Below, in pieces: positions 1 through 64,000 of a stretch of 64,000 nucleotides of DNA. The notes below the pieces were generated by a model. The model did no database searches, was not told the DNA's origin, and saw only the letters and a program-made list of their open reading frames with translations. Positions within the stretch are counted from its first letter, which is position 1. Each line of letters opens with the position of its first letter. The translations under genes were made by a program, and so were the position numbers. Source of the DNA: an uncultured Opitutales bacterium (lineage in GTDB: Bacteria; Verrucomicrobiota; Verrucomicrobiia; Opitutales; UBA2995); the NCBI GenBank assembly GCA_938075565.1, contig CALJGU010000050.1, positions 31,169-95,168 on the forward strand. Reading direction: 5' to 3'.

Positions 1-232
1 GCTGAAAAGCGGGAATATCCTTGGTATCCTCTCCTCCGATACACACCGTTCCCTCATCGTTATATTCAAGCCCGGCAATAATCCGCAAGAGTGTGGTCTT
101 CCCACAACCGGATGGACCTAATAAGGAAAAGAACTCGCCCTGCTTAATCGTTAGACTGACCCCATCCAAGGCAACGGTTTCACCGAAGCGCCGGCTTACG
201 TTTGTTATTTCAATATCAGAGTCTTCTACCAT
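1..232 (-). CDS. ABC transporter ATP-binding protein, partial (cut by window start)
   Basis: Reading the minus strand from the ATG at 232 gives about 77 codons running off the window edge, so the ORF track misses it. The translation has an intact Walker A (GPSGCGKTTLLR) at residues about 39-50, preceded by the usual RRFGETVALDGVSL stretch of the first beta-sheet. This layout is typical of importer ATPases of the PotA/CysA/FbpC type (spermidine, sulfate, iron and similar substrates). The substrate cannot be told because the Walker B, signature and C-terminal regulatory regions lie outside the window. It would energise a membrane permease at the cytoplasmic face. Confidence 0.85.
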   Translation of the reverse strand, partial: MVEDSDIEITNVSRRFGETVALDGVSLTIKQGEFFSLLGPSGCGKTTLLRIIAGLEYNDEGTVCIGGEDTKDIPAFQ

Positions 233-433
233 AGAGAGTTAAAAGGATTCAGGTCTTTTGCTGTAACGGGAGACCTCGGGGAACAAAGCCAATTGAAACA
301 AAACCGAGTGGAGCTTAAAAGGAGAATTTTCAAAAAGTGTAACCCGTAAAACGCAGTAAATATTCTACCCATGCGCCGAAACAGAAGACGGTGAAACGTA
401 ATTGAATTAGGGATACTCGATTCCAGGAGAGAA

Positions 434-2837
434 TTACAAATTATCACTGTCATCTTTCTCCTCCCAAGGTAGACCTTGATCCACCCAGGCTTTGAGGAGT
501 TCAACTTCGTCACTGGAAAGGGCTTCGTATTTCTCACGTTTAAAAAGGGGAGGCATTTCCAGGTCCTCGAGCTGATCGCTCACCATCCAGATGAGATCAC
601 TGTCGGCGGCTTGACCGATGATGGCTACGGGATCGAAGGATTGACCTCCCGTGAGGAAGCTTTCGCGTTTATCGATGTTAAAGCCGCCTTTGATCTTTTT
701 CAAATCGGACCCGTGGCAACCGGTACAAGAACGCTCAAAGATGGGGCGAATATCGCGATGATAATCGAATGGAGGAGCATCCGCTGAGGAACCTTCCATT
801 ATCTGAGCAACTTTCACTTTCTTGGCGTAGTTTTCAGGAACTTCCATAACCATCCAATCGGTCGATTCAGTCTCACCCACTTCCGGTTGGGTTAAGAGGA
901 GAGCCATCGCGGCCCATGAAGTTCCACCGGCAGATATCCACTGATCTTTGCCGTGAGGGAAACCACTTTCGAAGCGGGGTTGAAAGGGCCAGGACCGGCT
1001 TTTCACAAACCACGACCCGTCTTCAAATTGCGTGCGTAGTAAACAGCGGACACCGTTCTGAAATGCTTCGTGTGAAGTTTTGATTCCCCCCTCCGCATTG
1101 AGTGTATAGAGCGCCAACCCAGTTGCCCAGGCATCGCTGGGATTGCCTTCGACCTGGGTCCAACCACCATCGGTCTGCTGCTGAGCTAATATTGCTTTCA
1201 CGTAGGGGCGCAGCCGTGACGTGAGTTCCCCTGCCCATCCAAGGCCGAGTAATTGATGGAGCTCCTGATTGAGGTTCATCGGTTCGGCTTTGTGTAAATA
1301 TTTTCGGGCGTTGCTGAGGACTTCTTTCGTTTGGGAGCGAAGCGCCGGAACCGGATACGCCTGTATACCTCCCACCGCAAACGTAACCCCCAGGATCGGT
1401 CCGTCTTCCATGGGTGGGCGATATTCGTTAGAGGACGAGGATCCGTCCGGGTATTGTGCCGCGATCAGATAACGAGCCATGGCCTCAGTCAATTCATCGG
1501 CAGGATACTTTGAGGCGGCAAGCCCCATGAGGCCGTATCCAACCACGATGGGTGCATCCGGCTGAGGAGGAATCATTTCATAGGCCTTGGCGATATCATC
1601 ATCATTCGTCCAATAGCGGACATGATCCTGTGTCTGGCGAGCAATGGATGTTTTATCCACTTCGAAGCCGCGATCGATAGCCATGTTGAAAGCTACGACT
1701 GGCAAGGTTTCCTGGTGACAGGAAACACACTTCTGCTCTTGAACGACACCGCTATTAAGGAATCCATCCGAGTTGATCTGTAGCAAATCAACAGCCCGAG
1801 TTATCGAGTCCCGGATAATTGGATTGAGATCCTCGCCGAACGCCGGAAGCGGATGGTCCGGGATGATCTTATTCTTTTTGGCTTTAGTACCCGCTTGACC
1901 ACCGGCCTCCAACAATACGGTTTCCAAGGCTTTGTTGTTTCGATCACGTGCCCAATCCAACGCTGTCTCACCGAGAACACTCATAGTGTTTGGATCCACA
2001 CCTTTCTCAATCAGCAGCTTTGCCACGGAGGCTTCATCCGTTTCGTTGTAGGCAGCCCAAAGCATAACGGGAGTTTCATGCTGACCAAATGGAGATCGAG
2101 CCTCCAGGTTCGCACCATGCTCGATAAGCAGCTTAGAGATGTCAGGCCATTGTCCGTAGAGAGATGCGATAAGAGCGTTTCCGAAAAAGGGATCAAAACC
2201 ATCCACATCAGCCCCCACCTCAAGCAAGCGTTCAACGATCGCTTTATGGCCTTTCGATGCCGGCTTAATCACATCCACGGGTTTTACTCCCTTTTCCAAA
2301 AACAGATTCACCTGTTCCAAATCCCCATTCCAGGCAGCCACTCCCACGAGGGACGATTGAAAGAATTCATTGGTCAGAGCTTCGACTTTCACCGTCGTCT
2401 CCGCTCCATGCTCTAATAGCAGTTTTACCACCTTGGTGGAGTCAGGCCTTATCACCGCCGCCATCAGAGGCGTGATTAACATCCGCACCTTTTTTCAAGA
2501 GCGCTTTGACCGACTGGATGTTGCCGATGGCGTAAATGAGCGGAGTGGCTCCAGCATCATTGAGTGCATCCACTTCGGCACCTCGTTTGAGGATTTCTTT
2601 CACAAGCCTCGCATCGCCATTCAGGGCAGCCCAATGGAGAGCCGTATTTCCAAGCTCATCTCGAACGTCCAAGTCGACTTCTTGTTTCAACAAGGAGCGA
2701 AGAGTTCGGGAATTACCCGCGTGCACAGCATCGACCAAGGCCTGAGCTTGCACAATCGAGTAAGCAGAAATCGACAGTAGAGAAAGGAAGATCCAGAAAG
2801 AAAACCGGACCCGAGATGGGGTATAAAATTCGGACAT
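434..2837 (-). pseudogene. Ankyrin-repeat / PVC-type cytochrome c protein, frameshifted
   Basis: Two overlapping minus-strand frames (2442-2837 and 434-2488) together make one protein of about 790 residues. The N-terminal frame has a signal peptide and three ankyrin repeats (ELGNTALHWAALNGD, DAGATPLIYAIG), and breaks in the middle of the fourth repeat. The second frame resumes with TPLMAAVIRPDS and continues ankyrin repeats, then a CVSCH heme motif, a region resembling prenyltransferase-type alpha/alpha repeats (DGGWTQVEG, DGSWFVKSRS), and a C-terminal planctomycete-type cytochrome domain with CTGCHG. Such proteins are periplasmic. A +1 shift near 2462-2480 is needed to join the frames. The gene is either a young pseudogene, a sequencing or assembly error, or two translated parts; I favour a broken gene. 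Confidence 0.75.
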
Positions 2838-2878
2838 AAAACGTAGGGATCGTTGATTAGGGGAATGGAGTTAAAGAA

Positions 2879-3838
2879 TTAGCCTATCCTTTTCAGGATT
2901 TGATCTTTGCCATCCTTCGGGTGGATAGTGAGACCGTTTACTTTTCCGCTTTTAGTCGCATCAAAAGAAACCTGTTTCCCATCGCTGCTGGCACCGAAGG
3001 TAAATCGTCCGTTTGCCAGAGGTCGGATTTCAACCTTGGGGAAATGTTCGTCTATTTCGACAAACAGTTGGTGACCATTTCGAGTGACCGTGTAGGTCCG
3101 TTCGGTCTTTTTCGTCTTTAGGAGATATTGACCGACATAGGTATCCAATACCTCATGATCGACAGCTGAGGGCACCTTCTTTCAGTGAAGGTTGAGGCTG
3201 AATATATTTCTCCTGCCCTCTTTGGGAACCACCGTCAAACGCTCCTGTTCTTCCACCGACAGGTTGCTAAAAAGAATATCTGGCTAGTTGAGCGGCTCGC
3301 CGGGGAAGTAGCACTGAGTAATCAACTCATGATACCCCCGCATGGTAATCTTGAAATGAATGTGCGGTGCCCGGTAGCCCGCGTCTTCATCGGGTTCGCC
3401 TCCGTCGAGGAAGGCTAATGGATAAGGAGCCGGCTTGATGGTTTTGAAACCGTAGTTACCTTTGTCATCGCTGACCGTTTACCCGAAGCTCTGGAAGTTG
3501 GGGTCCAAGGGAGCCGGGTTCTTGTCCTACACATGATTGTAGCGACCGGCTGCGTTGGCCTGCCAGATTTCAATAAATACGCCCGGGACCGGGTTGCAGT
3601 CCTCGTCGAGGATCTTGCCGCGAATCCGAATAACTTCACCCTTGGCTCGTTCGGTATGGCCCTTGAGCATGGTGAGGTCCAAGTCCTTATCGTCCTGTTC
3701 ATGGACGGGATAAAATGGTCCCATGACCTGATCGGCAGAAACACCACAGGCTGCTTTGTCGCCCGCCATGGCGATATTGCCAGTTACGGTCCCAGCGGTA
3801 GCGCCCAGTCCAAGCTGGAGCATCGTACGACGATTCAT
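2879..3838 (-). pseudogene. Intradiol ring-cleavage dioxygenase with DUF3471-like tail, four internal stops
   Basis: From ATG 3838 a single frame of 319 codons runs to TAA at 2881-2879 with no frameshift, but stop codons interrupt it at codons 104 (TAG), 120 (TAA), 185 (TAG) and 219 (TGA). The reading between stops is clearly a protocatechuate/hydroxyquinol dioxygenase-type protein: a Tat-like leader (MNRRTMLQLGLGATAG), ADQVMGPFYP, GVFIEIWQANAAGRYNHV, NPAPLDPNFQSFG, and the iron-ligand region RAPHIHFKI. The part after codon 219 (TYVGQYLLK...) resembles the DUF3471 domain. The track shows only the first 103 and last 98 codons. Each stop is one C-to-T change from Gln or Arg. It is most likely an inactive gene; it lies next to another broken gene. 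Confidence 0.85.
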
Positions 3839-4497
3839 TTTTTTAGGAGATCACATAGGGAAACCTTTCTTGCTTGTTGAATGGTGAAGAAAGCAACGGG
3901 ACTCGAGCATCCCTGTTGCAGAAAAGAATATTGCCCATTATGGCCGAGGCAATCCCGGACTTCAGGAAGCGTAAAAATGTGCGGTTCATAGAGAGATATA
4001 GAATGCCTATATCTACTCATGCGCCGTTCGGGTGATTTGAGGGTCAATTATTTTCAATTATTCGTGACGAAAGAAAAAAAGTTAAGCACGAAGGAACACG
4101 AAGCTATACAACTGCAGCGTACAGCGTAATTTTTTAAACCGCTAATCTTCGCTAGTTTAAAGCTTAATTGGTACACACCGTAAATAATACAAATACAAAT
4201 CCGATGTTAGGATGGTAGCTTGTGCCAACCCAAAAGAATATCGGATTCCTTTGGGATGACAGCAAAGTGCTTTGTACGCAAACGACACCAATACATCAGC
4301 CCCACCTCTCCATTAATGGCTTCAGGAAAATATGATTCTGTATCCATTATTCTGTTAAGAAAATAGACAGAATCATGAATTACAAAATCTTAGTGTTGGA
4401 TTTGTCATCCAAGTCAAAATGGTGAATCAGGAACAGGCTTCCTAAGCTAGGTAAGTCGTGGGAAAAACACAGGCAAGATACCTGTGCTACTCTAATT
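3839..4497. other. Gene-poor spacer of about 660 bp
   Basis: No supported gene. The short minus ORF 3835-4047 and a 46-codon minus ORF at 4207-4347 match nothing I recognise. A 10-bp inverted repeat (ATGATTCTGT/ACAGAATCAT) lies at 4332-4376 with a 25-base loop. A purine-rich AAGCACGAAGGAACACGAAG stretch occurs near 4083-4102. The right end holds a copy of the CACAGGCA palindrome listed separately. Confidence 0.5.
4467..4493 (-). terminator. Hairpin repeat of the CACAGGCA family with T tract
   Basis: CACAGGCAAGATACCTGTG at 4468-4486 is a near-perfect palindrome just beyond the stop of the minus-strand gene at 4498. Read on the minus strand, the stem CACAGGTATCTTGCCTGTG is followed by TTTTT, so this copy can act as an intrinsic terminator for that gene. 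It belongs to a family with further copies at 9840, 25805, 45527 and 45563. Confidence 0.6.
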
Positions 4498-5175
4498 CTA
4501 AGCCAAGCGATCGCCAATATACAACATATAAGCGGCACGCTTGGCGCGTTCGTGGACTTTGGCTGGAACGGCCTTTACCTTAAATCCTACGCGGCCAAAG
4601 CGTGGTTCAAACATGGGTTCGGGACCGGCTGACCAGAAGATGACTCGACCTTTAGGTTTCAAGGCAGAGCGAATGGCTCTGAGTCCAGTATTTGAATACA
4701 AAGAGAAATTATCTTTTGCCACCTGGGCAACGGGGCCATTATCGACGTCCAGCATGATGGCATCGTAGGTTCCCGGCTTTGCTTTGCGGATCAGCTTACT
4801 GGCATTCTGAATACGGATTTCCACCCGGGCATGATCTACCAGCGCACCGTTGAGGGATTGCATATGCTCCCGATTCCACTCCTCCATCTTCGGCAATAAT
4901 TCAGCCACTTCGACGATCGTCTTATCATTCGAAAATTTAAGCGCTGTCCGAAGTGTACATCCTAGGCCGAGCCCTCCGACCAGAACCCGGGACTCTTTTT
5001 CAGGATTGAGTCGTTCAACTCCCAACTGCCCCAGCAACTCTTCAGAGGTGCTTGCCCTGGAATGCATGATCTCTGCACCATCCAAGCTGATAGAGTAATC
5101 ACCATCGTGCTCAAAGAGAGACATCGTGCCTCCATCAGGTGTTATTGTTTCGTCTAGTTTGATGTGCGGTTTCAA
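4498..5175 (-). CDS. Spermidine synthase-like methyltransferase-fold protein
   Basis: A 225-residue protein with a Rossmann-type SAM-binding core: VLVGGLGLGCTLRTAL is the glycine-rich motif, KTIVEVAELLPKMEEWN the second strand with the acidic ribose-binding residue, and YDAIMLDVDNGP the fourth-strand region. This is the layout of polyamine aminopropyltransferases, but the N-terminal substrate domain is short (about 60 residues) and the full speE active-site signature is not obvious. It may be a spermidine-synthase-like enzyme of unknown substrate. Its start overlaps the end of the CPBP gene by 4 bp, so the two are translationally coupled. The product is probably cytoplasmic. Confidence 0.75.
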   Translation of the reverse strand: MKPHIKLDETITPDGGTMSLFEHDGDYSISLDGAEIMHSRASTSEELLGQLGVERLNPEKESRVLVGGLGLGCTLRTALKFSNDKTIVEVAELLPKMEEWNREHMQSLNGALVDHARVEIRIQNASKLIRKAKPGTYDAIMLDVDNGPVAQVAKDNFSLYSNTGLRAIRSALKPKGRVIFWSAGPEPMFEPRFGRVGFKVKAVPAKVHERAKRAAYMLYIGDRLA

Positions 5176-5927
5176 GAGAGTAGTAGATAGAAAATGGTAT
5201 AATTCATACCGAGGTTATAAAATGAATGCCCAATGATCGCCGGAAGAATCGATTGGTATTTTATCCGAAGCCAGCTAAAACCCAAACTTGTCACGATCAT
5301 CAACACCCACCGGAGGAATCCAGAGATCCAAAACACCTTCAAACCTTCCTCCCCGAGAGCAATTCCATGATGGAATAAATGCACAGTGGCAAAGAGGAAG
5401 GCACTGACACCCACACCCCAAATGAGGCCCCAGCGATCTTGAACCACTCGCTGAATGCAGCCGCGAAACAATATCTCCTCCCCAATGGGTGAAAAGATCA
5501 TGGCAGGGATGGTGAACATCCAAAACAGTTTATTCCTCGGCATTTGCAGGACTCGTTCGTCCTGAAGGAAAGTGGCCGCCACAGATTGAAACCAATGCTG
5601 ATCCGAATCGTCATAAAACAGAATTCCGATCCAGTAGCAGACGAGAGCTAACATCAACCCGAGCAACGGGGCCGATATGCCCCAACCAAATCCTTTGGGC
5701 AAGGTCAGCCCGATGTCGCTCCTGCCTTGATGGGTTAGAAAAAGTAAAGGGACAAACCACATTAGCAGAAAACCTAGCATGGTCATCTGCCCGGGCCCTC
5801 CAACAATGGTTCCGTAAGCCCGGAAGAGTGTCAGGATGAGTAACACGATGCCGAGAAGGATTAACCCGTTCGGACAAATCTTTCGCCAGAGAGGGCGTAT
5901 CTGTATATCAGAATCTTTCAGGCTCAT
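5172..5927 (-). CDS. CPBP family intramembrane metalloprotease
   Basis: A 251-residue polytopic membrane protein with about seven hydrophobic segments. The CPBP (CAAX protease / bacteriocin-processing, Abi) motifs are present in order: EEILFRG with the glutamate pair and arginine at residues about 147-153, a histidine in ATVHLFHHG, and the distal HSFYNLG. These residues form the intramembrane metal-dependent active site in this family. The substrate is unknown. It sits between the AAC(6')-like gene (31-bp gap) and the spermidine-synthase-like gene (4-bp overlap), so these three likely form one transcript. Confidence 0.9.
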   Translation of the reverse strand: MSLKDSDIQIRPLWRKICPNGLILLGIVLLILTLFRAYGTIVGGPGQMTMLGFLLMWFVPLLFLTHQGRSDIGLTLPKGFGWGISAPLLGLMLALVCYWIGILFYDDSDQHWFQSVAATFLQDERVLQMPRNKLFWMFTIPAMIFSPIGEEILFRGCIQRVVQDRWGLIWGVGVSAFLFATVHLFHHGIALGEEGLKVFWISGFLRWVLMIVTSLGFSWLRIKYQSILPAIIGHSFYNLGMNYTIFYLLLS

Positions 5928-5958
5928 TTCTTAATTACTAAGTTTCATGCCGTCCAAG

Positions 5959-6399
5959 TTAGTTAAACTTTTTCATGAACTGAACCACCCGAAAGGTTTC
6001 CTTAAAGTCGTTTGCCTGGTGAAACTTAATGGCCTCGGCATTATGCAACTCCGCATCGGACCCCATTTCTGTGCAGCCCTGGTCTTTCATCCACTGCATC
6101 GCGGCTTCCATCAATTGCTTTGAAAGACCATGACTCCGATACTCCGGGAAGAAACAGACACCTTCCATGTATCCAACGGGAGACGACAAGCAGCCATCGA
6201 CAACATTGCGTAAAGAAGCCTCGAGGAAGCCCGCGACCTTGGAATTCTCTTCTATAAGGAAACAAACTTTATCGGAGTCACGGAGCCAAATGTTGATATC
6301 CTCCTCATGAACCGCTTCAGGACAACCATCATAGACAATTCCTCTCAATGCTTTCCAAACATCACGATCATATTCTGTAGCAATGCGAATCACATTCAC
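5959..6399 (-). CDS. GNAT acetyltransferase, AAC(6')-I-like
   Basis: A 146-residue single-domain GNAT protein. The acetyl-CoA-binding region FPEYRSHGLSKQLMEAA carries the R-x-x-G-x pattern, although the last glycine is replaced by serine. The surrounding blocks GFLEASLRNVVDGC, SPVGYMEGV, GCTEMGSDAEL and FHQANDFKETFRVVQF match the aminoglycoside 6'-N-acetyltransferase type I subfamily more than generic GNATs. In an environmental genome such a gene need not confer resistance; it may acetylate another amine. It is transcribed divergently from the dehydrogenase at 6474 with a 74-bp gap and probably leads the three-gene minus operon ending at 4498. Confidence 0.8.
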   Translation of the reverse strand: MNVIRIATEYDRDVWKALRGIVYDGCPEAVHEEDINIWLRDSDKVCFLIEENSKVAGFLEASLRNVVDGCLSSPVGYMEGVCFFPEYRSHGLSKQLMEAAMQWMKDQGCTEMGSDAELHNAEAIKFHQANDFKETFRVVQFMKKFN

Positions 6400-6473
6400 A
6401 AAATCGCGACATCTGTTTTACTGCGCAAGATATTAACTTGCAGAGCACTCACGAAATTCCATCTTTCAACCCC

Positions 6474-9400
6474 ATGCTTCTTCGCGTCCTACCATTTTTT
6501 CTGACTACTTTGTCCATTCTTCTACTCACGGCTTGCTCAAAACAAACGAGCACTCGCTCTACTGCCAAACCGGATCAAGCAGAGGAAGTCGTAGCTTCTC
6601 AAGATGAACCCATTGCAAATGATGCCGATTCCCAGGACATCCAATACATCAAGTGGACGCCTGAATTAAATATCCCGGATCCTGTATCGATTAGCTTTGA
6701 TGATCGTGGCCGTGCCTACGTGACTCAGACCCGGCGCCGACGAGCGAACGACCTGGATATACGTGGACAGCGAGATTGGATCGTTGACGATGTGAGCTTC
6801 AACCATGTGGATGATAAGGAAGCCTTTCTAAAGGCACAGTTGGATCCGGAAAGAGCCGAGGAAAACAAAGATCGTTTTCTCGATCACAACGGTGATGGTG
6901 CCATCGACTGGCGAGATCTGGCTGTCCTCAGTGAGAGCATCTACCTGATCGAAGATACCGACGACGATGGCTTCGCAGATAGCTCCAAAGTTTATTATGA
7001 TGATTTCAAGACTCTGGTAACTGGCGTGGCTGCTGGCGTACTTTGGCATGAGGGTGACGTCTATGCCACCGTAGCACCCGATGTCTGGAAATTTCGCGAT
7101 ACAGATGGTGATGATATTCCTGACCAGAAAGAAGTGCTCGCCCATGGGTTTGGAGTACACATCGCTTACGGGGGTCACGACATGCACGGACTTATTGTGG
7201 GACCGGATGGAAAGATCTACTGGTCGATCGGGGACAAAGGAATCAACGTGACCTCAAAGGGAGGAAAACAATTTTTCTATCCCAACCAAGGCGGAATGCT
7301 TCGGGCCAATCCAGATGGAAGCGATTTTGAAGTATTCGCTCGTGGATTAAGAAACGTGCAAGAGCCCGCTTTCGACAACTACGGAAATTGGTTTGGTGTG
7401 GACAACGACTCGGACCAAACGGGAGAGACCGAGCGCTTCATGTATATCGTGGATGGCATGGACGCAGGCTGGCGCAATGATTACCAGTACCGGGGCGATG
7501 GATACAATCCATGGATGGAGGAAAAGATGACCATCCCCCACCATAAAGGACAGGCGGCTTACATTACGCCCACTATTCGCAATTATGTAGATGGACCCGC
7601 TGGGTTCGTAAAGAACCCAGGCACGGCACTCAACGAACGCTACAAAGATTACTTTTTTCTCAATGCTACAATGAACGGAGCCCAATACGCCTTCCAGGTG
7701 GAGCCAGATGGAGCGTCATTCAAGATGGTGAATGACCACCAGATCGGGAAAGGCCTGCCATTGATCGGCCTCACCTGGGGATTTGATGGTGCCCTCTACA
7801 CACCAGATTGGGGAGGAGGATACCCCATGAATGAAACAGGCGCTATTTGGAAACTTGATACTCCAGGCGGGAATCAAGCTATTCGGGCCGAAGTGGAGCA
7901 ATTACTCCTGGAAGGCATGGCTGAAAGAAATGTTCCCCAACTACGCGAGTTATTGTCTCATCCGGATCAGCGCATTCGCCTCAACGCTCAATTTGAACTC
8001 GTTAAGCGAAACGAGACAGGCTCGCTTGTGGAAGACAGCCAAGCCGATCATCAACTTAAAAGGATTCATGCTGTTTGGGGACTCGGACAGCTTGCGAGAG
8101 CAGAGGACGAAACAGCCATCAACCAATTGCTCAAACTCCTCGATGCGTCTGATCCTGAGATTCAGGTGCAGGCGAGTAAAGTGCTTGGCGACTTAAAACC
8201 TGGCAGCTTCAATGGACAAGTCCTTATTCCTCTATGCGATTCCGATCACCCTCGAGTGCGCTTTCAAGCGGCCTTGTCAATCGGCCGACAAGGAGTGAGC
8301 GAAGCTTTCAATAAGATCGTTTCACTCATCGAATCCAACGATGAGAATGACACCTACATGCGACATGCAGGCGTGGCTGCCCTTGAGGGCATCGGAGGTG
8401 CAGAGACCCTTTTAAGCCATACTTCGGAACAAGTTCGCCTCAGCGCTGTAGTTGCGCTACGCAGACTCGTGAATCCATCGGTGGCTGATTTTCTTATGGA
8501 TAGTTCGGAACTCGTCGTGACCGAAGCAGCACGAGCCATCCATGATGATTTTTCAATCGAAGAAGCATTGCCTAAACTCGCGAGACACCTGGTTTCGAAC
8601 AGCAGCAACAACGAAGCCCTTGTGCGGAGACTCATAAATGCCAACTTCCGGATTGGAGGCGAGAACGAAGCGTACCAGGTCGCTGAATACGCAGAAAATA
8701 ATAACAATTCAGCTGTCTTACGTCTGGATGCACTCGATGCCTTGGCAAATTGGAAAACTCCTCCCCCACTCGACCGCGTTGATGGAAGACGCCGCTACTT
8801 CAAGGATCGCTCTGCGGCCAATATTGGAAGTATGGTAAAAGGTAAATTGGAGAACTTGCTCAACTCCGAGAACTCCGAAATCCTGGAGAAAGCTGTAAGC
8901 GCGGCAAACAACTTATCCGTCACCCTAAGTCCAGTCGCGCTGGAAAAGCTCCTACGCAACAACCAGGCCCCTGGCTCCCTCCGCATGGAAGCACTGAAGA
9001 GTCTTCAAAACCCAAAGAACATAACATACGCGCAAAACTCAGGCAGCGAAGATTTGCGAATGGCCGCGGCCAGTTTCCTTATGAAAACCAACAAGGAGGG
9101 TGCAGCTAATTTCTTGGCAACCCGCCTAGGCCGTTCCCGCTCAATCACCGAGAAACAAAAAACCATAGCCATGCTGGCCGAAATAGGGAACGAGACCGCC
9201 GACCGAGAAATCAAACTGCAGTTTGAACAGCTGGACCTTGGAACCTTACCCGCGGGATTGCAGCTGGATATTCTTGAAGCGGCCAACTCCCGAGCCATGA
9301 CCAGCGAAATCGAAGCGTTTGAAGCGACTCGCCCCACGGGGTCACCCCTCGCAGCTTATATCGAGACCCTTGACGGAGGAAGCATCGAGGCGGGTGAAGC

Positions 9401-9794
9401 GATTGCCAATACACACCTGGCTGCGCAATGTGCACGGTGCCACAAATTTGAAGATGGCAGGGGTAGCGAGATAGGACCCAACCTAAAGGACATCGGTGCT
9501 AATAGAGACAAAGAATACATCCTTAGATCCCTCGTCGAACCTGGCGCCGATATTGCGGAAGGTTTCGGTATAACCACCGTTAGCTTGAAGAATGGAGAAA
9601 GCCTCACCGCTCAACTGGGAAAAGAAACAGATTCGGGCATCGAGCTTATTGATTTGGAAGGAAACAGACAAATCATCTCAAATGCACAAATTGAGTCTCG
9701 GACTGATCCGATGTCCTCAATGCCTCCCATGGGATTTATTTTGAACAAGAGAGAGCTGAGAGATTTGGTAGCCTATTTAAGTAGCCTGAATTAA
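6474..9794 (+). CDS. PVC-type dehydrogenase with HEAT repeats and C-terminal cytochrome c domain, lipoprotein
   Basis: The track starts at 6438, but the ATG at 6474 gives a clean lipoprotein signal (MLLRVLPFFLTTLSILLLTACSK), so I use it; about 1106 residues. After the signal comes a sorbosone/glucose-dehydrogenase-like beta-propeller (residues about 45-465), with Asp-rich loops such as DHNGDGAIDW and DTDDDGFADSS that look calcium-binding. Residues about 490-950 are HEAT-like alpha repeats, and the C-terminus is a Verrucomicrobia/Pirellula-type heme domain with CARCHKF at about 986 and a distal MPPMGF methionine. This matches the TIGR02604/TIGR02603 protein family. Inferred role: periplasmic oxidation of a sugar or polyol with electron transfer through the heme. 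The real substrate is unknown. Confidence 0.9.
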   Translation: MLLRVLPFFLTTLSILLLTACSKQTSTRSTAKPDQAEEVVASQDEPIANDADSQDIQYIKWTPELNIPDPVSISFDDRGRAYVTQTRRRRANDLDIRGQRDWIVDDVSFNHVDDKEAFLKAQLDPERAEENKDRFLDHNGDGAIDWRDLAVLSESIYLIEDTDDDGFADSSKVYYDDFKTLVTGVAAGVLWHEGDVYATVAPDVWKFRDTDGDDIPDQKEVLAHGFGVHIAYGGHDMHGLIVGPDGKIYWSIGDKGINVTSKGGKQFFYPNQGGMLRANPDGSDFEVFARGLRNVQEPAFDNYGNWFGVDNDSDQTGETERFMYIVDGMDAGWRNDYQYRGDGYNPWMEEKMTIPHHKGQAAYITPTIRNYVDGPAGFVKNPGTALNERYKDYFFLNATMNGAQYAFQVEPDGASFKMVNDHQIGKGLPLIGLTWGFDGALYTPDWGGGYPMNETGAIWKLDTPGGNQAIRAEVEQLLLEGMAERNVPQLRELLSHPDQRIRLNAQFELVKRNETGSLVEDSQADHQLKRIHAVWGLGQLARAEDETAINQLLKLLDASDPEIQVQASKVLGDLKPGSFNGQVLIPLCDSDHPRVRFQAALSIGRQGVSEAFNKIVSLIESNDENDTYMRHAGVAALEGIGGAETLLSHTSEQVRLSAVVALRRLVNPSVADFLMDSSELVVTEAARAIHDDFSIEEALPKLARHLVSNSSNNEALVRRLINANFRIGGENEAYQVAEYAENNNNSAVLRLDALDALANWKTPPPLDRVDGRRRYFKDRSAANIGSMVKGKLENLLNSENSEILEKAVSAANNLSVTLSPVALEKLLRNNQAPGSLRMEALKSLQNPKNITYAQNSGSEDLRMAAASFLMKTNKEGAANFLATRLGRSRSITEKQKTIAMLAEIGNETADREIKLQFEQLDLGTLPAGLQLDILEAANSRAMTSEIEAFEATRPTGSPLAAYIETLDGGSIEAGEAIANTHLAAQCARCHKFEDGRGSEIGPNLKDIGANRDKEYILRSLVEPGADIAEGFGITTVSLKNGESLTAQLGKETDSGIELIDLEGNRQIISNAQIESRTDPMSSMPPMGFILNKRELRDLVAYLSSLN

Positions 9795-9838
9795 GGGAAA
9801 GGGGCTACTCGCTTGTCTATCAATTCTAGACGAAACAT

Positions 9839-9861
9839 ACACAGGCAAGATGCCTGTGCTA
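9839..9861 (-). repeat. CACAGGCA-family palindrome at the kbl 3' end
   Basis: CACAGGCAAGATGCCTGTG (9840-9858) is a perfect 8-bp stem with a 3-base loop. On the minus strand the element reads TAGCACAGGCATC..., and its TAG is the stop codon of kbl. It lies between convergent genes. No T tract follows in either direction, so termination would be weak or bidirectional. Confidence 0.75.
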
Positions 9862-11040
9862 CTCTATTGCAGCTTTCACTTCTTTAAAGGCCGTAATCGC
9901 ACGGTCCAAATCTTCGCGAGAATGGGCCGCCGAAATTTGCGTCCTTATACGAGCCTTTCCTTGTGGAACTACGGGATATGAAAAACCGATCAGGTAAATT
10001 CCCTTTTCCAGCATGGCGTCGGCAAATCTTGTGGCCAATGCAGCATCGCCGAGCATGACCGGAGTTATGGGGTGCGTTCCCGGTAATATATCGAAACCCA
10101 GTTTCGACATCTCTTCCCGAAAGTAGCGAGTATTCTCCTCGAGCCGGTCACGCAGCTCTGTTGACTCACTTAATAGTTCAAGGACCTTCAAAGATCCGCC
10201 CGCTATCGACGGAGCCAAGGTATTCGAAAACAGATAGGGCCGAGAACGTTGGCGCAGCAGCTCAACAATTTCTTTTCGACCGCTAGTATAGCCACCGCTC
10301 GCTCCACCCAGTGCTTTGCCTAAAGTACCTGTGATAATGTCCACACGGCTCATCACACCACAATGCTCATGCGTGCCGCGACCGGTCTTGCCCATAAAGC
10401 CGACCGAGTGCGAGTCGTCTACCATGACCAGGGCATCGTATTTATCAGCGAGGTCACAAATCTCTTTCAGGCGTGCTACATAACCATCCATGGAGAACAC
10501 TCCGTCCGTGGCGATTAGCCGATGACGGGCACCCGACGCTTCTTTCAACTTAGCCTCGAGGTCTTCCATGTCGCTATTGCGGTAGCGAAAACGAGCAGCC
10601 TTACACAAACGAATGCCGTCGATGATCGATGCGTGATTCAGCTCATCACTGATAACAGCATCTTCTGGCCCCAGCAAAGTTTCAAAGAGCCCCCCATTGG
10701 CATCGAAGCAGGATGAATAGAGAATAGTATCCTCAGTTCCAAGAAACTCACTTAACTTCTCTTCGAGCTGTTTGTGAATGCCTTGAGTGCCGCAAATAAA
10801 GCGAACGCTAGCCAAACCATAACCCCAGTCATCGATGGCCTGCTTGGCTGCATCAACGACCGCGGGATGTTTCGCCAGACCCAGGTAATTATTGGCGCAA
10901 AAGTTGAGCACCTCTTCACCATCAGCCACACGAATGACCGATCCCTGCGGCGTCATGATGATACGCTCGTCCTTGTAAGTACCCGCTTCACGGATACTGG
11001 TGATTTGTTCTTCGAGGTGGGCTTTAAAGATGTTGTTCAT
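9859..11040 (-). CDS. kbl: Glycine C-acetyltransferase (2-amino-3-ketobutyrate CoA ligase)
   Basis: A 393-residue fold-type I PLP enzyme of the alpha-oxoamine synthase family, full length for Kbl (about 398). Landmarks are [14 protein letters not shown] near residue 47, the aspartate of [13 protein letters not shown] near 205-218, and the PLP lysine K242 in [14 protein letters not shown]. It cleaves 2-amino-3-oxobutyrate with CoA to glycine and acetyl-CoA. The upstream gene on the same strand is tdh, which makes that substrate, so this is the standard threonine-to-glycine pathway. The two genes are separated by an unusual 441-bp spacer full of palindromes. The stop codon comes from a repeat element. 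Confidence 0.95.
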
Positions 11041-11068
11041 TTGGTTGATAGAATGTTCGATTCTCTTC

Positions 11069-11137
11069 TGTAGGAGCTAACTTGCTTGCGATCTCAATAT
11101 CGTCGGCATTCGATCCGCAAGCAAGCTAGCTCCTACA
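11069..11137. repeat. GTAGGAG-family inverted repeat
   Basis: The left arm TGTAGGAGCTAACTTGCTTG and right arm CAAGCTAGCTCCTACA form an imperfect stem of about 25 bp with a loop of about 18. The outer TGTAGGAG/CTCCTACA ends recur at 17997 and 47271, and as a right end at 11226 and 55845. The overall look resembles REP/BIME elements. Confidence 0.75.
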
Positions 11138-11204
11138 ATTTTCATGTGCATGTGTAATGTAGAGAAAAAATCTTCACAGGTTGACTCACACGCTCCCAAT
11201 AATC

Positions 11205-11226
11205 GCGGCATAAAGCCGCTCCTACA
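11205..11226. repeat. Half element of the GTAGGAG family
   Basis: GCGGCATAAAGCCGC is a short hairpin followed directly by TCCTACA, the family end motif. It is like one arm of the longer inverted repeats, standing alone about 70 bp from the full copy at 11069. Confidence 0.55.
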
Positions 11227-11481
11227 GTTTCAAAATGACAGTCACCCGCGAGCTCCGACATAGGATCCGGAGGTCTCACGGAGTCAAGGTGTCGAGCTTG
11301 CCGACCGATAGGCGAAGGCGCGCACTTCGGTGCGTAACTGAGCCGAGAGGGACAGCACACTCGGCACATTGGCCCGAAGGTGCGAGCAATCGTGAAGCAA
11401 AGAATCTGAAATTGAATTTTGATTACCATCTTTCTAAATAAAATCCGCTATCCTTTGCTCGCACCTGCTGAGACCTTCGGA

Positions 11482-12507
11482 TCATGCCCAGTCGAGGATG
11501 ACTTTTCCCGACTGCCCCGTGTTCATGACCTCAAATCCTTTTTCAAAATCCGTATAATGAAAACGATGCGTAATGACCTGCTTGATGTCCAACCCGCTCT
11601 GAAGCATCACGGACATCTTGTACCAAGTCTCATACATCTCGCGGCCGTAAATGCCTTTTATGGTGAGCATATTAAAGACAACGGTATTCCAATCGATAGC
11701 GAATGGTTTTGGGGGGATTCCGAGCATGGCGATCTTCCCACCATGACACATGTTGTCTAGCATACCGTGAAAAGCAGTCTCGCTGCCGGACATTTCCAAA
11801 CCGACATCAAATCCTTCGACCATCCCTAGGTGTTCCTGCACCTCTTTGAGACTCCGGTTCTGAACATTGACGGCCATCGTTACTCCCATCTGTCGTGCCA
11901 GATCGAGACGGTAATCATTTACGTCGGTAATCACCACATAGCGCGCACCGGCATGCTTGGCTATAACCGCAGCCATGATACCGATAGGGCCTGCCCCAGT
12001 TACCAAGACATCCTCACCCAACACAGGGAACATCAAAGCGGTGTGCGCAGCATTTCCGAATGGATCAAAGATGGCGGCCACCTCTGGATTCACTCCTTCG
12101 CGATGATGCCAAACATTGGTCATAGGAAGAGAAATGTACTCCGCAAATGCACCGGGGCGATTCACACCAATGCCTTGCGTTTCCGCACAAAGATGACGAC
12201 GCCCTGCCAGGCAGTTGCGACATCGGCCACAAACAACATGGCCTTCACCACTCACGATTTCGCCAGGATAGAAGTCGGTGACGTTCGCACCGGTCTCGAT
12301 CACCTCCCCAACAAATTCATGCCCTACCGCCATGGGAACAGGAATCGTAGCCTGTGCCCACTCATCCCAATTGTAAATGTGCAGGTCCGTTCCGCAGATA
12401 CCCGTCTTGTGGACCTTGATGAGGACGTCATTTAAATCCACCTTGGGAGGATCGATATCATCCAACCATAAACCTGGTTTCGATTCTTTCTTTACTAAAG
12501 CCTTCAT
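11482..12507 (-). CDS. tdh: L-threonine 3-dehydrogenase
   Basis: 341 residues, the same length as the Escherichia coli enzyme. It is a zinc-dependent medium-chain dehydrogenase: the catalytic zinc site is C38-G-T-D and GHEF near residue 63, the structural zinc site is [15 protein letters not shown], and the NAD-binding stretch is [22 protein letters not shown] and [10 protein letters not shown] are typical of Tdh rather than other alcohol or sorbitol dehydrogenases. It oxidises L-threonine to 2-amino-3-oxobutyrate in the cytoplasm, the substrate of the downstream kbl. It is divergent from an XRE-cupin regulator with 93 bp between starts, which is the obvious candidate to control it. Confidence 0.95.
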
Positions 12508-12571
12508 GATTTGACTTGATTCTCAGGGAAAGTATTTCCACTATTTTGAACATATTTCCTACATACAGGAT

Positions 12572-12599
12572 TCCATTATGCAAGAATTCTATCCATTAT
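12572..12599. promoter_or_regulatory. Direct repeat TCCATTAT, candidate operator between tdh and the XRE-cupin gene
   Basis: TCCATTAT occurs at 12572-12579 and again at 12592-12599, 20 bp apart start to start, which places both on the same face of the helix. The pair lies in the 93-bp divergent intergenic region, directly before the regulator start. A spaced direct repeat is a plausible binding site for a dimeric XRE regulator. No protein-binding evidence exists here. Confidence 0.35.
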
Positions 12600-12600
12600 A

Positions 12601-13206
12601 ATGTCGGATACTAAAAAGAAAACAACTTCCAAGCCGTCACCCCATCCGGCGGAAGCCATTAACCGACACTTGGGTTCCCGCGTGAAGCAGCTGCGCTCCG
12701 ACAAGGGCTGGTCATTGGAGACGCTGGCCAACGCTAGCGGCGTCAGCAGAAGTATGCTAAGTCAAATCGAGCGGGAACAGGCCAACCCCACCCTGGCGGT
12801 GACTTTGCGCATCGCCCATGCCTTCGAACTCGACCTAGGTGAGTTGATCAACATGCCCAATGCCAGCACTTCACTGAATGTCATTCGCGCCAATGACCGC
12901 ACGTTTCACTACCGGTCAGACAAGAACTGCAAAATCCGAACTCTTTCCCCTCTCAATCTGGAAAAGGATGTGGAGTTCTATGAAGTACAACTGAAACGTG
13001 GTGGCGCACTCAGGAGCCAAGCTCACTTTGAAGGTACCCGCGAATTCCTGACCGTGGAGCAAGGCAAGGTTGAAGTCACCTCAGGCGAGGAAAGCGACAT
13101 CTTAGAAAAAGGTGACTCTGCAAACTACCGAGCAGATATACCGCACGCTATCAGCAACAAAGCAAAATCGATTGCGACTTTGTTTCTAGTCGTGATCTAC
13201 GCTTAA
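12601..13206 (+). CDS. XRE family transcriptional regulator with cupin sensor domain
   Basis: 201 residues. Residues about 25-80 are a helix-turn-helix of the Cro/C1 type (VKQLRSDKGWSLETLANASGVSRSMLSQIEREQANPT region), and residues about 110-200 form a cupin beta-barrel (HFEGTREFLTVEQGKVEV, ADIPHAISNKA). This is the layout of small-molecule-responsive regulators that often sit beside amino acid or polyamine catabolic genes. Divergence from tdh suggests control of threonine degradation, possibly with threonine or glycine as ligand. The start has no clear Shine-Dalgarno sequence; a TATAAT overlaps the ATG, so the transcript might be leaderless or the true start may differ. Confidence 0.88.
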   Translation: MSDTKKKTTSKPSPHPAEAINRHLGSRVKQLRSDKGWSLETLANASGVSRSMLSQIEREQANPTLAVTLRIAHAFELDLGELINMPNASTSLNVIRANDRTFHYRSDKNCKIRTLSPLNLEKDVEFYEVQLKRGGALRSQAHFEGTREFLTVEQGKVEVTSGEESDILEKGDSANYRADIPHAISNKAKSIATLFLVVIYA

Positions 13207-13215
13207 GATCCGGCT

Positions 13216-13671
13216 TCAAGAATCCCAGTCGTAGGGAATTTCCTCGAGGGCGCGCTTGTCAGATTCATCGGGATCGTGAGGTGAATCAATCAGATCCAGT
13301 AACATGTTGGTGCCTTCGGAAACTCCTTGGAAAGCAAGCCAAATGCCGGGCGGAATTGTCAGGCGTTGATAATTCTCCAAAGACATGTTGATTTCCCAAA
13401 ACACGGGACCTGGTCCATCTCTATCGTCGCAAAGAACAAAACGAATCTCTCCATGTGGAACCAATAAATTCAGAGTAACCTTGCTGTGCCGACGCCAGGG
13501 CTTTTTTTCGCCCCCATGTACGGTCGAAAAGTAAACTTCACCAAATCCAACGAAGGTTTCATCGTCCGAACGCACACCATGCATGATGTTACCTTGAGCC
13601 CCTTCAATAACTTTTAAAGGCGTCAAAGTGACGTCCGGAATTGGACAATGGTTGGATTGAGAGGCTGACAT
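13216..13671 (-). CDS. dTDP-4-dehydrorhamnose 3,5-epimerase-like protein
   Basis: The track gives 163 residues from 13707, but that start lies inside the upstream gene; the ATG at 13671 (151 residues, MSASQSNH) is 10 bp after the upstream stop and is preferred. The protein has the RmlC-type cupin pattern: GNIMHGVRSDD, FGEVYFSTVHGGEKKPWRRHSKVTLNL and IPPGIWLAFQGVSEGTNMLL. This family epimerises or isomerises nucleotide-activated 4-keto-6-deoxy sugars. Next to a CDP-glucose 4,6-dehydratase it probably acts on CDP-4-keto-6-deoxyglucose. Family members vary in reaction, so the exact product is not known. Confidence 0.8.
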   Translation of the reverse strand: MSASQSNHCPIPDVTLTPLKVIEGAQGNIMHGVRSDDETFVGFGEVYFSTVHGGEKKPWRRHSKVTLNLLVPHGEIRFVLCDDRDGPGPVFWEINMSLENYQRLTIPPGIWLAFQGVSEGTNMLLDLIDSPHDPDESDKRALEEIPYDWDS

Positions 13672-13681
13672 CAGACAACAC

Positions 13682-14812
13682 TTACTCAGAAATCCACGAA
13701 AGCTCACTAGCGAGTGCAGCTTCCATATATTCCTGGATTTGCTTTCGGCTTAATTCCAGAGTGGACTCCCCACTATTGGCATAAAAGTCACGGTACCAAT
13801 CTACAGTGAATTTCACCATCTGGTCATAATTCAAACAGGCTTTCCAATGGAGCCCATGGAGCGCCTTGTCACAGCAAAGCTTCAAGAGACCTGCTTCATG
13901 TCCGGCATTGTTGGACTCAGAAACATCATCCCACCGAACACCTTCCCAATGCACTCGCATGCTTTCGATAAGCTCACCCACCGTAACATTTTGAACCGCA
14001 TCGGGACCAAAATTATAAGCCTCGCCGTGAACGCTGGGTCCCAAGACAGGTTCTCCAGTTAGCTCAGCATGAAGTCGCTGCCCCAGAATTAAATAACCGC
14101 TCAATGGTTCGAGCACATGCTGCCAGGGCCGTGTGGCATGAGGACTGCGAATTTGCACCACCTCACCTTTTGACCAGGAACGAATACAATCTGGAACGAT
14201 ACGATCAGCTGCCCAATCGGCTCCACCAATTACATTCCCAGCACGACCAATCCCCATACGGAGGCGATCTGTTTGCCCGACGAAAAAGGAATGAAAGTAA
14301 CTTTTAATGATCAACTCAGCGGCACCTTTAGAACCACTGTATGGATCTTTTCCCCCTAAGGCATCCGTCTCACGATAGCCATAGGTCCACTCAACATTGT
14401 CGTAGCATTTATCGCTGGTGATAAAGACAACCGTGCAAGGAAAGTCTGCAGTGCGAATAGTCTCAAGGATGCTCCCCGTTCCCATAACATTGACCTCGAA
14501 GGTCTTTAAAGGGTTCGCGTAGGACTCAGGAACCAGAGGTTGAGCAGCCAAGTGAAAGATAAAATCGGGCCGAATCTCAGAGATCAGCTTGTTCACTGCC
14601 TGGTGATCTCGCACATCCAGGATATTGTGATTTATAATCCCGGGGAGCTCCGCCGTCTCAAAATGAGAGGGAATGGTCGGAATTTCATCGGATATACCGT
14701 GAACTTCAGCACCCATGGAATCAAGCCATAGACTCAGCCACGAGCCTTTGAAACCGGTATGCCCAGTCACTAAAACTTTTTTATCTTTATAGGTATTCTT
14801 AAACGGAATCAT
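13682..14812 (-). CDS. rfbG: CDP-glucose 4,6-dehydratase
   Basis: The track start at 14896 adds 28 residues unlike the family; ATG 14812 (MIPFKNTYKDKKVLVTGHTG) gives 376 residues, normal for RfbG. It is an extended short-chain dehydrogenase: the NAD-binding GHTGFKGSWLSLWL, FHLAAQPLV, the serine-type FITSDKCYDN and the catalytic Y-x-x-x-K in DPYSGSKGAAELI. GFKGSWL and SDKCY are hallmarks separating CDP-glucose from dTDP-glucose dehydratases. It makes CDP-4-dehydro-6-deoxyglucose for a deoxysugar of surface polysaccharide. No RfbF or glycosyltransferase is in the window, so the pair is isolated from its usual cluster. Confidence 0.9.
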   Translation of the reverse strand: MIPFKNTYKDKKVLVTGHTGFKGSWLSLWLDSMGAEVHGISDEIPTIPSHFETAELPGIINHNILDVRDHQAVNKLISEIRPDFIFHLAAQPLVPESYANPLKTFEVNVMGTGSILETIRTADFPCTVVFITSDKCYDNVEWTYGYRETDALGGKDPYSGSKGAAELIIKSYFHSFFVGQTDRLRMGIGRAGNVIGGADWAADRIVPDCIRSWSKGEVVQIRSPHATRPWQHVLEPLSGYLILGQRLHAELTGEPVLGPSVHGEAYNFGPDAVQNVTVGELIESMRVHWEGVRWDDVSESNNAGHEAGLLKLCCDKALHGLHWKACLNYDQMVKFTVDWYRDFYANSGESTLELSRKQIQEYMEAALASELSWISE

Positions 14813-15011
14813 GAAAAAGGATGAGATGAGAGCTTGTGGGACATTCGAATAGCACGATAACCCAAAACGCGGAGAATTCTGTCGTTTCGCCCCCACAAAT
14901 CAAGATATAGATGCGATAGTTTCGAGGTTTTAACTTAACATTAACCGGAACAGCACACTAGTTTGGAAGGCAAGCTAACAATATACACAGAATCCCTAAC
15001 ACCTATACCCC

Positions 15012-16277
15012 ATGAATGCTGACAATCCATCCAACTCGATGACCCGCCGCGAGGCTATGAAATTCCTGGGCCTTGGAGCGACTGGCCTGGCGCTCGGAAG
15101 TCACTCATCCAAGGCACAAAGCTTCGCTAAAAATGAAACGATGAATTTCGGGCTGATTGGCTGTGGAGGGCGCATGCGGCGACTGATCGGCGGTTTAGAA
15201 AAAAATCCCGGCACCCGAATCACGTCCGTTTGCGATGTATATGACGACTTTTTAAACTCTACTCATGTGTTAGTCGGAGGTCGCGAGAGGGAAATTCAGA
15301 AAACGACCCGTTATGAAGAGGTGTTGGCGCGAAAAGATATCGACGCGGTCATCGTAGCTACCCCAGACCATTGGCACGCCCCCATTACCATCGATGCGGT
15401 GGAAGCTGGCAAAGATGTCTATGTGGAAAAACCAGTCACCCATAAACTTGAAGAAGGCCATCAACTCATTGAGGCCGTAAAACGCAGCGGAAAGAAAGTC
15501 CAGGTCGGCGCACAACAAAGAACAATGCCTCACCTGGTCGTGCTGAAACAAAAACTCGATTCCGGCGAAATCAACCCCGGTAAAGTGACACGGGTACATA
15601 TGCAATGGTGTCGCAATACGGGTCCCTTCGGCGGAGATCCCAGATATAGGATCACAGAGGATCAGGTAGACTGGAAACGATTCCTCGGAAATGCTCCTGA
15701 CCAACCTTTCGATCCACTCCGCATGAGAAACTGGCGCTGGATCTGGGACTTTGGAAATGGCCCATTGGGAGACCTGATGGTGCATTGGCTGGATGCGACC
15801 AATTGGTTGTTGGATTTACCTATGCCGAGCCAGGTCATAATGTCTGGCGGGAAGTACCATCGCAAAGGCAGCTTTGAAACACCCGACATCACCAACTGCA
15901 TCATGGAATACCCAAAACTTGACCTGCAGATGGACTATGTTAGCTCTTGGAGCAACAACCATCAAAAAGCCTGTACCGTTATTATGGGTACAGATGCAAC
16001 TATCTACTTTGATCGGAACCTCTACCAAGTCATTCCGCAGCGACCCGGCAACGAACCGGTTGCTCAGGTCAGCGAATCCATGGTGGCAAGTGCAGGGCCG
16101 TTAGGGTCTGATCACGCAGTCGACTTCGATGCCCAAGAATTTCACATAGCTGACTGGTTGGATGCGATCAAGAATGACCGGCAGCCAGTCGATGATGTCG
16201 AAGCGGGCGTTCAAGCAGCCGCGATCTGCCAATACGGGAATCTTTCTTACCGCGAGAAACGCTTTGTCCAAATTTAA
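15012..16277 (+). CDS. Gfo/Idh/MocA family oxidoreductase, Tat-exported
   Basis: 421 residues beginning with a Tat signal (MTRREAMKFLGLGATGLALG). The Rossmann domain starts at FGLIGCGGRMRR and carries VVATPDHWHAPITIDAVEAGKDVYVEKPV, the family's EKP motif with the lysine thought to assist catalysis. The C-terminal half includes GPLGDLMVHWLDATNWLL, as in Verrucomicrobia/Planctomycetes dehydrogenases of this type. Export implies it works in the periplasm with tightly bound NAD(P). It is followed 30 bp later by a sulfatase, so both may act on the same carbohydrate. The substrate is unknown. Confidence 0.9.
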   Translation: MNADNPSNSMTRREAMKFLGLGATGLALGSHSSKAQSFAKNETMNFGLIGCGGRMRRLIGGLEKNPGTRITSVCDVYDDFLNSTHVLVGGREREIQKTTRYEEVLARKDIDAVIVATPDHWHAPITIDAVEAGKDVYVEKPVTHKLEEGHQLIEAVKRSGKKVQVGAQQRTMPHLVVLKQKLDSGEINPGKVTRVHMQWCRNTGPFGGDPRYRITEDQVDWKRFLGNAPDQPFDPLRMRNWRWIWDFGNGPLGDLMVHWLDATNWLLDLPMPSQVIMSGGKYHRKGSFETPDITNCIMEYPKLDLQMDYVSSWSNNHQKACTVIMGTDATIYFDRNLYQVIPQRPGNEPVAQVSESMVASAGPLGSDHAVDFDAQEFHIADWLDAIKNDRQPVDDVEAGVQAAAICQYGNLSYREKRFVQI

Positions 16278-16307
16278 TTTCAATCCCACACACCTACTCT
16301 AAGAAAT

Positions 16308-17978
16308 ATGTATCCCTTAAAAAAAACAGGAATACTCACTGCCCTGGTATCGTTCCTCATAAGCATTCACTCCTTTGCCGCTGAAAGACCCAATATTCTG
16401 ATTATCATGTCGGATGATATGGGTTTCTCAGATCCAGGGTTTCAGGGGAGCGAGATTGAGACTCCTAATCTGGATCGTCTCGCGAACAATGGCCTGACCT
16501 TCACCAATTTCTATAACTGTGCCCGCTGTGGCCCTACCAGGGCGAGTATATCAACTGGGCTCTATAGCCATCAGGTTGGCTGCTATGAGCTCGAACCGGT
16601 AGAACCAGGCAATAATGCATACATATCGGAAGTACTTGGTGATAGTGGTTACGCTACTTATATGTCGGGGAAATGGCACCTGGGAAATACCCCCGACAAG
16701 CTGCCTCCAGCTAGAGGTTACGACCACTCCTATGCTTACGAAGGTTGCTGCGGGAGTTTCTGGGATCCGGAAATCTACATCCTGGAATCTCCAGAGCTTG
16801 AGCCCATTGATTACACGGTTGAGCCCTTTCACGCCACCGATGCGACGACTGATCATGGCGTGCGTTTCCTTAAACACCATGAAGAGAACGAGAAAGACAG
16901 TCCCTTCTTCCTCTACCTGGCCTATCAAGCCCCACACTTTCCCCTGCATGCACCCAAAGAACTTATAGATAAATATATTCCAATTTACGAAAAAGGCTGG
17001 GATGAAGTTCGAAAGGAACGCTGGGAAAAGATGCAAAGACTGGGATTGTTCGCCAACATCAAGGAACTGCCACCGACTTCCGATGCTCCACCCTGGCACG
17101 ACGAGTTTGCCGATCCGGCAAAACTAAGTGCGTGGGATTCACTCACTGATACGCAACGGGGAGACCAAGTCCGCCGCATGGCCATCTTTGCTGCTATGAT
17201 GGAGCAAATGGATCAGGGCATCGGACGAATAGTCGATCAGTTAAAGGACATGGGGCAGTTGGATAACACACTCATCTTTTTCCTCTCAGATAACGGAGCA
17301 AACTACGAAGGTGGACCCTTTGGTGCAGATGGACCTTTCAGCGGAGCTGACTTGGAGACCATGGGATCCAAAGACACGCGACACCATACCGGAGCCCATT
17401 GGGCCGCTGTCAGCAATACACCCTTTAAGCTCTACAAACACTTTAACCATGAAGGCGGTATCAACACGCCGATGGTTGTTCATTGGCCGGAAGGTCTTAA
17501 ACGCAAAGGTGAACGTGAGACACAAAGAAGCCACGTCATAGACATCATGGCCACCATCGTGGATGTCACTGGAGCAACGTACCCGAAGCAAAGATTAGGA
17601 CATGACATCCTCCCAATGGAAGGCACCACCCTGATGCCAGCTTTGAGAGGAGGAGAACTGGCCGATCGAGTCATTTGCTTTGAGCATGAAGCCAATCGAG
17701 CCATTTTCAAAGATCAGTATAAACTGGTATCCAAAAACTTCACATCCACAGACGGCCAACCTCACCACGACTGGGAGTTATACGACATCGATAATGACCC
17801 ACTCGAGCTTAACAACATCGCTTCCGACCACTACTACGACATTGTCATTCCCATGGCTCGTGATTGGCATAACTGGGCATCCAGAACAGATGCCATTGTC
17901 GGCTACGAACGCTGGATGCTTAAACTACAATACTATTGGCGGACCGGTCTTCGGACTTACCTCAATGACGAGTTTTAA
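16308..17978 (+). CDS. Sulfatase (arylsulfatase family), exported
   Basis: 556 residues with a cleavable signal peptide. The N-terminal calcium-site motif is NILIIMSDDMGFSD, and the formylglycine site is C74-G-P-T-R followed by ASISTG, so the nucleophile comes from cysteine. Further landmarks are MSGKWHLGN, LFFLSDNGANYEGGPFG and HEGGINTPMVVHWP. The long form with a tail ending in YERWMLKLQYYWR is typical of large type I sulfatases. It hydrolyses sulfate esters, probably of a carbohydrate given its oxidoreductase neighbour. No formylglycine-generating enzyme is in the window, so activation depends on a gene elsewhere. A perfect 21-bp inverted repeat lies 18 bp after its stop. Confidence 0.95.
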   Translation: MYPLKKTGILTALVSFLISIHSFAAERPNILIIMSDDMGFSDPGFQGSEIETPNLDRLANNGLTFTNFYNCARCGPTRASISTGLYSHQVGCYELEPVEPGNNAYISEVLGDSGYATYMSGKWHLGNTPDKLPPARGYDHSYAYEGCCGSFWDPEIYILESPELEPIDYTVEPFHATDATTDHGVRFLKHHEENEKDSPFFLYLAYQAPHFPLHAPKELIDKYIPIYEKGWDEVRKERWEKMQRLGLFANIKELPPTSDAPPWHDEFADPAKLSAWDSLTDTQRGDQVRRMAIFAAMMEQMDQGIGRIVDQLKDMGQLDNTLIFFLSDNGANYEGGPFGADGPFSGADLETMGSKDTRHHTGAHWAAVSNTPFKLYKHFNHEGGINTPMVVHWPEGLKRKGERETQRSHVIDIMATIVDVTGATYPKQRLGHDILPMEGTTLMPALRGGELADRVICFEHEANRAIFKDQYKLVSKNFTSTDGQPHHDWELYDIDNDPLELNNIASDHYYDIVIPMARDWHNWASRTDAIVGYERWMLKLQYYWRTGLRTYLNDEF

Positions 17979-17996
17979 ACTTCACGCTTCAAATAA

Positions 17997-18068
17997 CTGT
18001 AGGAGCAATTTTAATCGGACCCAATACAATCAGGTTTCAACGGGTCGCGATTAAAATTGCTCCTACAG
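17997..18068. repeat. Perfect 21-bp inverted repeat of the GTAGGAG family
   Basis: Left arm 17997-18017 starting CTGTAGGAGCAATTTT and right arm 18048-18068 ending AAAATTGCTCCTACAG are exact complements, with a nested GACCC/GGGTC in the 30-base loop. It lies between the sulfatase stop and tctC. No T tract follows, so it is more a mobile-type palindrome than a classical terminator, though the RNA would fold strongly. Confidence 0.85.
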
Positions 18069-18130
18069 AAGACAGGCTTGTATATTGTATCAGACTTAAC
18101 AGTACAAGGCACAGAACTACATTTCACTTC

Positions 18131-19111
18131 ATGACCAAATCGATTCACGCAATCCTCCTAATCCTGCTACCTTTCCTTATCGGGTGTAAGCCTTCCGATC
18201 CTAATGCTGCTGCCGCCAGCTACCCAAGCAAGAGCATCACGGTAATTTGCCCTTGGGCTGCCGGAGGGGGAACGGATCGCCTTTCCCGCTTTATTGCAGA
18301 CCAGCTTCAGTCGGAGCTAGGGAAACCCGGTGTTGTGATAAATAGAACCGGTGGAAGCGGTGCGGTGGGGCACTCAGCCGGAGCCCTGGCCAAGCCTGAT
18401 GGTCATACAATCACCATGATTACTTTTGAGCTGAGCACCATGCACTGGATGGGCATTTCAGATCTAACCTGGGAGGACTATGAACCGGTACTTCAGATGA
18501 ATGCAGATGCGGCAGCGATTATTGTCCGAGCAGACGCTCCCTGGAAAAACCTTAATGAGTTTCTCGCAGCGGCTAAGGCCGACCCCGGAAAACTTACCAT
18601 GTCAGGAACATCAACCGGGGGAGCTTGGGACTTAGCTCGCGCAGGTTTCCAGTTGGAAGCCGATGTTCCGGTAGAAGCCATTCGCTGGATTCCAACCAAG
18701 GGATCTGCACCTTCTATAGTCGAGTTACTGGGAGGTCATATCGACGCTGTTTGCTGTAGTGTCCCAGAAGCCATTTCTCAAATTGAAGCGGGCCAGCTTA
18801 GAACTTTGGCTGTTATGTCAGAAGATCGGCTACTTGACTACCCAGACATGCCAACAGCTAAGGAGTCGGGCATTAATTGGGTGGCTGTCGGATGGCGCGG
18901 ACTCGCTGTTCCCAAAGGGACCCCCGAACCCATCTTGCAAACTATCCGGGAAGCTTGCGAAAGGATTATTACTTCACCCGAGTATGACGATTTCATGAAA
19001 AAGAACGGCTTTTCAACCGAGATCAGAACCGGAGATGCGTTCTCTCAATTTCTGGCCGACCAGGATAGTCAATGGAAGACGGTGATCGAAGCCGCAGGTT
19101 ATGCCAAATAA
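18131..19111 (+). CDS. tctC: Tripartite tricarboxylate transporter substrate-binding lipoprotein (TctC/Bug)
   Basis: 326 residues, the usual size for Bug-type binding proteins. The lipobox is LPFLIGC at the N-terminus. Family motifs include YPSKSITVICPWAAGGGTDRLSR, GAVGHSAGALAKPDG, MSGTSTGGAWDLA and GHIDAVCCSVPEA. It captures a carboxylate or related organic acid outside the membrane and hands it to TctAB. The next two genes are tctB and tctA with overlapping starts, so the whole transporter is present. The ligand cannot be told; sugar acids from the neighbouring oxidoreductases would fit. Confidence 0.92.
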   Translation: MTKSIHAILLILLPFLIGCKPSDPNAAAASYPSKSITVICPWAAGGGTDRLSRFIADQLQSELGKPGVVINRTGGSGAVGHSAGALAKPDGHTITMITFELSTMHWMGISDLTWEDYEPVLQMNADAAAIIVRADAPWKNLNEFLAAAKADPGKLTMSGTSTGGAWDLARAGFQLEADVPVEAIRWIPTKGSAPSIVELLGGHIDAVCCSVPEAISQIEAGQLRTLAVMSEDRLLDYPDMPTAKESGINWVAVGWRGLAVPKGTPEPILQTIREACERIITSPEYDDFMKKNGFSTEIRTGDAFSQFLADQDSQWKTVIEAAGYAK

Positions 19112-19577
19112 AGGAAAGCAACAAAACAGTGGCGATCTCTGGCTAGGCCTTTTCTTTATTTGTGTAACATTGGCTGTGCTCGTATTATCGAGCTCCATTA
19201 AATCTATAGGTCTAGGCAATAATTTTGATCCAGGGCCCAAGGCATTTCCTATTGGATTATCTCTCCTTCTAGCCGCAGGGGGAGTTTTCGAATTTATCAG
19301 AAGAAATCCGGCTCGACTCAGAGAGGAGCCGGTAAGAGGCGAAGCAAAATCGGTCCTGCTCCTCTTAGCTGCATTTGCCGTTTACGTGATACTGCTACCT
19401 TGGTTGGGATTCGCCATCAGCACTTTGATAATGGCCACAACGATGATGATGATACTTGGAAATCCTTGGTGGAGTGCCCTTTCATTATCCCTCGTACTCT
19501 TAACAATCATCTACATTCTTTTCGTACTATTTTTCCGGGTACATTTACCAAGTGGCGTATTTGGAATGCCTTTCTGA
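19101..19577 (+). CDS. tctB: Tripartite tricarboxylate transporter small subunit TctB
   Basis: 158 residues with four hydrophobic segments, the layout of the poorly conserved small membrane subunit of Tct systems. It begins inside the last codons of tctC (11-bp overlap) and its TGA overlaps the tctA ATG (TGATG), so the three are translationally coupled. The identity rests mainly on topology, size and position. Confidence 0.88.
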   Translation: MPNKGKQQNSGDLWLGLFFICVTLAVLVLSSSIKSIGLGNNFDPGPKAFPIGLSLLLAAGGVFEFIRRNPARLREEPVRGEAKSVLLLLAAFAVYVILLPWLGFAISTLIMATTMMMILGNPWWSALSLSLVLLTIIYILFVLFFRVHLPSGVFGMPF

Positions 19578-21067
19578 TGTCTGTGCTATCTGAGCTTTTT
19601 CAACTGCACGTATTGCTTCCCTGGCTATTGGGGATGCTATTCGGAATATTTGTCGGAGCAACACCCGGACTGACAGCAACCATGGCCGTGGCATTGATCG
19701 TGCCCGTTAGCTTTTACATGCCGGATCCCAACACCGGACTGGCAATGATAATCGGAGTCAGCTTTACCGCCATATTCGCAGGGGACATACCGGCCACCTA
19801 CTTGCGCATCCCTGGGACTCCAGCATCCGCTGCTGCTACGCTTGATGGCCATCAACTGGCCAAACAAGGGCGAGGCCGATTTGCACTGCTCATAGATTTA
19901 TTCTGCTCGAGCATAGGTGGTCTGGTTGGCGTCACACTTCTGATTCTTATTGCCCCCCAACTGGCGCGCTTTGCACTCAAGTTTTCAAACTTTGAGTATT
20001 TCTGGCTAGCCATCTTTGGACTTAGCATGAGTGCAGTTGTTAGTAGCGGAAACACCCGAAGGGGTCTGCTGGCGGCCGCATTCGGCATGCTCCTCGCAAC
20101 CATTGGGCTGGATGTGGTCAGCGGGGCACAGCGCTTTACCTTTAGTAACCCCGAACTCATGGGCGGACTCGGATTTATTCCGGTCATGATTGGTTTGTTT
20201 GGGGTATCAGAAGTTATTCGAAGCGTCCTGTCTGGATTCAAAGCTGAAGACTCCAACACTACCAACTCAGACAAGGGCGATTCGGCTCTTCATTCTCTGG
20301 TCGCTATCTGGAAACACAAATTCACCGTAATCAAATCCTCTATGGCTGGAACCATCATTGGAGCTCTTCCAGGAGCGGGGGCAGATATAGCAGCCTGGGC
20401 TGCCTATGGCTTGGAACAACGGACTTCGAAAAAGGGAGCTAATTTTGGCAAAGGTGAAGTTGCGGGCGTGGTAGCTCCTACAAGCGCAAACAACGCTGCC
20501 GTAAGCGGCGCCTGGATTCCGGCATTGGTATTTGGCATTCCCGGTGATGCCGTAACCGCCATCGTTCTTGGTGCATTGATGATGTACGAGATCAAACCTG
20601 GGCCACTGATCTTCGAACAGAATCCAGAGCAGATAAATGCCATCTTCCTAATCGCGCTAATCACCCAGTTGCTGCTTATACCTTGCGGTTACTTAGGCCT
20701 AAAGACCTTTGGCTGGTTGCTCAAACTGCCACGCAGTATGATAATGGTAGCAGTATTGGTCTTTTCGGTCGTCGGGTCATTCTCACTGAGAAACAGCATC
20801 TTCGACGTCTACGTAATGGCTATATTTGGCTTAGTCGGGTATTTTCTAGAAGCCAAGCGAGTCCCGTTGGCTCCCCTCATACTGGGCCTCATACTGGGTC
20901 CCATGGTGGAAGAGAATTTCAGAACCGGGCTCATAAAGTCCGAAGGCAGCTTGCTCCCCTTTCTTAATCGCCCTATCTGCGCATTTCTGGTCCTGCTGCT
21001 TATAGTGGCCTTCATCAGCCCTCTCCTATTGAAGAGAATCCGCCGAAAACCAGCAAAACTGGTATAA
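19577..21067 (+). CDS. tctA: Tripartite tricarboxylate transporter large permease TctA
   Basis: The track start at 19400 runs through tctB in another frame; the ATG at 19577 overlaps the tctB stop and gives 496 residues, the normal TctA length. It is a 12-helix permease with the family's signature regions: LFGIFVGATPGLTATMAVAL, YLRIPGTPASAAATLDGH, IIGALPGAGADIAAWAAYG and PALVFGIPGDAVTAIVLGAL. The glycine/proline-rich stretches are the two conserved pore elements. It moves an organic acid across the inner membrane using an ion gradient and depends on TctC. Confidence 0.95.
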   Translation: MSVLSELFQLHVLLPWLLGMLFGIFVGATPGLTATMAVALIVPVSFYMPDPNTGLAMIIGVSFTAIFAGDIPATYLRIPGTPASAAATLDGHQLAKQGRGRFALLIDLFCSSIGGLVGVTLLILIAPQLARFALKFSNFEYFWLAIFGLSMSAVVSSGNTRRGLLAAAFGMLLATIGLDVVSGAQRFTFSNPELMGGLGFIPVMIGLFGVSEVIRSVLSGFKAEDSNTTNSDKGDSALHSLVAIWKHKFTVIKSSMAGTIIGALPGAGADIAAWAAYGLEQRTSKKGANFGKGEVAGVVAPTSANNAAVSGAWIPALVFGIPGDAVTAIVLGALMMYEIKPGPLIFEQNPEQINAIFLIALITQLLLIPCGYLGLKTFGWLLKLPRSMIMVAVLVFSVVGSFSLRNSIFDVYVMAIFGLVGYFLEAKRVPLAPLILGLILGPMVEENFRTGLIKSEGSLLPFLNRPICAFLVLLLIVAFISPLLLKRIRRKPAKLV

Positions 21068-21873
21068 CAACCGGACAGCCTCCTAAGAGTCAGGACATTC
21101 AGAATTGGCAATTTCTTCTGTTTACTTCATCGGAATCGCTAAGAACTGGGCCGTATCAGAGCATCGCAGTCCGGAAATATCTGCTATATTCTAGCCAAAT
21201 GGGTCAGTTCAGCCAACGAACTGCCCCGAACCAATCACATCTGCCCCGAGGGTCCAGAGCTTCAACCTTTCCCGCATTCCAAACATACAATTCCTAAATA
21301 GTCCCACACCTAGGCTCTAGAAGCCCAGGAATGCCAATATTTTGGCCGTTTTAGCCATTGAGATGGATCCACCAAGCAATTGGACAAATATTCAAGTTTT
21401 TCAAAATCAAGATCAGTATAATAGCCGGTCATTCAAAATACCAAAGACCCCATCGTAGAGGATATCGCGATTTCACCTCATAATCATAGGGATAACGCCC
21501 ATTAATACTCAATTCCAGCTAAAAAATACTCTTTGACAGACCCCCGTAACACCATAAAACGTATCTTTTCTCTATAGAACACACTATCTGAACTTCTACG
21601 AACTCCAATCATCTCCGGGCTCGCTTATTTACCGGAGTGAGAGTTCAAACTGCTCAACTAAACAAACTACCATTGGACAAAGACTGCTCATTGTTGTCAG
21701 AGACTTGGCTCGATTCCGAATCCCGTAAGATTGGACGTAATCAAATGGACAGCCGTTACAGAACTTTCGGACAGCTAGCAGCATTGGCTACACATCCCAG
21801 GTAAATACTTTCTAAACTTGATATTCGTTCACGTAAAGTGGCGGATAATTCTTAGACTAAAACATAACCCACT
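21068..21873. other. 806-bp non-coding region before the TonB receptor
   Basis: No ORF of note on either strand. I see no riboswitch core I can name. A possible promoter is listed separately; if correct the receptor mRNA has a leader of about 300 nt. An intergenic region this long next to a highly expressed outer-membrane gene suggests regulation or a small RNA, but nothing is proven by sequence alone. Confidence 0.5.
21533..21560 (+). promoter_or_regulatory. Candidate promoter for the TonB-dependent receptor
   Basis: A consensus -35 box TTGACA at 21533-21538 is followed after 16 bp by TAAAAC at 21555-21560. It is the best sigma-70-like match I saw in the region, about 310 bp before the receptor ATG. 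The -10 element is weak. Confidence 0.3.
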
Positions 21874-24800
21874 ATGAATAAACTACTACGTTGGTCCAAG
21901 CTTTGGATGCTTGGCTTACTATTACCCGTGGCACTGCCACTCGCCGTCCAGGCGCAAGAAGATGACGAAGAGGACGTATTCGAATTGAGTCCGTTCTCCG
22001 TCGAAGCAAGTGAGGATGACGGCTACATGGCCCAAACCACACTCGCAGGTTCTCGTGTTAGAACCAGTGTCCGTGACATTGGTGCTTCCATCGCAATTAT
22101 CACTGAAGAGTACTTGGAAGATACCGGTGCTGTTGATGGTGAATCTCTACTTGCCAATGTTGGTAACGTGGAAGTCGGTGGATCTCTTGGTAACTTCGCA
22201 AATTCTGGCGGAGGAACTGGAACACAAGAAACTCGTGAAAATCCACAACGCGGTCAACGTATCCGTGGTCTTGTAAGCGCGATTACAACTCGTGATTACT
22301 TCCAAACGGATATTCCATTCGATTCTTACAACACGACTCGTGTGACTGTGAATCGTGGACCTAACTCCATTCTGTTTGGTTTGGGATCTCCAGGGGGTGT
22401 AATCAATAACAGCACCGCCAAAGCTCAAATCGGCACCGATACAGGACAAGTCCGTTTCCGTGTTGATCACCGTGGTGGACACCGCGAAAGCCTCAACGTG
22501 AACAAGACGATCGTTGAAGATCGCTTGGCCATCCGCGTTGCTATGTTGAATGAGAATATCAAATGGCAACAAGAGCCTGCAAATGAATCTGATCAACGTT
22601 TCTTCGTTGCTTGGGATGCAGTTCTTCTTGAAAATGAAGGCGTTGATTGGCTGGGCAAGACTCGTTTCCGCGGAAGCTTCGAAGCTGGCGAAATCGATCG
22701 TAATGCTCCAGACGTAATTCCTCCCACCGATGGATTTTCTGGTTGGTGGAATGGTATTGGAACCCAGGAAGATGTAAACCGCATCCTATCTGTTCCTGGT
22801 GTTGGATTTAATGAAATCTCCAATCAAGGTATCACCTCTGCGCAAGCGTTGGCCGCAATCAATGCAGGCATCGAGTCAGTTCCAGAAACATGGGGTGGAA
22901 CAACGCAAGAATACGCTGAGCTTGAAGGACAATTTGTTCCAAACCAAACAGTAGACCGTTTCAAACGTTCAAACCCACTCGGAAATGACCCCACAGAAGG
23001 TGGTCGTAATCTTTCCGCACAACGGGTACCATACTTCCTATACCCAGCTATTAACTACAATAGCCACAACGACCCTACCCAAGGTTGGAATGATCCAGAA
23101 TTGGCTGGTATTCAAGGTATCATGGGTCGTTGGAGACCACGGGTTCTGTTCCCAAATGGTTCCAGAAAGAACATCACTCAAGACGTCCGCTGGTCAAATA
23201 CTCCAACGGGTGGAACAGGTTTCGTTGCTCCTTCGATTCAAAACCGTGATATCTTCGATTATCACAATTTGAACTTCCTTGGAACAACCAGTGAAGTGAC
23301 CCGTGATTTTGAAATCCGTCAGTTCGTGCTCGAGCAGGAATTCTTCAATGGCGCCGTTGGTTTGGAAATTGCCTATGACGAGCAAGACGAGAGCCGTTTC
23401 ACCCGCACACCGTTTGACGGTGGTAGCGACAAAGCGATCCATCTCGATCTTTCACAAAATCATGGTTCCGGTGACATCGACTACGATGGTATTGCTGATC
23501 GTCACTTCAATGAAAACCTTGGTCGTCCAGTAGTAGCATACCTGGGAACGGTTGATACTGCACGTGAAAACGAGCAGGACACCTTCCGTGCAACACTCTA
23601 CGGTAGCTTGGATTTCTCTGACTACGTAGACGGCAAACTCGGTAAAATCCTTGGTAGCCACACAATTACAGGTCTTTACGAAGACCGGGACAACTATTTC
23701 TGGACTCGTAGCCACCGTGGATCTTGGTGGGCAGACAATAGCAAATGGCCTGGTAGCCCAGACATTTCTAATGGTCTGAGTGACAACTTCCGTCGTGTAG
23801 TTCGTAGCCAGATTTATCTTGGCGGAGACACACGTGGACTTTCCAGTGCTGACGATGTTCGCATCGACGGATACTTGGATATCTCAAGACAAGAGTTTCC
23901 TGAAATCGGAGACGAATACGGAGTCTGGTACTTCGATAATGGCGAAAAAGATGCGAAGCAGGAAACCTGGAGAATCATTGAGAACATCTCAGGTGGAAAC
24001 ACCCAGCTAACGAACCTCGAGTCTTCAGCTTACAGCTTAAACAGCCGTTTCTTAGACGGACACATTGTTGGTATGTATGCTAACCGGACTGACGAACAGT
24101 CTGTTTGGCAGCGCATTCAGGAAAACGTTAACTACGGTGATCCAGATGCACCAGGAGTCGTTCCTCTACGAATCGACAAACCTGGAACCAACGAAATTGA
24201 TGGTTCATTCAACATGGCTCTTCTTCAACTAGAACCAGAGCCAGCGACCGTTGATAAAGACGACACGACAACCTGGAGTGTAGTTGCTAAGTATCCTGAA
24301 GTGCTTCTAGGTGACCTGCCTTTCGGCATGGACCTCTACGGACACTACTACGAAGCGGAAAGTTTCGTTCCAGCTGGTATCTCAAACAACATCCTCAATC
24401 AGCAACTGGCTAGTCCTTTTGGTACTACTGAGGAATATGGTTTCACCATTGAGTTGTTCGAGCGCCGCTTGGCTATCCGTTACAACAAGTTCGAAACTGC
24501 TAGTGCCAACAACCGCACCAACCTTGGTGGTGGACTAGGACAGATCGCTGGTCGTATCAGCTTCTACCTCGACCGGATCACTTCGGCTGACAATGACACA
24601 GCAACCACACTGTATCCAGAAGGTTTCAATGGCTTCGATATGCCTGCGACTGAAGGATCAGACGCTGCTTTGACACCGGATACGATTCCAGACAACCGCC
24701 AACGCAAAAGTGGAACAGGTGCTGACCTTATGGGCTTCACTTCGTTTGACGAATACTACGCGGCCATCATCGACGCGGTTCTTCCTGAGCTTCAGTCCAT

Positions 24801-25575
24801 TTTCAATCACCGCATTTTGCGCGACGAAAATGGTCAAGCGTTTGAAGTGAGCGATCCGATTCGTGGATTAAACTCTACACGTGACTTCGTAGCAACTGGT
24901 TCAGAAATTGATATTGTGGGTCGTTTGACCGACAACCTCAGTCTCTCATTGAACTTCGCTGAGCAAGCAACGGTTACTTCCAACACAGCTCCAGTAGCTG
25001 CGGAAATCGCCTTTGCACAAGCAGAGCGCCTCCAGCGCCCCATTCCTACCTCTCCTGGAGGATGGGCATTGTGGGATCTTCGTGGTTCTCCGTTCCAAGT
25101 TGAGTCTGACCAAATCGGTGAACGTTTTGAAAACCAAACGCTTCGCCCAATTCGCTTGGCTTTGGCTCTGGACGGAACTCAAAATCCGGAACAACGGAAA
25201 TACCGCTGGAACACCACCCTTCGTTACGACTTCAATGAAGGTCGCCTCAAAGGTCTGCAAGCTGGTGTGACTGCTCGTTACCAGGACAAAGTCGCTGTAG
25301 GTTATCCAAACCTATTGGATGAGTTCGGAACGATCCTACCTGACGTTGCTAACCCATGGTTCGGAAAAGACTCCATCGATGGAGACCTCTTCCTACGTTA
25401 CCGGCGGGCACTCACAGACAAGATCGACTGGACTGTTCAGTTCAATGCGCGGAATCTTTACCGCAGCAATGGATCGAACGATATCCCAGTTAGGGCCAAT
25501 CCAGATGGAACGGTTGCAATTATCCGCGTGCCGGTTGAGCAACAGTACTTCCTGACGAATACCTTTACTTTCTAA
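21874..25575 (+). CDS. TonB-dependent outer-membrane receptor
   Basis: 1233 residues. A signal peptide ends near VQAQ, followed by an acidic linker and ELSPFSVEASEDDGY, which stands where the TonB box lies in Opitutae receptors. The plug domain follows (TLAGSRVRTSVRDIGASI, VTVNRGPNSILFGLGSPGGVIN, about residues 55-200), then a large 22-strand-type barrel ending in the aromatic FLTNTFTF needed for outer-membrane insertion. It imports a bulky ligand, here probably an oligosaccharide, siderophore or other large compound. Codons are strongly shifted to CGT, GGT and GTT compared with neighbours, which suggests high expression. There is no SusD partner nearby, as usual for this phylum. Confidence 0.95.
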   Translation: MNKLLRWSKLWMLGLLLPVALPLAVQAQEDDEEDVFELSPFSVEASEDDGYMAQTTLAGSRVRTSVRDIGASIAIITEEYLEDTGAVDGESLLANVGNVEVGGSLGNFANSGGGTGTQETRENPQRGQRIRGLVSAITTRDYFQTDIPFDSYNTTRVTVNRGPNSILFGLGSPGGVINNSTAKAQIGTDTGQVRFRVDHRGGHRESLNVNKTIVEDRLAIRVAMLNENIKWQQEPANESDQRFFVAWDAVLLENEGVDWLGKTRFRGSFEAGEIDRNAPDVIPPTDGFSGWWNGIGTQEDVNRILSVPGVGFNEISNQGITSAQALAAINAGIESVPETWGGTTQEYAELEGQFVPNQTVDRFKRSNPLGNDPTEGGRNLSAQRVPYFLYPAINYNSHNDPTQGWNDPELAGIQGIMGRWRPRVLFPNGSRKNITQDVRWSNTPTGGTGFVAPSIQNRDIFDYHNLNFLGTTSEVTRDFEIRQFVLEQEFFNGAVGLEIAYDEQDESRFTRTPFDGGSDKAIHLDLSQNHGSGDIDYDGIADRHFNENLGRPVVAYLGTVDTARENEQDTFRATLYGSLDFSDYVDGKLGKILGSHTITGLYEDRDNYFWTRSHRGSWWADNSKWPGSPDISNGLSDNFRRVVRSQIYLGGDTRGLSSADDVRIDGYLDISRQEFPEIGDEYGVWYFDNGEKDAKQETWRIIENISGGNTQLTNLESSAYSLNSRFLDGHIVGMYANRTDEQSVWQRIQENVNYGDPDAPGVVPLRIDKPGTNEIDGSFNMALLQLEPEPATVDKDDTTTWSVVAKYPEVLLGDLPFGMDLYGHYYEAESFVPAGISNNILNQQLASPFGTTEEYGFTIELFERRLAIRYNKFETASANNRTNLGGGLGQIAGRISFYLDRITSADNDTATTLYPEGFNGFDMPATEGSDAALTPDTIPDNRQRKSGTGADLMGFTSFDEYYAAIIDAVLPELQSIFNHRILRDENGQAFEVSDPIRGLNSTRDFVATGSEIDIVGRLTDNLSLSLNFAEQATVTSNTAPVAAEIAFAQAERLQRPIPTSPGGWALWDLRGSPFQVESDQIGERFENQTLRPIRLALALDGTQNPEQRKYRWNTTLRYDFNEGRLKGLQAGVTARYQDKVAVGYPNLLDEFGTILPDVANPWFGKDSIDGDLFLRYRRALTDKIDWTVQFNARNLYRSNGSNDIPVRANPDGTVAIIRVPVEQQYFLTNTFTF

Positions 25576-25600
25576 GTAAAAGCTATTTCAAAAATCTCAA

Positions 25601-25631
25601 AGCCCCTGTCGGAAACGACAGGGGCTTTTTT
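25601..25631 (+). terminator. Rho-independent terminator of the TonB receptor gene
   Basis: AGCCCCTGTCG-GAAA-CGACAGGGGCT is a perfect 11-bp GC-rich stem with a GAAA tetraloop, followed by TTTTTT. It starts 26 bp after the receptor stop and is the clearest intrinsic terminator in the window. Confidence 0.95.
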
Positions 25632-25803
25632 GTATAAAACCTCCACCCTGTTCCGGTTCTGCTTCGCAGCCCGGTCTGTTATTTTTGCTGCGCTGCATTG
25701 AGGTGTCACTGCGCTCGGTAGTCGTCGCGTTGCTCCTCGGAACTCTTGTTCTTCTCTTCCTCTTAATCAGAAACTACAATCCGAGGGAAGATGCACAGAA
25801 CAA

Positions 25804-25830
25804 ACACAGGCAAGATGCCTGTGCTACTCT
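25804..25830. repeat. CACAGGCA-family palindrome near the AraC gene 3' end
   Basis: CACAGGCAAGATGCCTGTG at 25805-25823 followed by CTACTCT, identical in its core to the copy at 9840. It is about 40 bp beyond the stop of the minus-strand AraC gene, where the minus-strand stem is followed by TTTGTT. Confidence 0.75.
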
Positions 25831-25864
25831 ACTCCAGACACCTGAATACTGAAACCGTCTTCCC

Positions 25865-26806
25865 CTACCCTTTCACACTCTTAGTCACGCTATTGCGGTA
25901 CTGCCTGGGGGACTCGCCAATAGTATTGGTAAAGAAACGTGAGAAGGACGACAAAGTTGTAAAGCCCAACTCAAATGCGATATCCGTAAAACTCATGCTC
26001 GAGTTTTGCATTAATTGAATAGCTTGGTGAGCGCGGAAGTTTTTGATGTAGGCCCCAAGGCTGATGTTAAACTGCTGACGAAATACAGCCCGTAAATTAC
26101 TCTCAGACATGTTCAACGCACCAGCGATGTCCGAGACACTTTGTAACGTCCCAGGATTCGAAGTCAGACAATCCTGAATTCCACGGATGAGCGCATTCGA
26201 TGATCCCTTGATGTTTCCACCTTGCATCGTTTCAGAGACCTCATGCCTGACCTGCTCCCGCAAATGATTGATCAACATCGCAGAGTCCAACGTCAGCCGA
26301 CGATTATACCGCTCCACAGAGAAAGAGGTCGGTTCTTGATTATTGACATTTGAGCCAAGAAGTAAGGACTGGCCCTTTTGGTAGTGGTCAATAATCCGAG
26401 CCAGGAGCTCGTGGCATCGTTTGTCCATCTTTAGGATTCTATGACGAAATGCCTGCATGGCCGTAGGGAGCTCTAATTCGAAGGTAAGAAAGAGCCACAC
26501 CAAATTTGTATCGGCCAAATCGATAAAATGATGAAACTGATAAGGAAACACCATCATCGCATCGCCAGGCTCAAGGCGCCAATGAATCCCATCCAAATTC
26601 ATGGTACCTTCAGTCATCAAATTGAAGAGCAACACGTATCGATGATGGGGGTAACCATCAAAAGAGCGGCGCTGAAGCTCTTGTGTCGTTTTCCTGGAAA
26701 ATACGATCAAGTTCCGGGGAATACAGATATCCTCTGCTGTTCGGCCCGAAAAGTAGTCATCAGGCGCTGATAGATTCAACGCATCTTGTAAGAGTGAAAA
26801 GCGCAT
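25865..26806 (-). CDS. AraC family transcriptional regulator
   Basis: 313 residues. The N-terminal half looks like a cupin-type ligand domain (LFNLMTEGTMNLDGIHWRLEPGDAMMVFPYQFHHF). The C-terminal ~100 residues hold two helix-turn-helix units: SVSDIAGALNMSESNLRAVFRQQFNISLGAYI and MSFTDIAFELGFTTLSSFSRFFTNTIGESPRQYR, the second matching the AraC signature. It is divergent from the nagB-type gene at 26904 with a 97-bp gap, and so is the likely regulator of the long plus-strand amino-sugar operon. The effector would be an amino sugar or its phosphate, by context only. Confidence 0.92.
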   Translation of the reverse strand: MRFSLLQDALNLSAPDDYFSGRTAEDICIPRNLIVFSRKTTQELQRRSFDGYPHHRYVLLFNLMTEGTMNLDGIHWRLEPGDAMMVFPYQFHHFIDLADTNLVWLFLTFELELPTAMQAFRHRILKMDKRCHELLARIIDHYQKGQSLLLGSNVNNQEPTSFSVERYNRRLTLDSAMLINHLREQVRHEVSETMQGGNIKGSSNALIRGIQDCLTSNPGTLQSVSDIAGALNMSESNLRAVFRQQFNISLGAYIKNFRAHQAIQLMQNSSMSFTDIAFELGFTTLSSFSRFFTNTIGESPRQYRNSVTKSVKG

Positions 26807-26903
26807 AAGAAGCCTTCAATTCAATCGAAAACGCTAAATTTGATGCAGTATGTGAAAAGTTTTTACCAGACTATAAATGCTATAGTTTGCATCTAACCAT
26901 AAA

Positions 26904-28835
26904 ATGAGCACAGAAGCAGAACAATTTGAACGGATATCTACTAAGATATTCCAAGACTCCAACGCTGCAGCGACTGTCGTTGCGGAGGAAATCGCCGATT
27001 TAATCAAATCCCGTTCGAAAGACGGAAAAACAACCGTACTCGGCCTTGCCACAGGATCGACCCCCTTACCGGTTTACCGGGAGCTGATTCGCAAGCATCG
27101 CGAAGAAAACCTGAGTTTTCGCAATGTCATCACCTTTAACTTAGATGAATATTACGGACTGAATACCGATCACCCTGAAAGCTACTATCAATTCATGTGG
27201 CAACGTCTTTTAGGCCATGTGGACATACCAGAAGATCAGGTCCACCTACCCTCGGGCACAACCGAACGATCGAAGGTTTACGCGAACTGCGCCGAATACG
27301 AACAGGCAATTGAAGAGGCAGGAGGACTGGATTATCAGATTCTGGGGATTGGCCGAACCGGACACATCGGATTCAATGAACCAGGTTCAACCCGAGACTC
27401 CAAAACCCGATTGGTGACCCTCGACGCATTAACCCGACGAGATGCCGCTCGCGACTTCTTAGGAGAAGCCAACGTACCACGTTATGCGATCACCATGGGA
27501 GTTGATACTATTTTAAAAGCCAAACGCGTAGTCCTCATGGCCTGGGGTCAGGCAAAGGCAGGTGTTGTTCAGCAGGCTGTGGAAGAAGAGCCCAATGAAA
27601 ACCTTCCAGCTGGCTTACTACAGGGGCATCCAGATGTTCGTTTTTTTATCGATGAATCAGCATCCGTATCGCTCACCCGAATTCGTAACCCCTGGCTGGT
27701 GGGTCCCGTAGAGTGGACAGACAGATCCATTCGTAAAGCCGTGATATGGCTATCCAACAAAGCAAACAAACCCATCCTGAAATTACAGGATTCCGACTAC
27801 AATGAGTTCGGACTAGGGGAAATTTTGACCGACGTTGCACCTGCATACGATATCAACATTCGCGTATTCAACCAAACCCAACACACGATCACTGGTTGGC
27901 CCGGAGGCAAACCGGATGCCGACGACACCAGTCGCCCAGAACGCGCAACGCCCTTTCCAAAACGCGTACTCGTTTTAGCGCCAGAGCCCGATGAAGACAT
28001 CCTTTGCATGGGAGGAACGATTCATCGTCTCAACAACCAGGGAAGCGAGATTACATTGGCCTATTTGACCTCAGGGAATCTAGCCGTTCCTGACACCATG
28101 GCACGACAGGTCCTTTCGCTGATGAGCGAAATGGAAAAGGAGTTAGATCAGAATTTGGCTGAAGATTTCAGCTTGGGGAAACTCGCCTCTGTTCTTCTGG
28201 AAGAGCTTCAAAGCACCGAAGGCGACACAGCAGAGTCTTCGCACATCCGTCAGGTAAAATCTCTTATTCGTCGCAACGAAGCCCGCGATGCATCCGCCTT
28301 ACTAAAGATCGATCCTTCGAGTCTCAAATTTCTGGATCTCCCATTTTACGAAACTGGTCGTTACCGTGCATTCAATCCAAGCGAAAAAGATCAACAGGAT
28401 CTGGTCGAACTACTGCAAGCTGTAAAGCCTCACCAAATCTACTTCACCGGCGGCTTAGCAGACCCGGGATCCGTAGCAGGTGTTTGTTTCACACTACTCA
28501 AACAAGCGTTGGCCACCACGGCTTCAGAAGCTTGGGTAGACGAAACTTATCTATGGAGCTACCGTGGCCTTGCCCAGGAATGGCCTCTATTCGAAATCGA
28601 TATGGCGGTACCTCTAAGCCCGGACGAATTGAACCACAAAACAGAGGCGAGCTTCCAGTATCGCTCCCAACGGCGCCAATTTCCTCTGCGGGATTCTGCT
28701 CATAAAGAAATCTGGCAACAAACGGACGAGCTAAATCGCAATACAGCCGCAGCCTATGACGACGTAGGCATGGCCGAGTATGAAGCGATAGAAGCATTCA
28801 AACGAATCCAGTTGAGTGAACTTCTCGAAGGCTAA
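26904..28835 (+). CDS. nagB: Glucosamine-6-phosphate deaminase fused to a degenerate PIG-L deacetylase-like domain
   Basis: 643 residues, matching the long two-domain NagB proteins best known from Bacteroidetes. Residues about 1-265 are a full deaminase with LATGSTPLPVYREL, FNLDEYYGL and GIGRTGHIGFNEPGS, which hold the active-site aspartate and histidine. HTITGWPGGKPDADDTSRPERA links to a PIG-L/LmbE-like domain. There the zinc-binding PHPDD motif has become P-E-P-D-E-D (360-365), and the later DPHGTH-type motif is DPGSVAG (about 520-526), so the metal ligands are lost. The deaminase converts glucosamine-6-P to fructose-6-P and ammonia; the second domain is probably a pseudoenzyme. It leads a long plus-strand operon. 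Confidence 0.92.
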   Translation: MSTEAEQFERISTKIFQDSNAAATVVAEEIADLIKSRSKDGKTTVLGLATGSTPLPVYRELIRKHREENLSFRNVITFNLDEYYGLNTDHPESYYQFMWQRLLGHVDIPEDQVHLPSGTTERSKVYANCAEYEQAIEEAGGLDYQILGIGRTGHIGFNEPGSTRDSKTRLVTLDALTRRDAARDFLGEANVPRYAITMGVDTILKAKRVVLMAWGQAKAGVVQQAVEEEPNENLPAGLLQGHPDVRFFIDESASVSLTRIRNPWLVGPVEWTDRSIRKAVIWLSNKANKPILKLQDSDYNEFGLGEILTDVAPAYDINIRVFNQTQHTITGWPGGKPDADDTSRPERATPFPKRVLVLAPEPDEDILCMGGTIHRLNNQGSEITLAYLTSGNLAVPDTMARQVLSLMSEMEKELDQNLAEDFSLGKLASVLLEELQSTEGDTAESSHIRQVKSLIRRNEARDASALLKIDPSSLKFLDLPFYETGRYRAFNPSEKDQQDLVELLQAVKPHQIYFTGGLADPGSVAGVCFTLLKQALATTASEAWVDETYLWSYRGLAQEWPLFEIDMAVPLSPDELNHKTEASFQYRSQRRQFPLRDSAHKEIWQQTDELNRNTAAAYDDVGMAEYEAIEAFKRIQLSELLEG

Positions 28836-28902
28836 CCCGCCCGCAAATTTACCCGTCTGACAAAGCGGATTATCGATTCGTTTCGAAATCCTTTTCTACT
28901 AC

Positions 28903-29937
28903 ATGACTGAGACCAACAACACCCTTAAAGGTATTCTCGTCGGCTGCGGCTTCATGGGCGGCATGCATGCCCAAATCTACACTCAATTGAAAGGTGTCGA
29001 ACTCGTAGCGGCCGTTGACAATCGCCCGGAACCGAGTGCAGAAAAGCTAAAATCTTTTGGAATCTCCATTCCTGTTTTTGCATCTCTGAATGAAGCCATC
29101 ACAGAAGCAGAGGCTGATTTTGTGGACATTTGCATGCCTACACATCAGCACCTGGACAATGCGCTAAAAACGATTGAAGCCGGCAAAGCCTTATTCTGCG
29201 AAAAACCCTTGGCACTCAATCTGGAGGAAGCCGATCAGATCCTCACCGCTGCCAATGTTTCAGGCACATCCGCTCAGGTCGGTCATTGCATCCGATTTTG
29301 GCCCGAATACCAGGCCTTGATGGATTACCATCGCTCGGGGCAAGGCGGGAAGCTGTTGAGCTTAAACCTCGTTCGACGATCCGCTCGACCTGGCTACGGA
29401 GCCAGCAATTGGCTGAACAATGCTGACCTTTCAGGTGGCGCAGCATTGGACCTTCATATTCACGATAGCGACTTTGCCCTCGCTCTACTTGGAGAGCCCA
29501 AGTCCTTCACGAGTCGAGTCACTGAGGACTTTAGTGGACCAGCCCATATTTTCACTTTGATGGACTACGGAGATCTAACCGTCACAACTGAAGGCGGATG
29601 GAACTACCCAGAGAAGTGGGGCTTCCAAATGTCATTTCAAGCTATCTACGAATATGCCGTTCTGGATTACGATTCCCAAAACGATAAAGGACTGATGATT
29701 TGCGAAGGTGACCAGGAGCCCAGATCGATGGAGATCGCAAAGCCAGACTCTGGAGAGTCAACGGCAGGCGAAGGGAATGTTTCGGACCTGGGAGGTTACT
29801 ACAATGAACTCCTCTACTTCACAAACTGCTTGAAGGAGGGGAAAGCTCCCGCCATTGCCACGCTGGAAGATGCACGCTCTTCTCTGGCTCTCACACTCAA
29901 TGAAATTGAATCTGCTTCAGCCGTTCCTAGCTTGTGA
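28903..29937 (+). CDS. Gfo/Idh/MocA family oxidoreductase
   Basis: 344 residues, cytoplasmic (no signal). The NAD(P)-binding motif is GILVGCGFMGGMHAQIY, followed by DICMPTHQHLDNALKTIEAGKALFCEKPLAL with the EKP motif, and by the substrate-domain residues GGAALDLHIHDSDFAL, where a histidine/aspartate pair is typical of myo-inositol or glucose dehydrogenase-like members. It probably oxidises a sugar or sugar alcohol. It overlaps the next gene, a TIM-barrel isomerase, by 4 bp (GTGA), the classical pairing for inositol-like or 3-keto sugar metabolism. Confidence 0.9.
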   Translation: MTETNNTLKGILVGCGFMGGMHAQIYTQLKGVELVAAVDNRPEPSAEKLKSFGISIPVFASLNEAITEAEADFVDICMPTHQHLDNALKTIEAGKALFCEKPLALNLEEADQILTAANVSGTSAQVGHCIRFWPEYQALMDYHRSGQGGKLLSLNLVRRSARPGYGASNWLNNADLSGGAALDLHIHDSDFALALLGEPKSFTSRVTEDFSGPAHIFTLMDYGDLTVTTEGGWNYPEKWGFQMSFQAIYEYAVLDYDSQNDKGLMICEGDQEPRSMEIAKPDSGESTAGEGNVSDLGGYYNELLYFTNCLKEGKAPAIATLEDARSSLALTLNEIESASAVPSL

Positions 29938-30782
29938 AAAAATCGATCAGCATCTGGTCCTTCTATGGTGACTGGGACTTAAAACAAAAATTCCAAATTG
30001 CAAAGGATACAGGGTTCTCAGGCTTCGAAATCGATGTCAGCGCTGACGGACCCATTACCCTCGATTCCACGGATGAGGATCTCGATGCAATCGCAGAACA
30101 AGCCAGCGAGGCAGGCATCACACTGAGTGGTGTAGCTACGGGTATGTATTGGGAATTCAACCCGGCAAGCGGCAAAGACGAAACACGAGCCAAGGCCCAG
30201 CAGGTATTAGAAAAGCAACTACGAGTCGCCTCACACCTGCACATCGACACCATTCTGGTTGTTCCAGGAGCGGTGGGAGCCGATTTCATTCCTGGAGGTG
30301 AAGAGATTCCATATGATCTGGCGCTCGAACGAGCAACCGATTTCATCAGGTCTGCTGTTCCGCTCGCCGAAGAACTGGGAGTCAACATCGGGATCGAAAA
30401 TGTCTGGAACAAGTTCTTGCTAAGCCCGCTCGAGATGAAGGTTTTCATCGATCAATTCGATACGCCTCATGTGGGAAGTTATTTCGACGTCGGCAACGTC
30501 CTCGCTACTGGCTACCCCGAACACTGGATATCCATCCTGGGGCAACGCATCAAACGCGTTCACTTCAAAGATTACCGAAAAGCCGTAGGCACTGTGGATG
30601 GCTTTTGTGATCTCCTATCTGGTGATGTCAATTGGCCTGCAGTCATGACATCACTTGCGGAAGTGGGATACGATGGCTGGGTAGCTGCAGAAATGATTCC
30701 GCCCGTTCCCTTTTACAAATACGCTCCCGAAACACTCATTGAAAACACCTCGCGTGCGATGGATAAGATATTTGCCATGTAA
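29934..30782 (+). CDS. Sugar phosphate isomerase/epimerase (AP endonuclease 2 / xylose isomerase-like TIM barrel)
   Basis: 282 residues starting at a GTG that overlaps the upstream TGA. The TIM-barrel metal-site blocks are visible: DTILVVPGAVGADF, GVNIGIENVWNKFLLSP (metal glutamate), VGSYFDVGNVLATGYP, KRVHFKDYRK and GWVAAEMIPPVP. This family includes IolE/IolI-like and 3-keto-sugar-processing enzymes. Coupling to the oxidoreductase suggests it acts on the oxidised sugar made there. A second member lies at 58706 in the other nag operon. Confidence 0.88.
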   Translation: MKKSISIWSFYGDWDLKQKFQIAKDTGFSGFEIDVSADGPITLDSTDEDLDAIAEQASEAGITLSGVATGMYWEFNPASGKDETRAKAQQVLEKQLRVASHLHIDTILVVPGAVGADFIPGGEEIPYDLALERATDFIRSAVPLAEELGVNIGIENVWNKFLLSPLEMKVFIDQFDTPHVGSYFDVGNVLATGYPEHWISILGQRIKRVHFKDYRKAVGTVDGFCDLLSGDVNWPAVMTSLAEVGYDGWVAAEMIPPVPFYKYAPETLIENTSRAMDKIFAM

Positions 30783-30876
30783 GCGGAAATGGTGAGTATA
30801 TCAGCACATCTTCAATCACCCCAGTTCGTCTCTCCATTCTTTACTCTATAAGCTCGTACCCAACCCCATTTAAATA

Positions 30877-32658
30877 ATGCATCTCGAAACCCTGGATTGG
30901 ATCTTCATCATCGGCTACTTTTTGGCTGTTATCGCCGTAGGACTCTTAGTAGCCAAAGCAGCAGGAAAAGATAGTGGCCAGTTTTTCCTGGGAGGTCGGC
31001 AAATGCCCTGGTGGTTACTCGGCTTTTCGATGGTCGCAACCACCTTCTCTACCGATACACCGAACCTGGTAACAGACATTGTCCGTCAAAACGGAGTCGC
31101 AGGTAACTGGGTGTGGTGGGCCTTTCTCATCACAGGCATGGTCACGGTTTTCCTTTTCGCCAAATTGTGGCGTCGCTCAGAAGTGCTGACAGATATCGAA
31201 TTTTACGAGCTTCGCTATAGCGGAAAGAGTGCGGCGTTCCTGCGTGGATTTCGTGCCATCTATCTCGGCGTGTTCTTCAATGTCATGATCATGGCTTCCG
31301 TTTCTCTCGCTGCGATCAAGATTGGCGGAGTGATGCTAGGGCTGAGCCCCATGCAATCGATACTCTGGGCCGGACTGGCAACTGTCATCTTCTCTTCCGC
31401 GGGTGGTTTTCGTGGCGTTGTGTTCACCGACTGTCTTCTGTTTGTCATCGCAATGGTGGGATCCATCGCAGCAGCCTATTTTGCCATCGGTCATGCAGAC
31501 ATTGGCTCCCTTTCAGCCTTGTTGGAACATCCCAATGTTGCGGACAAGCTCAGCTTCCTCCCCCCGACCGGCGGTGAAGGGGCTACTTCAGATCAAAATC
31601 TCAATCTCTGGATGACCTTGATTATCATTCCACTGGTCGTGCAATGGTGGAGCGTTTGGTATCCGGGAGCAGAACCTGGCGGTGGAGGTTACGTCGCCCA
31701 ACGTATGCTCGCGGCCAAAGATGAGAAACATGCTACCGGCGCGGTTCTATTTTTCAATTTCGCTCACTACGGACTAAGACCCTGGCCGTGGATTCTTGTC
31801 GCTCTAGCTTCTTTGGTTGTTTTCCCAACATTGGATGATATCCAAGCGGCATTCCCTGGCCTCGACCCGAGCACTATCGGACATGATCTCGCCTACCCAG
31901 CCATGCTTACTTTCTTACCCAATGGCTGGCTTGGACTGGTACTGGCTTCACTCGTAGCCGCTTACATGTCCACCATTTCGACCCATCTAAATTGGGGATC
32001 CTCCTACATCGCCAACGACTTCTACAAACGCTTCATGAATCCGGAAGCGACCGAGAAACAATTGGTCACTGTCGGCCGTATATCGACAGTCATTATGATG
32101 ATCCTCGCCGGACTCCTAGCGCTGCAGTTGCAGAATGCGTTGGATACTTTTCAGATCCTCCTCCAGGTGGGCGCTGGCACCGGTTTAATATTCATGCTTC
32201 GCTGGTTCTGGTGGCGAATTAATGCCTTCAGTGAACTGAGCGCCATGATCGCGTCATTTATCTTTGCTGTTGCATTCAGGACCATTGATCACGGCATGCC
32301 CTGGTGGATGGAACTCATCTTGAGTGTTGGCCTTACCACCGTCGTCTGGCTGGTGGTCACTTTTATGACTCCTGCAACCGATGAGTCTGTCCTCAAATCA
32401 TTTTACCAAAAGGTTCATCCAGCTGGGAACGGATGGAATCCTATTAGGAAACTTCTCGGCGATAGTAGTCCACCGAATGAATCTATTGCCCCGCAAATTG
32501 GATCCATGCTCATGGGTACTATTTCCGTATATGGATTTCTATTCGGGATCGGAAAGATCATCTATGGTTCGACCCTGACAGGATTAATTCTCCTGCTTAT
32601 TGCAGCAGCCTTAGGCTACAAAATAATCTCTACGCATTCAGCAAAGCAGGCGGCATGA
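30877..32658 (+). CDS. Sodium:solute symporter (SSS family)
   Basis: 593 residues with about 13-14 membrane segments. Landmarks are DFILGGRQMP-like FFLGGRQMPWWLLGFSMVATTFSTDTP near residue 45, the broken helix region, and GWLGLVLASLVAAYMSTISTHLNWGSSYIANDFYKRF, which corresponds to the conserved TM8 sodium-site region. Close relatives import sugars or sialic-acid-like compounds in Bacteroidetes and Verrucomicrobia. Its stop overlaps the start of a sulfatase (ATGA), so uptake and desulfation genes are co-translated. The substrate is inferred only from context. Confidence 0.93.
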   Translation: MHLETLDWIFIIGYFLAVIAVGLLVAKAAGKDSGQFFLGGRQMPWWLLGFSMVATTFSTDTPNLVTDIVRQNGVAGNWVWWAFLITGMVTVFLFAKLWRRSEVLTDIEFYELRYSGKSAAFLRGFRAIYLGVFFNVMIMASVSLAAIKIGGVMLGLSPMQSILWAGLATVIFSSAGGFRGVVFTDCLLFVIAMVGSIAAAYFAIGHADIGSLSALLEHPNVADKLSFLPPTGGEGATSDQNLNLWMTLIIIPLVVQWWSVWYPGAEPGGGGYVAQRMLAAKDEKHATGAVLFFNFAHYGLRPWPWILVALASLVVFPTLDDIQAAFPGLDPSTIGHDLAYPAMLTFLPNGWLGLVLASLVAAYMSTISTHLNWGSSYIANDFYKRFMNPEATEKQLVTVGRISTVIMMILAGLLALQLQNALDTFQILLQVGAGTGLIFMLRWFWWRINAFSELSAMIASFIFAVAFRTIDHGMPWWMELILSVGLTTVVWLVVTFMTPATDESVLKSFYQKVHPAGNGWNPIRKLLGDSSPPNESIAPQIGSMLMGTISVYGFLFGIGKIIYGSTLTGLILLLIAAALGYKIISTHSAKQAA

Positions 32659-34175
32659 CTCAATCACTACAACTGCTAGTTTTATGCACAGCGGCAATCC
32701 TCTACACTGGCTGTGGATCCAAAGGGGAAAAAGCAGCCAGCCCCAAGAAATCCAAACCCAACATTATCCTGATCGTTTCGGACGATCAAGGCTACGGGGA
32801 TCTTTCCGTTGCTGGTATTCTGGACGACGTGTCCACACCGCACATAGACAAGCTCGCTTCCCAGGGCACACGCTTCACTCAAGCCTACGCCAGCTCGCCT
32901 ATCTGTAACACCTCACGTTGCGCTATCATCACTGGAGTCTACCAACAACGCTTCGGCATGCAGTGGTATGGAGGCCCCGGAATTTCTAACTGGGATCAAC
33001 CCACTATGGCGGAACTCCTCAAAGAGGCTGGCTACAACAATGGCTATGTCGGCAAAGTTCACTACGGCTCGCCCAATGGACCTGGCGCCAGGAACTTCCC
33101 AATGGAACATGGGTTCGACGAATTTTTCGGATCCGAAAATGCTCGTATTCATTATATGATACACAACCAAGAGGCGATTGATGCATTCGATGAAGCTCGG
33201 GCTAAGAATCCAGCACCAAGCAACTCCTGGGGAATGGGTCCCTTTCGTGATGGGGTTGATGAAGTGGACATGGAAGGCATGAGTACTGAGATCTTCGGAG
33301 AGAAAGCCCGTGACTTTGTGAGTCGTAATCAGGATGAACCGTTCTTTCTCTACCTCTCATTCAACGCCGTTCACAATTTTACCCATCAATTGCCTGATGA
33401 GTATTTGGAAGAACACGGACTGGAAGACTATGGCGATTGGGATCCTTCGAAGGAACCTTACCTGGATTGGTACTATCGTTCCCGCCGTCCAAACAATCCG
33501 GAAGGTCGAGCTCACTATCTTGGACAACTCCACTACCTCGATCAGGAGGTCGGTCGACTCGTAGACCATGTAGACCAACTCGGTTTGCGTGAAGACACCC
33601 TGATTGTTTATATCGGAGATAATGGTGGCTCACGCCCTATCTATGCGGAGAACACTCCCCTTCGAGGAAGTAAGTTCACGCTCTACGAAGGCGGCACACG
33701 CGTCCATCTTATCGTTAGTCAGCCTGGCAGCTTGCCCGAGAATCAGGTCTCCCACAATGTCGTAAGCGCTTTAGATCTATTACCTACCTTTCTTACGGCC
33801 TCTGGGCAAAGCACGCCTGAGTTTGCTGATGGAATCGATTTGTTTCCAATTCTCACAAATGAGGATCCCGATCACCAACACGATGTTCTCCACTGGAAGA
33901 CCGCGGATGAATGGTCTGTCCGCCAAGGCGATTGGAAATTGCACACCGTCCATGGTCCCGGAGCTTCTCCAACTGAAAAGGTTGAACTCGAGCAAGGCGT
34001 GTTCCTTCGAAACCTGAGAACGAATCCCTCGGAATCCACGAATTTCGCAAAGGAGTATCCAGAAATCCTTACCAAACTCCAAGGCCTCCACGAAGGCTGG
34101 GAAGCTAAGCTCCCAGTAAGCACGAGCAATGTTCCGTCAGCAACCGAATGGGCTGACGAGAAAGGCAAAAAATAA
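32655..34175 (+). CDS. Sulfatase, lipoprotein, with C-x-T-S-R active-site variant
   Basis: 506 residues. Lipobox ILYTGC with Cys20, then NIILIVSDDQGYGDL and the formylglycine site C84-N-T-S-R-C-A-I-I-T-G. The usual proline two residues after the cysteine is threonine. GYVGKVHYGS replaces the common GKWHLG. YIGDNGGSRPI and FTLYEGGTRVHLIV complete the fold. It is a membrane-anchored periplasmic sulfate esterase, coupled to the preceding symporter and followed by a GH109-like enzyme, so its substrate is probably a sulfated amino sugar. Confidence 0.93.
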   Translation: MTQSLQLLVLCTAAILYTGCGSKGEKAASPKKSKPNIILIVSDDQGYGDLSVAGILDDVSTPHIDKLASQGTRFTQAYASSPICNTSRCAIITGVYQQRFGMQWYGGPGISNWDQPTMAELLKEAGYNNGYVGKVHYGSPNGPGARNFPMEHGFDEFFGSENARIHYMIHNQEAIDAFDEARAKNPAPSNSWGMGPFRDGVDEVDMEGMSTEIFGEKARDFVSRNQDEPFFLYLSFNAVHNFTHQLPDEYLEEHGLEDYGDWDPSKEPYLDWYYRSRRPNNPEGRAHYLGQLHYLDQEVGRLVDHVDQLGLREDTLIVYIGDNGGSRPIYAENTPLRGSKFTLYEGGTRVHLIVSQPGSLPENQVSHNVVSALDLLPTFLTASGQSTPEFADGIDLFPILTNEDPDHQHDVLHWKTADEWSVRQGDWKLHTVHGPGASPTEKVELEQGVFLRNLRTNPSESTNFAKEYPEILTKLQGLHEGWEAKLPVSTSNVPSATEWADEKGKK

Positions 34176-34207
34176 CTTTTCCTAAGAAATAACTTCACCG
34201 ACATATC

Positions 34208-35608
34208 ATGAACTTCTTCAACGATTCTCGACGCGGCTTTTTCAAGAAAGTCACTGGATTAACAGCTGGCGTCTTGGCCGCATCCAACAGCCGCTTGGCC
34301 GCCGCGCCGGCAAAGCCATCGGGTGCAAGATACATGGGTGACTTTATAGCACCCAAGCTTGAGACCGTACGTATCGCCTTCATAGGGGTAGGTGCACGTG
34401 GAGTGGGTCATGCTAAACAGTTAGCAGCCATCGAAGGCACAGAAGTGGTTGCCATAGCAGATCTCTACGAAGATCTCGCCCAACGCTCACTGAAAAACTG
34501 TGAGGAAGCCGGCAACGGCGAGCGACACAAGTCTATCAAACTTTACCACGGTAAGAAAAACGGCTGGAAGAAAATGCTTCGCGAAGTGAAGCCTGACGCG
34601 GTCGTCATTGCTACCCCCTGGAAAGATCATGCACCCATGGCCATTGAAGCCATGAAGCAAGGTTCACATGCATTTGTAGAGGTACCACTCGGCCTTACCA
34701 ATGAGGAGCTTTGGGAATTGGTCGATACTTCCGAAACGACCGGCAAGCACTGTATGATGATGGAAAACGTCAATTACGGTCGGGAAGAGCTCCTTTATCT
34801 TAATCTGTGCCGGAAGGGAATCATTGGCGAACTCCTTCATGCAGAAGCCGCCTACATTCATGAGCTTCGTTTTCAAATGAATGAGGTCGAGCGTGGCACC
34901 GGTAGCTGGAGAACCTTTCATTACGCCATGCGCAATGCCAACCTCTACCCAACCCACGGACTCGGACCCGTCGCTCAGTATATGAACCTGGGGCGTGGAG
35001 AGGACAACTTTGATCGCCTGGTTTCATTTTCATCTCCGGGCAAAGGCCGAGCCTTGTATGCGGAAAAGAACTACCCAGCTGACCATCAATGGAATCAGCT
35101 CAGTTACGAAGGGGGCGACATAAATACCTCCATCATAAAAACCACGCTCGGCCGGACCGTCATGGTCCAGTGGGATGAAACCAGTCCTCGCCCCTACTCT
35201 CGCCACAATTTGATTCAAGGAACCAAGGGAACGCTTGCTGGCTTCCCCACTCGCGTCGCACTTGAAGGTGGAGTACCCGGAGCGACCAAAGATCATCACA
35301 GGTGGGCACAGGGAGAAGGATTACAGGCATTTATGGAGGAGCACGATCACCCACTCTACAAACGCATGGGCTCTTTGGCTGAACGCATGGGTGGCCATGG
35401 TGGTATGGACTTCCTCATGCGCTATCGAATGGTGGAATGCTTGCGCAAGGGCGAGCCTCTCGATCAGAATCTTTACGAAGGTTGTTTCTGGAGTGCGGTT
35501 ACACCTCTGAGCGAGGCATCCATTCTGGAACATGGCTCTTCACAGAAATTCCCTGATTTTACCCGCGGACAGTGGAGAAAAACACAACCACTCGGCATCG
35601 TCTCCTAA
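34208..35608 (+). CDS. GH109-like NAD-dependent glycosidase / Gfo/Idh/MocA protein, exported
   Basis: 466 residues with a Tat-like leader (RRGFFKKVTGLTAGVLA). The Rossmann start is VRIAFIGVGARGVGHAKQL, and the EKP motif is EVP, as in GH109. Strong GH109-type blocks follow: MMMENVNYGREELLYLN, GELLHAEAAYIHELR, NANLYPTHGLGPVAQYMNLGRGED, and the C-terminal GHGGMDFLMRYRMVE. Known GH109 enzymes are alpha-N-acetylgalactosaminidases that use bound NAD for a transient redox mechanism. Placement among sulfatases and a NagX-like acetyltransferase supports an amino-sugar substrate. Activity on GalNAc is inference. Confidence 0.88.
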   Translation: MNFFNDSRRGFFKKVTGLTAGVLAASNSRLAAAPAKPSGARYMGDFIAPKLETVRIAFIGVGARGVGHAKQLAAIEGTEVVAIADLYEDLAQRSLKNCEEAGNGERHKSIKLYHGKKNGWKKMLREVKPDAVVIATPWKDHAPMAIEAMKQGSHAFVEVPLGLTNEELWELVDTSETTGKHCMMMENVNYGREELLYLNLCRKGIIGELLHAEAAYIHELRFQMNEVERGTGSWRTFHYAMRNANLYPTHGLGPVAQYMNLGRGEDNFDRLVSFSSPGKGRALYAEKNYPADHQWNQLSYEGGDINTSIIKTTLGRTVMVQWDETSPRPYSRHNLIQGTKGTLAGFPTRVALEGGVPGATKDHHRWAQGEGLQAFMEEHDHPLYKRMGSLAERMGGHGGMDFLMRYRMVECLRKGEPLDQNLYEGCFWSAVTPLSEASILEHGSSQKFPDFTRGQWRKTQPLGIVS

Positions 35609-35625
35609 TCTGAATCCCTCGACCA

Positions 35626-36768
35626 ATGAGCGAACCCAATTCTCCAGTTGAGCAACCAGCGAGATTACTGTCGCTGGATCTGTTTCGGGGATTGGTCATG
35701 TTCCTCTTGGTAGCTGAAGGGGCTGGCATTTATAGAGCGCTCTCAAGCGGCGGCAACAAGGATGGTCTGTTAGGCTCCTTGCTCATTCAGTTCACTCATC
35801 ATCCCTGGCATGGCCTTCGTGCCTGGGATCTGGTCCAACCCGCCTTCATGTTTATCGTAGGAGTAGCGATGGTCTACTCTATCAACAAACGCGTAAGCCA
35901 AGGAGACGCATGGGGAACGATTGGGAAACACATCTATATTCGCTGTCTTCTCCTACTGGCGTTCGGAACAGGACTACATTGTATATACGCCGGAGAGATG
36001 GTGTGGATATTACGCAATGTGCTAGCACAATTGGCCTTCACGATTCTGTTCACTTTCCTAATTTTCCGAATGCCTAGGAAAACCCAACTGGGCATTTCAA
36101 TTGGGCTCATACTCCTTACGGATATCACCTACCGAGTCTTTTCCGTGGAAGGGTTTAACAACCCATACACGCCAGGCGAGAACTTCGGAACCTGGATGGA
36201 TACGGTCTTGAGAAATCCAATTTCTACTCAAGGTCACTGGGTAGCGATCAATGCAATACCCACAACAGCCCATACTATTTGGGGAGCCTTAGTCGGGCGG
36301 CTTCTATGCAGCGAAAAGTCAGCCCAAGAAAAACTTAAAATACTCATATACGCGGGTCTCGGAGGACTAGCTCTGGGATATCTCATGAATTGGGGATTCG
36401 GAAGCGACACCTTGAAGATCCCCATCATCAAACGCATTTGCACGGGTTCATTCATTTATGCGAGTGGTGGTTGGTGCCTGCTCATCCTGGCTCTGTTTTA
36501 TTATGCTATCGATCTGAAAGGCTGGAAGCCAAAGTGGCTCTACATCATCAATGTAGTCGGAACCAATTCCATTTTCATTTACCTGACAGCCCAGCTATTG
36601 GGAGGTCGATGGCTTAGACCCAACGTAGATATATTCAGTGAAGGCATTTTCGGAAGCATTGGCTTCAGCCCAGCCTGGGTACAACTTTTTACGGCTCTGG
36701 GAACTTGGTTTATACTTTGGTATTTGTGTCATTGGCTTTATCAGAGAAAGATCTTCCTAAAAATCTAA
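35626..36768 (+). CDS. Membrane acetyltransferase of the NagX / heparan-alpha-glucosaminide N-acetyltransferase family
   Basis: 380 residues with about 10-11 membrane helices. The N-terminus RLLSLDLFRGLVMFLLVAEG is the family hallmark, then THHPWHGLRAWDLVQPAFMFIVGVAM contains the conserved histidine and DLVQP block of the DUF5009/HGSNAT group. The lysosomal homologue acetylates terminal glucosamine of heparan sulfate using cytosolic acetyl-CoA across the membrane; bacterial NagX is linked to GlcNAc/chitin regulons. Here it lies between a GH109-like enzyme and a sulfatase (gaps of 17 and 15 bp), which strengthens an amino-sugar role. The acceptor is unknown. Confidence 0.85.
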   Translation: MSEPNSPVEQPARLLSLDLFRGLVMFLLVAEGAGIYRALSSGGNKDGLLGSLLIQFTHHPWHGLRAWDLVQPAFMFIVGVAMVYSINKRVSQGDAWGTIGKHIYIRCLLLLAFGTGLHCIYAGEMVWILRNVLAQLAFTILFTFLIFRMPRKTQLGISIGLILLTDITYRVFSVEGFNNPYTPGENFGTWMDTVLRNPISTQGHWVAINAIPTTAHTIWGALVGRLLCSEKSAQEKLKILIYAGLGGLALGYLMNWGFGSDTLKIPIIKRICTGSFIYASGGWCLLILALFYYAIDLKGWKPKWLYIINVVGTNSIFIYLTAQLLGGRWLRPNVDIFSEGIFGSIGFSPAWVQLFTALGTWFILWYLCHWLYQRKIFLKI

Positions 36769-36783
36769 CCTTAATCTCCTATC

Positions 36784-38334
36784 ATGAAGTCCATCATCCC
36801 CTTCTTGTTTGGCTCCGCAGTCATTCTATTTTTCACTGCCTGCTCATCGAAAGATTCAGCAGAAAGAAAATCCGATGCCAAGCCGCCCAACATTATTTAC
36901 ATTCTGGCCGATGACCTGGGCTACAACGAGCTGGGTTCCTACGGACAGGAATTAATTGAGACACCGCACCTGGACGCTCTGGCAGAACAGGGCATGCGTT
37001 TTACCCAACACTACTCCGGGTCGCCCGTTTGCGCCCCATCACGCTGCATACTCTTAACGGGCAAACACAGTGGCCATGCCTACATTCGCGGGAATGATGA
37101 ATGGAGTGAGCGCGGAGATACCTGGAATTTTGAAAAGGCGGTTGCAGACCCCAATCTTGAGGGACAACGACCCATCCCAGCCGGAACCAACACCATTGGA
37201 TCGCTACTACAAAGCGTGGGGTACAAAACCGGAATCGTCGGAAAGTGGGGGCTAGGCGCACCTCTCACGGAAGGCATTCCCAACAAGCAGGGATTCGATT
37301 TTTTCTACGGTTACAACTGCCAGCGTCAGGCACACACGTTTTACCCGGTTCATCTTTGGCGAAACGAAGAGAAACACATATTAGCAAATGAATTGGTTCC
37401 TCCCAGCACGCCTCTCGAAGACGAAGCCGATCCGAATGATGAAGCGAGTTATGCCAGATATCGGCTCACCGACTATACTCCTGAACTCATGTTGAATGAA
37501 GCAGTCGGCTTCATGAAGGAGAACCAAGACAATCCATTCTTCCTCTATTTTGCTTCTCCCATTCCCCATGTGCCTCTTCAAGCACCCCAACGCTGGGTCG
37601 ATCACTACAAAGAAAAGTTTGGAAAAGAAGAACCCTATATCGGTAACAAAAGCTACTACCCTAACCAAACTCCCAGAGCTACCTATGCAGCGATGGTCTC
37701 GTACCTCGACGAGAGCGTTGGAAAGCTGATTGAAACTTTAAAGGAAATGGGCCAATACGAAAATACGCTTATCGTCTTCTCCAGTGACAATGGCCCAACT
37801 TACAATGGCGGAAGTGACTCGGCATTCTTTGACAGCGCTGCACCCTTCAATAGCGCTTATGGCTGGGCCAAAGGATTTGTAAACGAAGGCGGCATCCGCG
37901 TACCTATGATCGCCAGCTGGCCAGGAACGATTAATCCAGGGCAAACCAGTGACCACATATCAGCCTTCTGGGATGTGCTACCTACCCTATGCGATGTGTC
38001 AGGGGCCGAGACTCCCACCGACACAGACGGTATCAGCTTTCTCCCTACCCTCCTGGGCCAAGAAGAACAAAAAGCCCACGAATTCCTCTATTGGGAATTC
38101 CCATCCTACACTGGGCAACAAGCCATTCGAATGGGCGATTGGAAAGGCATCCGCAAAAATATTTTTAAAGACAACTTGGACATTCAGCTCTTCAACCTGA
38201 CGGCCGACCCACGGGAGGAGATTGATGTAGCAGCAGCGAATCCAGAGATCGTTAGGAAGATGGAATTACTATTGGTGCAAGAGCATAAGCCTGCAGAACT
38301 AGAGAAATTTAAGATCTCACAGTTGGGAGACTAA
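36784..38334 (+). CDS. Sulfatase, lipoprotein
   Basis: 516 residues with lipobox LFFTAC (Cys20) and a downstream SSKDS. NIIYILADDLGYNELGSYG supplies the metal aspartates, and C83-A-P-S-R-CILLTG is a fully canonical formylglycine motif. GIVGKWGLGAPLTEG, FSSDNGPTYNGGSD and NEGGIRVPMIASWPG follow. The long form with GKHSGHAYIRGNDE is typical of Verrucomicrobia/Planctomycetes type I sulfatases. It would act in the periplasm, tethered to a membrane. It is separated from the sialidase-like gene by only 4 bp. Confidence 0.94.
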   Translation: MKSIIPFLFGSAVILFFTACSSKDSAERKSDAKPPNIIYILADDLGYNELGSYGQELIETPHLDALAEQGMRFTQHYSGSPVCAPSRCILLTGKHSGHAYIRGNDEWSERGDTWNFEKAVADPNLEGQRPIPAGTNTIGSLLQSVGYKTGIVGKWGLGAPLTEGIPNKQGFDFFYGYNCQRQAHTFYPVHLWRNEEKHILANELVPPSTPLEDEADPNDEASYARYRLTDYTPELMLNEAVGFMKENQDNPFFLYFASPIPHVPLQAPQRWVDHYKEKFGKEEPYIGNKSYYPNQTPRATYAAMVSYLDESVGKLIETLKEMGQYENTLIVFSSDNGPTYNGGSDSAFFDSAAPFNSAYGWAKGFVNEGGIRVPMIASWPGTINPGQTSDHISAFWDVLPTLCDVSGAETPTDTDGISFLPTLLGQEEQKAHEFLYWEFPSYTGQQAIRMGDWKGIRKNIFKDNLDIQLFNLTADPREEIDVAAANPEIVRKMELLLVQEHKPAELEKFKISQLGD

Positions 38335-38338
38335 GCCT

Positions 38339-40117
38339 TTGATCAGGTTATTAGCTGTTCTCACAATCTTGCTCTGCCTTATTGGCTGCGGGAAAACCGA
38401 AACATCAAAGCTACCTTTCTCACCCACCTTTGTAGCGACCCCTCCCGCCAACGCCTTTCGCTCACTATGGAGAGCTCCTGACGGGAGCATCCATAGTCAT
38501 GGCTTTTTGGGTACCGCTAAAAGTCCCGAAGGTATCATTACCTTAGCTTCCAACGACGAAGGCCTGACATGGACACAGAACCCCTTCACCATCAAGCGAA
38601 CTGAGGATAAAGAAGATCCCTTTCATACCTATATCCCCACCAGTCTCAAACAGGACCCGACCACCGGGGACTGGTTAGCGATTATGGATGGGAAAGAACC
38701 TTACCTGACTCGCTGGAAAGGGGATCCCTGGGAAGTGACGCCCACTACACAGAAAATTACCGATCGGGCACTCATCATGATGCGCCCTCCTATCTTCATT
38801 CGGGATGGCTCACGTATCATCGCAGCCGGGCACAATCATTCCTTCAATCCGCTGGGTGGATGGACCAGCATCTACCATAGCGATAACGGTGGTGTTACCT
38901 GGCAGGATGCGCATCTGGAGAAAGTGCCGGATCATTCCATCACGCCACCTCACTTAGGGCTTCGTTGGCAAAACCCCGGCGTAGAGCCAACCATTGTTGA
39001 ACTCAAAGATGGTCGCCTCTGGTGCCTGCTTCGTACCTCTCTGGACAGACATTATGAAAGCTACTCGGAAGATGGAGGCGCTTCTTGGAGTCGACTGCGA
39101 CCTTCTCCCTTCTGGGGCACCATTACCATGAAGACATTCCATCGGCTTCCAGACGGTAGGCTGATGCTCATTTGGACCAATGCTACACCGCTTCCTGAAA
39201 CGCCTCACCACACTCGCGAGCAAGGCAAGAAGGACTGGGAGACCGGACGCCAGGAAGCCTTTACGAACCGCGATACTTTGCACGCTGCTCTCAGTTACGA
39301 CGAAGGCAAAACCTGGGTGGGCTTTCGCGAAATTCTTCGTAACCGATTGCGCAACGCACCGGACTTTGGGACCTCTCATGGAGGTGTAGGTCCCTCCAAC
39401 GACCGTAGTGTTCACCAATCCCAAGTCATTGATATAAAAGATGAGCGAGTCTTGATTCAAGCGGGGCAGCATCCGGCTTTGAGAAGCCTGCTCATTATGC
39501 ACCCCGATTGGCTGTTGGAGAAACAGCAAGCAGATGATTTTTCTCAAGGACTCGACGCCTGGCACGTCCAACAATTCAAAGCGGGAGTCGTCGGGCATTG
39601 CGCCTACAACCGACAATCCGGGGCTATACTCGTGCCCAACCCATCCAACCCCGATCAACAAGTTCTTTCACTCAAACATATTCCCGACGACAGCTTGATC
39701 AGCTCGCCCCAGGGAGCTCTTTGGAATTTTCCTGTTGGTAGAAGCGGAACGCTAAAAACCAGTGTTTATCTCCCTAGTGGCAGCAAGGGCGGCGTCATTG
39801 CCTTAAACGACCGGTGGCTCGCTCCCATTGACGATCAAGTTCGGACAGTCGCTCCACTCCTCATCCAAATCCAAGAGGATGGCACCATCCAAGACACCAC
39901 AATTCGCCTGACACCCGACACCTGGCACTCACTGGAAATCAGTTGGTCTTACGAGGATGAATCCGCACAAATCACGCTGGATGGCCAAAGCTCTCATCTA
40001 GCCTTCACCCACTCCCCCATCCTTCCACACGGTTTTTCCTATCTCCACTTGCAAAGTAGCCTCGAATCAGACGAAGATGGGTTCTTGATTGGACCGGTTT
40101 CGGTCCAAGTGGATTAG
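38339..40117 (+). CDS. BNR-repeat sialidase-like lipoprotein
   Basis: 592 residues from a TTG start, 4 bp after the sulfatase stop. Lipobox LCLIGC near residue 17. At least four Asp-box repeats (S-x-D-x-G-x-T-W) are visible: SNDEGLTW, HSDNGGVTW, SEDGGASW and SYDEGKTW, marking a six-bladed propeller as in exo-alpha-sialidases. Residues from about 400 form a lectin-like beta-sandwich tail (NDRWLAPID, DTWHSLEISWSYED). Propellers of this kind can be sialidases or other glycan hydrolases or lyases; the arginine triad cannot be assigned with certainty. In this operon it is the second glycosidase candidate next to the GH109-like protein. Confidence 0.8.
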   Translation: MIRLLAVLTILLCLIGCGKTETSKLPFSPTFVATPPANAFRSLWRAPDGSIHSHGFLGTAKSPEGIITLASNDEGLTWTQNPFTIKRTEDKEDPFHTYIPTSLKQDPTTGDWLAIMDGKEPYLTRWKGDPWEVTPTTQKITDRALIMMRPPIFIRDGSRIIAAGHNHSFNPLGGWTSIYHSDNGGVTWQDAHLEKVPDHSITPPHLGLRWQNPGVEPTIVELKDGRLWCLLRTSLDRHYESYSEDGGASWSRLRPSPFWGTITMKTFHRLPDGRLMLIWTNATPLPETPHHTREQGKKDWETGRQEAFTNRDTLHAALSYDEGKTWVGFREILRNRLRNAPDFGTSHGGVGPSNDRSVHQSQVIDIKDERVLIQAGQHPALRSLLIMHPDWLLEKQQADDFSQGLDAWHVQQFKAGVVGHCAYNRQSGAILVPNPSNPDQQVLSLKHIPDDSLISSPQGALWNFPVGRSGTLKTSVYLPSGSKGGVIALNDRWLAPIDDQVRTVAPLLIQIQEDGTIQDTTIRLTPDTWHSLEISWSYEDESAQITLDGQSSHLAFTHSPILPHGFSYLHLQSSLESDEDGFLIGPVSVQVD

Positions 40118-40143
40118 TCAAATTTACCCTACTAGATTATCTT

Positions 40144-41898
40144 ATGTCTACGCGTCTTCGCTTCGTTATCTCTACAATCCTAGCCTTGTTCAGTCTGAAC
40201 ACCCTCGCAGAACGCCCCAATGTCGTAATCCTTATCTCCGACGATCAAGGCTATGGCGATTTTGGCGCGATGGGAAATAGTATCATTAAAACTCCCAATA
40301 TCGATGCCATGGCGAAACGCTCGGTGCTCTGGGACAACTTCTACGTCAGTCCTGTTTGCTCTCCCACCCGGGCCAGCCTGATGACAGGCCGTTATAATCA
40401 CCGCACTTATTGCGTGGATACCTGGCTGGGTCGATCCATGATGCACACGGATGAAGTCACCATCGCTGAAGTGCTCAAAGAAGCAGGCTATGCCACAGGT
40501 GTATTTGGCAAATGGCACTTGGGTGACAACTACCCAATGAGAACTACCGATCAAGGGTTTGAAGAATCGATTGTTCACCGAGGTGGTGGATTAGGGCAGC
40601 CAGCGGATCCAATTGAAAACGAACGCCGTTACACCGACCCAATTCTCATTCACAATGACAGAGAGGTTCAGACCCAGGGTTATTGCACGGACGTCTATTT
40701 CGACTATGCGATCGATTGGATTAAGGAGGTAAAAAAACAGGATAAACCCTTCTTCGCCTACCTTCCCACGAATGCTCCACATGGACCTTATCACGATGTC
40801 CCAGAGGATTTGCGGAAACACTATTTGAAGAAGGATCTGAAGAGCCTTTTCCGGGCCAAGGTTCGCGATGAAGATGCAGAGGTCGACAAGCTCAGCCGCA
40901 TCGCCGCCATGATCACCAATTGGGATCAGAATATTGGACGCTTGTTCGAGACGCTCAAGGAGACCGGACAATTCGAGAATACCTTGGTCTTCCTCATGAC
41001 GGATAACGGTCCCAACACCATGCGCTATGTAGGGGACTTGCGTGGCATGAAAAGCAACATCGTCGAAGGTGGTATTCGCACCCCACTGTGGAGCCATTGG
41101 CCGGCCAAGCTGGGTGCCAACCAAACGGCGGAGACTACTCTAGCCGCACATATCGATATTTTTCCAACCATTGTGGAAGCAACCGGTGCCAAACTTCCAG
41201 CAGGTCTCAAAATCGACGGTCGTAGCCTCATGCCGCAACTCATGGAACCTGCCAAACGCATGGCACCAAGAACGACGTTCATGCAAATTCATCGTGGCAC
41301 TCAACCACAGCGCTACCACAACTTCATGGTGCGAGACTCCATGTGGAAACTGGTTCATCCCAGTGGGTTTGGAACACAAACCTTTGAAGGAGAAGCTGAC
41401 TTACAACTCTACAATCTCGAAGAAGACCCAGGTGAATCGAACAATCTGAAAGAGAAGTACCCTCACAAGTTTAACTACCTGAAAGGGCTTTATGACGATT
41501 GGTTTGACGACGTCATGTCCAACGTATTGGAAAATCCGGGACCACCGGAAATCATCATCGATGGCAACCACGAGAATCCTTCGGTCCTTACCTGGCAGGA
41601 TCGGGTTGCGGACCACTGGTCAGAAGGCAGTGACGGTCATTGGCAATTGAACTTTGCTCACGACGGTCGCTTCGACATTCAGGTCGATATGCCTCGCGAA
41701 CATGCTCCGGACACGGATGGAGAACTTATACTATCCATCGGCAGTGATGATTACGCCGTGCCTGTGAAGAAAGGAACCACCTCTATTCGTTTCCCCATCA
41801 TTCAGGTAACTCAAGGGTCGAAAAACTTGAAGGCCAGCATTCACTATCAGGACGGCCGCGAAGAAGGCGGTTACCAAGTCCGCGTTACGGAACGATGA
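40144..41898 (+). CDS. Sulfatase with C-terminal beta-sandwich extension, exported
   Basis: 584 residues with a signal peptide ending at TLAERP. NVVILISDDQGYGDFGAMGN and C72-S-P-T-R-ASLMTG show an intact type I sulfatase, followed by GVFGKWHLGDNYPMR and LMTDNGPNTMRYVG. After the catalytic fold (to about residue 460) an extra domain of about 110 residues (DGHWQLNFAHDGRFDIQVDMP, ending GGYQVRVTER) resembles the small beta-sandwich appended to some arylsulfatases in this phylum. Its stop overlaps the start of the next oxidoreductase (ATGA), so both are made together. Confidence 0.93.
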   Translation: MSTRLRFVISTILALFSLNTLAERPNVVILISDDQGYGDFGAMGNSIIKTPNIDAMAKRSVLWDNFYVSPVCSPTRASLMTGRYNHRTYCVDTWLGRSMMHTDEVTIAEVLKEAGYATGVFGKWHLGDNYPMRTTDQGFEESIVHRGGGLGQPADPIENERRYTDPILIHNDREVQTQGYCTDVYFDYAIDWIKEVKKQDKPFFAYLPTNAPHGPYHDVPEDLRKHYLKKDLKSLFRAKVRDEDAEVDKLSRIAAMITNWDQNIGRLFETLKETGQFENTLVFLMTDNGPNTMRYVGDLRGMKSNIVEGGIRTPLWSHWPAKLGANQTAETTLAAHIDIFPTIVEATGAKLPAGLKIDGRSLMPQLMEPAKRMAPRTTFMQIHRGTQPQRYHNFMVRDSMWKLVHPSGFGTQTFEGEADLQLYNLEEDPGESNNLKEKYPHKFNYLKGLYDDWFDDVMSNVLENPGPPEIIIDGNHENPSVLTWQDRVADHWSEGSDGHWQLNFAHDGRFDIQVDMPREHAPDTDGELILSIGSDDYAVPVKKGTTSIRFPIIQVTQGSKNLKASIHYQDGREEGGYQVRVTER

Positions 41899-43136
41899 TT
41901 AGAATTGGCATAGTAGGCTGCGGTCGCATCTTGGCCGCCCATTTGAGAGGCTACCGGCGTTTACGCGAAGCCGGCTTCGATAACTTTCGGATCACTGCTC
42001 TCTGTGCACGCAAGATAGAAGATGCCCAAATGTACGCCAAGCGAGGGGAAGGCCCACCGCAACGTCCCGCAGTGAGTGACGCGCCCGGAGATCCGTTGGC
42101 CATAGACGACGAATATGTGTCCGACTTTCAGGACGACGTAGAGGTGGCCCTCTATGATGATTACAAGGAAATGATCGCTGACGGACCGATCGATGCGATC
42201 AACGACTTTACATCGCATGGTATGCACCACTTGGTCGCAGACGTCGCCTGTCAAAACGGAAAGCATCTGCTTACGCAGAAACCTTTAGCAGTCACCGTCG
42301 CCGCGGCCCGAAAAATGTGCGAGGATTTTGAAGCAAAGGGACTCACAATCGGTGTATTTGAAAACTGGAGATTCCGGGATAAGGCACGGTACATGCGGTG
42401 GCTCATTGATGAAGATATTATTGGCACACCCCAGATGTTTCTTTTCGGCAATGTAGGCAATTGGTGGACACCGGACAAAGTGGTCGCTCACACACCCTGG
42501 CGTCACATCAAGAAAATGGCCGGTGGCATCGCCCTGGATTTAGGGGTACACCAACTCCACCTAGCCCGAATGCTCCTGGGTGATATTAACTCCGTGGTTG
42601 GTACGGCCCATGTGGTGGAACCTAGTCGTCACTATATCAATGCGGCAGGAATTCCGGAAACCATGGATTGCGATGCGGACGATGTTTTCAATGCCTCTTT
42701 CACAAGTGAGAATGGCGCCTTTGGAACTTTAACCGCCAGTTGGGCTGGTCACGGAGAAGGCACTCACTTTGGAAGTGGGCCGGTGCTTTATGGAAGTAAG
42801 GGACGCATCCTCGGCGATACTCTAACTCTCGATGATGGCACTACACACGACATCGCCGCGCTTTATAATGACCAATGCAATCCTGAGCGAAAAGAGCAGG
42901 ATTTCCCTAGTGGTATGAGCAATGAGTTTGGCATTGCCCAACTCGACTGGATTCGTGCGATCGAGGAAACCCGAGAACCACAAACCAGCGGACGAGAAGG
43001 CCTGGCCGATCTCGCATCCGCCTTTGCCGTACTTGAATCAAACCTAGCGGGCCGTCGGGTCACTGTAGACGAGGTCATCAATGGCGACGTATCCGACTAT
43101 CAGATACACATATCCAAGCACTTCGAAATTAATTAA
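41895..43136 (+). CDS. Gfo/Idh/MocA family oxidoreductase
   Basis: 413 residues, longer than usual because of an inserted acidic segment (about residues 50-80, GDPLAIDDEYVSDFQDDVEV). The nucleotide site is IRIGIVGCGRILAAHLRGY. The EKP motif reads QKP (LTQKPLAV), keeping the lysine. WTPDKVVAHTPWRHIKKMAGGIALDLGVHQLHLARML holds the substrate-site histidines. It is cytoplasmic and coupled to the upstream sulfatase by a 4-bp overlap, which suggests it oxidises the desulfated sugar after uptake. Confidence 0.88.
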   Translation: MIRIGIVGCGRILAAHLRGYRRLREAGFDNFRITALCARKIEDAQMYAKRGEGPPQRPAVSDAPGDPLAIDDEYVSDFQDDVEVALYDDYKEMIADGPIDAINDFTSHGMHHLVADVACQNGKHLLTQKPLAVTVAAARKMCEDFEAKGLTIGVFENWRFRDKARYMRWLIDEDIIGTPQMFLFGNVGNWWTPDKVVAHTPWRHIKKMAGGIALDLGVHQLHLARMLLGDINSVVGTAHVVEPSRHYINAAGIPETMDCDADDVFNASFTSENGAFGTLTASWAGHGEGTHFGSGPVLYGSKGRILGDTLTLDDGTTHDIAALYNDQCNPERKEQDFPSGMSNEFGIAQLDWIRAIEETREPQTSGREGLADLASAFAVLESNLAGRRVTVDEVINGDVSDYQIHISKHFEIN

Positions 43137-43152
43137 ACCGAACCCAAGAGTC

Positions 43153-44460
43153 ATGTCTCAATCAATTATACCCAAAAAAGGAATCGATCCACGCTTATGC
43201 GCTATGATGTTCATGGAGTATGGCGTCAAAGGACTATGGATGCCACTCGCTGGTGTCTTTCTTGTAGCACCTGTTGCTGTGGGCGGTCTCGGATTTAACG
43301 AAACCCAAAAAGGGATGATCATCGGAATACCCCTGGCTATTGGTGCTTTTTCAGCGCCTTTTATCGCCGGTCAATTGACCGATCGTAAGTTCGCCACTCA
43401 AAAATTCCTGGCGGTAATGCTATTGTTCGCTGGTATTTTAAAATGGGTCACTGCATATCAAACAACCTTTGCCATGTGGCTGGGCATTTCCTGCGTCTTT
43501 GCCATGCTCTACGTGCCAACCATTGCACTGACCAACTCTCTTGCAATGCAGCATTTGAGCGACCCCAAGAGCCAATTCCCCAAAGTGCGATTATGGGGCA
43601 CAATCGCCTGGATTGTTGTATCCTGGGTGTTCCCCATGATTTGGCTGCAAACCAACCTCAAGGTTCAAGCGCTTCCTCCATTTATAACTGGGGACAACGT
43701 ACCCGATGTTACATTACGTATGCTGGACAGCCTGAAGTTTGCAGGTGGCATGGCCATTCTGTTTGCCTTCTTTTCCTGGTTCATTCTTCCGCATACTCCC
43801 CCGAGCAGTAAGAACCGTAAGAACCTCGCCTTTGTCGAAGCGCTAGGGCTATTTCGGAAGCGTTCCTTTCTAGTGCTGATGGTTGTGGCCCTACCCGTAA
43901 GTATTCTGCACACCCTCTACATGATGAACACCAGCCCCTTCCTTAAAGCCAGTGGGCTACAGGCAAGCTATATCATGCCAGCGATGTCGTTGGGGCAATT
44001 TTCAGAAATAGCATCACTCGCCTTCCTCGGAGTGTTGCTCACGCGCTTTGGCTTTCGCAATATAATGACTTTTGGCATCGCTTGTTACGCGATCAGGTAT
44101 GGGATTTTTGCCATTCCGGGACTCCCGGTAGATGTACACGTAACCGTTCAACTTATGCACGGTCTCTGCTTTGGCTGCTTTTACGCGGGTGCGTTTATTT
44201 ATGTGCAGCGAATCGCACCCAAAGAAATTCATCATACAGCACAAACCATGTTTTTCTTTGTCATGATGGGCTTGGCACCTGCCTTAACCGGATTCTTCAA
44301 TGGTTGGTTAGCCGATCTCTCAGGCGCTCCAAACGGTGTGTTGGATCTGGTTTCCTACAATAAATTTTGGCTGATAAATGCCATCATCGGAATCGTCGCG
44401 GCCATTGCTTTCTGGATCTTTTTCAAAGACGAAACGACCGACAAGGAAACAGCAGCTTAA
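43153..44460 (+). CDS. MFS transporter, nucleoside:H+ symporter-like
   Basis: The track start at 43081 overlaps the previous gene; ATG 43153 (MSQSIIPKKG) gives 435 residues and 16 bp spacing. Twelve membrane segments are visible. FMEYGVKGLWMPLAGVFLV, GIPLAIGAFSAPFIAGQLTDRKFATQKFL and SQFPKVRLWGTIAWIV match the nucleoside/H+ symporter branch (NupG-like), whose Verrucomicrobia members are often in sugar-utilisation clusters. The substrate is likely a sugar or amino sugar by context rather than a nucleoside. Confidence 0.85.
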   Translation: MSQSIIPKKGIDPRLCAMMFMEYGVKGLWMPLAGVFLVAPVAVGGLGFNETQKGMIIGIPLAIGAFSAPFIAGQLTDRKFATQKFLAVMLLFAGILKWVTAYQTTFAMWLGISCVFAMLYVPTIALTNSLAMQHLSDPKSQFPKVRLWGTIAWIVVSWVFPMIWLQTNLKVQALPPFITGDNVPDVTLRMLDSLKFAGGMAILFAFFSWFILPHTPPSSKNRKNLAFVEALGLFRKRSFLVLMVVALPVSILHTLYMMNTSPFLKASGLQASYIMPAMSLGQFSEIASLAFLGVLLTRFGFRNIMTFGIACYAIRYGIFAIPGLPVDVHVTVQLMHGLCFGCFYAGAFIYVQRIAPKEIHHTAQTMFFFVMMGLAPALTGFFNGWLADLSGAPNGVLDLVSYNKFWLINAIIGIVAAIAFWIFFKDETTDKETAA

Positions 44461-44468
44461 ATTACCCA

Positions 44469-45497
44469 ATGCACTCACCACTCAGAGTAGGAATACTAGG
44501 ACTCAGCCACGATCACGCTTGGGACAATCTCCCATTTCTCGCTGCCCATGAAGATGCCACCATAGTTGCAGCCGCTGATCCAAATGGTCCACTGACTACA
44601 CGCGCAGCAGAGGAGTACGGCTGCAAGACTTACGCTTCTTCTATCGAGTTACTCTCTACAGAGGAACTCGATGCAGTCTATATTTTCAGCAACAATGCGG
44701 AAGGTGCGGAGCTGGCCGTGAAGGCTATGGAGCAAAAGCTCCATGTGCTCATCGAAAAACCGATGGCGGCTTCCCTGGCACAAGCCAACCAGATGGTTGA
44801 AGCCGCGAAAGCCAACGAAGTAAAGTTGATGATCAATTGGCCGTTCGCCTGGTGGCCACAATTGCAGAAGGCATTAGCGATGGCCAGTGAAGGCGCCGTC
44901 GGAAAACTGTGGGCGGTTAAGTACCGCGCGGCACACGCGGGGCCAGCTGAGCTGGGTTGCTCGGAATATTTCTGCGACTGGTTATTTAACCCCGAACTCA
45001 ACGGTGCGGGTGCACTGATGGATTATTGCGGTTATGGCTGTGTGCTTTCAGCAGCCCTCCTGGGTCTACCAGAATCCGTAACCGGAATGACCGGAGGTCA
45101 GGTCAAAGAAGGCCTGACGGTTGAAGACAATGCCATCCTGGCGATGAAGTATCCCTTTGGGATGTCGTCAGCCGAAGCGTCCTGGACTCAGATCGGGAAA
45201 CTCACGAGTTACACGACTACCTTTTACGGAACGGAAGGGACCTTACTGGTAGAACCTCGATTAGGCGGTCGACTGTTTATTGCAACTGAGCGGGATCCAC
45301 TTGGGAGTGAAGTGCCAGTCCTGGATCCTGAGCCAGAGCTGCAAAACTCAGCCAACCAATTTCTCCACATCATACGCAATGACGCGGAGCCCTGGTTGCT
45401 CACGCATCCGGACCATGCCCGAAATGCGCAAGAGATCCTCGAAGCCGGAATGCGATCGGTAGAAACGGGCAGTCACCAGAAATTGCCGCTGGGATAG
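44469..45497 (+). CDS. Gfo/Idh/MocA family oxidoreductase
   Basis: The track start at 44367 reads through the transporter in another frame; ATG 44469 (MHSPLRVGILGLSHDHAWDNL) gives 342 residues and an 8-bp gap. The family core is VAAADPNGPLTTRAAEEYG, YIFSNNAEGAELAVKAMEQKLHVLIEKPMAA and GALMDYCGYGCVL. The usual G-x-G-x-x-G is altered to GLSHDH, a pattern seen in some members. It is the last gene of the long plus-strand run; two inverted CACAGGCA palindromes follow and may stop transcription. Confidence 0.87.
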   Translation: MHSPLRVGILGLSHDHAWDNLPFLAAHEDATIVAAADPNGPLTTRAAEEYGCKTYASSIELLSTEELDAVYIFSNNAEGAELAVKAMEQKLHVLIEKPMAASLAQANQMVEAAKANEVKLMINWPFAWWPQLQKALAMASEGAVGKLWAVKYRAAHAGPAELGCSEYFCDWLFNPELNGAGALMDYCGYGCVLSAALLGLPESVTGMTGGQVKEGLTVEDNAILAMKYPFGMSSAEASWTQIGKLTSYTTTFYGTEGTLLVEPRLGGRLFIATERDPLGSEVPVLDPEPELQNSANQFLHIIRNDAEPWLLTHPDHARNAQEILEAGMRSVETGSHQKLPLG

Positions 45498-45523
45498 GCA
45501 AGGCGATTGGATACTAGTTAATG

Positions 45524-45588
45524 TAGCACAGGCATCTTGCCTGTGTAAACGAGGGTGACGGACACAGGCAAGATGCCTGTGCTATTCT
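45524..45588. repeat. Head-to-head pair of CACAGGCA palindromes between convergent genes
   Basis: TAGCACAGGCATCTTGCCTGTG (stem 45527-45545) and CACAGGCAAGATGCCTGTGCTA (stem 45563-45581) are the same element in opposite orientation, 17 bp apart. Each can form its own hairpin, or both can pair into one long stem. The pair sits between the end of the long plus operon and the end of the minus-strand aldolase gene, like a BIME, and could be a bidirectional terminator. Confidence 0.8.
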
Positions 45589-45592
45589 AATT

Positions 45593-46381
45593 TTAGCCAA
45601 TCAATTTCAGGGCTGACTCTACACTTTCATTTTCGTGCACAATCGCTCGGAGGGCTTTGGCAACAGCAGGCGGATCAGAGTGTTGCCAGACGTTCCGCCC
45701 GACGGCGATTCCACTCGCTCCACCACCAATGGCTTTCTTCACCATGGAGAGCAGCGCTTCATCGTCTCGCATAGCTGCACCACCAAGCACTACAACTGGC
45801 ACAAGCGCGGCGTCTACAATCGCTTTGAAGTCATCGACCGTTCCATCAACCGGGAAAGCGGTCTTTACAACATCGGATCCCAATTCTGCAGCGAGGCGAA
45901 CAACAAAACCAATATTCTCAACCGTGTAGTCATCGGGACGACCAATACCAATGGGCAACGACTCAAGGATGACGGGCGTCTGTGTTTCCAGGCTTTCTGA
46001 AATAAGCTCTGAACAATCTCTAAAGTTCTTCATTTCATGAGAATGATGTGGGTAGCACATATTCATCACCGCCTGAGCTCCGACCAACTCGGCATCATCG
46101 CAGGTTAAAATCCGTTCAGGTCCAGTGTCTGGATTTCCTGGATACACAGGCTTGTAACAATCCGTCCGCAAACAAACTCCTTTTCCTGACAATTCTGTCT
46201 TACACGCTTGAGCTACACCAAGACTAACCACGAAGCCATCTACAGTATCCTTGAGGGAGGCAATCACTTCCCCGGGGCGCTCAAGTCCGGTAACCGGAAT
46301 GGCGGTCCCATGGTCGATCGGTAAAATGACGGTTCGCCCATCATCTTGAAAAAAGGCTTTCAGATTCTCGGATTTACTCAT
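45593..46381 (-). CDS. Class I aldolase of the DeoC/LacD/FbaB (DhnA) family
   Basis: 262 residues, a TIM barrel with ILPIDHGTAIPVTGLERPGEVI at the N-terminus, the Schiff-base lysine K173 in SDVVKTAFPVDG, and PVVVLGGAAMRDDEALLSMVKKAIGGGASGIAVGRNVWQH as the phosphate-binding end. This matches archaeal-type class I fructose-bisphosphate aldolases and LsrF-like thiolases/aldolases. The substrate is probably a phosphorylated keto-sugar from the surrounding carbohydrate genes. It is alone on the minus strand, divergent from the DUF1080 gene. Confidence 0.85.
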   Translation of the reverse strand: MSKSENLKAFFQDDGRTVILPIDHGTAIPVTGLERPGEVIASLKDTVDGFVVSLGVAQACKTELSGKGVCLRTDCYKPVYPGNPDTGPERILTCDDAELVGAQAVMNMCYPHHSHEMKNFRDCSELISESLETQTPVILESLPIGIGRPDDYTVENIGFVVRLAAELGSDVVKTAFPVDGTVDDFKAIVDAALVPVVVLGGAAMRDDEALLSMVKKAIGGGASGIAVGRNVWQHSDPPAVAKALRAIVHENESVESALKLIG

Positions 46382-46501
46382 GAGTGCATTAGCTTAAATT
46401 TCGTTGCACGCGTAAAGCGCCAACCCACTGGACAGTAAAGAAATTGAAACCAACTGCCCCGCCAGCTTGACCGAGCTCGCCCAAGCCCCTAGAACTTAAT
46501 C

Positions 46502-47251
46502 ATGAAATTACCCTATTATTCTCTGATTTTATCTCTAACTCTGGTTTTAACTGCCTGTTCCTCGAAGGACGAAAGCTCTGCAGACGATGGCTGGGTTAGC
46601 CTTTTTAACGGAAAAGACCTCACCGGCTGGGAAACCAAGGTGGAAGGCGCAGATGAAGTGTGGTCGGTTGTAGATGGACTTATCGACTGCGAGCCCAAGC
46701 TCTTGCCTCGCGGGGACAAAGCACTCTGGACTGTCGATAGCTACAAAGATTTTGAGCTGCATGTGGAATGGCGTTTGAAAGACGAGAGGGGAACTTATAA
46801 CTTTCCGGTCGTTCTTCCAGACGGCAGTTACGAACTCGATGCCAATGGAGAAAAGGTGGTGAATCCAGGCCCCGGTGCAGATTCGGGTGTCTACCTGCGC
46901 GGCACCAACAAAGCCCAGCTGAATATTTGGACCTGGCCGATTGGCTCGGGAGAAGTGTATGGCTACCGTAATAACCAAAAAGATCCAGTGGTACGCGCCG
47001 GTGTAACTCCCAAGGTCAACGCAGACAAACCAGTCGGCGAATGGAACACCTTTTACATTACCATGATCGGAGATCGACTTTCTGTGAAATTGAATGGGCA
47101 GCAGGTATTGGATAACGCCCAACTTCCTGACATTCCAGAAGAAGGCCCCATCGCGGTTCAACACCATGGTGGTTACGATGAAGAGAAAAAGGAATGGAAC
47201 GGCGCATCCAGCCTCGTTCAGTTTCGCAACATTCGCATCAAGGCTCTCTGA
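46502..47251 (+). CDS. DUF1080 (3-keto-disaccharide hydrolase family) lipoprotein
   Basis: 249 residues with lipobox LVLTAC and SSKDES after it. DGWVSLFNGKDLTGWETK is the classical DUF1080 (PF06439) opening, followed by the lectin-like sandwich: DFELHVEWRLKDERGTYN, DSGVYLRGTNKAQLNIW and GPIAVQHHGG. This family is now linked to hydrolysis of 3-keto-glycosides made by Gfo/Idh/MocA-type dehydrogenases, which are abundant here. It is exported and probably membrane-anchored. It precedes a sulfatase with 102 bp between, which contain a GTAGGAG palindrome. Confidence 0.9.
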   Translation: MKLPYYSLILSLTLVLTACSSKDESSADDGWVSLFNGKDLTGWETKVEGADEVWSVVDGLIDCEPKLLPRGDKALWTVDSYKDFELHVEWRLKDERGTYNFPVVLPDGSYELDANGEKVVNPGPGADSGVYLRGTNKAQLNIWTWPIGSGEVYGYRNNQKDPVVRAGVTPKVNADKPVGEWNTFYITMIGDRLSVKLNGQQVLDNAQLPDIPEEGPIAVQHHGGYDEEKKEWNGASSLVQFRNIRIKAL

Positions 47252-47270
47252 TCACTTTCCATTTGGAATC

Positions 47271-47339
47271 GTAGGAGGGGCTCTATGCCCCGATTATCGA
47301 TAGCCTTCGAAGCGATCGGGGCATAAAGCCCCTCCTACA
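47271..47339. repeat. GTAGGAG-family inverted repeat between DUF1080 and sulfatase genes
   Basis: Left arm GTAGGAGGGGCTCTATGCCC and right arm GGGCATAAAGCCCCTCCTAC pair with one mismatch, extending through CGAT. A nested GGGGC-TMTATG-CCCC hairpin sits within each arm. It closely resembles the arms at 55790-55845. Confidence 0.85.
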
Positions 47340-47353
47340 ACAAACTACTTTTC

Positions 47354-48763
47354 ATGAAACTCAAACTACTACTACCCTTCCTTCTCGTATTGGGATCTGC
47401 TTTCGCCGACCACCATCAACCCAACTTCGTCGTCATCTTCTGCGACGATCTCGGCTACGGTGATTTAGGTGCCTTCGGAAATCCAACGATCCGCACTCCC
47501 CATCTCGATCGCATGGCTCGGGAAGGTCAGAAGTGGACGCAGTTTTATTCAGCCGATCCGATTTGTACGCCTAGTCGCGCCGGCCTGCTGACCGGACGTT
47601 ATCCAATCCGCAGTGGCATGACTTCCAAGCAGCGTGGCGTGCTGTTTCCAGATTCATCGGGTGGCCTCCCTCAGGAAGAAGTGACCATCGCCGAAGTATT
47701 GAAACAAAAGAACTACGCCACAGCGACGGTAGGCAAATGGCACTTAGGACACTTACCACAACACTTGCCCATGACCCAGGGGTTCGATTCCTATTACGGG
47801 ATCCCCTACTCCAACGACATGGCCAGAATAAAAGGTGCACCCAACTACAGGCAAGGTGCGGAAGATCCGGACTACCTGCAAGACACCAACGATTTTGACG
47901 TTCCACTTATGGAGAACGAAGAAAAAATCGAATGGCCAGCTAACCAGAATACGATTACCAAACGCTATACTGAACGAGCAGTTCAATTTATCGAGAAGAA
48001 AAAGAAGCAACCGTTCTTCCTCTACCTCGCCCACTCCATGCCACACATCCCACTCTATGCCTCCGAGCAGTTCCTCGGGAAAAGCATTCGCGGACTTTAT
48101 GGAGATGTCATTGAGGAAATCGACTGGAGTGTAGGGCAAGTGCTAGACACACTCCGTAATTTTAAATTGGATACAAAAACGATCGTTGTATTTACCTCCG
48201 ATAATGGCCCTTGGTTGGCGTTTAAAACACACGGTGGCTCAGCAGGTCCTCTCCGTGCCGGCAAAGGCACCACCTTCGAAGGAGGCCAACGCGTGCCTAC
48301 TATCTTCTGGGGCCCCGGACGCATTCCCCATCGGGTGGTGGATGGTATGGGATCGACGATCGATTTATTGGCAACCATTGCATCTCTTTCAGGAACCAAG
48401 GCACCTGATGATCGAAAGATGGATGGGTACGACTTATCACCGGCTCTGCTCGGGGAAGGCAAAAGCCCACGAGAGGAATTCTTCTACTGGAATCGCGCGC
48501 GTTTACACGCGGTCCGATCCGGCCCCTGGAAACTACACTTCTACCAGAACGAACCGGTCAACTACAGTCGCTACCAGAAGCTGGACAAGCCAGAGCTCTA
48601 TCATTTGGAAAAAGATATTTCGGAAGCCTACGAAGTAGCTGATGAGAATCCCGACATGGTTGCTTACCTAACGCAGAAAGCAAAAATGCACATTCAACAC
48701 ACTGCTGATTCTACACCCGATCAAGTCGGCGCTCGAATACCTGACTTTGAATACCGCCGCTGA
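47354..48763 (+). CDS. Sulfatase, exported
   Basis: 469 residues, the compact arylsulfatase form, with a signal peptide ending near AFADHH. NFVVIFCDDLGYGDLGAFGNP, C71-T-P-S-R-AGLLTG, TVGKWHLGHLPQHLP, FTSDNGPWLAFKTHGGSAGPLRAGKGTTFEGGQRVP are all standard and closest in style to human-type ARSA/GALNS-like enzymes. An acceptor in this family can be 6-sulfated GalNAc or galactose, but specificity cannot be read from sequence. It likely shares a transcript with the DUF1080 gene. Confidence 0.94.
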   Translation: MKLKLLLPFLLVLGSAFADHHQPNFVVIFCDDLGYGDLGAFGNPTIRTPHLDRMAREGQKWTQFYSADPICTPSRAGLLTGRYPIRSGMTSKQRGVLFPDSSGGLPQEEVTIAEVLKQKNYATATVGKWHLGHLPQHLPMTQGFDSYYGIPYSNDMARIKGAPNYRQGAEDPDYLQDTNDFDVPLMENEEKIEWPANQNTITKRYTERAVQFIEKKKKQPFFLYLAHSMPHIPLYASEQFLGKSIRGLYGDVIEEIDWSVGQVLDTLRNFKLDTKTIVVFTSDNGPWLAFKTHGGSAGPLRAGKGTTFEGGQRVPTIFWGPGRIPHRVVDGMGSTIDLLATIASLSGTKAPDDRKMDGYDLSPALLGEGKSPREEFFYWNRARLHAVRSGPWKLHFYQNEPVNYSRYQKLDKPELYHLEKDISEAYEVADENPDMVAYLTQKAKMHIQHTADSTPDQVGARIPDFEYRR

Positions 48764-48779
48764 CTTGTAGAATCGTGAA

Positions 48780-49385
48780 TCAACTCCAATCGTAGCGAAT
48801 CACTACGGTTTTAGCTAACAGGTCCTGAATGGCTTTCTTTTTGGTGTTAAAAGGAAAGGTGATTAGTTCAATAACATACCAAGCCGCATACAATAACGGT
48901 ATCATGTAATTGGTATAAGGTTCCACCCATGGATTCTCTGTTCCCTGAAACCCAAACGCCCAAATCATCCATCCGATTGAAAGAATAATTGGAAGGCTAT
49001 CTCGGATGATCGCTTGCATGTAGTTTGTGCGACTTTTCGTCTTAACATCCACAAGGACTGTCTTTGTTACAAACTTTCCCAGAGTTGCTCCGTAAGCGCC
49101 ATGCGAAATGATAAAATACAAAGGAATGATTGCTCCAGACAAGATGAGCATCGCCGAGCTACTCGCCGGGGGAAGGTCAAAGAAATAGATAACAAAGATC
49201 GGTAATAAGCGAACAAATGGCCACAAAACCACCACATCAATCCAGGGTGCCAACAACCGGGGCCAGAAGGTAGAATAAGGATTCAAATGAACAACACCCT
49301 TTTCCCGGTAATAAATAATGGCCGCTGTTGTAATCAGTAGTGGCGCAAGTACGTAGACAAATTCCTCAGCGATGAGTTCTCTCAT
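48780..49385 (-). CDS. RDD family membrane protein
   Basis: The track begins at 49514, but ATG 49385 (MRELIAEEF) aligns with the start of the paralogue at 50162-50752; this gives 201 residues. NPYSTFWPRLLAPWIDVVVLWP carries the R-x-x-A-x-x-x-D variant of the RDD motif in the first helix, HGAYGATLGKFVTKTVLVD the middle loop, and FNTKKKAIQDLLAKTVVI the conserved tail. RDD proteins are small membrane proteins, in some cases ion antiporters; the role here is unknown. It and its paralogue flank a HigBA module. Confidence 0.85.
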   Translation of the reverse strand: MRELIAEEFVYVLAPLLITTAAIIYYREKGVVHLNPYSTFWPRLLAPWIDVVVLWPFVRLLPIFVIYFFDLPPASSSAMLILSGAIIPLYFIISHGAYGATLGKFVTKTVLVDVKTKSRTNYMQAIIRDSLPIILSIGWMIWAFGFQGTENPWVEPYTNYMIPLLYAAWYVIELITFPFNTKKKAIQDLLAKTVVIRYDWS

Positions 49386-49494
49386 TGAAAGTAGGATGAA
49401 AATTGGGAGCAGGATCCGAAGCCTAGCAGTAGCTATATGATGGGAAAAGGCAATGATTAAGAGATCCTGTTCAAGGCAGCGATTTCGCCGACCT

Positions 49495-49806
49495 TTAGTC
49501 CTCGGCAACCGCAAGCCTGTTCACCTCGGATTTGATTTTTTGTCCGTAGGCACGCTGCGCCACCTCCAAATCGTGAGCAGTTTGTAGGCCCAACCAAAAT
49601 CCAGGGGTCGTCCCAAAATAAGCTGACAATCGAAGCGCGGTTTCCGCAGTGATTGATCGGCGACCTTTGATGATCTCCGTGAGCCGTGAAGCTGGAATAC
49701 GAGCATCTCTGGACACTTGAGTCTGAGTTAAATCCATGGGTTTAATGAATTCCTCTGAAAGAATTTCGCCTGGGGTTACACACTCTAATCTGTTTATTGC
49801 CGTCAT
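49495..49806 (-). CDS. higA: HigA-type antitoxin
   Basis: The track start at 49884 lies inside higB in another frame; ATG 49806 (MTAINRLECVTPGEIL) gives 103 residues and a 4-bp gap after higB. It is an XRE-type helix-turn-helix protein of the HigA/VapI group: TPGEILSEEFIKPMDLTQTQVSRDARIPASRLTEIIKGRRSIT region, and FGTTPGFWLGLQTAHDLEVA. It would bind and neutralise HigB and repress the operon through its HTH. Confidence 0.92.
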   Translation of the reverse strand: MTAINRLECVTPGEILSEEFIKPMDLTQTQVSRDARIPASRLTEIIKGRRSITAETALRLSAYFGTTPGFWLGLQTAHDLEVAQRAYGQKIKSEVNRLAVAED

Positions 49807-49810
49807 GATT

Positions 49811-50092
49811 CTAATGATAGTCGACAATGGATACATCCCGTTTGAGTGCATCCCGCCATCGGAAGATGATTCTCCATTGGTCATTAATCCGAATACTCCA
49901 AAAGCCCTTCAGGTCACCACGCAATGATTCCAGGTGATTGGAAGGTGGAACTCGAAGATCTCTCAGATCCTGTGCTTGATCAATCATTCTTAATTTTCGA
50001 CGGGCGCGTTGCTGTATGTCATTCGGAAGTTTTCTAGATCGGATCCCATTAGATATACTCTCAGTTTCTTTATCACCGAAGGACTCAATCAC
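49811..50092 (-). CDS. higB: HigB-type toxin (RelE/ParE superfamily mRNA interferase)
   Basis: 93 residues from a GTG start. MIESFGDKETE, ARRKLRMIDQAQDLRDLRVPPSNHLESLRGD, GFWSIRINDQWRIIFRWRD and VDYH are the standard HigB (plasmid maintenance killer) blocks, including the C-terminal histidine-containing end. It cleaves mRNA during translation when free of HigA. The toxin-first order and 4-bp gap to higA are typical. It is intact and full length. Confidence 0.93.
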   Translation of the reverse strand: MIESFGDKETESISNGIRSRKLPNDIQQRARRKLRMIDQAQDLRDLRVPPSNHLESLRGDLKGFWSIRINDQWRIIFRWRDALKRDVSIVDYH

Positions 50093-50098
50093 AGCGAG

Positions 50099-50147
50099 AA
50101 CCTAGCACAGGCGACAATTACGTCAAGCGTAATTACGCAAGACGTAA
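50099..50147 (-). promoter_or_regulatory. higBA promoter with overlapping palindromic operator
   Basis: On the minus strand TTGACG (50126-50121) and TAGGTT (50104-50099) are separated by 16 bp, with an extended TG before the -10. A 30-bp imperfect palindrome TTACGTC...GACGTAA (50118-50147) with a perfect GCGTAATTACGC core covers the -35. This is the expected place for autoregulation by HigA/HigBA. The -10 ends close to the GTG start, so the mRNA may be nearly leaderless. Confidence 0.65.
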
Positions 50148-50161
50148 CACATGGACACCCA

Positions 50162-50752
50162 TCATCGCCGCACAACAAAGGTGCCAGCTATAAAATCGTG
50201 TAATGCCCTTCTCTTGGAGTTGGTAAGCATAGTTAGAACTTCTACTATGAACCATAATAGATACGTCCAAGAGAGGAAACTTGTTGGCGATTTGTTGCCA
50301 ATTTGCGCCTCAGGCCCCATAATAAGCACGTGGATTAAAATCAAAACTACGATGGCAAACGGAATACAATCCCTCAAAAATGCTTGTTTCATGGATATAG
50401 GGGCCTCGGATTGTGCATCCACTACTTTAACTTTACATAGATACTTTCCTATCGTCGCTCCATAGCGACCATGATAATAAATTGAGTACAGGATGTAAGT
50501 CGTAGGAACTCCAAGGATCAAAGCTGTATTCATCATTTCGGTAAGTTCCCAAACCGTATAGATGATTGCTGGCACCAAGCTTACAATTGGCCAAAGAACT
50601 ATCTGATCGATCGAAGGTGCCCAAAACCTTGGCCAAAAAGTTGAGTACCGTTCGATTTCATTGTAGTCATGATTTTTATAATACTGATAGACTATACCAC
50701 CGATAATCAGGGGATGAATGATTTCCATGGCTGCAACAGAGATGTAATCCAT
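50162..50752 (-). CDS. RDD family membrane protein (paralogue of 48780-49385)
   Basis: 196 residues. ERYSTFWPRFWAPSIDQIVLWPIVSLVPAI, YHGRYGATIGKYLCKVKVVDAQSE, LRDCIPFAI and TNSKRRALHDFIAGTFVVRR line up with the other RDD gene along the full length, so the pair is a tandem duplication now separated by higBA. The membrane topology has three to four helices. Function unknown. Confidence 0.85.
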   Translation of the reverse strand: MDYISVAAMEIIHPLIIGGIVYQYYKNHDYNEIERYSTFWPRFWAPSIDQIVLWPIVSLVPAIIYTVWELTEMMNTALILGVPTTYILYSIYYHGRYGATIGKYLCKVKVVDAQSEAPISMKQAFLRDCIPFAIVVLILIHVLIMGPEAQIGNKSPTSFLSWTYLLWFIVEVLTMLTNSKRRALHDFIAGTFVVRR

Positions 50753-50825
50753 TTCTTTTGGAGTATAGAATTATGACTCAGGAAGCGTTTCGTAATTCTA
50801 TAAATTACTTGGAAAACATTTCGCC

Positions 50826-51890
50826 TCAACTCCACACTCGTTTTAAAAACCGCACCCAGTTTTTCCAGGCGATGTTCTCCATATCTTCGGCCTTGTAACC
50901 GCGCGCTTCAAGCATGGGAAAGATCTTTTGCACATCTCCAATTGTATCCAGATCTTCAGGACTCTGTTCTGTTCCGAAACCACCGTCGAGGTCGGTGCCG
51001 ATTCCGGCGTGTTCTGAATTCCCAGCTAATTGGCATACACGGTCAATGTTATCCACCATGTGTTCGAGTCGCGGATGAAGTTCTTCAACGGTGGATTTTC
51101 TTTTGATCCAATTTGGCACCAGCATCCAGGCATCGAGTGCTGCACCGATAACCGCACTACGTTCGATCAGCTCCTTCATTTGTTCGTCGGTAAATTGGCG
51201 GTGATCCGGAACGAGAGCACGGCAGTTGGAGTGACTAGCCCAGACGTTACCACCGAAATGGTCCAACGCTTCACGAAAGCTCTCATCACAAAGGTGGGTG
51301 GCATCGAGGATGATGTTCAGACGTTCCAATTCTTTCAAAAGATCGCGGCCTACTTGCCCGATTCCTCCCTCCGCATCAGTTCCCTGTGCGTAAGTGCCCG
51401 GTCCATAGTGCGCAGGGCCCATCGCTCGTAAACCTTGTTCATAGGAGCGTTCAACGTGATCCAAAGTAACCATGGAGTCTGCGCCTTCTAAACTCAGCAC
51501 GTAACCAATGGGTGTAGTCTCTGGGTCTTCCTCCCAAGCTTTTAAATGAGCTTCCAGTTCAGCCGCATTACGTATTTGTCTCATCTCTCCGGCTTCTTCC
51601 ATTGCGCGATACCAAGCCAATTGCCCTTGCGTTTGAGCCCACGCCTGTTCGGGAGAATGCCAACCGGGCAAAGGATTATCACGGCGCACATAACGAGCAA
51701 TTTGCGTGGCAACACAGAGCCCCATATTTCCTTTCCGCATGGCGTGTAAGGAGACCGTGTTATTCCCACGATCCTTTTTATCCGTCATCCCCTCTTCGGA
51801 CTTTCGGATGGCGTCCACAGACCAACGCAGGTCGCGGTTCCATTCCAGGGCGTTCATGGAGAGATCAAGATGGGCGTCGAATAGGAGCAT
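50826..51890 (-). CDS. Membrane dipeptidase-like metallopeptidase (family M19)
   Basis: 354 residues. FDAHLDLSMNALEWNRDL gives the first metal histidine and aspartate, HLCDESFREALDHFGGNVWASHSNCRALVPDHRQFTDEQ the next metal site, and GIGTDLDGGFGTEQSPEDL the conserved aspartate region near the end. These are the renal dipeptidase landmarks. No signal peptide is present. Members cleave dipeptides, some with D-residues, which fits with the DSD1-like gene upstream on the same strand. A GxxExxY cassette now separates the two. Confidence 0.9.
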   Translation of the reverse strand: MLLFDAHLDLSMNALEWNRDLRWSVDAIRKSEEGMTDKKDRGNNTVSLHAMRKGNMGLCVATQIARYVRRDNPLPGWHSPEQAWAQTQGQLAWYRAMEEAGEMRQIRNAAELEAHLKAWEEDPETTPIGYVLSLEGADSMVTLDHVERSYEQGLRAMGPAHYGPGTYAQGTDAEGGIGQVGRDLLKELERLNIILDATHLCDESFREALDHFGGNVWASHSNCRALVPDHRQFTDEQMKELIERSAVIGAALDAWMLVPNWIKRKSTVEELHPRLEHMVDNIDRVCQLAGNSEHAGIGTDLDGGFGTEQSPEDLDTIGDVQKIFPMLEARGYKAEDMENIAWKNWVRFLKRVWS

Positions 51891-51911
51891 AATAGAAATT
51901 GGTTAATGAAA

Positions 51912-52352
51912 CCACAAAAAGCGCAAAACGCACAAAAGGGTGATATCTAGGATTGGTGGATAAATTTGCGTATTTGGAGTTTTGAAGCTCCAAAGTTTAT
52001 GAGGAGACCGTGATCCATCTCGGTTCCACGTAAATAAGCCAAGACTTGAGCGATGTGCTCATCAGAAATTGTTTTAACAGCTTTTAGCTCAATCAGAATG
52101 CTTCCTTCCACGATAAGATCAGCAACGTAGTCACCAACAACCGATCCATCTTCATCTAGAACTGGAATTGCAACTTGCTGCTCAACGTTCAAACCCATTT
52201 TTCGAAGCCTGTTTCGGAGAGAGTTTTCATATACCTTCTCAAGGAATCCGTTTTTAAAATACTTATGTGCAGCGAATGCGGATTCTCTAATCGTATCTGC
52301 CAATTGATTAATTTCTTCTTCTTTCATTTTGTGCCTTTTGTGCTTTATGTGG
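51912..52352. mobile_element. Small cassette: GxxExxY gene flanked by imperfect inverted repeats
   Basis: CCACAAAAAGCGCAAAACGC... at 51912-51937 and its inverted copy at 52327-52352 match at 23 of 26 positions and bracket the GxxExxY ORF closely; the right repeat directly adjoins the start codon. The cassette splits two amino-acid genes that face the same way. No transposase is inside. That it is mobile is inference from the ends and placement. Confidence 0.5.
51947..52327 (-). CDS. GxxExxY protein (PD-(D/E)XK-like)
   Basis: 126 residues. The motif G-F-L-E-K-V-Y lies at residues about 27-33, and the nuclease-like core follows: VVGDYVADLIVEGSILIELKAVKTI with the D...E-x-K pattern, then HIAQVLAYLRGT and GLLINFGASKLQIRKFI. 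This is the PF13366 family, found in many environmental genomes in variable copy number and without a known role. All putative catalytic residues are present. It lies within a pair of inverted repeats. Confidence 0.9.
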   Translation of the reverse strand: MKEEEINQLADTIRESAFAAHKYFKNGFLEKVYENSLRNRLRKMGLNVEQQVAIPVLDEDGSVVGDYVADLIVEGSILIELKAVKTISDEHIAQVLAYLRGTEMDHGLLINFGASKLQIRKFIHQS

Positions 52353-52362
52353 TTCCAACAAA

Positions 52363-53463
52363 CTACAGCCGGTTGCGGGCAGCATTATTCCACTGCCCGG
52401 TTACGGCATCTCCTTCCACCACATTCACATGATCATACAGGGCCATAGTCGGACAAATATGAGCGGGAATTCCCAAATAAACATCGCCCACTTGGATCGA
52501 TTCCCAGTTTTGCACTTTGGCGACAAGGTGCTCTTCGCTGTGCCCGACGTATTCGGCGTTTTCCAATCCAAGTAACTGAACTCGAGGATGTGGCATCTCG
52601 GATGCAACGGCCTTGTGGCCCAAGTCAAAACAGACCATTCCGTTTTTGGGTTTGCTCACCACTCGCGTTAATAAAAAAGCAGCATTCTCGAAAGGCATGT
52701 CAGCAAGCCTGATGTTGCTGTTTAAATCCCAAAGCAAGGTTGTCCCAGGACTCATTTCCACTCCATCACGCTTGGCATGGATCGGGAACGAAGGAGAACC
52801 ACCCGCCACTATTACCGGAGGAGCGAAACCCATTTTATTGAGCTGTCTTATTAAGTCCTCAGCTTCTGCATAAGCCTTGTCCACCCTTTCAGTTCGCTCG
52901 CTCAGAGAATCGTCCTGAATATGACCATCATAGACATGCAGTCCTCGAATATCGAGGCGCGGCATCTCATGAAGCACTTTGTAACGAGCCACGGCCTCCA
53001 TGCCAGGAAGTACGCCAGTTCGGTTCATACCGACATTGATATCTAAAAATACACCCAGCCGGGTTGAATGATTTTCACACGCTTCATTCAACTGATGAAT
53101 AATGGCCGCGTTGTCCACCACCACGGAAAATCTTGTGTCGGGAAATTGTGAGGACATCTCAACCAGGAGTTCCACTTCTGGTCCCACAGGTTGAATAGCC
53201 ATGAGCAAGCCCTCGACTTTTTCATCGGCTAGAAGTTTGGCTTCGGCCAGGGTCGCGCACTTAAACTTAGTGATTCCAGCTTCCACCTGCATGCGAACCA
53301 CTTCAGCCAGCTTATGCGTTTTGATATGTGGTCGCAGACGAGCCGGATCGCCAGCGATATTGACCATCTGCTGAATGTTACTCCGAATCCGGTCAGGATA
53401 GATCAACACCGCAGGTGACGGAATGCTTGTCACGTCGGGAATGGCTTCAGGGAACAGAGGCAT
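52363..53463 (-). CDS. D-serine dehydratase-like / D-threonine aldolase-like PLP protein
   Basis: 366 residues with the alanine-racemase-type N-terminal barrel. The PLP lysine is K48 in RPHIKTHK, followed by FKCATLAEAKLLADE, DINVGMNRTGV, VAGGSPSFPIHA and the C-terminal metal site AHICPTMALYDH, with the His-x-Cys pair that binds zinc in DSD1-type enzymes. The family breaks down D-serine, D-threonine or beta-hydroxyaspartate. Together with the dipeptidase downstream it points to D-amino acid or peptide use. The exact substrate is not clear. Confidence 0.87.
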   Translation of the reverse strand: MPLFPEAIPDVTSIPSPAVLIYPDRIRSNIQQMVNIAGDPARLRPHIKTHKLAEVVRMQVEAGITKFKCATLAEAKLLADEKVEGLLMAIQPVGPEVELLVEMSSQFPDTRFSVVVDNAAIIHQLNEACENHSTRLGVFLDINVGMNRTGVLPGMEAVARYKVLHEMPRLDIRGLHVYDGHIQDDSLSERTERVDKAYAEAEDLIRQLNKMGFAPPVIVAGGSPSFPIHAKRDGVEMSPGTTLLWDLNSNIRLADMPFENAAFLLTRVVSKPKNGMVCFDLGHKAVASEMPHPRVQLLGLENAEYVGHSEEHLVAKVQNWESIQVGDVYLGIPAHICPTMALYDHVNVVEGDAVTGQWNNAARNRL

Positions 53464-53645
53464 ATTCGAAAGAATCGATAATTTGGATCACTTCGACAAG
53501 CTTAACTGTACGAACTTTTAAACAGGAGGATCAGATGCGATAAGTAGATGTATCACTCTACGCCGCCCGCTAGTCTTATCGGATTAGCTGTTCGAATTAT
53601 TATTTACGTCGCGTGACAAACTAAACAAACGGTTCACAAAGTTAA

Positions 53646-53756
53646 GTGCGCTTCAAGGATCCTCGAGCTCTGGCCGTCGATCCCCAGGGTCGTATCTTCA
53701 TAGCGGATACTTTAAACAATAGAATCGTTCTCGCTCAACCGACTCGATTTGAATGA
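53646..53756 (+). pseudogene. C-terminal remnant of an NHL-repeat protein
   Basis: A 36-codon reading from GTG 53646 to TGA 53754-53756 gives DPRALAVDPQGRIFIADTL and NNRIVLAQP, one clean NHL propeller blade and the chain end. It is too short for the ORF track. The bases before it do not continue the propeller in any frame I could read, so it looks like the tail of a deleted gene. The rest of 53464-53854 holds nothing else I can name. Confidence 0.7.
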
Positions 53757-53854
53757 ATTAGGATTGCCGTTTATAGTGCCTGGCAAATAACGTTTTGCTT
53801 AGAACGAACCTCGATTCGCTCCTTCAAAATACTTTCACCCCTACCCAATCAATT

Positions 53855-54895
53855 ATGTCAGAAAACAACTACAAAGTCGGAGTCATCGGTTACGGCTGGG
53901 CTGCGACTGCTCACATCGATGCCATTAATGGGACCAACCAGGGAACGGTCACTGCCGTTTATTCATCCCGAGAGCTAAACCCCGAGGACCTGAAATCCGC
54001 TCACGGTTCCGACATCACTCCCTACCAGGATCTGGACGCAATGCTCGCCGATCCAGATGTGGATGTAATCTCCATCACTTCATATCCGAATCAGCACAAG
54101 GATCAGGCGATCGCGGCAGCTCGAGCCGGGAAACATCTCATCATCGAAAAGCCATTGGCGTTAAGCCTGGAAGATTGCCGAGCCATCCAAGAGGCAGTTG
54201 AGGAAGCGGGTGTAAAAGCATGTGTTTGTTTTGAGGTACGTTGGAGCAACCAGTTTCAAACCACTCAGAAATTGATCGCCGACGGGACACTCGGAAACAT
54301 CCACTACGGCGAAGTGGATTACTACCATGGTATCGGTCCCTGGTATGGACAATATCGCTGGAACACCACGAAAGAAAATGGAGGGAGCAGTTTTCTTTCA
54401 GCCGGTTGCCATGCCTTAGATGCCCTCGTATTTTGCATGGGCAGCGAATTCATCTCCGTTAGCGCCATGAACGCTCAATCCAGTCACGACATCTTCACTA
54501 AATACGAATACCCAACTACGACTGTGGCATTGTTGAACTTCGCAAACGGTGCCGTTGGTAAGGTCGCCTCGTCCATCGACTGCTTCCAGCCCTATTATTT
54601 TCATACCCACCTGGTGGGGAGTGAGGGTAGTTTGCTGGATAATAAACTCTACTCCAATAAACTACACGAAGGCGACAAGGTCTGGAATGAGGTACCCATG
54701 GCACTGACCGATTCCGGAGACGTGGCCGATCATCCCTACCAAGATCAATTTCAAGCTTACTTTGATGCTCTCGATAAGGGAGAGGACATGCCGCTAACTT
54801 CTCTCAACGAGGCTATGAAATCCTGGGAAGTCGTATTCGCCGCCGACCTATCTGCGGCGGAGGGAAGAACGGTTTCCATAGAAGAACTTCGATAA
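53855..54895 (+). CDS. Gfo/Idh/MocA family oxidoreductase
   Basis: The track start at 53795 adds 20 atypical residues; ATG 53855 (MSENNYKVGVIGYGWAATAHIDAING) gives 346 residues. SITSYPNQHKDQAIAAARAGKHLIIEKPLAL has the EKP motif, and GEVDYYHGIGPWYGQYRWNTTKENGGSSFLSAGCHALDAL is the substrate-binding region. It is cytoplasmic. The PIG-L deacetylase gene begins 1 bp after its stop, so the two share a transcript and perhaps a substrate such as an N-acetylated amino sugar. Confidence 0.9.
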   Translation: MSENNYKVGVIGYGWAATAHIDAINGTNQGTVTAVYSSRELNPEDLKSAHGSDITPYQDLDAMLADPDVDVISITSYPNQHKDQAIAAARAGKHLIIEKPLALSLEDCRAIQEAVEEAGVKACVCFEVRWSNQFQTTQKLIADGTLGNIHYGEVDYYHGIGPWYGQYRWNTTKENGGSSFLSAGCHALDALVFCMGSEFISVSAMNAQSSHDIFTKYEYPTTTVALLNFANGAVGKVASSIDCFQPYYFHTHLVGSEGSLLDNKLYSNKLHEGDKVWNEVPMALTDSGDVADHPYQDQFQAYFDALDKGEDMPLTSLNEAMKSWEVVFAADLSAAEGRTVSIEELR

Positions 54896-54896
54896 C

Positions 54897-55703
54897 ATGG
54901 CTGAACAGAAGTCAGCTTTGGCGATATTCGCCCACCCCGACGACATCGAGTTTGTCGCGGCTGGCACTTTGCTCCTGTTGAAGAAACGAGGATGGACCAT
55001 TCATTACATGAATCTGACCGGAGGGGATCTAGGTAGCCTGGAACACAATCGAGATGAGACACGTCAGATACGAATCGAGGAAGGGAAACATGCAGCGGAC
55101 ATACTGGGAGCCAAGTTTCATGATCCCGTGTGCAATGATTTGGAGATCCTTTACGAGTTGGAAACGATTCGGCGCATTGCAGCCGTCATTCGGGAGGCTG
55201 ACCCAACCATCATTCTGACGCACGCGTTGAGCGATTACATGATGGACCATGAGAACACGGCCAAGCTCGCCGTATCATCGGCCTTCGTGAAAGGCATGCC
55301 CAATTACGAAACCAATCCTCCCGGAGAAGCAGTTTCCACCAACACGACTATTTACCATGCCATGCCCCACGGACTGCAGACGCCCATGCGTCAAAAGGTG
55401 CGAGCTGGAATCTATGTTGATACCGGTTCCGTTCACTCGACCAAGCGCGAAGCATTTGCAGCTCACAAAAGCCAAAAACACTTTCTCGATGCCACCCAAG
55501 GCATGGACTCCTACCTGGTTACGATGGATGAGCTTTCTCAAGGAGTTGGTAAGTTGTCGGGCCAATATGAATACGCAGAAGGCTGGCGACGCCATTTGCA
55601 CTTAGGGTTCAGCGCTGATGAGCAGGACCCATTGGCCGAGGCCCTCGAGGATCAATGCTGCATTGACGACTCTTACGAGGCTTCACTTCGCGAGCCGGAG
55701 TAA
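54897..55703 (+). CDS. PIG-L (LmbE-like) family deacetylase
   Basis: 268 residues. The zinc site is complete: AIFAHPDDIEFVAAGTL with H-P-D-D at residues about 13-16, and LTHALSDYMMDHENT with the later histidine. Family members remove acetyl groups from N-acetylglucosamine conjugates. This intact copy contrasts with the degenerate PIG-L-like domain fused to NagB at 26904. It follows an oxidoreductase by 1 bp. A cytoplasmic N-acetyl amino sugar derivative is the likely substrate, by family and context. Confidence 0.9.
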   Translation: MAEQKSALAIFAHPDDIEFVAAGTLLLLKKRGWTIHYMNLTGGDLGSLEHNRDETRQIRIEEGKHAADILGAKFHDPVCNDLEILYELETIRRIAAVIREADPTIILTHALSDYMMDHENTAKLAVSSAFVKGMPNYETNPPGEAVSTNTTIYHAMPHGLQTPMRQKVRAGIYVDTGSVHSTKREAFAAHKSQKHFLDATQGMDSYLVTMDELSQGVGKLSGQYEYAEGWRRHLHLGFSADEQDPLAEALEDQCCIDDSYEASLREPE

Positions 55704-55776
55704 ACTATTTCGCTGGCTGTGCAGACGAGAATATCTCCTATCCACATTTTTAAAAGTAGGCGTTCAAGCACAACTG

Positions 55777-55845
55777 TGGGCAGGGGGGTATCCCCCGATT
55801 GCTCGGGAAGCTATCGCACGATCGGGGGATAAACCCCCTCCTACA
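55777..55845. repeat. GTAGGAG-family inverted repeat at the Nramp-like gene 3' end
   Basis: GGGGGGTATCCCCCGAT and ATCGGGGGATAAACCCCC pair over about 17 bp around a GC-rich centre (GCTCGGGAAGCTATCG). The right arm ends in TCCTACA; the left end has lost the matching GTAGGA. The CTA inside CTCCTAC is, on the minus strand, the TAG stop of the Nramp-like gene. Confidence 0.75.
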
Positions 55846-57070
55846 AAAGCTTATCTGCAACTTTACTCGCCGTTAATCCCGCTAGCACCAAAGATACACA
55901 AAAACCTAAAATAGAAAGAGTAAGAATCGCCTTCGGCACCTTGCGATCACCACTGAGTTCTTTTCGCGTGCCTAAATAAATTAAGGCGGCCGCCAATGCA
56001 GGAATTCCCAAAACGGTCAGAGCTTGAGCGAACGTTATGAGAAGAACCGTGCTGCCTTCTTGGACAAGAGAAGCGATGGCAACGATCATTCCTACCAATA
56101 GTGCAAAGGCAGTGAGGTGGACAGGCCAACGGTCGGTCAAACGAGAACCTTTACCCAAGGCGTCTGACATAACCGTACCGCCTATCATGGCATTAACGAG
56201 GAAAGAACTGAGAGCACCTGCCAGAATTCCACCGGCAAAAATGTAACGTGCACCTGAACCAAACAAGGGTTCTAACTGTCGAGCGACATCACCCACAGAA
56301 GAAAGACTGACTCCACCAGGCATTCCGTAAAATGTACGCCAAGCCGTTAAGAGGATGATCACGGTGATAATACCCAGCACTGAAATACTCACCATGGAAT
56401 CCAACATGCCTTTGCGAACATCCCCCATGCCCCAGCCACGTTCTTTGACTAAGTATGCCTGATAGAAGGCACCCCCCACCGAGAACGTCGTTCCGATCAT
56501 ACCCAAGAGTGGAATTAAATCAGGACTACCACTTGGACGGATGGGCTCGAAGTCGGGCGGATTAAATAGCACGAGTAAGAAATTCACCACAAAGGCAGCA
56601 CACATGAAAGCGATGAGAAACTTCATCAACTTCTCAATGAAGCTGTAAAGATCTCGCATCCGATAAAGAATTCCAAGGATGGCTGCATTGAAAACGATCA
56701 GGACCACGACCCGAGTCGGTGAAGAAAGGGTCCCTTCTGTGATTAAAGGTTCTAGGCCGCCAATCATGGCGATGTTGTTGGAAGACTGAAACAGTGCCAC
56801 CAAAGTAAACAGGATGAGCCCAATTAAAATCGTTACGCCGCGTCCGAGATGGGCTGCCAGCTCATCACACAAACTGTTTTCATAAACTACACCGAGACGG
56901 GCAGACAAAGCCACCATGGCAATCATAAGGCTAGCAGCACCAATGATGATCGGCACTCCAACCAATCCAAAACTGGCTCCCACTTTGGAGCTGGTCAGGA
57001 TCGAGCCGGGGCCCAAGACAACAGCAGCGACAATAAGAGCAGGACCGATTGATTGGAGTAAGCGTTTCAT
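55841..57070 (-). CDS. Nramp-like transporter lacking the canonical metal-binding residues
   Basis: 409 residues with about 11 membrane helices, recognisably of the Nramp fold (IGPALIVAAVVLGPGSILTSSKVGASFG, FQSSNNIAMIGGLEPL). In TM1 the signature D-P-G-N is G20-P-G-S, and in TM6 the M-P-H motif is replaced (TTFSVGGAFYQAYLV). Those Asp, Asn and Met side chains coordinate Mn2+/Fe2+ in true Nramps. It is the last gene of the isomerase-nagB-nagA operon (2-bp gap after nagA), so it may carry another solute. Substrate unknown. Confidence 0.85.
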   Translation of the reverse strand: MKRLLQSIGPALIVAAVVLGPGSILTSSKVGASFGLVGVPIIIGAASLMIAMVALSARLGVVYENSLCDELAAHLGRGVTILIGLILFTLVALFQSSNNIAMIGGLEPLITEGTLSSPTRVVVLIVFNAAILGILYRMRDLYSFIEKLMKFLIAFMCAAFVVNFLLVLFNPPDFEPIRPSGSPDLIPLLGMIGTTFSVGGAFYQAYLVKERGWGMGDVRKGMLDSMVSISVLGIITVIILLTAWRTFYGMPGGVSLSSVGDVARQLEPLFGSGARYIFAGGILAGALSSFLVNAMIGGTVMSDALGKGSRLTDRWPVHLTAFALLVGMIVAIASLVQEGSTVLLITFAQALTVLGIPALAAALIYLGTRKELSGDRKVPKAILTLSILGFCVSLVLAGLTASKVADKLL

Positions 57071-57072
57071 AG

Positions 57073-57981
57073 TTATAAACCTAATGCCTTTCGGGGATTG
57101 ATATCAATGAGTTGTTGAATCTCATCATCACTCAAACCCAGTTGTTCTCTTAAATTCCTTCGAAGCCGCGCCATGGTAAGCGTTGAGCCCGCCAAATTAG
57201 CGGAGCCAGGTCGACGGGCGACACCTTCATCATCCACCTCAACCTCGAAACCAGAGACTCGATGCAATCCCGGACCCAGGCGCGCAGCGGTGATAGCATC
57301 TGTAACTATGATGGCTCGTTCCACGCCCACTAAATCTAAATAGTTCTTCAAACTATAAAAGTTGATGTGGTGACCATCAGGAATGAAACAAGTCCAAAGC
57401 TGTTCTCGAAAGTGGAGAAAGCGTTGAACCACATTGTCGTGACGAGGCAACTCGACCGGACAACCATTACCGAGATGCGTGACCATGGTCAGCCCATTGT
57501 CGATAGCGCCTTTGAGTTGCTCCAAACTTGGATTGCAGTGACCGGCGGAAACAACAACTCCTTCGCCCTTGAGGAAGCGTGTGGTTTCGAAATACGGATC
57601 CATCTCAGGAGCTAAAGTCACCAATCGGATCATTCCTTTCCCAGCATCCACCATCCGTTTAGCATCATCCACATTGGCCAGTTTCACATACTCGGCATCG
57701 TGAGCCCCAATATATCCTGGGGCAGGATTCAAGAACGGCCCTTCCACGTGAATACCAGCGATCATTTTCTGAGCAAGCGGATCCTGTTCACGTAGATGGA
57801 CCAGGTTTGCAACTTTCAGCAACAATCGATCCAGGCTATCTGTTATGATCGTCGCCAGTATCGAATCAACACCATCGGTCTCAAGAGCCACACAAGCAGA
57901 GTGCAATTTTTCCCCGGAAAGATTGGGTGAACAAAAGTCCGTCCCAGCATAGCCATTAACTTGTACATCAAAAGGTCTCAC
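57073..57981 (-). CDS. nagA: N-acetylglucosamine-6-phosphate deacetylase
   Basis: 302 residues, about 80 shorter than typical NagA. It opens directly at [13 protein letters not shown], the first barrel strand with the Gln/Asn pair as in E. coli, so most of the flanking small beta-sandwich domain is missing. The catalytic barrel is otherwise complete: [11 protein letters not shown] (metal glutamate), [37 protein letters not shown] and the catalytic aspartate in [10 protein letters not shown]. It deacetylates GlcNAc-6-P to glucosamine-6-P for NagB, whose gene overlaps its start by 4 bp. Confidence 0.9.
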
Positions 57982-58709
57982 AGCAATGAGGCAGATGGAG
58001 TATCCAGAAACATATGACAGTCCGGATGTGTTTGTAAAATAGAGGCCGGAATATCTGGCGAAACCGGACCTTGAATCGCAGCTCTAACTGCTTCTGCTTT
58101 CCGCTCATCAGGAGCCGTGCAAATGATCGTACGGCTTTTCATGATTTGTTGGACTGACATGGAGATTGCCTGCTTCGGAACTGAATCGATATCAGAAAAC
58201 CACCCTTCCCCTAATTGTTGATTTCGACATGCCTCGTCTAATTCAACCTGCAGATAGGGCTTGGTTGTTTCAAAGTCCGCTGGAGGGTCATTGAATGCCA
58301 AATGTCCATTCTCTCCGATTCCGACAAACGCTACATCAATCGAGGTTTTTGAAAGGATCTCCCCTACTCTCTGGCACTCACCTTCAGGGTCCGTTTCTCC
58401 ATCAAGGTAATAAAACTCCTTCAGGGAAAAGGGCAGAAGATCCACAAAACGTTCTTTTAAATACTTCCGAAAGGAGGCCGGGTGCTCGATAGACAATCCT
58501 ATATACTCATCAAGATGAAACCCAGTTATAGAGGTCCAATCCAAATCGAGAAGGCGCAGTTGTTCGAGCATTTCAAATTGAGATGCGCCCGTTGCCACAA
58601 TCATGGCAGCGGAATTGGATTCGGATAGCGCTTCGTGAAGCCGTTGAGCACCTGTAGCAGCTGCTGCCGCTCCCATTTCTTCTTTGGAGCCGAAGACCCG
58701 AGTCTTCAT
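57978..58709 (-). CDS. nagB: Glucosamine-6-phosphate deaminase (short form)
   Basis: 243 residues, single domain. [15 protein letters not shown] is the phosphate loop, [17 protein letters not shown] the catalytic aspartate region, and [21 protein letters not shown] the catalytic histidine loop. [29 protein letters not shown] matches the family end. It turns glucosamine-6-P into fructose-6-P plus ammonia. It is one of two NagB genes in the window; this one is coupled by 4-bp overlaps to the isomerase and to nagA. Confidence 0.93.
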
Positions 58710-59569
58710 TTACCGGTCACGCGCGACACCATTTTCTCCAATCGCTTGGCATACTCTAGCCACACTTTTCGAGCGTCGCCGGAGTCATCAATATCCTGCC
58801 CGGCATGGACGGCTGCCATCATATGCGGTTCGATAGACAACCAACCTTCGTAGTGCGTGTCTTCCAAATCCTGCAAAATCTTTTCCTGGATATCGTCTTC
58901 GTCTATATAGCAGGCCACATACTTATCGCCCTCAGGACCTGGTTTTGCCGCCTTGATGTGCACATGAGTCACGTGCTCCCAGCAGGCCCGGTAATAATCC
59001 CAAGTGACTTCGGTATTATGATCATGGAGGCTATTGTTACCGGTATCAAAGATCAGTTGAAATGCCGGACTATCGATGACGTTGACCAACTCAAGGAATC
59101 CAGCAGCCGTTTCGCCATAGCCAGCACAGTTTTCGTGTCCAAGGATAACTCCCTCTCCTTCTGCAATTTTAGAAAGCTCACTCAGTCGCCGAATCGTCTC
59201 CTGCCTCCAGGAAGCACGACTCAACGGTGTGTGTCCTGAATTTGGGTACGACATGATCCGAAGAAACTGGCAATTGGCTTCCCGCATTCTGGGGGCGACG
59301 CGTCTAAGTTCTGCCACGTCGAGCTGGAAATCGGTATTGATCGCTCGCGACCAGTTTCCAATCTGGCCACCAAATCCGACGACCTGGATGCCTGATTCCT
59401 GGAGTATTTCCCAGGTGTGTTTCCACTCGTCCTCTGATTGATCGCACACATTGGCGCCATCAATCAGGCGTAGCTCAATGGCGGACCAACCTACCTCCTT
59501 GAGTGTAGCTATTTGATCGGGGAGAGATTTTTCTGCTTCGTCGGTAAAACCGGTCAATTGAAATGGCAT
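58706..59569 (-). CDS. Sugar phosphate isomerase/epimerase (TIM barrel)
   Basis: 287 residues. [32 protein letters not shown] is the N-terminus, then [56 protein letters not shown] and [13 protein letters not shown] give the metal ligands Glu, Asp, His and Glu of the AP-endonuclease-2 barrel. It heads the operon with nagB, nagA and the Nramp-like transporter, so it probably acts on an amino-sugar or keto-sugar intermediate. The reaction cannot be fixed from sequence. Confidence 0.87.
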
Positions 59570-59691
59570 GATCTTATTAAGACTAAATTTTCGCTAGCAT
59601 CAACAGGAATTCCTTACTGTATGCAAAAGAGTGGTAGAAGTTTTTGAATGTTGCCATCAACATGCTCCGATTGTCTCATTAAATCGGCTCT

Positions 59692-61107
59692 ATGAAAATC
59701 CGAATTCTAATCATTACCCTCCTTGTTACCCTGCTGAACTCATCTCTGATCGGTGAGGACAGACCCAACTTCCTCATCCTTATGCTGGATGATGCCGGCT
59801 GGACGGACCTTAGCTCCTATGGAAGCCGTATCCAAACGCCATATATGGATAGTCTAGCTGATGAGGGAATGCGCTTTACCGACTGCCATGCTGCGGCTCC
59901 CAATTGTTCACCATCGCGTATTGGCATGCTAACGGGCCGTAGCCCAATTCGGGCTGGTATTTTTAATTACCTAAACCCGGGGACGCCTATGCATCTTCAA
60001 GCTGAGGAGGTGACGATGGCCAATCTATTGCAAGATGCTGGCTACGCTACGGGCCATTTTGGGAAATGGCATGTCAGTCGCCTCAATTCCGACCAGGCCC
60101 AGCCAGAAGACCACGGTTACGATTATTACCTGGGAACCGATAACAACGCAGAGCCTAGCCACCTGAATCCTGAGAACTTTGTCCGGAACGGAATCGAATT
60201 GGGTATGATTAAAGGTTACTCCTGCGACATTGTTGCCGACGAGGCGATCGGATGGTTAAAGGCCCACGTATCGGAAAAAGAGCAGCGACCCTTCTTCACA
60301 ACCGTATGGTTCCATGAACCTCATGTTAGAATTGCATCTCCCCCCGACCTGGTAAGCGAATATGAAACACGTCATCCAGACATCAATCGCCGTGAAGCCG
60401 AATACCTGGCCAATGTCGCAAATGCCGACCGGGCTGTCGGAAGGATCTTGGAGACACTGGAGCATTTGGGATTAGATGAAGATACAGTCATTTTCTGTAC
60501 GTCCGACAATGGTGGGGTGAATGCATTTTCCAACGAAGGCTTACGAGGTTTTAAGTCCAACGTCTGGGAAGGTGGCCATCGAGTTCCTGGAATTTTCCGT
60601 TGGCCCGGGAAAATAAAAGCCGGAAGCGTTTCGCATGACACAATTGGATTTGTTGATCTATTACCCACTTTCTGTGACTTGGCAGGAGTTCCACTTCCCA
60701 AAGGTCGACATCTGGACGGGCTCAGTATTCGTAATCACCTTACAAAGGGCGAATCCATTGACAGGAAACACCCCCTATTCTGGTTTTTCTATCGCGTGAA
60801 TCCTTCTATGGCTTTTCGCCAAGGGGATTGGGCACTTATTTCAAACACCACTGATAGTCAGAGAAGAAAGACTCACGCCATATCCAAAGAAGACCTGCCC
60901 ATCATCAAAGCGGCAGGATTAAGTGACTTTCAACTGTTCAATCTGAAGCAGGATTTAGATCAAACGACTGACGTCAAAGAGCAAAACAAGAAGCAGTTTG
61001 ATAAGATGAAGGCCCAGATGATGAAGGTTCATAAGGAGATTGTCACCGAAGGGGAGCACTGGGATCTGCCTGTGCAGAACACACCAAAAAAGCAGATAGG
61101 GAAATAA
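59692..61107 (+). CDS. Sulfatase, exported
   Basis: 471 residues with a signal peptide ending near LIGED. NFLILMLDDAGWTDLSSYGSRIQTP and C72-S-P-S-R-IGMLTG are canonical; GHFGKWHVSRLNSD, CTSDNGGVNAFSNEGLRGFKSNVWEGGHRVPGIFRWPG follow. The compact form and GLRGFKSNVWEGGHRVP are typical of GalNAc-6-sulfatase-like or arylsulfatase A-like members. It is divergent from the nag operon (122 bp apart), which supports a role in the same amino-sugar pathway. Confidence 0.94.
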   Translation: MKIRILIITLLVTLLNSSLIGEDRPNFLILMLDDAGWTDLSSYGSRIQTPYMDSLADEGMRFTDCHAAAPNCSPSRIGMLTGRSPIRAGIFNYLNPGTPMHLQAEEVTMANLLQDAGYATGHFGKWHVSRLNSDQAQPEDHGYDYYLGTDNNAEPSHLNPENFVRNGIELGMIKGYSCDIVADEAIGWLKAHVSEKEQRPFFTTVWFHEPHVRIASPPDLVSEYETRHPDINRREAEYLANVANADRAVGRILETLEHLGLDEDTVIFCTSDNGGVNAFSNEGLRGFKSNVWEGGHRVPGIFRWPGKIKAGSVSHDTIGFVDLLPTFCDLAGVPLPKGRHLDGLSIRNHLTKGESIDRKHPLFWFFYRVNPSMAFRQGDWALISNTTDSQRRKTHAISKEDLPIIKAAGLSDFQLFNLKQDLDQTTDVKEQNKKQFDKMKAQMMKVHKEIVTEGEHWDLPVQNTPKKQIGK

Positions 61108-61157
61108 GGGCATTAGGACCAAATTTTCTTAAGCCCGGAACGATTGGCTTGAGCGTG

Positions 61158-61832
61158 CTATGTAGTATCTGAGTTAGTGTTTTTATCAGACTCGAATGCT
61201 CTCTTTCTCTTTCCCTTAACATAAGAAAGGAAAAAGGATAACCCACCGCCACCGAGGGCGAAATTGAAGTATATTTCAATCGATGGGAAGTAATGAAACT
61301 TCAGGTAATAAATAGGGCTCAAAACGAAACAGACAAAACCACCGAAGAAGAACCCTGAGATAAAGTTCAAGTAAGGTGGCAGCTCTTCAAGAGTCTCCTC
61401 TTCCAATTGATGGCTCAGGGCTTCTTTCGTTAACCCATCCTCCTCAGCAGTAATGACAGCATCACTTTCTTTAAACTTTTTCAGACAATCCTGGCAGTAC
61501 ATCCGTTTTCTGCCAATCGGAAGGATCATACTGGATCCAAAAAACAGGATGAGATTCCACCAGCTTAATCTGAGTGTGCGGATATTCGCAGAATCACAAT
61601 GCGGACAATGTTTATCACCTTTCCCTTCTTCGAAAGCTCCCAATAAAGCCCGTGCATCCTCGACATATTCATCATCGACCAGTATATCAATTCCGTGCAC
61701 CGCGTTGGATATAAGTGGATCTACAGCAATAATGAAGTCATTCGTCATATCGCAGGGGATGTCGTAAGACTCGAGCATCGAAACCAACAGATGCGCTTCC
61801 TCAACGGTCTCGACTGTTTTAATTCGTTTCAC
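61158..61832 (-). CDS. DUF2007 domain protein with zinc ribbon and membrane helices
   Basis: 224 residues. Residues 1-70 (MKRIKTVETVEEAHLLVSMLESYDIPCDM, VHGIDILVDDEYVEDARALL) are the DUF2007 putative signalling domain. Then CPHCDSANIRTL and MYCQDCLKKF form a two-CxxC zinc ribbon split by a hydrophobic loop, and the C-terminus carries two membrane helices and a basic tail. Function unknown; such proteins are often taken to sense or bind a small ligand at the membrane. It is not obviously tied to the sulfatases on either side. Confidence 0.82.
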   Translation of the reverse strand: MKRIKTVETVEEAHLLVSMLESYDIPCDMTNDFIIAVDPLISNAVHGIDILVDDEYVEDARALLGAFEEGKGDKHCPHCDSANIRTLRLSWWNLILFFGSSMILPIGRKRMYCQDCLKKFKESDAVITAEEDGLTKEALSHQLEEETLEELPPYLNFISGFFFGGFVCFVLSPIYYLKFHYFPSIEIYFNFALGGGGLSFFLSYVKGKRKRAFESDKNTNSDTT

Positions 61833-61919
61833 TGTTCAGTCTTTTTTATAATGGCCCTATCTTAATGAACAGGCGACTGACTGAATCATTCGAAAATCTT
61901 CATGGAAATGAATCGACGA

Positions 61920-61935
61920 AACGCCCGAGGGCGTT
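61920..61935 (-). terminator. Short hairpin after the minus-strand sulfatase
   Basis: AACGCCC-GA-GGGCGTT is a perfect 7-bp palindrome, 4 bp beyond the sulfatase stop. A T-rich stretch is lacking, so as a terminator it would be weak. Confidence 0.4.
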
Positions 61936-61939
61936 GTTC

Positions 61940-63799
61940 TTATTGATGGCTATATCCTGGAATTAAATAGCCGAGGCGACGATTCACGTCAGAACGTTCT
62001 TCCTTACGCCACTCAGCTGGAAATATCTCAGGATCAATATCGAATTCGTATCCCTTGAGATCCTTCAGAAGCACTACTGAATTCAGAGTTAAAAACGCTT
62101 CCACTTCGTTGTTTGGATTGGAGAGCACTTCAACGAAAACGGGTGAAGGTTCCTGTGCTCCGATCAGCCCGAGAAACTCAGCTGCGCGGATCCGCACCAA
62201 GTTTTCAGAATCCTTTGCAGCCATCATCTTCGCTTTCTCAGTGAAACTGGCCGCTTCTTCATAAAAGGAACTACAAACGATCAGTCCCCAATAACGGGCC
62301 CAAGGATCCCTCGCATTCAATGCCTTTTCAATTCCGGCCTTAGCTTCATCAAACGAAAGCAAACTCAGATCAGCAATATCCACCAAACTCGAGATTCTCT
62401 CACTGTTCTTTTTTCCGAATTCGACAGGGCTATCAAAGGCTTCTTCCCACAAAACACTTTCAGGAAACATGCTCAGGTCGTTGATCGACTTTACCTTGTT
62501 GGTGAGTCGTTCACGCATGCTTTTTAAAACGACGGCATACTCGGGGTCGTCTGCGAGATTATTTACTTCATGCGGATCTACCTCCACATCGTAAAGTGCT
62601 TCCGCAGCTCGAGGCTGGAAGAATTGGCTCTGAACGTCGTTCAACTTACCCGCTTGGTACAATTCCCACCATTCCATGTAAGCCAGCATGCGGTAGCGGT
62701 ACTGATTCCATAGTCCATCAAAATTGAAAGGCTGGTAGTTCCGCTGGTAAGTGTACTTTCCTTTTCGAAGAGTCCGAACCGGATCATATTTCTCATCCAT
62801 ACGGTCGGCGTAACCAAAGGACTCATCCCGCTCATTCAATTCGTCAAAGTCGACACCTTCGCCCAAGAAAGGAACCCCGTCCATATGTGCAGGCACATCT
62901 ATTCCAACCAAATTGAGCAAGGTGGGAGCAAAGTCTATAAAACTGACAAAACCTTTGATGCGCGTACCTAGTTTTGCATCGACCAAGTGCTTCCAGTTTT
63001 CGGGCACGTATACAACGAGTGGTACGTGAAGACCACTTTCATAGGCGTACCCTTTTCCGCGAGGTAGCACGCCCCCATGATCACCGTAGTAAAAAATAAA
63101 AGTGTCATCGAGAACACCATCTTCCTCCAACATTGCGATATAATCGCCGTGGTAATCATCGACTTTTTTGTGGTTATCCAGGTAACGGGCATGGGTGTAA
63201 CGGAAGGTCGGGGTATCAGGAAAATAAGGCGCTAATTTAACCGAGTCAGATGAAGTGCTATTTTTAACGGTGGCCATCTCTTCGGCTGAAAAGTGCAAGC
63301 TACTTTCGTGAGTGAGTGTTGTATTCTGCACATGGAAAAACGGCTGTCCTGGTTTCCGATTCCGCCAGGTGGCTTTGGCGGATGATTCGTCCCACCCTCC
63401 TTTATCGATGACATTATAATCCTGCTTGGAGTTGTTGGTGGTATAGTAGCCGGCCTCTTTTAGATACCAGGGATACATACGACCGCCATCAGGCATGGGA
63501 ACCATTTTAGACCGTCGGTGAAATTGCGCTCCGATACGTGGACCGTACGCTCCGGTGAGCAAGGTCGTCCGAGCAACCGAACAAACCGGCGCATTTGAGA
63601 AGGCATGCTCAAAGACCAATCCATGTTCAGCCAACTTCTCGATGTGCGGCATTGCGGCCCCATTCTCATCGTAAAGTTTCACATAGTGAACAGAATTATC
63701 TTCGGAGGTCAGCCAAACGATGTTGGGGCGATCTGCCGCAGAGAGAGTCAGTATGCCATATAAGGCAAGGGAAGTTATGATTCGAAGGGTAAGCTTCAT
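61940..63799 (-). CDS. Sulfatase with C-S-V-A-R active site and C-terminal alpha-helical repeat region, exported
   Basis: The track start at 63898 adds 33 residues before an obvious signal peptide; ATG 63799 (MKLTLRIITSLALYGILTLSAADRP) gives 619 residues. NIVWLTSEDNSVHYVKLY replaces the usual SDD metal motif with SED, and C73-S-V-A-R-TTLLTG has valine where proline is normal. FYYGDHGGVLPRGKGYAYESGLHVPLVV is intact. After about residue 470 a helical region (DPWARYWGLIVCSSFYEEAASF, NEVEAFLTLNSVVLLK) resembles HEAT repeats. It belongs to a distinct sulfatase subfamily from the other six. The substrate is unknown. Confidence 0.92.
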   Translation of the reverse strand: MKLTLRIITSLALYGILTLSAADRPNIVWLTSEDNSVHYVKLYDENGAAMPHIEKLAEHGLVFEHAFSNAPVCSVARTTLLTGAYGPRIGAQFHRRSKMVPMPDGGRMYPWYLKEAGYYTTNNSKQDYNVIDKGGWDESSAKATWRNRKPGQPFFHVQNTTLTHESSLHFSAEEMATVKNSTSSDSVKLAPYFPDTPTFRYTHARYLDNHKKVDDYHGDYIAMLEEDGVLDDTFIFYYGDHGGVLPRGKGYAYESGLHVPLVVYVPENWKHLVDAKLGTRIKGFVSFIDFAPTLLNLVGIDVPAHMDGVPFLGEGVDFDELNERDESFGYADRMDEKYDPVRTLRKGKYTYQRNYQPFNFDGLWNQYRYRMLAYMEWWELYQAGKLNDVQSQFFQPRAAEALYDVEVDPHEVNNLADDPEYAVVLKSMRERLTNKVKSINDLSMFPESVLWEEAFDSPVEFGKKNSERISSLVDIADLSLLSFDEAKAGIEKALNARDPWARYWGLIVCSSFYEEAASFTEKAKMMAAKDSENLVRIRAAEFLGLIGAQEPSPVFVEVLSNPNNEVEAFLTLNSVVLLKDLKGYEFDIDPEIFPAEWRKEERSDVNRRLGYLIPGYSHQ

Positions 63800-64000
63800 A
63801 GTGTGATTCGAGTAAATTAGCCCTCTATTAATTAAGAAAGGTTTGAGGAGTGGCAATACCTTTGACCCAGCCAATGCCACCCTTTGCAAATCAATCAAAC
63901 CCGGTCTTGATGCATGGAGGACATTAAGATCATATTCCTAATACACAAAGCGGGATACTCAGATTCCCCCACTTCACTCACCCTATGGATACTCTCATCT

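Follow-up and report, generated by a model that had tools for sequence, protein, structure and literature searches.

A GxxExxY gene and its inverted tandem-unit arms resemble a miniature mobile element of a kind not yet described

Within the 64,000 nucleotides of an uncultured Opitutales genome that we analysed (the window), a small GxxExxY gene sits between two other genes and is tightly enclosed by an inverted repeat. The locus raises two questions: whether the gene and its ends form a unit that spreads, and, if so, whether the protein encoded inside does the moving. The features concerned are the following.

51907..52358, minus strand: whole element from arm to arm, ~452 nt (~0.45 kb), delimited by nucleotide homology to elements at unrelated sites
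51947..52327, minus strand: GxxExxY gene (PF13366/TIGR04256), 126 aa, from the ORF list and a profile match
51907..51937, plus strand: window-left arm, downstream of the gene, three units CCACAAAAAG-CGCAAAAC-GCACAAAA
52327..52357, minus strand: window-right arm, upstream of the gene, CCACATAAAG-CACAAAAGG-CACAAAA
50826..51890, minus strand: flanking gene for an M19 membrane dipeptidase, outside the element, from a domain match and the empty-site comparison
52363..53463, minus strand: flanking gene upstream of the element, with alanine-racemase-N/D-serine-dehydratase domains, outside the element, from a domain match

The top inverted repeat of the region pairs 51907-51937 with 52327-52357 over 31 nt at 87% complementarity. 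Its 26-nt core (51912-51937 / 52327-52352) has exactly 3 mismatches, and its score of 42 exceeds the maximum of 29 reached in 2,000 dinucleotide shuffles of the flanks. Allowing 3 mismatches or fewer, a search of the 64 kb with a consensus arm retrieves these two arms and nothing else (expected number, 0). Thus, the 26-bp inverted repeat of the original prediction is real, and what it said of the surroundings also holds: the right copy touches the start codon, the last A of the arm being the A of the ATG, and the cassette lies between two same-strand genes, the M19 dipeptidase and the racemase-like gene, both on the minus strand. The stop codon of the latter is 5 nt from the right arm. At 49495-50092, a HigB-like toxin gene and an adjoining HTH antitoxin-like gene are separated from the M19 gene by 0.7 kb.

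When elements of the same clade at unrelated loci are aligned with that of the window, nucleotide homology runs exactly from arm to arm (L005 1443-1894 against L045; L005 1446-1890 against L051). Among 260 pairs with different flanks, homology hardly ever extended beyond the arms (95th percentile +1 and +4 nt); it was long enough to reach them in only ~15% of the pairs, because most pairs are too divergent. One genome (G006, contig L058) holds two copies 2.3 kb apart that are 95% identical over 465 nt within unrelated flanks; the shared stretch begins ~11 nt before the left arm and stops 4 nt after the right one. No target-site duplication was visible for these copies or at the gatA-gatB site described below, both sites having diverged. 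That the segment from one arm to the other is mobile thus has good support. That this is an ordinary operon gene, whose local inverted repeat acts as an attenuator or operator without any mobility, is scarcely credible: the gene does run in the direction of both neighbours, and purifying selection acts on it, but arm-bounded homology at unrelated sites contradicts this reading, as do empty sites and gene-less copies.

Both states of a site were found among congeners, as the original prediction had proposed to look for. We compared one genome per species, so that occupied and empty sites differ at the species level; G001-G004 are congeners of the window's genome, and G006 and G007 belong to a related genus. 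Between gatA and gatB, the element is present in the congeners G001, G003, and G004, a single remnant arm is left in G002, and the site is cleanly empty in G000, G005, G006, and G007, with the two genes nearly touching and no arm. Since G000 and G001 are close (GatB identity 98%), either G000 lost the element without a scar or received an empty allele in its place, or the element arrived here in more than one event. At the window's own site, G000, G001, and G004 carry the element (decayed in G004), and the site is empty in G002 and G003; G007, from another genus of the same family, has the window's insertion with one flank in common. The insertion is therefore older than the species and not fixed in the genus, rather than a private recent event. 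Between G000 and G001, the element gene presents a dS of 1.4-2.2 vs. 0.5-0.8 for the flanking genes, a value near saturation over ~110 codons, and turnover at the site could explain this excess. A tree of same-site and other-site elements of the window's clade was poorly resolved and is left out of the argument.

By a rough ORF call on 125 elements, the upstream gene was co-directional in 82% (same-strand baseline, 30/46 neighbouring pairs), and the median distance from its stop codon to the arm was 7 nt. This placement behind stops suggests that the elements are expressed by read-through and persist where they do no harm, and it need not mean a targeting preference.

To see how far the layout extends, we gathered 197 distinct PF13366 loci: those of the window's genome, others from its order and phylum and from plasmids, and others again from named genomes across many phyla (including Sphingomonas, Geobacter, Flavobacterium, Planctomycetota, Chloroflexi, and cyanobacteria). 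An arm pair above the chosen threshold was found at 154 of these loci, which are not independent of one another and span many phyla, against none of 180 control window pairs placed 500 nt further out; the other 43 loci had no detectable arms. The original prediction had named flanks without shared repeats in most family members as grounds for dropping it; most members do have such ends, so that objection fails. Its fixed "ACAAAAG-type" repeat, in turn, is only one clade's version. Arms usually consist of three tandem units of 8-10 nt each (the top self-shift is 8 nt in 76 and 9 nt in 44 of 276 arms, together 120/276), mostly with outer ends of AACCRC or a TCAC-like sequence, and they differ between protein clades while matching within a locus. 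The window's genome illustrates this: it has seven PF13366 copies, six with flanking inverted repeats, and each pair has its own sequence. In an earlier test on 68 loci, the median score was 38 for a locus's own pair vs. 16 for arms of different loci. Arm similarity grows with protein identity (Mantel r 0.49, p 0.001; r 0.41 for pairs below 60% protein identity); the within-locus similarity of 0.78 is inflated by choosing loci with matching arms, and this between-locus trend is not.

The family itself is common. PF13366 is present in 69 of 145 sampled genomes of the window's phylum, usually in several copies, annotated only as "GxxExxY protein". The protein gave no tblastn match in phages. Plasmids contributed eight scattered records, with no occupied/empty pair among them. 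In the open-access literature, we found no account of GxxExxY function and no mention of the arm sequences.

The window protein matches PF13366 with 110 bits (curated cut-off 22) and TIGR04256 with 120.6 bits (cut-off 35). E30, D70, E80, and K82 are invariant in 30 sequences, and Q94 and Y98 are conserved at ≥90%; D, ExK, and QxxxY residues are the signature of the RecB/Cas4 family. No solved structure matches GxxExxY by sequence. The AlphaFold2 model (pLDDT 94.3) has the Cas4-like SSO0001 (4ic1) as its top PDB match (E 4.9e-4, prob 1.00, a moderate TMq of 0.56), followed by MGME1, lambda exonuclease, and AddAB/AdnAB nuclease domains; Cas4 profiles also give weak hits. The predicted fold and these residues agree with the PD-(D/E)XK-like protein of the original prediction, and we regard GxxExxY as a predicted minimal nuclease of the Cas4/RecB-like PD-(D/E)XK type. 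Cas4 proper was considered and rejected: it needs four Fe-S cysteines and cas neighbours, and the 126-aa window protein has no cysteine –thus no Fe-S cluster of that kind– and is flanked by the M19 and racemase-like genes. The domain search returned PF13366 and a sub-threshold SAM match, and no DDE, HUH, serine, or tyrosine transposase or strand-transfer domain. Four pairs of copies with usable synonymous rates gave dN/dS of ~0.03-0.14, which indicates strong purifying selection; PF13366 pseudogenes also occur.

The arms are found without the gene as well. Pattern searches, with reversed-pattern controls at 0 throughout, retrieved the 10-nt arm type 9 times in G000, 26 in G001, 10 in G002, and 4 in G004, and the window's arm type 25 times in G007 and 8 in G001. 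The 8-nt arm type occurs 365 times in G006 and in none of the other four genomes searched. Arm types broadly follow the gene clades present in a genome, with exceptions such as G002, where the 10-nt type is present although no gene of the matching clade is intact. Among 36 gene-less arms examined, 15 had an inverted partner by score, mostly 24-38 nt apart and giving a total of 85-100 nt. These gene-less pairs look like REPINs or MITEs. MITEs share their ends with an autonomous element; here the ends are shared with a gene-bearing unit that may be autonomous and may mobilise the short ones. We also considered them as deletion derivatives of the gene and discarded the idea: their spacers show no similarity to the gene. 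The spacers do not, in general, resemble each other either. Five gene-less elements of G007 (L314, L322, L325, L336, and L337) combine the window's arm type with a common inner sequence and are therefore probably a recently spread family. One orthologous gene-less pair (L353:14425, L377) has both arms of a single type in G000; in the close species G001 one of the arms is of a different type, so that two types meet in the pair.

Repeats of several lengths were also noted in these genomes. G006 has hundreds of (CACAAAGG)n array matches (L058:1086-1139, 1422-1478, and 5812-5907), some of which adjoin a TCTCGCC/GGCGAGA hairpin; they are absent from four genomes of the window's genus. A 130-260-nt repeat (L353:6250-6509), unrelated to the arms, has dozens of dispersed copies in G003 and G002, and a 30-40-nt repeat (L353:19682-19811) recurs many times, almost unchanged, in the window's genome.

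A genome can contain both gene-less and gene-bearing pairs of one arm type, and the nuclease group of the protein acts on DNA ends. Both points would suit homing: the repeats would have come first as arm pairs, and the nuclease would cut a pair that lacks the gene, upon which repair copies the gene between its arms. We consider this improbable: the empty gatA-gatB sites have no arms at all, neither do the G002 and G003 sites that lack the window element, and we found no site whose arm pair is gene-less in one species and gene-bearing in another.

On balance, we lean towards the gene and its two arms being one ~0.45-kb miniature mobile element whose GxxExxY nuclease would cut its own arms for movement. 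The original prediction had the gene and its ends as a unit that spreads or is spread. The unit is borne out by its boundaries and by its occurrence at unrelated sites; that the nuclease itself drives the movement of the arms is what we infer, as the simplest reading, because arms and protein correlate, the active site is conserved, and no other gene is present. The protein would recognise its own arms by their tandem units, probably once the two inverted copies meet or fold as single strands at a replication fork. It would cut at the arms, and the arm-to-arm segment would be released and captured elsewhere without target duplication. The gene is probably transcribed by read-through, since the element usually lies a few nt behind a stop codon and is co-directional with the preceding gene. 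By analogy with REPINs, which are thought to be served by RAYTs, arm pairs that lack the gene would depend, as non-autonomous partners, on the protein acting in trans. Several results weigh against this reading: the lack of a transposase or strand-transfer domain and of a visible target duplication, site differences at the level of species rather than strains, the 43 loci without arms, the dissimilar spacers of gene-less pairs, and the gene-less pair with arms of two types.

A second protein family bears on this mechanism. PF05635 is the protein of 23S rRNA intervening sequences, and its loci (L037, L038, and L389-L418) present inverted arms in 25 of 32 cases, vs. 2 of 32 for the control, and the top self-shift of these arms is 7 nt in 17 of 25. 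The 23S rRNA intervening sequence of Coxiella burnetii, 428 nt long and excised by RNase III, has tandem heptamers GACAGAT before its S23p ORF (PMC4990558), and the 7-nt units of the PF05635 arms appear to fit these heptamers. The original prediction overlooked these parallel elements as well as the gene-less arm pairs. Because the PF05635 protein is an unrelated non-nuclease with the same layout, the arm layout is not tied to the nuclease, and the arms may not need one.

Three points speak for a passenger role: this layout, the existence of gene-less pairs, and the absence of a transposase domain from the GxxExxY protein. The unit would be mobile, its arms moved in trans by a Y1/RAYT transposase, an integrase, or host repair, while GxxExxY –whose counterpart in PF05635 is a four-helix protein– would bind the arms or serve another function. 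We hold this to be rather unlikely, because arm sequence tracks the GxxExxY clade, which is not expected from a common outside enzyme. None of 15 Y1-transposase loci in G000, G001, and G006 has such arms, and the four inspected have different repeats, which in three cases contain GGGGTC as their core. The inverted repeats containing GGGGTC at the Y1 genes L338, L341, and L346 are like the known TIRtron/REPtron type.

The Coxiella sequence also raises the case of an RNA-level element, in which the transcript would fold back on itself through its arms and RNase III would cut out the insert. Size, an ORF in the loop, and tandem-unit arms are like those of the 428-nt sequence (PMC4990558), and the element sits in transcribed units. 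Against this stand the arm mismatches: those of the G.U type are not in excess over those of the A.C type (105 vs. 127, p 0.17; 31:31 in a smaller set), which favours DNA-level recognition over RNA pairing. There is no Rfam match either, and the insertions lie between genes, not inside rRNA, so we judge this reading quite improbable.

Returning to the nuclease-driven element, a broader version is tentative and, in our opinion, on the doubtful side. A RecB/Cas4-type nuclease of ~125 aa would be the sole enzyme of widespread autonomous mini-elements that recognise tandem-unit ends specific to their clade, and the mobiliser of their gene-less partners; PF05635 elements, rRNA intervening sequences included, would be a second branch of the same lifestyle with an unrelated protein. 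Should the elements indeed be mobile, there would be a role for a large orphan family and a likely cause for one class of dispersed palindromes in these genomes. A 126-aa protein and a 30-nt DNA would then be enough to study a process that resembles transposition but has no recognised transposase. The layout in common with the rRNA intervening-sequence proteins gives a new handle on how intervening sequences spread.

Set beside known systems, the GxxExxY family appears to be miniature mobile DNA of a kind not yet described. It has the terminal inverted repeats of MITEs and insertion sequences, and short gene-less forms that would correspond to theirs, but no known transposase, no target duplication visible at the diverged sites, and an arm sequence that varies by clade. 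With the Cas4/RecB-like nucleases (SSO0001 4ic1, MGME1, and lambda exonuclease), it shares the predicted fold and the D, ExK, and QxxxY residues; unlike them, it has 126 aa, no Fe-S cysteines, no cas or recombination partner, and a repeat-framed unit of its own. The 23S rRNA intervening sequence is likewise a selfish element of 0.4-0.5 kb with one small ORF and inverted ends of short tandem units, whereas the GxxExxY protein is unrelated to S23p (PF05635), its units are of 8-10 nt instead of 7, and the window element lies between protein genes, not in 23S rRNA, with no sign of RNA-pairing selection. Finally, REPtrons and TIRtrons consist of a RAYT or TIRYT gene flanked by repeats, with dispersed repeat doublets, or REPINs (PMC3116915, PMC3733652). 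They differ in having an HUH/Y1 transposase instead of a PD-(D/E)XK nuclease and GTAG/CGTC-tagged palindromes instead of tandem 8-10-nt units, and the GxxExxY gene itself is found in several copies per genome at different sites. Common to both are a small gene framed by inverted repeats, dispersed gene-less inverted pairs of ~100 nt, and repeats that co-diversify with the protein.
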